The notes under the pieces: model-generated
The model's database searches: none
Seen by the model: only the letters and a program-made list of their open reading frames with translations
Told to the model about the DNA's origin: nothing
Program-made: the position numbers and the translations under genes
Assembly (NCBI GenBank): GCA_003232725.1
Contig: QIJH01000168.1
Location: 1 to 32,890 of the forward strand
DNA length: 32,890 nt
Source of the DNA: Chromatiaceae bacterium
Lineage (GTDB): Bacteria > Pseudomonadota > Gammaproteobacteria > SZUA-140
Direction: 5' to 3'
Shown here: in pieces, positions 1 through 32,890 of the stretch
Position numbering within the stretch: the first letter of the stretch is position 1
How the letters are laid out: each line of letters opens with the position of its first letter

Positions 1-126
1 CCACCCGTTCAGCGTTAAAAAATGATCATTTACACGTGTAAACTCACATTTTTCGCCTTGAACTGGCAGATTTCATGAGCGATCTGAGCAGCTACTGTTA
101 ATTTTGACTACTCGCTGAGTAGTTAC
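1..126. repeat. MITE-like element, family 3 (GTAAC/GTTAC ends), copy A, truncated by the left window edge
   Basis: Near-identical to the reverse complement of 16192..16342 over its visible length. Shares the aatgatcatttacac core with 31547..31698. Right end is GCTGAGTAGTTAC. Alignment to copy B implies about 26 bp lie left of the window. Confidence 0.85.
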
Positions 127-128
127 CT

Positions 129-566
129 TTATTTCTTAAGTAGTTTGCGTAGCCCCTTTAAATAATGCTTCTCATCGGGGGCACTATTGCGGCGTTGCGC
201 CTGCATCAGCATATCACCCAGTGGTTCCATCATTTTGTGTTCTGCGGCATGAGGGTCGTTGCTTTTCTCGAGCAGGGTCTGGTAGACCTCAATAATGCCT
301 TTGGGGCGTTGAGTCGCGAGTTGCTCCTGGATCGCGATATGCATCGACATATGCAAAAATGGATTGCTCTGGCCCATTTCGGGGGTGAAATCCTTGTCGA
401 TCACCGCATCGGGATCCGCCAGCAGGGGGTGGTATTCCGGATGTTGCTGGATAATGCCTGCGATGATCTGTTCCATTGGCTCAAGTGGCACATTGCCGCT
501 GGTCTGTTTTTGCCAGATATCAAAAAAAAACTGGCGCATCTTGTGTCTATCTTTTGAAAAAAACAT
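129..566 (-). CDS. DUF1841 family protein
   Basis: 145 aa ORF, MFFSKDRHKMRQFFFDIWQKQ...HPEYHPLL...NPFLHMSMHIAIQEQL; recognisable DUF1841 pattern. Confidence 0.85.
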   Translation of the reverse strand: MFFSKDRHKMRQFFFDIWQKQTSGNVPLEPMEQIIAGIIQQHPEYHPLLADPDAVIDKDFTPEMGQSNPFLHMSMHIAIQEQLATQRPKGIIEVYQTLLEKSNDPHAAEHKMMEPLGDMLMQAQRRNSAPDEKHYLKGLRKLLKK

Positions 567-602
567 GGTTAATTCTCGGTTATTATCTGTTTGACTAAAT
601 TA

Positions 603-744
603 TAGAGACCTTTGCACGAACACTAGTTTTCGTTCCAGCAAGGCATAGAATGGTTGAAAAACGGAGTTTACACCAAGTAAATGAGTACTTGAGATCATTT
701 ATAACACAGCTGGAACGGAAAATAGACTCGTGCAAAGGTCTCTA
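603..744. repeat. MITE-like inverted-repeat element, family 1, full copy
   Basis: GAGACCTTTGCACGA ... TCGTGCAAAGGTCTC terminal inverted repeats. Imperfect IR continues inward (CTAGTTTTCGTTCCAGC / GCTGGAACGGAAAATAG). Flanked by TA on both sides. Second copy begins at about 32829. Confidence 0.85.
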
Positions 745-749
745 ATAGT

Positions 750-1385
750 CTATTCGATCATCTTCTGTTTGTATTCGCACAGCTCCTCAATTACGCAGGC
801 ACCACAGCGCGGTTTGCGCGCCACACAGACATAACGCCCGTGCAGAATCAGCCAGTGGTGGGCATCGAGTTTGAATTCATCCGGAATGAACTTAATCAGC
901 TTTCGTTCTACTTCCAATACGCTTTTCCCGGGGGCGATTTTAGTACGATTAGAGACGCGGAAAATGTGAGTGTCCACTGCGATAGTCGGCTGGCCAAAGG
1001 CGGTGTTGAGGATCACATTGGCGGTCTTACGCCCCACGCCAGGTAGTGCTTCAAGGCTTGCGCGCGCTTGCGGTACTTCACTGCTGTACTGATCCTTAAG
1101 AATGGCGCAGGTCTTAATGATATTGGCCGCTTTACCGTTAAATAGCCCGATGGTCTTAATATAGACCTTAAGGTCATCCACTCCCAGTGCATGGATAGCG
1201 GTAGGTGTATTGGCAACAGGATAGAGTTTATCGGTCGCTTTGTTTACCGCTTTGTCAGTCGCCTGGGCAGAGAGGATGACTGCGATCAACAACTCAAACG
1301 GAGTGGTGTAGTTTAATTCAGTAGTGGGATGCGGGTTTTCTGCGCGCAGGCGTGTGAAGATTTCGGTGCGTTTTAGCTTGTTCAT
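750..1385 (-). CDS. nth: Endonuclease III
   Basis: MNKLKRTEIFTRLRAENPHPTTELNY...LEALPGVGRKTANVILNTAFG...VDTHIFRVSNR...HGRYVCVARKPRCGACVIEELCEYK: HhH motif and 4Fe-4S cysteines. Start chosen at the MNK by similarity to E. coli Nth; the ORF track extends to 1433. Confidence 0.95.
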   Translation of the reverse strand: MNKLKRTEIFTRLRAENPHPTTELNYTTPFELLIAVILSAQATDKAVNKATDKLYPVANTPTAIHALGVDDLKVYIKTIGLFNGKAANIIKTCAILKDQYSSEVPQARASLEALPGVGRKTANVILNTAFGQPTIAVDTHIFRVSNRTKIAPGKSVLEVERKLIKFIPDEFKLDAHHWLILHGRYVCVARKPRCGACVIEELCEYKQKMIE

Positions 1386-1490
1386 GTGGTGTATGGTCGT
1401 TTGGGTCTGAATCATTACCGCGCAGTGTAACACGACTGATGAGGTGCTTATTTCGGCTTACTTGTGAGAGAATCGGTCAACTATTCATTA

Positions 1491-1640
1491 GGGCACCTCT
1501 ATTAATTCTGGGCGTAGCAGATTGAATTCAAAATTCGTTACATCAAGGCGTCAATAGCAGGTAATAGCGGGACTATTACCAACACTGATGTAGCGGATTT
1601 GGAATTTAAGCTGCGCGTTCATGAATTAATAGAGGTGCCC
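1491..1640. repeat. MITE-like element, family 2, copy 1 (150 bp) with ATTA TSD
   Basis: GGGCACCTCTATTAATT...AATTAATAGAGGTGCCC terminal IR. ATTA at 1487-1490 and 1641-1644. Second copy at 4825..4986. Confidence 0.85.
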
Positions 1641-1665
1641 ATTAGTCAGGAAAGCGATATTTAAT

Positions 1666-4515
1666 ATGCGATTCAAGTTTATGAGCGTCAGGTTGTCACC
1701 ATTCAGGTTTGAATTTCTTATCCCATTGTTGTTGATGTTAACGGTGACACTGCCTCTGTATGCCAGTGAAGAACAGCGTTGGGAGCAGGCGGTTGATCAT
1801 GCCGCGCAGGCGGTATTGGCGATTCGGGTAGATGCGCCGCGTTCATTTGATACTGGCATCAATAACTCAGTGCAGGCAACTGGCTTTGTGATTGATGCCG
1901 AACAGGGAATTGTGTTGACCAATCGCCATGTAGTGCAGCCGGGGCCAGTGGTTGCCCAAGGTGTATTTCTGAATCGTGAAGAGATTAAGTTAATCCCGAT
2001 TTATCGTGACCCTATTCATGATTTTGGTTTCTTTAAATATGACCCAAAGGCACTGATCTATAACAAGCCTCAAGCATTAGAGCTGTTACCTGAAGCGGTG
2101 CAGCGTGGGCGTGAGATCAGAGTGGTAGGGAATGATGGTGGTGAGCAGCTTTCAATTTTAAGTGGCACCATTGCGCGCCTTGATCGGCCAGCACCCGCTT
2201 ATGGCCGAGGTGCTTTTAATGACTTTAATACCTTCTATATTCAAGCGGCTTCAGCAACCAGTGGTGGCTCGTCTGGCGCACCCGTGATCGATATTGAAGG
2301 GAATGTGATCGCATTGAATGCTGGCGCGAATATGCGTAATGCGGCTAGTTTTTACCTGCCGCTGGAGCGAGTGGTGCATGCCTTTGAGCAGATTCGTGAC
2401 GGCATTGAGATTAAGCGCGGTACATTGCAGGCAACCTTCCAATACCAGCCATATGATGAGCTTAAGCGTCTTGGTTTAAGCGATGAAAATGAAGCACAGA
2501 TACGTGCGCAGGATCCTGCTGCGATTGGTCTGTTAACGGTTGCCTATCTGGTGCCCGAGGGGCCGTCCGACGGGTTACTTGAAGCCGGTGATATTTTGTT
2601 GAAGATTAATGATCAATGGGTGCGTCATTTTATTTCGTTGGAGGCTGTGCTTGATCGTCATGTGGGCGAAGCGATTACAGTGACTATTGAGCGTGCTGGT
2701 AAACCAGTGGTGCTGACGCTTAAGGTGCAGAACCTGGATGAAATTACGCCGTCGCGTTATATCGATGTGGGCGGTGCAATTCTGCATGATTTGTCTTACC
2801 AGCAAGCACGTAGTTTTAATCTTCCTGTCTCTGGGCTCTATGTTGCTTATGGTGGTTATATGTTGAGCAATGCTTATATAAGCCGAGGCAATGTTATTAC
2901 CTCGATTGCTGGTCAGGCAGTGAATACACTTGAGCAGGCGGAGGCTGTATTAAAGACGCTTGCTGATGGCGAGCCTTTTTCAGTACGTTTTTTTCAGTTG
3001 GTGAATCCACGTCAGCATCTGCAGCGTGTTGTCGTGATGGATAGACGCTGGTTTCCTGCATCAACCTGTTATCGAGATGACAAAAGTGGGGTATGGCCGT
3101 GTGATGAATGGCCTGCACAGACAACAATTGTCAAACAGAAACCGAATACCACCCGTTTTGTGACATCAGAAATTCCCGCGCTACAGCGTATTGCGCAATC
3201 GCAAGTGTTAGTTAATTTTGATATGCCTTATGTGGTGGAAGGGATCAGTGATACGCATTATACCGGGGCTGGATTGCTGATTGATGTTGAGCAAGGTCTT
3301 GTACTGGTGGATCGTGATACGGTGCCGACGACGTTGGGTGATGTCACCATTGTTTTTGCAGGTTCGCTTGAAGTGCCGGGTAAAGTTGAGTTTATTCATC
3401 CGCAGCATAATTTTGCGATGGTCTCTTATGACCCTGTATTAATTGGTGATACTGCGGTGCGTAATGTTACTTTTTCAGATAAACCGCTGTCACCGGGGGA
3501 TGAAGTCTGGTTAGTGGGGGCAAAGGTTAATCATAAATTAATTTCACATAAAACGACCGTGGCTGAGATCGATATGTTTAGCTTACCTATGCCATCGGTG
3601 CCGCGCTATCGGGCAACAAACCTTGAAGCCATTTCATTAACCAGTCAGGCCAATACGGTGGGTGGGGTACTGACTGATAAGGACGGTGCGGTGCAGGCGT
3701 TATGGTCGAGCTTCGGTTACCAGAAAAATAAACAATTTGGCAGTATGTTGGTTGGTGTGCCGGCGGAGGTGGTGAAGGATCAGTTGAGGAGGCTGCAGCA
3801 ATCCTCGACAGCGGTGATTACTCGCACGATATCAAGTGAGCTAAGTTATTTGCCGCTGAATGAGGCGCGTAAGCGTGGGCTGGACAATGAGTGGGCATTA
3901 ACCATGGAGGCGCATGACCCGGAGGCGCGTCATGTGCTACAGGTTGTGCGTATGGTAGCAGGAAGCCCAGCGGCAGCGGTGCTGGAGGGCGGAGACCTTA
4001 TTCTGGCGATTGATGGTAATGTCGTCACGACCTTTCTTGACGTTGAGCGAGCAGCACAGCAAATCGAGTTAATGTTAACACTGCTACGTGGTGGTGAGAT
4101 TATCGAGGTGGATTTGCAGACTGAACCTCTTGATGGTGTGGGATTAAAGCGATTTGTGAGTTGGGCGGGGGCCATCTTTCATCGTCAGCAGCGTGAGATA
4201 GCAGCGCAGCGAGGCCGTAATGATGAAGGGTTGTATGTTTCATGGATCTGGAAAGGAAGTCCCGCTGCTCATTACGGAATTTATCCTTCAGGTTTGCTGG
4301 TCGAGCTGGAAGGGGTAGCGATCAGTGATCTTGATGGTTTTGTAGCACGGCTTAATGGGATTGCCGGGCAGGCCTCTGTACGGGTCAAAATGGTTAGCCT
4401 TAGTGGTAAAGAGAGGATGTTGACGCTGAAGCTGGATCATCAATACTGGCCCGCATTCGAGTTGCGACATGACGAGACGAATGGCTGGAAACGTACTGGC
4501 ATTATGCGAGAATAA
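1666..4515 (+). CDS. Tandem HtrA/DegP-like serine protease with PDZ domains; second protease half catalytically degenerate (Nma111-like architecture)
   Basis: N-terminal signal/anchor. First half has LTNRHVV, IHDFGFFKYD and SATSGGSSGAPV (H/D/S triad) followed by PDZ-like segments. Second half repeats the layout with LVDRDTV, HPQHNFAMVSYD and SQANTVGGVLTD. Confidence 0.85.
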   Translation: MRFKFMSVRLSPFRFEFLIPLLLMLTVTLPLYASEEQRWEQAVDHAAQAVLAIRVDAPRSFDTGINNSVQATGFVIDAEQGIVLTNRHVVQPGPVVAQGVFLNREEIKLIPIYRDPIHDFGFFKYDPKALIYNKPQALELLPEAVQRGREIRVVGNDGGEQLSILSGTIARLDRPAPAYGRGAFNDFNTFYIQAASATSGGSSGAPVIDIEGNVIALNAGANMRNAASFYLPLERVVHAFEQIRDGIEIKRGTLQATFQYQPYDELKRLGLSDENEAQIRAQDPAAIGLLTVAYLVPEGPSDGLLEAGDILLKINDQWVRHFISLEAVLDRHVGEAITVTIERAGKPVVLTLKVQNLDEITPSRYIDVGGAILHDLSYQQARSFNLPVSGLYVAYGGYMLSNAYISRGNVITSIAGQAVNTLEQAEAVLKTLADGEPFSVRFFQLVNPRQHLQRVVVMDRRWFPASTCYRDDKSGVWPCDEWPAQTTIVKQKPNTTRFVTSEIPALQRIAQSQVLVNFDMPYVVEGISDTHYTGAGLLIDVEQGLVLVDRDTVPTTLGDVTIVFAGSLEVPGKVEFIHPQHNFAMVSYDPVLIGDTAVRNVTFSDKPLSPGDEVWLVGAKVNHKLISHKTTVAEIDMFSLPMPSVPRYRATNLEAISLTSQANTVGGVLTDKDGAVQALWSSFGYQKNKQFGSMLVGVPAEVVKDQLRRLQQSSTAVITRTISSELSYLPLNEARKRGLDNEWALTMEAHDPEARHVLQVVRMVAGSPAAAVLEGGDLILAIDGNVVTTFLDVERAAQQIELMLTLLRGGEIIEVDLQTEPLDGVGLKRFVSWAGAIFHRQQREIAAQRGRNDEGLYVSWIWKGSPAAHYGIYPSGLLVELEGVAISDLDGFVARLNGIAGQASVRVKMVSLSGKERMLTLKLDHQYWPAFELRHDETNGWKRTGIMRE

Positions 4516-4531
4516 AGTGCTTTAAAAGACC

Positions 4532-4569
4532 TTCTCTCCCTCTATTATTAACGGAGGGGCGGGAGAGAA
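4532..4569 (+). terminator. Possible terminator hairpin after the protease gene
   Basis: TTCTCTCCC...GGGAGAGAA stem shortly after the stop codon; no clear U-tract. Confidence 0.3.
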
Positions 4570-4739
4570 CGGGGTAATCGGTTCTGCCAAGTGAATTAAC
4601 GTTAGCGGTTTGAAAGGAATAAATAAATGTGACAGATTGCGCTAGGAAAATGGTATGTTGATTGGGCTAGCCATCGAGTATTTGCCGTATCGCATTAACG
4701 GTTTGATATGTTTTTGAGCTTTGTTACTGAGATAAATGT

Positions 4740-5304
4740 ATGCGCATTACGTTGTATTTATTTGCTATGTTTACTTTTGCTTCACTGCCTGCAGCCGCAT
4801 GGGATGAGAAATCGGATGACTATAGGGCACCTCTATTAATTCTGGGCGTGGCAGATTGAATTCAAAATTCGTTACATCAAGGCGTCAATAGCAGGTAATA
4901 CCCAAGGGGGCACACCCAAAATTGACAACGCTGATGTAGCGGATTTGGAATTTAAGCTGCGTGTTCATGAATTAATAGAGGTGCCCTATATATCCCAGGT
5001 AGTGGTCATCGATTTATCTTAACTAACAATCACTCCGTTTAATGTGAATGAGCTACTGGTGCGTGTTGCGCTATTGGAAAATTGGGAGATACAGCGGCGC
5101 TCAGAGACACAGATATTGGCGAAATTTAATGATCAATGCCTGATGCGTATTGACCTTGAGGCAGGAAAAATCAGATTACAGGAGCTGGTGACAAGCTGTG
5201 ACTTTAATGGTGCGTGGCTGAACACTATTCGCAAGAATTTCATTAGGAATGCAACCTATCATCGACATGTTGAGAATGCACGAGATTATTTAGGCGAATA
5301 TTAG
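4740..5304 (+). pseudogene. Small secreted-protein gene interrupted by a family 2 element
   Basis: 5' part MRITLYLFAMFTFASLPAAAWDEKSDDY (signal peptide), then the element with TATA TSD. The 3' part (5044..5304, ...NELLVRVALLENWEIQRRSETQILAKFNDQCLMRIDLE...) is in frame after removing 166 bp, apart from one TAA at 5020-5022. Confidence 0.75.
4825..4986. repeat. MITE-like element, family 2, copy 2 (162 bp) with TATA TSD
   Basis: Same 17-bp ends as 1491..1640. TATA at 4821-4824 and 4987-4990. Arms near-identical to copy 1, central loop different. Confidence 0.85.
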
Positions 5305-5325
5305 TGTTCTCCAGGAGGCTGTCCA

Positions 5326-5931
5326 TTACTGCCGATACCAGCGTTCTCGCAGCGCTTTAAACACTTTATTGGGATAGACGTTTCGCCCCAGACTGCCGTT
5401 GTAACGTGCAAGCCCGCGGGTGAGATCACCATTCTCTTTATCAAGGTAATATTTTAAAATAGTACAGCCGAGCCGCAGATTGGTCTCTATGTGAAACAGG
5501 TTGTCACCTGGTTTTCCGATCTCTTTAAGCCAAAAGGGCATCACCTGCATTAACCCTTGAGCGCCTGCGTGTGACAGCGCCCAGCGGTCAAAGTTACTCT
5601 CTACCTCGATGACTGCTAATACGAGTTCTGGCGCTAGTTCAGCACGGGTCGCTTCTGCATGGATCAGCTTTAGCAGTCGAAGCTGTTTTTTCTGATCCAG
5701 CTTTCGTACGCGACGTTTCAGGCGTTGTGACATATCCACTAGCCACACCTCTGCCTCAAAACGATCTTGAAAGCTTTCGCTATCATTGATGGCGTTGATG
5801 AGCAGGTTACGTAGCTCAGAGTCGGGTGCGCGTTCTTTGGCTAATAACGGTGATGTGACGAGCAGGCAGCAGAGTGCCAGTGCTGAGAGCTTGAGTGGTG
5901 AAAGAGAAGTCTGTCTGGTTTGATTGAACAT
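5326..5931 (-). CDS. Lytic transglycosylase (SLT domain) protein
   Basis: 201 aa with signal peptide. ELVLAVIEVESNFDRWALSHAGAQGLMQVMPFW...NLRLGCTILKYYLD...GLARYNGS is the SLT signature. Confidence 0.9.
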   Translation of the reverse strand: MFNQTRQTSLSPLKLSALALCCLLVTSPLLAKERAPDSELRNLLINAINDSESFQDRFEAEVWLVDMSQRLKRRVRKLDQKKQLRLLKLIHAEATRAELAPELVLAVIEVESNFDRWALSHAGAQGLMQVMPFWLKEIGKPGDNLFHIETNLRLGCTILKYYLDKENGDLTRGLARYNGSLGRNVYPNKVFKALRERWYRQ

Positions 5932-5992
5932 AAATACCCGCTGCGATAATGTTATTGATTAGATCGTCAGGCAAGTGTTTTTGCTTTAGCGC

Positions 5993-7696
5993 TTATCCTT
6001 GGTTTTTGACATATTCTACAATCCCGATCAGTGGAATCTCTCTCGTTTCGGTAGCACGACGATGCTTGTATTCGACGATGCCATTATCGAGACCTCGTTC
6101 GCCAAGCACCAGGCGATGTGGGATGCCGATCAGATCGACATTGGCAAACATGACGCCGGGGCGTTCTTTACGGTCTTCAAACAGTACTTCAATACCAGCG
6201 GTGGTGAGTTCCTCATAAAGCGCCTCACATGCTTCACGCAGACGTTGGGATTTGTGCATATTGAGTGGTAGCAGCGCAACCTGAAACGGCGCAATCGCCT
6301 CTGGCCAGATAATGCCGCCATCGTCATTATTTTGCTCAATCGCTGCGGCGACCACGCGCGATACCCCGATGCCGTAGCAACCCATTGTCAGGGTGACGCT
6401 TTTGCCCTGATCATTGAGGCAGGTCGCCTTCATCGCTTCACTGTATTTTTGACCGAGTTGGAAGATGTGGCCAACTTCGATACCCCGACGGATTGACAGC
6501 GTGCCGTTGCCGTCGGGCGAGGCGTCGCCCTCGACAATGTTGCGGATGTCGGCGCTGATCGGCTCTGGTAGATCGCGCGCCCAATTGACGCCAGTTAGGT
6601 GTTGTCCATCGCGATTGGCTCCACAGATAAAATTAGCGGCGTGCGCGGCACTGTGGTCAGCGATTACGGTGATTTCCAAATTTTTTGGCCCGACTGAGCC
6701 TGGTTCGCAGCCAGCTGCGGCTTTTACCTGCTCAACACTGGCAAAGGTGAGTGGCGCTTCGATCTGTTCCAGTTTTTCAGCCTTGAGTACATTCAGTTGG
6801 TGATCACCGCGAATGACCAGCGCTACTACAGAGTCTTCTATCCCCTTTACTAGTAACGTTTTGAGGGTTTTTGCGCTATCTACTTTGAGGAACTCAGATA
6901 CTTCGGCAATGCTCTGCTGGTTCGGTGTATCAACCGTTGTGATGTCAGCGGTTGGTGCTGCGCGTTCACCTGCAGGGGCGAGCGCTTCTGCTAGCTCAAC
7001 ATTAGCCGCATAGTCGCTCTCGGATGAAAAAGCGATCGCATCTTCACCCGAATCGGCGAGTACATGAAACTCATGCGAGGTGCTGCCGCCGATCGCACCA
7101 GTGTCGGCGAGTACTGCACGAAAATCGAGACCGAGTCGCTTAAAGATGCACGAATAGGTGGTGTACATTTGGTCGTAGGTCTCTTGTAGTGACTCATCGG
7201 TGGCATGGAATGAATAGGCATCTTTCATCAAAAACTCACGTGCGCGCATTACTCCGAAGCGCGGACGGCGTTCATCGCGGAATTTGCTCTGTATCTGGTA
7301 AAAAGTGGCGGGTAGCTGTTTGTAACTACGAATCTCGTTACGGATCAGGTCGGTGATCACCTCTTCGTGGGTCGGGCCGAAGCAGAAGTCACGTCCGTGT
7401 CGGTCTTTAAGGCGCAGCATCTCAGCGCCCATTTGGTTCCAGCGTTCTGTCTCCTGCCAAAGTTCGGCGGGTTGCACGGCTGGCATTAATAGCTCCTGTG
7501 CATCGGCGCGATTCATCTCTTCGCGCACCACGTTTTCAACTTTTCTTAGCACGCGCAGGCCAAACGGCAGCCAGCTATAGAGGCCGCTGGCGAGTTTACG
7601 AATCATCCCCGCGCGCAGCATCAGTTGATGGCTGATCACCTCTGCGTCGGCAGGGGTCTCTTTAAGGGTGGCGGAGAGGAACTTTGAAGCGCGCAT
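5993..7696 (-). CDS. proS: Prolyl-tRNA synthetase
   Basis: [64 protein letters not shown]...; class II ProS with YbaK-like insertion. Start set at the MRASKF codon, which has an upstream AGGA; the ORF track extends to 7762. Confidence 0.97.
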
Positions 7697-7784
7697 TGGA
7701 ATCCTAGGTTGAGATATCGATAATGCGCTAGATTTTACCAGATTTAAGTGGTTTAAATGCAAGCTTCTCTTGATTCAGCCTTCA

Positions 7785-8630
7785 TCAGGTGTTGGTAGTA
7801 AAGCGCATCGAAAGATCGATCGATTGTATGTTTTTGGTGAGGGTGCCGATCGCGATGTAATCAATGCCGCTCTCAGCAAGGCCGCGGATCTCGTTGAAGG
7901 TGACTCCACCGGAGGCCTCCAGTTTTGCTTGTCCCTTATTGAGGATCACTGCGCGTTGCAGCATGGCGCGATCAAAATTGTCGAGCAGCAGCATGTCTGC
8001 CTTGGCTGCGAGCGCTTCATGGAACTCTTCGAGGTTTTCAACCTCAACCTCGATCTGCATTTTGGGGTGGCTGAGACGAATTTGTTCGACTGCCTTGGTG
8101 ATCGAACCGCAGGCGAGGATGTGGTTCTCTTTGATCAAAACACCGTCGTAAAGGCCGATGCGGTGGTTTTCACAACCACCACAGCGTACCGCATATTTTT
8201 GCGCCAGGCGCAGGCCGGGGATGGTTTTTCGAGTGTCGCGGATAGTGGTTTTTAGCCCTTTGACACGATCGGCGTAGCGGCGTGACTCGGTCGCAATGCC
8301 GGAAAGCAGTTGCAGGAAATTGAGCGCTACACGTTCCGCGCTGAGGATAGCGCGAGCAGGCCCCTGAATGGTGCATAGCGTCTGGTTTTCATTGATCAGA
8401 TCGCCATCTTGTGCTTGCCAATTGAGGGATATCTCATCGCTCAGTTGCAGCATGGTTTCGGTAAACCATTCACGCCCACAAAGAACAGCCGTTTCACGTG
8501 TGATGACGGTAGCAATGGCCGTGGTCTCTGGTGAGATTAGTGAGGCGGTGACGTCTCCTTTGCCAATATCCTCTTTTAATGCAGCTTTGACAGTTTTTTT
8601 AATGTCTGATGGTAATGTGAGTATTGCCAT
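7785..8630 (-). CDS. nadC: Nicotinate-nucleotide pyrophosphorylase (carboxylating)
   Basis: ALKEDIGKGDVTASLI...ERVALNFLQLLSGIAT...DTRKTIPGLRLAQKYAVRCGGCENHRIGLYDGVLIKENH...EVEVENLEEF. Start set at MAILTL with an upstream GGGA. Confidence 0.96.
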   Translation of the reverse strand: MAILTLPSDIKKTVKAALKEDIGKGDVTASLISPETTAIATVITRETAVLCGREWFTETMLQLSDEISLNWQAQDGDLINENQTLCTIQGPARAILSAERVALNFLQLLSGIATESRRYADRVKGLKTTIRDTRKTIPGLRLAQKYAVRCGGCENHRIGLYDGVLIKENHILACGSITKAVEQIRLSHPKMQIEVEVENLEEFHEALAAKADMLLLDNFDRAMLQRAVILNKGQAKLEASGGVTFNEIRGLAESGIDYIAIGTLTKNIQSIDLSMRFTTNT

Positions 8631-8890
8631 TAAAACGATTCCCAAGGCACTGCCAATGAGGCCTTAATATATTAATGATGTTCTATGAAAGATAGTGCTT
8701 GTCAAACGCTTTGACGATGAGTAGAAGCATCGAGGTCACGAGATGACGTTTCACTCGTTATCGAATCAGTCCCTCAAGGAAAAAATGAGATCAGCAGAAT
8801 CAAGTGTACCTTATTTTATGGTGGTTTTGTGGCGAGGTAAGGCCTGTTTTTCAGTCATTATACCTGAGTGAAATAGTCGCCCTGAGCGTA

Positions 8891-8918
8891 CTTGAAAAGG
8901 TATTATCAACCCTTATAT
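8891..8918 (+). promoter_or_regulatory. Candidate sigma-32 (RpoH) heat-shock promoter for clpB
   Basis: CTTGAA (8891-8896), 13-nt spacer, CCCTTATAT (8910-8918), close to the RpoH consensus, upstream of clpB. Confidence 0.55.
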
Positions 8919-8979
8919 CAGTAGTATCCTGAGATAAACAGATGTATGTTCGAGATTGCCACGATAGAGAGGACTCCTT

Positions 8980-11583
8980 ATGAGAATGGATCGATTGACA
9001 AGTAAATTCCAGATGGCTTTGGCTGATGCACAAAGCCTGGCGATAGGTCGTGATCACCCATTTATCGAGCCAGTGCATTTGATGACGGCGTTGCTTGATC
9101 AGCAGGGTGGCACAGTGCGTCCGCTACTGAGTCGTGCTGACATCAATGTGAATGCACTACGCTCTCAGTTAGGTGATAGGCTAGATCATCTACCAAGTGT
9201 AGAGGACGCGGATGGTGACCTGCATATCTCGAATGACCTTGGGCGCCTGTTAAATAAGACCGATAAGTTTGCGCAACAGCGTGATGATCAATTTATCTCC
9301 AGTGAGCTCTTTGTACTGGCCGCTGTAGAAGATAAAGGTTCTTTAGGCGATGCGATTCGTGGTGCCGGCGCAGTGAAAGGCGTATTAGAAAAAGCGATTG
9401 ACGAGATGCGTGGTGGTGAACGTGTCAATGATGCCAATGCTGAGCAGCAGCGCCAGGCGCTTGAAAAATTCACTATCGATCTAACAGAGCGCGCTGAGCA
9501 GGGCAAGCTTGACCCTGTGATTGGGCGTGATGATGAAATTCGTCGCACTATTCAGGTGTTGCAACGTCGTACTAAAAATAACCCGGTATTGATCGGTGAG
9601 CCGGGTGTCGGTAAGACGGCTATTGTAGAGGGGTTAGCGCAACGTATTGTGAACGGTGAAGTACCAGAAGGACTTAAGGGTAAGCGTCTTTTATCGCTCG
9701 ATATGGGTTCGTTGATTGCCGGTGCAAAATTTCGCGGTGAGTTTGAAGAGCGTCTCAAGGGTGTGTTGAATGATCTTGCTAAGCAAGAGGGTTCGGTTAT
9801 TCTCTTTATCGATGAATTGCACACTATGGTTGGAGCCGGTAAGGCGGAAGGGGCGATGGATGCGGGCAATATGTTAAAGCCTGCACTTGCGCGGGGTGAA
9901 TTGCATTGTGTGGGTGCGACGACGTTGGATGAGTATCGTCAGTACATTGAAAAAGACGCTGCGTTGGAGCGCCGTTTTCAGAAGGTGCTGGTTGATGAAC
10001 CAAGCGTGGTAGATACCATCGCGATCCTGCGCGGTCTGAAAGAGAAGTATGAAGTGCATCACGGAGTTGAAATTACCGATCCTGCAATTGTCTCGGCGGC
10101 CACGCTTTCACATCGCTATATTACAGATCGTCAGATGCCGGATAAGGCGATTGATCTGATCGACGAAGCGGCGAGCCGTATTCGTATCGAGATTGATTCT
10201 AAACCAGAGTCTATGGATAGGCTTGAACGGCGTTTGATTCAGCTTAAGATTGAGCGTGAAGCATTGGGTAAGGAGAGTGATGATGCATCGAAAAAACGGT
10301 TCGCGATTCTGGATGATGAGATCAGCCGACTAGGGCTTGAATTTGCGGATTTAGAAGAGGTATGGAAGGCCGAAAAGGCTGCCTTACAGGGGACACAAAA
10401 AATTAAAGAAGCGCTTGAACATGCGCGTAATGAACTGGAAACGGCGCGGCGAGGTGGCGATCTGGCGCGGATGTCAGAACTGCAATATGGGCGTATTCCG
10501 GAACTGGAAAAGCAGTTGGATATGGCGGGGCAGGCCGAGATGCAGGAGATGACACTGCTGCGTAATAACGTTACGGAGGAAGAGATTGCAGAGGTTGTTT
10601 CAAAGTGGACCGGGATTCCGGTAACGCGGATGTTAGAAGGCGAGCGTGAAAAGCTGCTGCGCATGGAAGATGTGTTACACCAACGTGTGATTGGTCAGGA
10701 CGAGGCGGTGAAGGTGGTCTCTGATGCGATTCGTCGTTCACGCGCAGGGCTCTCTGATCCCAATCGACCTAACGGTTCGTTTCTGTTTCTAGGGCCAACA
10801 GGTGTTGGTAAAACGGAACTGACCAAAACGCTGGCATCATTTCTGTTTGATACTGACGAGTCATTAGTGCGCATCGATATGTCTGAATTTATGGAAAAGC
10901 ATTCGGTAGCACGCTTGATTGGTGCGCCCCCTGGTTATGTGGGTTACGAAGAGGGGGGGTATCTGACCGAGGCGGTACGTCGTAAGCCTTATTCGGTTGT
11001 ATTGCTAGATGAAGTAGAGAAGGCGCATCCTGATGTATTTAATATTTTATTACAGGTTCTGGACGATGGTCGTCTGACGGATGGTCATGGGCGTACGGTC
11101 GATTTCCGTAATACGGTGATTGTGATGACATCAAACATTGGTTCACAGGTGATCCAGGAGATGATTAGTGAAGAGAATTACGAGGTGATGAAGGACGCAG
11201 TAATGGCAGGTGTTAGTGTTCATTTTCGTCCTGAGTTCATTAATCGTATCGATGACGTAGTGGTTTTCCATCCGTTGGCACAGGCGCAGATACGGGCAAT
11301 TACCGATATTCAAATCGATCATCTACGTGAGCGTTTACGTGAACGAGATATTGGTTTGCAGTTGAGCGATCAGGTACTGGATAAACTGGGTAAAGCGGGT
11401 TTTGATCCTGTCTATGGTGCGCGGCCGCTAAAACGTGCAATCCAGAGTCAATTGGAAAACCGCTTGGCGCAGGAGATCCTTGCCGGGAAGTATTTGGCGG
11501 GTGATATTATTGAGATATCGTTGCTGCATGATGAATTGAGCTTTGAGAAAGGTGTGGCAGAGGCAAACGTATCTGCTGCGTGA
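8980..11583 (+). CDS. clpB: ATP-dependent chaperone ClpB
   Basis: 867 aa with two AAA+ modules ([37 protein letters not shown]) and a middle coiled coil. Confidence 0.97.
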
Positions 11584-11584
11584 G

Positions 11585-11606
11585 AGTGAACCGTCTGCGG
11601 CTCACT
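11585..11606. terminator. Possible bidirectional hairpin between convergent clpB and histidine kinase genes
   Basis: AGTGAACCG-TCTG-CGGCTCACT stem with one mismatch, at the convergent gene junction; no strong T-tract. Confidence 0.3.
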
Positions 11607-13395
11607 ACTCTGCCAGTAGTCCTGGCGATGCTTTTTTGGTATCACTAATTTTTTCTGAGGATATCGTGGGTAATTTAAACCAGAAGCAGGAGCCAAATCC
11701 TTCTTCTGTTGAGAAGCCCATTTCTCCTTTATGCGCTTCAACGATAGCTTTACTGATGGAGAGCCCTAGTCCAGTACTACCCGTTTTGCGAGTGTTGGAG
11801 GAGTCCGCCTGAGTGAACTTCTCAAATAGCTTATGATGAAATGAGGTGGGGATTCCTGTGCCGTGATCGGTAACGCTAATGTTGATGTGTCCATCTATGA
11901 CGATACTCTTAAGTTCGACAGTGCTTCCCGCAGGTGAAAATTTAACTGCATTTGAGATTAAGTTGCACAGTACCTGCATGAGACGACCTGAGTCGGCATT
12001 GATTTGAATACCGGATTGATTGTTGATGATTTTAAGGTGAATGCTGAATTTTTTGGCATCGGTTCGATTAACTTCAACTGCCTGTTCGATGAACGGTGCA
12101 ACCTCCATTATGCATGGGGTATACATCATGTTACCCGCTTCGATTTTCTGTATATCGAGGATGTCGTTGATTAACAGTAATAGTCGGTCTGTGTTGTTAT
12201 TGGCGACAATTAACATCTCTTTGACCTGAGGGGGTATGTCACCTAAAGCTCCGCCATTAATGAGTCCTAATGAGCCGCTAATTGAGGTCAGCGGTGTGCG
12301 CAACTCATGGCTAACGGTGGAGACAAATTCATTTTTAAGCTTTTCTGCTCGCTTACGTTTGGTAATGTCACGAGCAATGCCGCTGAAGAGGCGTTGGTTG
12401 CCAATTTTCATCTCGTTGATGGAGAGTTCAAGTGGAAAAATCTCTCCATTTTTTCGTTGACCCTCAATTTCAACCCGAGTACCGATAATGGTTTTTTGGT
12501 TGCTTTTGATATACCGTTGTAGCCCCTCTGAATGTACCTTTTTATATGCCGCAGGCATCAATAGAGTGATGTTTTTGCCCTTCACTTCCTCCTCGGTGTA
12601 GCCGAAAATTTTTCTTGCAGCGAGTGTAAAGGACTCAATTATTCCTGCTTCATCGATGGTGATGATGCCATCTGCAATGTTATTAAGTACTGTCGAAATA
12701 CGGACTTCGTTGGCACGAGAGGTTTGTGCCAATTCTTGAAGGCTGTGGGTCGTGCGCCAAAGCTCTTTACCCATGGTATTAAAGGCGATAGTCAGGTTGG
12801 ATATCTCGTCGTTACCTTGGTGAGGTAGTTGGATTTTGTAATCACCATCTGCCAGTCGGCTAGCTGCTTTTTCAAGCCGTAAAACTGGTTTACGGATAAC
12901 TGCATTCTGCCAAAAAGCACTCATCAGTCCAATGACTGCAAAGAGTAACAGTGCAATTAATTCCAGGTTGAATATGCGTTGTTTTTCTATTTGAAGTTCT
13001 TGCGTGACATCAATGATTAACTGGATGTCGCCGACATTCTCATTGTTTACTAACAATTGGTGAGAGAGCGAGATATAATTGTTGTCATCTAATAAGATAG
13101 TTTTTTTGATCGGATAAATTTGAATTCCATCCGGATTCCTTAGTACCACCTGTTTCCAGCGTTCTTTGTGGATTTGGCGTGTGTGTGACAGGCTGCTGTG
13201 TAAGGCGGCAAAATCACCGGCAAGTAGAGAGCGAATAAGGCTTGGTTCTAATGTTTTAAGTACTCTGGTTTCTTGCGCTATGATTTTTTCTTGCTTGTCA
13301 TTTTGTAGGCTCTCGCCCCAATAGAAATGAATGACGATGGCAAAACAGAAAACGCCAATTAAGATTGGTAGCAGTAGTTTTCCTAGAAGGCCCAT
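11605..13395 (-). CDS. Membrane sensor histidine kinase (HAMP-PAS-HisKA-HATPase)
   Basis: Two TM segments, HAMP, PAS (VLNNIADGIITIDEAGIIESFTLAARKIFGYTEEEV), EFVSTVSHELRTPLTSISGSLGLI H-box, N and G boxes (HGTGIP, GSTGLGLSISKAIVEAH). Confidence 0.92.
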   Translation of the reverse strand: MGLLGKLLLPILIGVFCFAIVIHFYWGESLQNDKQEKIIAQETRVLKTLEPSLIRSLLAGDFAALHSSLSHTRQIHKERWKQVVLRNPDGIQIYPIKKTILLDDNNYISLSHQLLVNNENVGDIQLIIDVTQELQIEKQRIFNLELIALLLFAVIGLMSAFWQNAVIRKPVLRLEKAASRLADGDYKIQLPHQGNDEISNLTIAFNTMGKELWRTTHSLQELAQTSRANEVRISTVLNNIADGIITIDEAGIIESFTLAARKIFGYTEEEVKGKNITLLMPAAYKKVHSEGLQRYIKSNQKTIIGTRVEIEGQRKNGEIFPLELSINEMKIGNQRLFSGIARDITKRKRAEKLKNEFVSTVSHELRTPLTSISGSLGLINGGALGDIPPQVKEMLIVANNNTDRLLLLINDILDIQKIEAGNMMYTPCIMEVAPFIEQAVEVNRTDAKKFSIHLKIINNQSGIQINADSGRLMQVLCNLISNAVKFSPAGSTVELKSIVIDGHINISVTDHGTGIPTSFHHKLFEKFTQADSSNTRKTGSTGLGLSISKAIVEAHKGEMGFSTEEGFGSCFWFKLPTISSEKISDTKKASPGLLAE

Positions 13396-13413
13396 TGAGT
13401 CGTTATTCTTTAA

Positions 13414-13680
13414 TTAAGATTGTTCTTGATAAAATATTTCTAGCCCCAACTTGTTAAGCGAAGCGTAATTTTCCATAGAAGTGGAACTGATTTTCTTGAT
13501 AGGAACTTTCTTTAGCATTAGTTGGCCTTGAGTCGTATTGCTCAGTGAGAGCAACGTTTCAGTGACTTGTTTTACCTCTTCTAGCGGAACGCTAGGGTCT
13601 ACGCTGATGGCGGTGCCACTCGTGCACGTGAGCAATAGGGTAATAAAGCACGCAGTGATAGTCAGTGGTGATGATTTCAT
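13414..13680 (-). CDS. Small secreted protein resembling the C-terminal tail of a PhnD-like periplasmic binding protein
   Basis: Signal peptide followed by VDPSVPLEEVKQVTETLLSLSNTTQGQLMLKKVPIKKISSTSMENYASL. Resembles the end of PhnD-type substrate-binding proteins, but only 88 aa. Confidence 0.5.
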   Translation of the reverse strand: MKSSPLTITACFITLLLTCTSGTAISVDPSVPLEEVKQVTETLLSLSNTTQGQLMLKKVPIKKISSTSMENYASLNKLGLEIFYQEQS

Positions 13681-13903
13681 TGTCAGCCTCCATGCTTTTC
13701 AATGGGATCTTAACAGTTATCTGCAATTACATGCGGTAAAGTGCATTCTTGTTAGATTGTATCGTCACTTTAAAAAAAAATTGTAGTAATAAATATTGAC
13801 ACTGGAAATTACTGGTTTTTTATATGGTTTTGGCATGATCTCGCTTGCTCAGGGTATAATGAGGTTTGATGGTTTATGACGTTGTTTGTATTGATATGAA
13901 GGT

Positions 13904-14659
13904 GTGTTTGAAATGAAAAAACCAGGATCGGATCAGCTATATGCAGCGCCGCTCGATGAAATTGTCAGTTTTCGCTTTGATGAGACAGTCGCGGATGTTT
14001 TTCCCGATATGATTAATCGCTCAGTGCCGGGCTACAGCACCCTGATTAATGTGGCGGGGATCTTGTCATCTCAATATGCACAGCCGGCTAGTCGGCTCTA
14101 TGATCTGGGTTGTTCTCTCGGTGCGGTGACGTTATCGATGCGCCGTCGCTTAACACAGCCAGATTGTCAACTGATTGCCATTGATAATTCTGCAGCGATG
14201 TTGTCACGCTGCCGTCAATATGTGAACGCTGATACGGTTGATGTTCCGGTTGATGTTCCGGTTGAATTTTCATGTGCTGATATTCAGCATGTTTCCATTG
14301 AGCATGCCTCTGTTGTTGTTTTAAATTTGACGCTGCAATTTATAGCCCCCTCTCGTCGCATGGCAATGATTGAGAGAATTTATGCTGGCATGCTACCGGG
14401 TGGAGTGTTGTTATTGGCGGAAAAACTGGCTTTTAGTGACGAGACAGAGGCCGCATTTTTTACTGAAATGCACCATGCCTTCAAACGTAGCAACGGTTAC
14501 AGTGCGTTAGAGGTGAGTCAAAAGCGTGCGGCGCTGGATAACGTGCTGGTGCCTGAGACGCGTGAGCAGCACGAGGCGCGCCTACGAGATATCGGCTTTA
14601 ACGAAGTGCGTCAGTGGTTTCAGTGCCTTAACTTTGTCTCGTTTATGGCAGTGAAGTGA
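13904..14659 (+). CDS. cmoA: Carboxy-S-adenosyl-L-methionine synthase
   Basis: DQLYAAP...FRFDETVADVFPDMINRSVPGYSTLI...YDLGCSLGAVTLSMRR...VVLNLTLQFI. Start may be the in-frame ATG at 13913. Followed directly by cmoB. Confidence 0.95.
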   Translation: MFEMKKPGSDQLYAAPLDEIVSFRFDETVADVFPDMINRSVPGYSTLINVAGILSSQYAQPASRLYDLGCSLGAVTLSMRRRLTQPDCQLIAIDNSAAMLSRCRQYVNADTVDVPVDVPVEFSCADIQHVSIEHASVVVLNLTLQFIAPSRRMAMIERIYAGMLPGGVLLLAEKLAFSDETEAAFFTEMHHAFKRSNGYSALEVSQKRAALDNVLVPETREQHEARLRDIGFNEVRQWFQCLNFVSFMAVK

Positions 14660-15627
14660 CTGTTTATCACCGTCTTTATGAGCAGCTTGCGGGTTCGCTG
14701 CTTGAAGGGTGGCTTGAGACGTTACCTGTGGCGGTGGCTGCAACCTTTGAACGCGGGCACGGGGATCTTGCTAAATGGCAGGCAGTTGTTGATGGGCTGC
14801 CAAAGATTAAACCATCATCGATCGAGCTGTCCTCTGATTGTGTGCGGATTGGCGAAGCTGGTGATATTGATGTCGAGACGACTGTCGAAATTGAGCGTCA
14901 GCTGCGCCTTATGCACCCCTGGCGAAAGGGACCCTATTCGATGTTTGGTATTGATATCGATACTGAGTGGCGTTCGGATTGGAAATGGAGGCGGCTTCAG
15001 CAACATATTTCGTCGCTAAAGGGGCGTTATGTGCTGGATGTGGGCTGCGGTAATGGTTATCACGCCTGGCGTATGGCGGGTGAAGGGGCTGAGTTGGTGG
15101 TGGGCGTTGATCCAACCATATTGTTTGTGATGCAGTATCAGGCCCTGCAGCAGTATATGCCTCATGTGCCCGTGTACGTGTTACCGCTGGGCATTGAACA
15201 TTTACCTCGAAAACTAAATGGTTTTGATACGCTTTTTTCGATGGGCGTGCTGTATCACCGTCGTTCACCGATTGATCACCTCTATGAATTGCGTTCGCTG
15301 TTGCGCGCCGGCGGGGAGTTGGTGCTGGAGACGTTAGTGGTTGATGGCGATGCTGACACGGTATTAGTGCCGCAGGGGCGTTATGCGAAAATGCGTAATG
15401 TATGGTTTATTCCGTCGCCACAGGCACTAGAGGGGTGGCTAATGCGTTGTGGTTTTAAGAATGTTCGCCTGGTGGATGTTGCGGTGACATCGCTTGATGA
15501 ACAGCGTAGTACCAGCTGGATGACCTTTGATTCGCTCCCTGATTTTCTTGATCCCGATGATAGAGCCTTGACTGTTGAAGGACTGCCTGCACCAAAACGA
15601 GCGGTGTACATTGCAGAAGCGCCTTGA
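14656..15627 (+). CDS. cmoB: tRNA U34 carboxymethyltransferase
   Basis: HPWRKGPYSMFGIDIDTEWRSDWKWRRL...GRYVLDVGCGNGYHAWRM...FDTLFSMGVLYHRRSPIDHLYELRSLLRAGGELVLETLVVDG. Overlaps the cmoA stop. Confidence 0.96.
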   Translation: MTVYHRLYEQLAGSLLEGWLETLPVAVAATFERGHGDLAKWQAVVDGLPKIKPSSIELSSDCVRIGEAGDIDVETTVEIERQLRLMHPWRKGPYSMFGIDIDTEWRSDWKWRRLQQHISSLKGRYVLDVGCGNGYHAWRMAGEGAELVVGVDPTILFVMQYQALQQYMPHVPVYVLPLGIEHLPRKLNGFDTLFSMGVLYHRRSPIDHLYELRSLLRAGGELVLETLVVDGDADTVLVPQGRYAKMRNVWFIPSPQALEGWLMRCGFKNVRLVDVAVTSLDEQRSTSWMTFDSLPDFLDPDDRALTVEGLPAPKRAVYIAEAP

Positions 15628-15754
15628 GCTTAATTGGGATGTCGTTGGGTATCCTTATGAAACAGAAGGATTAATGTTCATTTAATGCGCTTTGCAGATA
15701 AAACAGTCATGATATAATCACTCTATCTCTTAGAGTGACGGTGGTATTTGTCTG

Positions 15755-16108
15755 ATGCTAATGTTTGACCCTCAATACGTTCGTCCTGATGATGTCGGTA
15801 CGCAACGTAATAAAACCTTGTTGCTGACGAAGTCTGAATCAGTACAAGAAGCTGAAAGTGTTGCTTATCGAGAGCGGGATCAAGCGGGAAACAGGGCGAT
15901 TCCACACCCTGTTATAGGGCATGAGCGCCGTAAAATAGCATCGCGAGACCGTCGTGAGCATGAACGTCGTCAGGAGAACGACTGGCCACTACTGGATACG
16001 CGCTGTCATCGCGAGCGCCGTACAAAACGGCGGCGAGAAGATGATGTGTTGCTTGGCTCTGAAAAGCCTTCGAGCAGGCTAAGAATCGGTGTTAATGAGG
16101 TTGTTTAA
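15755..16108 (+). CDS. Hypothetical Arg/His/Glu-rich protein
   Basis: 117 aa ORF with upstream TATAAT and GGTGG; HERRKIASRDRREHERRQ...HRERRTKRRRED. No family recognised. Confidence 0.5.
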   Translation: MLMFDPQYVRPDDVGTQRNKTLLLTKSESVQEAESVAYRERDQAGNRAIPHPVIGHERRKIASRDRREHERRQENDWPLLDTRCHRERRTKRRREDDVLLGSEKPSSRLRIGVNEVV

Positions 16109-16191
16109 TGCGAACTTTGGGGTACGTTTCTGGTTTAAAATTAAGTGGCAGGCTAAAAATCAGGTTGGGTATTAAAAATAGATAGAAATAT

Positions 16192-16342
16192 GTAACTACT
16201 CAGCGAGTAGTCAAAATTAACAGTGGCTGCTCAGATCGCCCATGAAATCTGCCAGTTTCTTTATGCCCTCGGGTGCAAGGCGTGTAAATGATCATTTTTT
16301 AACGCTGAACGGGTGGAGTTCATGGGTTAGCTGAGTAGTTAC
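16192..16342. repeat. MITE-like element, family 3, copy B (151 bp) with 8-bp TSD AGAAATAT
   Basis: GTAACTACTCAGC...GCTGAGTAGTTAC terminal IR. AGAAATAT at 16184-16191 and 16343-16350. Opposite orientation to copy A. Confidence 0.92.
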
Positions 16343-16430
16343 AGAAATATTAGGAAAAGCATGAGGGTCTGGTGTATCGTGTGCCTTGCCGTCAAAATTG
16401 TTCGTAGCAAACGAAAACCAAGGGGTCAGG

Positions 16431-16607
16431 ATGTTAGCGATATACATACAGATTGCCATCGTATTGGCAGTTGTCGCATTTTTAGTTTTTTTAATGCTAG
16501 ATGATAAGAAGAACCGCAAGCTTCGGGATGAGGAAGAAAAAGAGGAAGCATTGGCGTTGCAAAGCAAGCAACAGGAAGACGCCACTAAAAAAGCTGAAAA
16601 TGATTAG
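16431..16607 (+). CDS. Small single-pass membrane protein, hypothetical
   Basis: MLAIYIQIAIVLAVVAFLVFLMLDDKKNRKLRDEEEKEEALALQSKQQEDATKKAEND. Upstream AGGGGTCAGG Shine-Dalgarno-like sequence. Confidence 0.6.
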   Translation: MLAIYIQIAIVLAVVAFLVFLMLDDKKNRKLRDEEEKEEALALQSKQQEDATKKAEND

Positions 16608-16622
16608 TTGAGCGCGCTTTAT

Positions 16623-17723
16623 CTATTGAATGACCGCTGAGAAGTATCCCAAGTTTCCGTCTTCTATTTGAATGGCTGTTTCCACGCTATTGAGTACCTT
16701 GTGTTGGTTGATGCCGCCAAGCACATAAACCCTTTTGTTATGGGGGGCTACTGCGGTACCACTACGAGGGGTCTTTAGTGTTGAGGTGAGTTGCCAGCGC
16801 CCCACATGCCCTGCATTATCGATGGCGGTGAACTCGACGCTATCTAGCCGCTTTGCGCCATCATGCCCCGCCAAAATATAGAGGTAACTGCCGAGTGAAA
16901 ATGCAGAGGCGATAAAGCGGGGGGTCAGTAGCTTCGTGTTCTCAATGCGCCAGGGTGATAGTGTGCCACTATCACTTATCTGGCTTAACTCAACATCGCC
17001 GTAGCTGACGGTTTGGTCATTTTTCATGTGGCCAGCGAGCAGGTAGAGGTTTTCACCTGAGATCGCGGAAGAATGAATGTAGCGGTCTACTGTTGATTGT
17101 TGAGGCGAGAGCGTCCACTCGCTAAGTTGCCCATTACTGTCTACTGTTGCATATTCGATTGAATGAAGGAAAATGCCGTTATATCCCCCCAGTGCATAAA
17201 TACGGTTGCTGTGTTGATTGACTGTCAAGCCGCGCCGTGGCGTGGTCAGGTCATCTGTTCGCATCCATCTGCCAAGCGAGCCATCAGGGTTGATTTTGGC
17301 CTTTTCTACGGTTGCTACGGGGATGTTATTTTCACCTAATACCCCTTTGGCTCCGCCGATTGCAAATAGGTATCCGTTGCTTGCAGCAGCTGCGAGGTAA
17401 AAGCGGCCTTCATTTAGTGGGTTTGTCTTTTGCCATCTGCCGAGGCTTCCATCGGCTCTAATTTTAGTGTATTCCACTGTGCGAACGTAATTGTTTGCGG
17501 CGTCAATACCGCCTAGTACATATAGATGGTTATTGTATGTTGTTGACGCTAACGCGCGCCTGGGCTCAATGAATGGCGTTGCACTTTCCCAGCCTAACGT
17601 GAAAGTTGGTTTATTGCTTTCGTGTTGCTTAGCCTTTAGCGAAAAAGCTGCAATAATAGCTAAAAGCAGCACGAATAACAGGGGCCATAGATAGCTTTGC
17701 GATTGTCTGTTCATTTCCGGCAA
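16623..17723 (-). CDS. Membrane-anchored Kelch-repeat beta-propeller protein
   Basis: N-terminal TM, then repeated (LYVLGG/LFAIGG/IYALGG/LYLLAG/VYVLGG)...VEYTKI...DGSLGRW units. Confidence 0.85.
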   Translation of the reverse strand: MPEMNRQSQSYLWPLLFVLLLAIIAAFSLKAKQHESNKPTFTLGWESATPFIEPRRALASTTYNNHLYVLGGIDAANNYVRTVEYTKIRADGSLGRWQKTNPLNEGRFYLAAAASNGYLFAIGGAKGVLGENNIPVATVEKAKINPDGSLGRWMRTDDLTTPRRGLTVNQHSNRIYALGGYNGIFLHSIEYATVDSNGQLSEWTLSPQQSTVDRYIHSSAISGENLYLLAGHMKNDQTVSYGDVELSQISDSGTLSPWRIENTKLLTPRFIASAFSLGSYLYILAGHDGAKRLDSVEFTAIDNAGHVGRWQLTSTLKTPRSGTAVAPHNKRVYVLGGINQHKVLNSVETAIQIEDGNLGYFSAVIQ

Positions 17724-17797
17724 TAGTGAGTTGTTTAACTTGAAAGAGCTCTGGCATTTTGTCGTTATAATAGCAGTGATTGAATGAGGAGTGTCCT

Positions 17798-18400
17798 GTG
17801 GCGGTAGATAACGTTGAGATTATTGAGAAAACGATCTGTTATCAGGGGTTTTTTAGTATTGCCCGGTTGCGTCTTAGGCATCGAAAATACGATGGTGAAT
17901 GGAGTGATATCTTAACACGAGAGATTTTTGAACGAGGACATGCCGTTGCCGTATTACCGTATGATCCAGTACGCGATGAGCTGGTGTTGATAGAGCAGTT
18001 TCGAGTTGGCGCACTGGATTTTCCTGCGGATCCCTGGTTGATTGAAATAGTGGCGGGGATTATTGATGAAGGTGAGAGTGCTGAAGGCGTGGCACATCGA
18101 GAGATGGCTGAAGAGGCGGGCTGTGAAATTGAACAGTTAGAGCATGTGTGTGATTATCTGGTGAGTCCTGGTGGTACGACAGAGTCAACCGCGCTGTTTT
18201 GTGGCAAGGTAGATACTACAGGGGTTGGAGGCATCCATGGACTTATTGATGAGAACGAGGATATCAAGGTAAGCGTGGTAACCTTTGATGAGGCTGTGGC
18301 ACTACTTCACAGTGGCCGTATTAGCTCCGCTAATCCTATTATTGCGTTACAGTGGTTAATGTTAAATCGTAAGCGTTTGCGTTTGCAGTGGCAGTCGTAA
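17798..18400 (+). CDS. nudF: ADP-ribose pyrophosphatase (Nudix)
   Basis: Nudix box GIIDEGESAEGVAHREMAEEAG; EQFRVGALDFPADPWLIEIVAG. GTG start after GAGGAG preferred over 17780. Followed by DUF1249 as in the E. coli nudF-yqiB order. Confidence 0.92.
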   Translation: MAVDNVEIIEKTICYQGFFSIARLRLRHRKYDGEWSDILTREIFERGHAVAVLPYDPVRDELVLIEQFRVGALDFPADPWLIEIVAGIIDEGESAEGVAHREMAEEAGCEIEQLEHVCDYLVSPGGTTESTALFCGKVDTTGVGGIHGLIDENEDIKVSVVTFDEAVALLHSGRISSANPIIALQWLMLNRKRLRLQWQS

Positions 18401-18474
18401 AGTAATTTAAATAGTGCGTAAACTGTTCTTTGATATGGTCGATAACATAAATGTATTGAAACGAATTTTTTAAA

Positions 18475-18900
18475 ATGATGTTAATACCTAATAAAAAACC
18501 GTTAATGGTCATGTATGAAGAGAACTATCAGGCGTTAGCAAGGTTAGTGCCTGATATGGGTGTCGATACGGCGATGCTTTCATCTTCCAGAGATCTGCCT
18601 GATTTACATATGAATGTCGTACAACGTGGGAAATACACGCTAACAATCGCTTTTTTACATGCACTTGATGGTAATGAAATTGTGCCAGATATGTATTTGA
18701 CGGTGAAAGTCTACCTTGATGCGCGGGTTGCTGAGGTGCTGACCTATCAAAACAGAAGCGGTTTTGCCCGCATCTATACCTACCCTAATAATAAAATACG
18801 CTACCCGATTGAGAAACGACGGGTGAATCAGTTTTTTTCTGAATGGTTGGCATTCTGTGCTTCAAAAGAATATCGTTTTGCCTGTAGTGATGAGACATAG
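18475..18900 (+). CDS. DUF1249 family protein (YqiB-like)
   Basis: MYEENYQALARLVPDM...YTLTIAFLHAL...PDMYLTVKVYLDARVAEVLTYQ...YPNNKIRYPIEKRRVNQFFSEWLAFC. Confidence 0.88.
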   Translation: MMLIPNKKPLMVMYEENYQALARLVPDMGVDTAMLSSSRDLPDLHMNVVQRGKYTLTIAFLHALDGNEIVPDMYLTVKVYLDARVAEVLTYQNRSGFARIYTYPNNKIRYPIEKRRVNQFFSEWLAFCASKEYRFACSDET

Positions 18901-19070
18901 AAACACTATCTGGCGGTAGCTTTTACTTTTTAGTTTATCCTTCCTTTTTATCAAGTCTCTTCTGGCTGAGCCGATATACAAAATAGTCGTTGTATTAGTT
19001 TCTGGCCGTCCCGGCCTTTGTATTGACTGGTGTTTTACGACATTCTCACATAGTAAGAGAGGTTATTTGC

Positions 19071-19211
19071 ATGAGTGACCCAAAAGGTGATGATTTAGAA
19101 CTGGATGAAGAGTTTGCTGAAGATTATATTTCAGCAGATAAGTGGGGTAACGAATGGGACTCTGCGGGAGACTTGTCAGGCATTGATTTTCGGCTCGTGG
19201 ATGAAGAGTAA
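19071..19211 (+). CDS. Small highly acidic hypothetical protein
   Basis: 46 aa MSDPKGDDLELDEEFAEDYISADKWGNEWDSAGDLSGIDFRLVDEE. Upstream AGAGAGG. No family recognised. Confidence 0.45.
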   Translation: MSDPKGDDLELDEEFAEDYISADKWGNEWDSAGDLSGIDFRLVDEE

Positions 19212-19435
19212 AACCTGTCTTAATTCTCTATTAAGGAACGAAAAAAAATCTAATTTGAAGGTTCTCTTCAATTCGACTATCGTTAGCTGATGACTGCTTT
19301 TATTTTGAGTCTCGTGACTAGAATGTGACGTGCGCTTTGAGTTTATAGAGCAGATTAATGAGTCATTGATCCTGTGTCCTATATTGAAGATAGATTTTAT
19401 AGCTTTGATATTATTGCGATGTTGATTGAATTTTT

Positions 19436-20281
19436 TTGGGGTGTGATATTAGAATGGATAAAAAAATAATTTTTATTTTTTTTAGTATTTTCCTCATGTT
19501 TTTTAATTCGAAATTAATGTCTGCTGAGTCATCTGGTTCGGATATCACAGAGATAAGTATTGGTGCTGAAATTTTTCGTTGGCAGGAGTTTGGACGTGAC
19601 GATGCACGCTTATTAACGGAGCAGGGTTTACGCGCTTATTTAAGGTATTCCCGTAATAACCATGTGCGGAAGAGCAATGGTTATCTGTATAATATAACGG
19701 GTTCTCTTTACGGGGGCGACGTTGAGTATGACGGGCAGAGCCAACCCGGGGGGCACTTTAGCCCAGCAGATGTGGATTATGCGGGCTTGTCTGGAGAGTT
19801 TCTTGGCGGCTATCGATATAAGAACCCTCTTCGAGCACACGCACTGGATTTGTTTGCAGGGATTGGATTTGATTGGTGGTCGAGAGGGATTAGCGATGGC
19901 GTAAACTCTCAGGGTGTTGCTGTTCGTGGGCTTAACGAGGAATATTCCATTATCTTTATGCGCGTTGGCATGGGGCTGGAGTATAGGAAATCATTCTGGA
20001 AGAGTTTGTGGCGCGCCGGGGTGAAGTACCCCTTGTTTACTGAAGAGATCGTTGATATGCCTGCTGTAAAACTGACACCTGGAAAAAGTCCCTCTCTATT
20101 CTTCTCATATCGTTTTCAGATGGCTAGTGGTCATGGCCTGGATAAGGGTACGTTCTTCTATTTTGTTTATGATAGTTATCGTTTTTCCAAGTCTCCAGTT
20201 GTCACCACAGGTTCGTTGTTAGTTCATCAACCCAAGAGCCGTATGGATACGGTAAGCCTATCTATTGGGCGTGCATTTTGA
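19436..20281 (+). CDS. Putative outer-membrane beta-barrel protein
   Basis: Signal peptide, alternating aromatic/glycine strands, C-terminal ...MDTVSLSIGRAF ending in aromatic F typical of OMPs. Translation probably starts at the internal MDKK (19454). Confidence 0.6.
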   Translation: MGCDIRMDKKIIFIFFSIFLMFFNSKLMSAESSGSDITEISIGAEIFRWQEFGRDDARLLTEQGLRAYLRYSRNNHVRKSNGYLYNITGSLYGGDVEYDGQSQPGGHFSPADVDYAGLSGEFLGGYRYKNPLRAHALDLFAGIGFDWWSRGISDGVNSQGVAVRGLNEEYSIIFMRVGMGLEYRKSFWKSLWRAGVKYPLFTEEIVDMPAVKLTPGKSPSLFFSYRFQMASGHGLDKGTFFYFVYDSYRFSKSPVVTTGSLLVHQPKSRMDTVSLSIGRAF

Positions 20282-20438
20282 AGTTTTATTGATATTTATC
20301 ATTTCTTAAGCATAGTTAGGAACTTATTAAAGTTCTGAAATGTTTAGCCGTATTAATCTTTGACAACTTTATGGTGTGAAAATTGAGGTTGTGAACGTAT
20401 TTATAATTGAAAATTCCAGAGCAGGTTAGAGGGTTTCT

Positions 20439-22472
20439 ATGGCATCACAAGAGAGTGGTTCGTTATTTGGTCATCTGTCCGTGAGGGTGAAGATCAATCT
20501 GACAGTTGCCACCATTTTTGTATTTGTCATTAGCATGGTGACGGGGTATACCGTGTTTATAGAAAAACAGCGCGCGCAGGATGACGCAGAAGAGCGGACT
20601 AAAGACCTGGCTACATTTTATTTTGATAGCCTTAATACCATGATGTTAACGGACACCATGGATCAGCGTAGCATTCTGAGAAATAAAATACTTAAACGCA
20701 ATAATGTTGTTGATGCGAGAGTCATTCGAGGTGAACCCGTGAATCAGCAATATGGCCCAGGTTTTCCTGAAGAGGCCCCGGTTGATGAGTGGGATAGGCG
20801 TGCGTTGCAGGGCGAAGAAATTATGGAGCTACAGCAGGGTGAGGATTTTGATAAGGATATTGAAGGGCGAGTACTGACTGTTTTAACACCATTTCGCGCT
20901 ACGTCGGGGGAGAAACCTGGTGATATGAATTGTTTAGCTTGTCACAATGTACCTGAGAACTCGGTTAATGGCGCTATTCGAGTGAGTTATTCGTTACAGC
21001 ATGTCGATGAAACCATTGCTAAAGATGTGCGGACACAAATAATTGCAAATATCGCATTGTTAGTCGTTGGTTTGTTGCTGGCTAATTTTTTATTGGGAAA
21101 ATGGCTTTCTGCACCACTGAAACGAGTCATGGATACGGTTAATAAGCGTGCCGAGGGTGACTCATCGGTGAGAATTTCTGTTTCATCCCAAGATGAAATC
21201 GGTCAGCTTGGCATGGCATTCAATACAATGGCCGACAATGTGGATGGCGCGAGCCAACAACAGCAGGTTCAGGCACAACGAGAGCATGATGCTGCTGAAA
21301 TACTAAAAGAGAAGGTCAATGTTTTACTGGATGTAGTCAATCGGGCGGCTGAAGGTGATTTGAGCGGCGTTGTTACTTTTTCTGGGGAGGATGCCATCGG
21401 CTCGCTTGGTTCTGGCCTGCAATCGATGGTTCATAATTTAAGCGAGCTGATGGAGGAGCGCCGCATTGCCATGGAAGACCTTGAAGAGAAGGTTGATCAG
21501 GTGCAAATGGTGGTGCAACGTGCCGCGGCAGGTGACTTGACTGGGGAAATTGATGTTAGCGGCGATGATGCTGTTGGTCGCATGGCTCAAGGTATTCAGG
21601 CCATGATTAACAGTCTCAATGGGCTTGTCTCACAGGTTCAGCAGTCAGGTATCCAGGTGACATCATCTTCAACTGAAATAGCCGCTTCAGCTAAACAGCA
21701 AGAGGCAACGGTGGCTGAACAGGCGGCGACTGTAAATGAAATTGTGGCTACGGCCACTGAAATTTCAGCAACGGGTAAAGAGCTGGTTAATACGATGGAC
21801 GAAGTGGCGGGAGTTGCATCTGGTACTGCTGAGGCAGCTGCTAGTGGCCATACTGGCTTGGTTCGTATGGAAGAGACGATGCACTCTGTGGTTGATGCAT
21901 CCAATGCGATTGCATCCAAGCTTGAAGTCTTAAGTGAAAAAGCAGGGAATATTAATTCGGTGGTGACCACCATTACAAAAGTGGCAGATCAAACCAATTT
22001 ATTATCACTTAATGCGGCCATAGAAGCTGAGAAGGCGGGGGAGTATGGTGTTGGTTTCGCTGTCGTGGCCACTGAGATTCGTCGCCTGGCTGATCAAACA
22101 GCTGTCGCCACATTGGATATTGAGCAGATGGTACAAGAGATGCAGTCAGCTGTATCCGCCGGTGTGATGAGTGTTGAGAAGTTTTCGAAAGAGGTGAAAA
22201 ACAGTGTTGATGATGTGCGTGAGGTGGGTGCTCAGCTTGCGCAGATTATAGATCAGGTGCAGACGTTAACGCCACGCTTTGAAATTGTTCACGAAGGTAT
22301 GCATATGCAGTCTGAAGGTGCAGAGCAGATTAAGCAGGCAATGATTCAGTTAAGTGAATCTGCGCAACAAACGGTAGAGTCATTACGTCAATCCAATAGT
22401 GCAATTGATCGTCTTAATGATGCTGCGCATGGTCTTCAAGGTGGTGTCTCCCAATTCAAGATCGACTCCTGA
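20439..22472 (+). CDS. wspA: WspA-like methyl-accepting chemotaxis protein with periplasmic c-type heme (CxxCH) domain and three HAMP-like segments
   Basis: TM1, periplasmic domain with NCLACHNVPENSVNGAIRVSYSL, TM2, HAMP, then two more HAMP-like repeats. MCP hairpin tip (NLLSLNAAIEAEKAGEYGVGFAVVATEIRRLADQTAVATLDIEQMVQEMQSAVSAGVMSVEKF) is WspA-like. First gene of a wsp-ordered operon. Confidence 0.88.
   Translation: MASQESGSLFGHLSVRVKINLTVATIFVFVISMVTGYTVFIEKQRAQDDAEERTKDLATFYFDSLNTMMLTDTMDQRSILRNKILKRNNVVDARVIRGEPVNQQYGPGFPEEAPVDEWDRRALQGEEIMELQQGEDFDKDIEGRVLTVLTPFRATSGEKPGDMNCLACHNVPENSVNGAIRVSYSLQHVDETIAKDVRTQIIANIALLVVGLLLANFLLGKWLSAPLKRVMDTVNKRAEGDSSVRISVSSQDEIGQLGMAFNTMADNVDGASQQQQVQAQREHDAAEILKEKVNVLLDVVNRAAEGDLSGVVTFSGEDAIGSLGSGLQSMVHNLSELMEERRIAMEDLEEKVDQVQMVVQRAAAGDLTGEIDVSGDDAVGRMAQGIQAMINSLNGLVSQVQQSGIQVTSSSTEIAASAKQQEATVAEQAATVNEIVATATEISATGKELVNTMDEVAGVASGTAEAAASGHTGLVRMEETMHSVVDASNAIASKLEVLSEKAGNINSVVTTITKVADQTNLLSLNAAIEAEKAGEYGVGFAVVATEIRRLADQTAVATLDIEQMVQEMQSAVSAGVMSVEKFSKEVKNSVDDVREVGAQLAQIIDQVQTLTPRFEIVHEGMHMQSEGAEQIKQAMIQLSESAQQTVESLRQSNSAIDRLNDAAHGLQGGVSQFKIDS
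20931..20945 (+). other. CxxCH heme-c attachment motif (CLACH) in the receptor
   Basis: Codons TGT TTA GCT TGT CAC, in frame, N-terminal to TM2 (exported side). Confidence 0.85.
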
Positions 22473-22939
22473 TGCTGTTTATTATATTTCGTGTTGGTGA
22501 TGACCGTTATGTGGTCGATGCTAAAAAAGTGATTGAAGTGGTGCCGTTGGTGAAGTTGAATCATTTTTCCAACACGGCTAACTATGTCGCGGGCCTATGT
22601 AATTATCGGGCAGTGCCAGTACCAGTGATTGATATTCGTTGTTTGCTTGAAGATGTTATATCTCGTGCAGTGATGAGTACGCGAATCTTACTAGTGAAAT
22701 ACCTCGACTATCATCATCATGAACATCATCTTGGGATGATTGTAGAGCATGCAACAGAAACTATATCACTAGAAGTAGAGCAATTTCATCGTTCTGCGCA
22801 GCACTCCTCAGAAAATAATTATGTTTCAAACATGATGACAGATGAAAATGGCATCATCCAGTGGATGGATGTGGATCGTTTACTATCTCGACATGATTGC
22901 GGTGTCTTGTACGGTAGCCTTGCTGAGCCGGAAGAGTGA
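22472..22939 (+). CDS. wspB: CheW-like coupling protein WspB
   Basis: MLFIIFRVGDDRYVVDAKKVIEVVPLVKL...VAGLCNYRAVPVPVIDIRCLL: CheW fold. Overlaps wspA stop (TGATG). Confidence 0.85.
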   Translation: MLFIIFRVGDDRYVVDAKKVIEVVPLVKLNHFSNTANYVAGLCNYRAVPVPVIDIRCLLEDVISRAVMSTRILLVKYLDYHHHEHHLGMIVEHATETISLEVEQFHRSAQHSSENNYVSNMMTDENGIIQWMDVDRLLSRHDCGVLYGSLAEPEE

Positions 22940-24216
22940 TGTGCGAGAAGATTGAAATATTATTAAAAGATAAAATTGGGCTTAATATCAGCTCGGTTGG
23001 TACTGCATCGGTGCAAAATGCCATTAAACGTTGTTTAGTGAATTCTGGTTGTGATGATCTTGAGCAATATTATCAGATGTTGTTAAGTTCTGAAGATGAA
23101 TTTAAACGTTTGGTGGAAATGGTCGTCATCCCTGAAACCTGGTTTTTTAGGGATGATGTCCCTTTCGATATATTTTCTGGTCATATTAAATCAGGTTGGT
23201 TAATACCCAAAGAAAACTCACGAATGCTTAAGGTGTTGAGTGTTCCCTGTTCTACCGGAGAGGAGCCATACACGATTGCTATGGTGCTTGATAAATCAGG
23301 TTTTCCAGCTGATCGACTGCTGATTGATGCGATCGATATTAGTCAGGCTTCTCTTGATAAGGCTGTGGCGGGTGTTTACCGAGATAACTCTTTTCGTAGT
23401 GCTGATCTGACATTTCAAACGACATATTTTAAGAAAATTGAAAGCGGTTATCGTTTAAAAGAGAAGATAAGAGGCCGAGTGAATTTTCATCATGGGAATT
23501 TATTAAAAGATGACTTCTCTTTGATGAAGGGTTGCTATGATGTGGTTTTTTGTAGAAATCTACTGATTTATTTTGATAGCAAAGACCAAAAATCTGCAGT
23601 TCATAAGCTTCATGACCTATTGGCACCAGACGGTGTGTTGTTTGTTGGGCACGCTGAGGCAAATAATAATGTCAATAGTCTGTTTAAGTCATTACGGCTG
23701 CGTGGTGCGTTTGCATTTGTTAAGAAAGATGGCGATGAAAGCCACTCTGTGGTGGGTGACTACAACAAACGCTTTCATGCATTTTCAAAGAAGCATGGCT
23801 CGATGTTGTCGGTGAGGAGCCGACATACTAGCGCTGATCAGGTGTTGAAAAATAGTGCTCGCAATAAGCCATTTTCTGCGTATATGGGCATAGCGGGCTA
23901 TGAAACGAAAAATGACGAGCAGGCGCTGGTATCAAAGGCGAAGGAACTCGCTGATGAGGGTGCGCTTGAAGAAGCGGAGAGCCTATGCCTGGATCTCATA
24001 GCGCGCTTTAGTAATGCAGATGCTTATTATTTGTTAGGTCTTGTCTATGAGGCGTCAAGTAGACAAAGCATGGCAGAATCGATGTTTAGAAAAACTATTT
24101 ATTTAGTGCCAGATCATGCTGAAGCATTAGTGCATCTTGCGCTTCATGCTGAGCGTAATGGAGATAGCGGCGAGGCTCAAAGTCTTCGTCGACGTGCTGT
24201 GCGGGCAAGCCAGTGA
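22936..24216 (+). CDS. wspC: CheR-type methyltransferase with C-terminal TPR, WspC
   Basis: VIPETWFFRDDVPFDIF...LSVPCSTGEEPYTIAMVL...YDVVFCRNLLIYFD; C-terminal TPR-like ADAYYLLGLVYEASSRQSMAESMFRKTIYLVPDHAEALVHLA. Confidence 0.9.
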   Translation: MMCEKIEILLKDKIGLNISSVGTASVQNAIKRCLVNSGCDDLEQYYQMLLSSEDEFKRLVEMVVIPETWFFRDDVPFDIFSGHIKSGWLIPKENSRMLKVLSVPCSTGEEPYTIAMVLDKSGFPADRLLIDAIDISQASLDKAVAGVYRDNSFRSADLTFQTTYFKKIESGYRLKEKIRGRVNFHHGNLLKDDFSLMKGCYDVVFCRNLLIYFDSKDQKSAVHKLHDLLAPDGVLFVGHAEANNNVNSLFKSLRLRGAFAFVKKDGDESHSVVGDYNKRFHAFSKKHGSMLSVRSRHTSADQVLKNSARNKPFSAYMGIAGYETKNDEQALVSKAKELADEGALEEAESLCLDLIARFSNADAYYLLGLVYEASSRQSMAESMFRKTIYLVPDHAEALVHLALHAERNGDSGEAQSLRRRAVRASQ

Positions 24217-24240
24217 ATATTGTTTTTCATGGGTGTTTAA

Positions 24241-24915
24241 ATGGATGAACAGATAAAAAACTGTTGGTCAACCATTGGTGTTTGGGGTGCTGAGGATGAG
24301 AAATGCCCGCGTTTAGATGATGTATTACATTGCCGAAACTGTGATGTTTATTCAAATGCCGGGCGTAGCCTATTAACCCGCGCGATACCTGAAGACTATC
24401 AGGATTACTGGACCTCTTTGCTGGCAAAAGAGCAAACCAGGAAAAGCCATGATTCGCTATCAATCGTGGTGTTTAGATTGGGTGATGAATGGCTGGGTCT
24501 GCCGACAATCACGATCAAAGAGATCTCTGAGATTCGTCCGGTACATGGTATTCCAAACTCCCAAAGCTCTGTCGTAAAGGGGTTGGTTAATGTACGCGGT
24601 GAACTAAAGCTTTGGGTGTCGATGGGGAGATTGTTATCTGTCGATAAGGGTGGTGACTCAGATACTACTGTATTACGTAAAAATTTCCTTGAACGATTGG
24701 TGATTTTTGTAAAAGACGGAGAGCAATTTGTTTTTCCTGTGAGTGAAATTATTGGCACGCATCGTATCTGGAAGGAAAATATTCGTGAAGTACCGGCAAC
24801 TGCTGCAAATTCAATATATTCTCATCTTGCAGGTCTGTTTGAGCTAGAGGGCCGGCATGTGGGACTGTTAGACCAGGAACTGCTGTTTAATTCATTGCAG
24901 AGGAATCTCGTGTGA
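24241..24915 (+). CDS. wspD: CheW-like protein WspD with N-terminal Cys-rich extension
   Basis: CWSTIGVWGAEDEKCPRLDDVLHCRNCDVYSNAGRSLL N-terminus, then a CheW domain (VVFRLGDEWLGLPTITIKEISEIRPVHGIPN...VKGLVNVRGELKLWVSM). Confidence 0.87.
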   Translation: MDEQIKNCWSTIGVWGAEDEKCPRLDDVLHCRNCDVYSNAGRSLLTRAIPEDYQDYWTSLLAKEQTRKSHDSLSIVVFRLGDEWLGLPTITIKEISEIRPVHGIPNSQSSVVKGLVNVRGELKLWVSMGRLLSVDKGGDSDTTVLRKNFLERLVIFVKDGEQFVFPVSEIIGTHRIWKENIREVPATAANSIYSHLAGLFELEGRHVGLLDQELLFNSLQRNLV

Positions 24916-27227
24916 GTGATGACCTTAGTGGTTTCTCAATGCTTGATCTCTTTAAAACGGAGGCAGAAGGACAGCTATTATTATTGACTGATGGTCTGCT
25001 TGTATTAGAGCAAGACCCTTCAGCAACCGATAACCTTGAGTCGATGATGCGTGCATCGCACTCTATCAAAGGTGCTGCGCGGATGGTTGATATTGATCCC
25101 GTTGTTCGTATCGCTCACGTGATGGAAGATTGTTTTGTAGCTGCACAGAAGAGTGAACTGACATTGATGAGTACTGATATCGATGTGCTTTTAAGTGGCG
25201 TTGATGTGATGGGGCAAGTTTCAAAACTGGCTGAGTCTGACTTGCTATCGTGGCGTGATCAAAATGATACGGTGCTAGATGCACTTGTTTTAGCGCTTCA
25301 AGGAATATTGAGTGGAGAGCGGCCTCAGCGTTCGGCTACGCTGATTGAAACTGTCCCTGTTGTAGTTGATGTGGGAGAGCAAGTAGCAGCTGTTGAACCA
25401 CCTTCTGAAGATGGTGTTGTTGATATTGAAAAGAGCAAAGCGGCAGCTGCTCCACCTGATAAGGCTGTGTCACTGGCTGAAGTAAAAGAGCGTGTGTTGC
25501 GTGTGAGTACCGAACGTATGGATCGTCTGCTGGGACTCGCAGGTGAGGCGATGGTTGAGGCGCGCTGGTTGCACCCACATATTGAAGCGATGCAGCGCTT
25601 TAAGCGCTTTCAGTTTGACCTGGTAAGTGAGCTTGATGGTTTGCGTGAGAAATTCAATGAAGTCGATGTTAATCCATCGGTAGAGATGGCATTGATAGAG
25701 TTGCAGCGAAAAGCAGTCAAGCAACGCGAGGCGCTATCTGATCGATTGGTTGATCTGGAACACTTTGATTATCGCACTGCAAATCTTGCGGGACGATTGC
25801 ATCGAGAAGTATTGGCGAGCCGTATGAGACCCTTCTCTGATGGCGTTGATGGCTTTCAACGAATGGTACGAGATGTTGCACGTTCACTTGGAAAAGATGC
25901 GCGCCTTGAAATTACCGGTGTTACGACGCAGGTTGATCGTGATGTGTTAGAGATGGTAAAAGCGCCGCTTAATCACTTGTTGAGGAATGCTGTGGATCAT
26001 GGTGTTGAAATGCCAGAGGAACGTGTTGAAAGTGGCAAGTCTTCTCAGGCAATTGTGAAGCTTGATGCGCGCCATCGTTCTGGCATGTTACTGGTGACCG
26101 TTGAAGAGGATGGTCGCGGTGTCGATCTTGAGTCGTTGAAGCAGAAAATTCTAGAGCGCGGTTTGAGTAGTGAGGAGATGTTGGCTCAAATGAGCGATGC
26201 CGAACTACTGGAATTTCTCTTTTTGCCCAGTTTTAGTACAAAAAGTGAAGTGACCGAAATATCAGGAAGAGGAGTGGGGCTGGATGTTGTACATGATTCA
26301 GTTAAAGAGATGCGTGGTGTCGTTACTGTTTCATCGAAGCGAGGGAAGGGGACGCGTTTCCAGATGCAGCTGCCACTGACCCTGTCGGTTATTAGAACAT
26401 TGTTGGTTGATATTGGTGGTGAAAGCTACGCTTTTCCACTGGCGCGAATTGATCATCTGCTGAAGATCTCTGCTGATGAGATTGAACTGGTTGAGGATCA
26501 TCAATATGTGACATGGAACGATAGTCATATAGGCCTTGTTTCTGCCTCTCAGATATTTGGTTTGGCGCCAGTTGCGAGGAAAGATCGGCAATTATATGTG
26601 GTGATTTTGAGTGACAGGCATGGCCAATATGGGGTGATTGTTGATGCGTTCATGGGTGAACGTGAGTTGGCCGTTCAGGTGATAGACCCACGCCTAGGTA
26701 AAATTAAGGATATGAGTGCTGCTGCCTTACTGGATGATGGTTCGCCTACATTGATTATTGATGTTGATGATATGGCGCGCTCGATTGTGAAACTGATATC
26801 AAAAGGGCGGGTAGATAAGGTGAGCGGTAAAAGTCTTCCGGCTAATGAAGATCGTCGGCGAGTGCTGGTGGTTGATGATTCGATCACTGTGCGAGAAGTA
26901 GAACGTAAAATGTTAGAAGCGTATGGCTATGAAGTTGACGTTGCCGTTGATGGTATGGATGGCTGGAATGCGGTGCGCAGCGGAGATTATCGTTTAGTGA
27001 TTACAGATATCGATATGCCGAGAATGGATGGTATTGAGCTGGTGAAATTGATTAAACAAGATGAGCTACTACAGCGTATTCCGGTGATGGTTGTCTCGTA
27101 CAAAGATCGAGAAGAGGATCGCTTGCTGGGGCTTGAAGCGGGTGCTGACTATTATTTAACAAAAGGTGGCTTTCATGATGAGTCATTGCGCGAAGCGGTA
27201 GTTGACTTGATTGGAGAGGCGAGATGA
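24912..27227 (+). CDS. wspE: CheA-type hybrid histidine kinase/response regulator WspE
   Basis: Hpt (MRASHSIKGAARMVDI), HATPase (LLRNAVDHGVEMPEER; GRGVGLDVV), CheW domain and C-terminal REC (VVDDSITVREVERKML...VITDIDMPRMDG). Confidence 0.93.
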   Translation: MSDDLSGFSMLDLFKTEAEGQLLLLTDGLLVLEQDPSATDNLESMMRASHSIKGAARMVDIDPVVRIAHVMEDCFVAAQKSELTLMSTDIDVLLSGVDVMGQVSKLAESDLLSWRDQNDTVLDALVLALQGILSGERPQRSATLIETVPVVVDVGEQVAAVEPPSEDGVVDIEKSKAAAAPPDKAVSLAEVKERVLRVSTERMDRLLGLAGEAMVEARWLHPHIEAMQRFKRFQFDLVSELDGLREKFNEVDVNPSVEMALIELQRKAVKQREALSDRLVDLEHFDYRTANLAGRLHREVLASRMRPFSDGVDGFQRMVRDVARSLGKDARLEITGVTTQVDRDVLEMVKAPLNHLLRNAVDHGVEMPEERVESGKSSQAIVKLDARHRSGMLLVTVEEDGRGVDLESLKQKILERGLSSEEMLAQMSDAELLEFLFLPSFSTKSEVTEISGRGVGLDVVHDSVKEMRGVVTVSSKRGKGTRFQMQLPLTLSVIRTLLVDIGGESYAFPLARIDHLLKISADEIELVEDHQYVTWNDSHIGLVSASQIFGLAPVARKDRQLYVVILSDRHGQYGVIVDAFMGERELAVQVIDPRLGKIKDMSAAALLDDGSPTLIIDVDDMARSIVKLISKGRVDKVSGKSLPANEDRRRVLVVDDSITVREVERKMLEAYGYEVDVAVDGMDGWNAVRSGDYRLVITDIDMPRMDGIELVKLIKQDELLQRIPVMVVSYKDREEDRLLGLEAGADYYLTKGGFHDESLREAVVDLIGEAR

Positions 27228-28255
27228 GGGTGGCGATAGTAAACGACATGATGATGGCGGTTGAAGGTCTGAAGCGTATTTTATCGACAGCGACAGACCA
27301 TCAATTGGCATGGATTGCTATCAACGGTGAGGAAGCGGTAAATAAATGTGCTAATGATCTGCCTGATCTAATTTTAATGGATTTGATTATGCCTGTGATG
27401 AATGGCGTTGACGCCAGCCGAAAAATAATGGTTGAGACACCCTGTCCAATTTTGATAGTGACGGGTTCAGTTGAAGGCAATAGCGCGATGATCTTTGAGG
27501 CGATGGGGGCCGGTGCGCTGGATGTTGTTAAAACGCCGGTGTTGAATGCTGCCGGTGATATTCAGGGTGAGGTTACGATTCTTGATAAAATCAAAACGAT
27601 CGAAAAGTTAACGCGGCCAACAGTCCCGCATGGTTCTGTTAATGTGGTGCAACGCTGTGCAAGCTCGCTCGCACAACGCAGTCAATCACTCGTTATTCTT
27701 GGCTCCTCAACAGGGGGGCCGCCTGCTTTGGCAAAAGTGCTTGCTGATTTCCCAGCTGGTTTTTCTGGTAGTGTCATTATCATTCAGCATATTGATGCGC
27801 ATTTCGCATGTGAGTTGGTCGAGTGGCTAGATACTCAATGTGAAATGAAGGTAAAGATAGCGGAAGAGGGAGAGAAAATTTCTTCTGGGATCATCTATCT
27901 TGCGGCAACGAATGATCACCTGTTCATGTCTTCCGCTGGGCGTTTGAGATATACTGAAGAGCCCAAAGGGATGGTCTATCGTCCTTCAGTCGACGTCTTT
28001 TTTGAAAGTGTTGCACAGCACTGGGGTGGGAGGTTAGTGGCTGTGTTGTTAACGGGTATGGGGCGTGATGGCGCGGCTGGACTGCTAGCGTTGCGTCAAA
28101 AAGGCGTCTATACCATTGCGCAGGATGAGGCTTCGTGTGCAGTTTACGGCATGCCTAAAGCGGCGGTGGCACTGAATGCCGCAGTGGAAGTTCTTCCGTT
28201 GGATGAAATTTCAGCAGTATTGCTTAAGCGTTATGACAGCGTAATTAGAAACTAA
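27224..28255 (+). CDS. wspF: CheB-type methylesterase WspF
   Basis: MRVAIVNDMMMAVEGLKRIL...LPDLILMDLIMPVMNGVDASRKIM REC domain and methylesterase (LGSSTGGPPALAKVL; IIQHIDAHFACELVEWLD; LLTGMGRDGAAGLLALRQKG). Confidence 0.93.
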   Translation: MRVAIVNDMMMAVEGLKRILSTATDHQLAWIAINGEEAVNKCANDLPDLILMDLIMPVMNGVDASRKIMVETPCPILIVTGSVEGNSAMIFEAMGAGALDVVKTPVLNAAGDIQGEVTILDKIKTIEKLTRPTVPHGSVNVVQRCASSLAQRSQSLVILGSSTGGPPALAKVLADFPAGFSGSVIIIQHIDAHFACELVEWLDTQCEMKVKIAEEGEKISSGIIYLAATNDHLFMSSAGRLRYTEEPKGMVYRPSVDVFFESVAQHWGGRLVAVLLTGMGRDGAAGLLALRQKGVYTIAQDEASCAVYGMPKAAVALNAAVEVLPLDEISAVLLKRYDSVIRN

Positions 28256-28271
28256 GCATGGGGCAGTCGAT

Positions 28272-29297
28272 ATGAGTAACGTGAATAAACCATTATCAGA
28301 TGAAGGCAAAGCTGCAGATGAAATTGTGGTGTTGCTAGTCGACGATCAGCAGATGGTGGCAGAAGCGATTCGCCGTATGTTAGCCAGTGAGTCGAACATT
28401 ACTTTTCATTATTGTAGTGATCCTAAAATGGCTGTTGAAATGGCTGCTGAAATTGTACCGACTACTATTTTGCAGGATCTTGTGATGCCTGATATTGATG
28501 GCATGACATTGGTGCGTTTTTATCGCAATCATCCCATGTTGAGCAATACACCCGTCATTGTATTATCGAGTAAGGAGGATCCAAAAGATAAAAGTGAGGC
28601 TTTTAGCTGTGGCGCCAGTGATTACCTTGTTAAGCTACCGGATAAAATTGAGTTGATTGCACGTATCCAGGCACATTCCCGTAGTTATGTTGCGCAGCAA
28701 CAGCGTGATGCCGCTTTCCGTGAATTACATGAATTACAAAAAGAACTGAAAGCCAAGAATGTTGAGCTACAACGTCTTTCTGCGATTGATGGCTTGAGTG
28801 GTATTCCCAATCGACGATCCTTTGATGAGTACATCTCGAAGGAGTGGCAGCGAGCGGTGCGTGAAAAGACCAATCTGGCATTGCTGTTGATCGACATCGA
28901 TTTCTTCAAAAAATATAATGATGGCTATGGGCACCAGGGTGGGGATGATTGTCTGCAAAAGGTTGCCAAGGCTTTAGCAGATACGATGCGTCGTTCATCT
29001 GATATGGTAGCGCGTTATGGTGGTGAAGAGTTTACGGTTGTATTGCCGAATACCGACCTTGATGGTGCGATGGTGATTGCGGAAGAGTTACGTCTTGCGG
29101 TGGAGAAGCTAGCGCTTAAGCATGCGTTTTCAGATGTGGCTGACATTGTTTCGATCTCATTGGGCGCAGCTGGTATTCCACCGCAGTGTGGGACGGACTG
29201 CGCAAGCTTGATTGCATTGGCTGATGCGGCGCTCTATAAGGCGAAAGAAGAGGGGCGTAATCGTTGTTGTCGTGCGAAGCGGGATAGTGTTGATTAG
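28272..29297 (+). CDS. wspR: REC-GGDEF diguanylate cyclase WspR
   Basis: REC domain TTILQDLVMPDIDG, then RRSSDMVARYGGEEFTVVLPNT: GGEEF active site with RxxD I-site five residues upstream. Confidence 0.93.
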   Translation: MSNVNKPLSDEGKAADEIVVLLVDDQQMVAEAIRRMLASESNITFHYCSDPKMAVEMAAEIVPTTILQDLVMPDIDGMTLVRFYRNHPMLSNTPVIVLSSKEDPKDKSEAFSCGASDYLVKLPDKIELIARIQAHSRSYVAQQQRDAAFRELHELQKELKAKNVELQRLSAIDGLSGIPNRRSFDEYISKEWQRAVREKTNLALLLIDIDFFKKYNDGYGHQGGDDCLQKVAKALADTMRRSSDMVARYGGEEFTVVLPNTDLDGAMVIAEELRLAVEKLALKHAFSDVADIVSISLGAAGIPPQCGTDCASLIALADAALYKAKEEGRNRCCRAKRDSVD

Positions 29298-29326
29298 TCT
29301 GATCGAACCTGCTGTTATTGACAGTG

Positions 29327-30613
29327 TTAGTCAGCTGCTTCCTCTCTCTTTTCCACCCTTAGTTCAGGATAGATTCGTGCTGTTTTGACCGTATTATCTG
29401 AAGTTTGTACTATCTCTATTGGGTAGCCTGCGATGCGTAAACTGGTGCCGGGAACTGGAATCGATTCCAGGTAGTCGGTGATTAAGCCGTTTAATGTTTT
29501 GGGGCCATCTATCGGAAATGACCACTGCATGGTGCGATTGATTTCGCGCAGGTTGGAGCTGCCATCGACAAGAAAGCTACCATCTTCCTGTGGGTGAATA
29601 TCCTTAATAGTGGTGGCAACATCAGTGGTGAATTCACCGACGATCTCTTCCAAAATATCTTCTAATGTGACCAGCCCTTCGATATCACCATATTCATCGA
29701 CCACGAGGCCAATACGTCGTTTTTGGCGTTGGAAATTCAATAGCTGGGTGTTAAGTGGTGTGCCTTCCGGCATAAAGTAAGGCTCTCTTGCAATGCCGAG
29801 AAGGGTTTCTTTGTTGAAGTCTTCTTTATGGATAAAAGGCAGTACATTGCGCACGTGCATAATGCCGAGCACATTGTTGATGTTTTCACGAAAGACGGGG
29901 AGCCGGGTATGTTGGCTGTTGGTGAGTAATTTGACGATCTCCTGGAGGCTGTCATCGAGGTCAATACCGATAATCTCATTACGTGGCACCATGATGTCTT
30001 CGATGGTGACTTTTTCAAGATCAAGGATGTTAAGCAGCATCTTTTGATGACGTTGTGGAATCATAGCACCTGCCTCGTTCACCACGGTACGCAGTTCCTC
30101 CTGGGTTAGTTGTTGTAGTGCGCCACTGTTGGGCGCAACACCGAGTAGTTTGAGTAGGTTGTTGGCGATAATGTTAATCATCCAGACCATCGGATAACAG
30201 ATAATCAGTAGTGGTTTGAGAATGATGGTTGCTGGAAAGGCGATGTGCTCTGGGTTCAGTGCCGCTTTTGTTTTGGGGGTGACTTCTGCAAAAATCAGAA
30301 TCACCAGGGTTAGTACACCTGCCGCCGCTGCGATCCAGGCCTCGCCCAGGTATTTGAGTGCGATGATAGTGGTGATTGAAGAGGCAAGGATGTTAACGAA
30401 GTTATTGCCGAGCAGGATCAGTCCAATTAAGCGGTCTGGGCGTTCGAGCAGTTTCTGTGCGCGCTTTGCGCCTGCGTGCCCTGTTTGCGCAAGGTGGCGC
30501 AGGCGATAGCGGTTGAGGCTCATCATGGCTGTCTCGGAGGCCGAGAAAAATGCCGAAATCAGCAGTAGCACAAAGAGAACCACGAGCAGTGTGGTGAGTG
30601 AAATCTCATTCAC
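29327..30613 (-). CDS. HlyC/CorC-type CNNM/CBS-domain transporter (CorB/YfjD-like)
   Basis: FFSASETAMMSLNRYRLRHLAQTGHAGAKRAQKLLERPDRLIGLILLGNNFVNI...EDIMVPRNEIIGID...VVDEYGDIEGLVTLEDILEEIVGEF. Confidence 0.93.
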   Translation of the reverse strand: MNEISLTTLLVVLFVLLLISAFFSASETAMMSLNRYRLRHLAQTGHAGAKRAQKLLERPDRLIGLILLGNNFVNILASSITTIIALKYLGEAWIAAAAGVLTLVILIFAEVTPKTKAALNPEHIAFPATIILKPLLIICYPMVWMINIIANNLLKLLGVAPNSGALQQLTQEELRTVVNEAGAMIPQRHQKMLLNILDLEKVTIEDIMVPRNEIIGIDLDDSLQEIVKLLTNSQHTRLPVFRENINNVLGIMHVRNVLPFIHKEDFNKETLLGIAREPYFMPEGTPLNTQLLNFQRQKRRIGLVVDEYGDIEGLVTLEDILEEIVGEFTTDVATTIKDIHPQEDGSFLVDGSSNLREINRTMQWSFPIDGPKTLNGLITDYLESIPVPGTSLRIAGYPIEIVQTSDNTVKTARIYPELRVEKREEAAD

Positions 30614-30672
30614 GAAGTGTCATCCTGTTTACAGCGCGGCTGATTGGGGTGATAACGCGAGGCGTCATTGGC

Positions 30673-31473
30673 TTATTTGAGTACCACTTCAAGTACGAGT
30701 TTGCTTCCAAGATAGGCTAACAGTACCGCACTAAAGCCTGCCAACGTCCAGCGAATCGCTTTTTTTCCGCGCCAGCCATATTGCCAGCGACCCCACAGTA
30801 AGATCGCAAACACCGTCCATGCAGTGATCGAAAAGACAGTTTTGTGGGCCAGGTGTTGTGCGAACATATCCTCAATAAACAGTGCGCCGCTGACAAGTGA
30901 CAGACTATAGAGAATAAATCCAAGTCCGATCATCTGAAACAGCAGGGCCTCCATTGTCTGCAGTGGTGGCAGGGTGCGAATAAAGCCGCCGGGATGTTTG
31001 TTGTGTAGGTGGCGATCCTGTATCGCTAACAGGATTGCTTGCACTGCTGCAATACTCAGGAGACTGTAGGCGACAATCGAAATCAGAATGTGTGCGCCGA
31101 TCTGTGTTGTGCCGACTTCACTGATGTAATACTCCGATGGAAATACCAGACTGAGCGAGATTGCTAACGCAGCCAGTGGCAGCAATACAATGCCAAGATT
31201 TTCAACAGGCTTGGTGAGCGCTGCGGTTAACAATATAAGTGCGATGAGCCAGGAAAGAAGTGATGCTGCGTGAAAAAAACCGAAGTTGATCCCTTGCGGG
31301 GTAAACATATTGAAGGCTAATACGGTGGCGTGCAGAACCACTGCAACCAGACCAAGCAGGATTAGCTTGGTTTTATTGTCCATCTCTATTTTTTTTGTTA
31401 GGCGCATGGCCAGCAGGGTCGCAGTAGCGAGATAGCAGGCGATGGCAGCGAAGCTGATTATTGTATTGCTCAT
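30673..31473 (-). CDS. Inner-membrane protein YpjD-like (cytochrome c assembly/CcsA superfamily)
   Basis: Multi-TM; AHILISIVAYSLLSIAAVQAILLAIQDRHLHNKHPGGFIRTLPPLQTMEALLFQMIGLGFILYSLSLVSG. Adjacent to a corB-like gene as in E. coli ypjD-yfjD. Confidence 0.88.
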   Translation of the reverse strand: MSNTIISFAAIACYLATATLLAMRLTKKIEMDNKTKLILLGLVAVVLHATVLAFNMFTPQGINFGFFHAASLLSWLIALILLTAALTKPVENLGIVLLPLAALAISLSLVFPSEYYISEVGTTQIGAHILISIVAYSLLSIAAVQAILLAIQDRHLHNKHPGGFIRTLPPLQTMEALLFQMIGLGFILYSLSLVSGALFIEDMFAQHLAHKTVFSITAWTVFAILLWGRWQYGWRGKKAIRWTLAGFSAVLLAYLGSKLVLEVVLK

Positions 31474-31546
31474 ATTTTAGTTAGGATTTTCCAATAGGAT
31501 GGAATGATGACACAAGCAGTGAAGTCATTGAAGAGCTGTTTTTGTT

Positions 31547-31698
31547 GTAACTATTCCGCTTGCTCCTGAAATCTGCCATTTCTGCATTGAAAAATGATCA
31601 TTTACACCTGTAAACTCATATTTTTCTCCTTAAACTGACAGATTTCAGGAGCAAGCGGAATAGTTACATACTCATCTTCCACTATGTTGAATAGTTAC
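31547..31698. repeat. MITE-like element, family 3, copy C (152 bp) with 8-bp TSD TTTTTGTT
   Basis: Outer ends GTAACTATTC...GAATAGTTAC. TTTTTGTT at 31539-31546 and 31699-31706. Contains a nested perfect 29-bp IR (GTAACTATTCCGCTTGCTCCTGAAATCTG, 31547-31667). Shares core with copies A and B. Confidence 0.9.
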
Positions 31699-31980
31699 TT
31701 TTTGTTAAGTATTTAACTGGATGGACAAAATTAACTTAAAAGATAAAAGAAAATGTCGATAGATATGATAGTGTTACGATTCTACAGTACATGGTTACCT
31801 GTCATGTTAACACCATATTTGTGGCGAGAGGTGGGTGTTAAAGGGTTTTGAAGTAGATTTAAGGTGAAATAGTAGGGTGATTTCAAAAATGTATTTCAAT
31901 TTGAGCCGCGAAATATTGTCTACTGCTAGTGGGCTTGTCTTAATTGAGCGTGCTGACAGTGTCTATTCAGGAAGCATCGA

Positions 31981-32745
31981 ATGAAATTGCGAGTGCTGGG
32001 CTGCAGCGGTGGGATCGGAAATGGATTACGAACGACCTCGTTGCTAATTGATGACGATATCTTAATTGATGCTGGCACGGGCATCGGCGAGCTGACGCTT
32101 GTAGAGATGGCGAAGATCCGCCATGTCTTCGTTACCCATTCTCATCTGGATCACATTGCCTGTCTGCCGTTGATGGTGGATAGTATTTTTGACCAGCTGA
32201 AACAGCCGATCATTATTCATGCGCAAGCGCCAACGATTGATGTACTGAAAAAACATATTTTTAATTGGGCGGTCTGGCCTGATTTTGCCAAATTGCCAAC
32301 ACCTGAAATTCCTGTGATGGTCTATGATGTGCTTTCACCGGGGGAAATCTGTGAGCTGGAGGGACGCTCGTTAGAGATGATCCCTGTTAATCATATTGTT
32401 CCCGCGGTCGGTTATCGGGTCGCTTGTGATAGCGGCGTATTCGCTTTTTCCGGTGATACGGTGACCAATGACACCTTTTGGGCAGCATTAAATGCGCATG
32501 AAAGGCTTGATCTGCTGCTGGTTGAGGCTGCATTCAGTAATAAGGATCGAGAATTGAGCCTTAAGGCACGTCACTATTGCCCTTCACTGCTGGCGGAAGA
32601 TCTAAAAAAACTGAATCACACGCCAGAGATTTTTATCACTCACAATAAACCGGGTGAGGAGCAACGTATTTTTGATGAGTGTCAGCAGTTGATGCCGGAG
32701 CGCAATCTGAAGCGCCTGCTTGGCCATCAGGTGTTTGAACTGTAA
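31981..32745 (+). CDS. MBL-fold metallo-hydrolase (class II cyclic-nucleotide phosphodiesterase/RNase Z-like)
   Basis: GIGELTLVEMAKIRHVFVTHSHLDHIACLPLMVDSIF...FAFSGDTVTNDTFW...LLLVEAAFSN...FITHNKPGEE: HxHxDH and other metal-ligand motifs. Confidence 0.85.
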   Translation: MKLRVLGCSGGIGNGLRTTSLLIDDDILIDAGTGIGELTLVEMAKIRHVFVTHSHLDHIACLPLMVDSIFDQLKQPIIIHAQAPTIDVLKKHIFNWAVWPDFAKLPTPEIPVMVYDVLSPGEICELEGRSLEMIPVNHIVPAVGYRVACDSGVFAFSGDTVTNDTFWAALNAHERLDLLLVEAAFSNKDRELSLKARHYCPSLLAEDLKKLNHTPEIFITHNKPGEEQRIFDECQQLMPERNLKRLLGHQVFEL

Positions 32746-32828
32746 TTTTTCCCTTTGAGGCTGCCTGTTCTGGCATAAGCCTGTTTATCTCTGGTCGGTG
32801 AAACGTGTATCATTGGCCATCTTATAGT

Positions 32829-32890
32829 GAGACCTTTGCACGAGAGCTAGTTTTCGTTCCAGCAAGGCATAAATGATCGAAAAAATGGAG
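32829..32890. repeat. MITE-like element, family 1, second copy truncated by the right window edge
   Basis: GAGACCTTTGCACGAGAGCTAGTTTTCGTTCCAGCAAGGCATAAATGATCGAAAAAATGGAG, near-identical to 605..~667, same orientation. Confidence 0.85.

Follow-up and report, generated by a model that had tools for sequence, protein, structure and literature searches.

The question raised by this locus is what kind of sequence lies at positions 16192-16342 and which transposase family, if any, supplied its ends. The window analysed here (the whole stretch of 32,890 bp) corresponds to contig C24 in its entirety; the draft genome to which it belongs totals 2.66 Mb over 257 contigs and is 92% complete. According to our analysis, 16192-16342 is very probably a non-autonomous miniature element of the IS66 family, belonging to the ISBst12 (single-gene) group.

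Structure and position of the element

Inspection of the sequence revealed a 151-bp non-coding element, to which no strand is assigned, with 13-bp perfect inverted ends, GTAACTACTCAGC at 16192-16204 (plus strand) and GCTGAGTAGTTAC at 16330-16342 (minus strand, where it reads GTAACTACTCAGC). The element is flanked by the exact 8-bp duplication AGAAATAT, the unstranded copies of which occupy 16184-16191 and 16343-16350, and in all these respects the initial sequence-only reading was accurate. The copy is intergenic. On its upstream side lie a small frame and two methyltransferase genes, of which the second strongly matches Methyltransf_9/DUF1698, and on its downstream side lie another small frame and a Kelch-repeat gene. 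The interior is a long imperfect palindrome, coding for nothing recognisable, and, the ends aside, it has little in common with the autonomous element. An Rfam search of the window matched no family at the gathering threshold. With up to two mismatches allowed, the end motif has six occurrences in the window, whereas shuffled sequences predict 0.56.

An inner end-like motif, GTGGCTGCTCAG (16223-16234, plus strand), was located 31 bp inside the left end by sequence and by comparison with relatives, and a remnant of a palindromic core, CAAGGC..GTGTAAATGATCATTTTTTAACGCTG (16276-16307, plus strand), was recognised when the element was set against its 152- and 170-bp counterparts. Relative to the 170-bp form, 19 bp of this core (GAAAAATGTGAGTTTACAC) are absent, and the window copy most plausibly arose from that form by loss of these 19 bp. 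The usual form in this genome is 152 bp long and likewise has an additional end-like motif on its left side, 31 bp inward. In relatives, the inner motif reads GTAACTGCTCAG and can itself be the terminus of a shorter variant of ~117-121 bp; the short form at L083, ending at the inner motif, has the duplication AGTAATTC, as read from the sequence.

The two further copies previously proposed for the window are real. One of them (1-126, minus strand), detected by BLAST, is truncated where the contig ends. The other (31547-31698, minus strand) is a diverged 152-bp copy with the ends GTAACTATTCAAC / GTAACTATTCCGC, and a check of its flanks gave the exact duplication TTTTTGTT at 31539-31546 and 31699-31706. 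The double-end layout is clear in this copy: its inner inverted repeat of 36 bp (31546-31581 / 31633-31668) is nearly perfect, and the outer end is borne on a 31-bp extension.

Copies, target duplications and empty sites

A BLASTN search of the element's own genome, which had been suggested as a check, gave 46 matches, mostly separate copies and mostly 151-173 bp long, including a few reverse-strand self-matches of palindromic copies already counted; many of the copies are conserved in length and ends. An exact 8-bp duplication was present in 32 of the 45 distinct copies for which both ends and flanks were in hand, compared with 0.2% in a chance control using mismatched flanks, and no duplication of any length other than 8 bp was seen at the edges of copies in this genome. 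The duplicated target is AT-rich (79%). Several contigs of this genome terminate within a copy, as expected when repeats break the assembly.

Empty orthologous sites, the other kind of evidence that had been proposed, were found in three congeners (G003, G008 and G006), in which the flanks are continuous without the element and the target is present only once, as GGAAATAC or AGAAATAC, in contrast to the two copies of AGAAATAT in the window. Judging from its copies, 8-bp duplications and empty sites, the element is mobile. Both the conserved copies and the empty sites in relatives, on which the MITE interpretation had been made to depend, therefore exist, and the element has the full set of features of a MITE: a size below ~500 bp, lack of coding capacity, terminal inverted repeats, a target duplication, many copies and empty sites.

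Complete elements with the same ends

Ends of the GTAACTA(C/T)TCAGC type, by which the ISBst12 group is recognised, were found on L220, on ISGst1 and on Paraburkholderia and Oceanisphaera elements. L220, in a Pseudomonadales MAG, is a complete 1706-bp element with GTAACTACTCAGC at both ends and the duplication TTGCGATA, and it carries one long transposase frame of 438 codons with neither tnpA nor tnpB, as is typical of this single-gene group. Its product matched PF03050 (E 6e-42) and NF033517 (E 3.5e-83) and contains the motifs VDET / HDHW / NNxxERDxR. Similar elements were found in Methylococcaceae (L221) and, in decayed form with the duplication CATTTGAC, in Thiomargarita (L224). On annotated plasmids, IS66 transposases are encoded by Geobacillus ISGst1 (ends GTAACTATTCAGC, duplication AAAAGAAC) and by the Paraburkholderia element with ISBst12-type ends (duplication GCCGCCGC); a Planococcus plasmid element (GTAACTACTTAGG, duplication TTTAATTT) shows the same pattern as ISGst1.

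The Deinococcus element ISDge4 of the ISBst12 group has the terminal repeats GTGACTACTCAGCA / GTAACTGCTCAGCA, an 8-bp repeat and one 449-aa transposase, and its transposition has been seen experimentally (PMC12898284). Members of this group (ISDge4, ISGst1 and ISBst12) resemble the window element in their ends, which in ISDge4 are near-identical, and in the 8-bp duplication typical of the group, for which the 32 duplicated copies and the empty sites are the evidence here; however, they are ~1.5-1.7 kb long and encode a transposase, whereas the window element is 151 bp long and encodes none. The earlier proposal of an IS66-derived MITE was supported by the complete same-ended elements, their 8-bp duplications and their PF03050/NF033517 transposase, but its tnpABC partner has to be replaced by a single-gene ISBst12 element.

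Under this scheme, a DDE transposase encoded elsewhere would recognise the GTAACTA(C/T)TCAGC ends, and the target would be duplicated upon insertion with an 8-bp stagger. The transposase of complete same-ended elements would move the mini-element in trans, and the partner would have been lost, truncated or left unassembled in the element's own genome. A search of this assembly yielded no intact ISBst12-type element. On contig C127, a GTAACTACTCAGC end precedes the initial portion of a transposase, which is then cut off and is 59% identical to the L220 transposase over 105 residues, and contig C232 gave a weak C-terminal transposase match; the draft assembly may have lost the partner. An intact partner in the same genome is not required of a MITE.

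In another genome of the same class (G028), almost all of the 27 transposase matches are short pieces located at contig edges, with the transposase C-terminus adjoining a GTAACTACTCAGC end; for this reason, autonomous copies are probably numerous in G028 and collapsed in its assembly. A PF03050 search yielded no match in several mini-element-rich genomes, among them those of Chloroflexi, a Clostridiaceae bacterium and an Elusimicrobia bacterium; the transposase may have been lost in assembly, or the partners may have been transient.

Alternative origins

Descent by internal deletion from a classical three-gene IS66 element (tnpABC) was one alternative, as IS66-family elements begin with GTAA and make 8-bp duplications, and IS66 copies of tnpABC size (2376 bp, duplication GGTTAATT) are present in the same genus. 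However, these copies end in GTAAGCGCAAAACAAACCAC, which has only GTAA in common with the mini-element end GTAACTACTCAGC, and the elements with matching ends carry a single transposase gene. The full tnpABC element with the same ends that the sequence-only reading had anticipated was thus not what the genus offered. Apart from the GTAA start and the 8-bp duplication, classical IS66 differs in its three genes (tnpA, tnpB and tnpC) and in its ends beyond GTAA (GTAAGCGC in this genus), and we consider such a derivation very unlikely. A degenerate IS66 on contig C132 of the same genome was also considered as the parent and was rejected; its likely right end, after its tnpC, is GTAAGCGCAAAA.

The possibility that the MITE is moved mainly by another transposase making 8-bp duplications (e.g., of the IS256, ISL3 or IS6 type) gains something from the many mini-element genomes without a detectable IS66 transposase. 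Against it, multi-copy elements are often missing from draft assemblies, as is evident from the broken G028 contigs, IS256, ISL3 and IS6 types have different terminal sequences, and all complete same-ended elements found here encode an IS66-family transposase, in a set that came from an IS66-transposase search and is not unbiased; so foreign mobilisation of this kind is extremely unlikely. A host repeat that does not move, serving as a terminator, a regulatory RNA or a nucleoid site, would agree with the intergenic position of the copy and with its strong palindrome, which in single-strand DNA folds is strongly hairpinned (window copy, z -6.0; 152-bp form, z -9.4). This reading has a practically negligible probability in view of the exact 8-bp duplications, the empty sites in three congeners and the lack of an Rfam match, and as a full account it is already refuted by the empty sites; a secondary regulatory effect of the element may exist.

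Distribution of the ends and variety of the interiors

The assignment to the ISBst12 group provides a parent for an abundant mini-element type of many uncultured bacteria that oxidise sulfur, methane or iron, and of other phyla. A scan with GTAACTACTCAGC N100-130 GCTGAGTAGTTAC detected at least 115 stretches in Gammaproteobacteria, Zetaproteobacteria, Chloroflexi, Bacteroidetes, Elusimicrobia, Clostridia and others, with a chance expectation, by arithmetic, of ~0.002 in 257 Gb. Exact 8-bp duplications were present in 72 of 148 distinct same-ended copies. The interiors of these mini-elements are palindromic and completely different between groups, so that ISBst12-type ends have widely spread unrelated palindromic cargo.

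Dispersed palindromes resembling the interiors of GTAACTACTCAGC-ended elements, and lacking those ends, were observed in the same contig sets of the Chloroflexi MAGs L101, L138 and L198 and likewise in the Thiotrichaceae MAG L144. Because of such similar sequences in some Chloroflexi and one Thiotrichaceae genome, the interiors look like captured host palindromes. Additionally, two family elements were found adjacent, with ~8 bp between them, at L041 (G000:C58:4097-4424) and at L158 (near 857-866), as if one had inserted beside the other at its duplication.

The window element shares shortness, lack of coding capacity, terminal inverted repeats, target duplication and multiple copies with Correia/NEMIS, MITEPsy1 and MITEAba12, but the latter have other ends and other parents; MITEPsy1 duplications, in particular, are 4 bp long (PMC3189936). 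No IS66- or ISBst12-derived MITE was recognised in the literature searched, and a search of open-paper text with the end and core sequences returned no relevant report.

A palindromic core shared with other mini-elements

An HMM of the core, built from GTAAC-ended elements, matched mini-elements whose ends differ (best E 6e-9, in Gammaproteobacteria), namely GGAACCTCTGATTAATTCA / GGGCGCCTCTATAAATTC, CTACTGTGTCACAAAGCG and GGCTGTTGAAAAAG, and its match to GAGACCTTTGCACGA-ended (GAGACC) elements was weak (E about 0.001). Pairwise scores between core types were well above those of shuffles. Of the 143 genomes in the class, eight contained an exact core pattern and none its reversed control. Duplications were 5 bp long in 15 of 24 copies of the GAGACC elements and 4 bp long in six of nine GGNACCTCTNA elements, five of the nine in this set having the core; since the duplication lengths differ, different transposases are probably involved. 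In the core stem, few pairs were changed on both sides and most were invariant, so a structure beyond sequence conservation is weakly supported.

Tentatively, and with some reserve, the core CAAGGC..GAAAAA..GAGTTTAC..GTAAATGA..ATTTT..AACGC could be regarded as an interchangeable module that spreads while enclosed by the ends of several unrelated transposon families (with 8-, 5- and 4-bp duplications), kept for a benefit to the mini-element or to the host, e.g., as a protein-binding hairpin. Possible causes of the sharing are that ends were exchanged around a useful core, that a common hairpin was captured, or that the sequences converged. A core common to mini-elements of different transposases raises the question of the role of MITE interiors and of how ends swap, and it may be the part of this analysis that deserves follow-up.

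ERIC, which is also palindromic, about 130 bp long and has a central TTAC..GTAA motif, was considered as a homologue of the core on account of this motif and was rejected: pairwise z values were below 4, with scores within the shuffle range, and the core HMM did not match ERIC even at E 100.

In other Gammaproteobacteria, the core GCGAAAAAGCGGAGTTTACACGnAGTAAATGAGCATTTTGAG was also observed between many different ends (L081, L087, L092, L098, L079, L086, L297, L298 and L243). The window itself contains two more mini-element families. One of them, with GAGACCTTTGCACGA ends, is located at 605-742 and at 32829-32890, the latter copy being cut by the contig end; it has dozens of copies in this genome and contains the GAGTTTAC..GTAAATGA core. 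The other, with GGGCACCTCTATTAATTC ends, is located at 1491-1640 (150 bp) and 4825-4986 (162 bp), and these copies have 4-bp duplications (ATTA and TATA) and no GAGTTTAC core.
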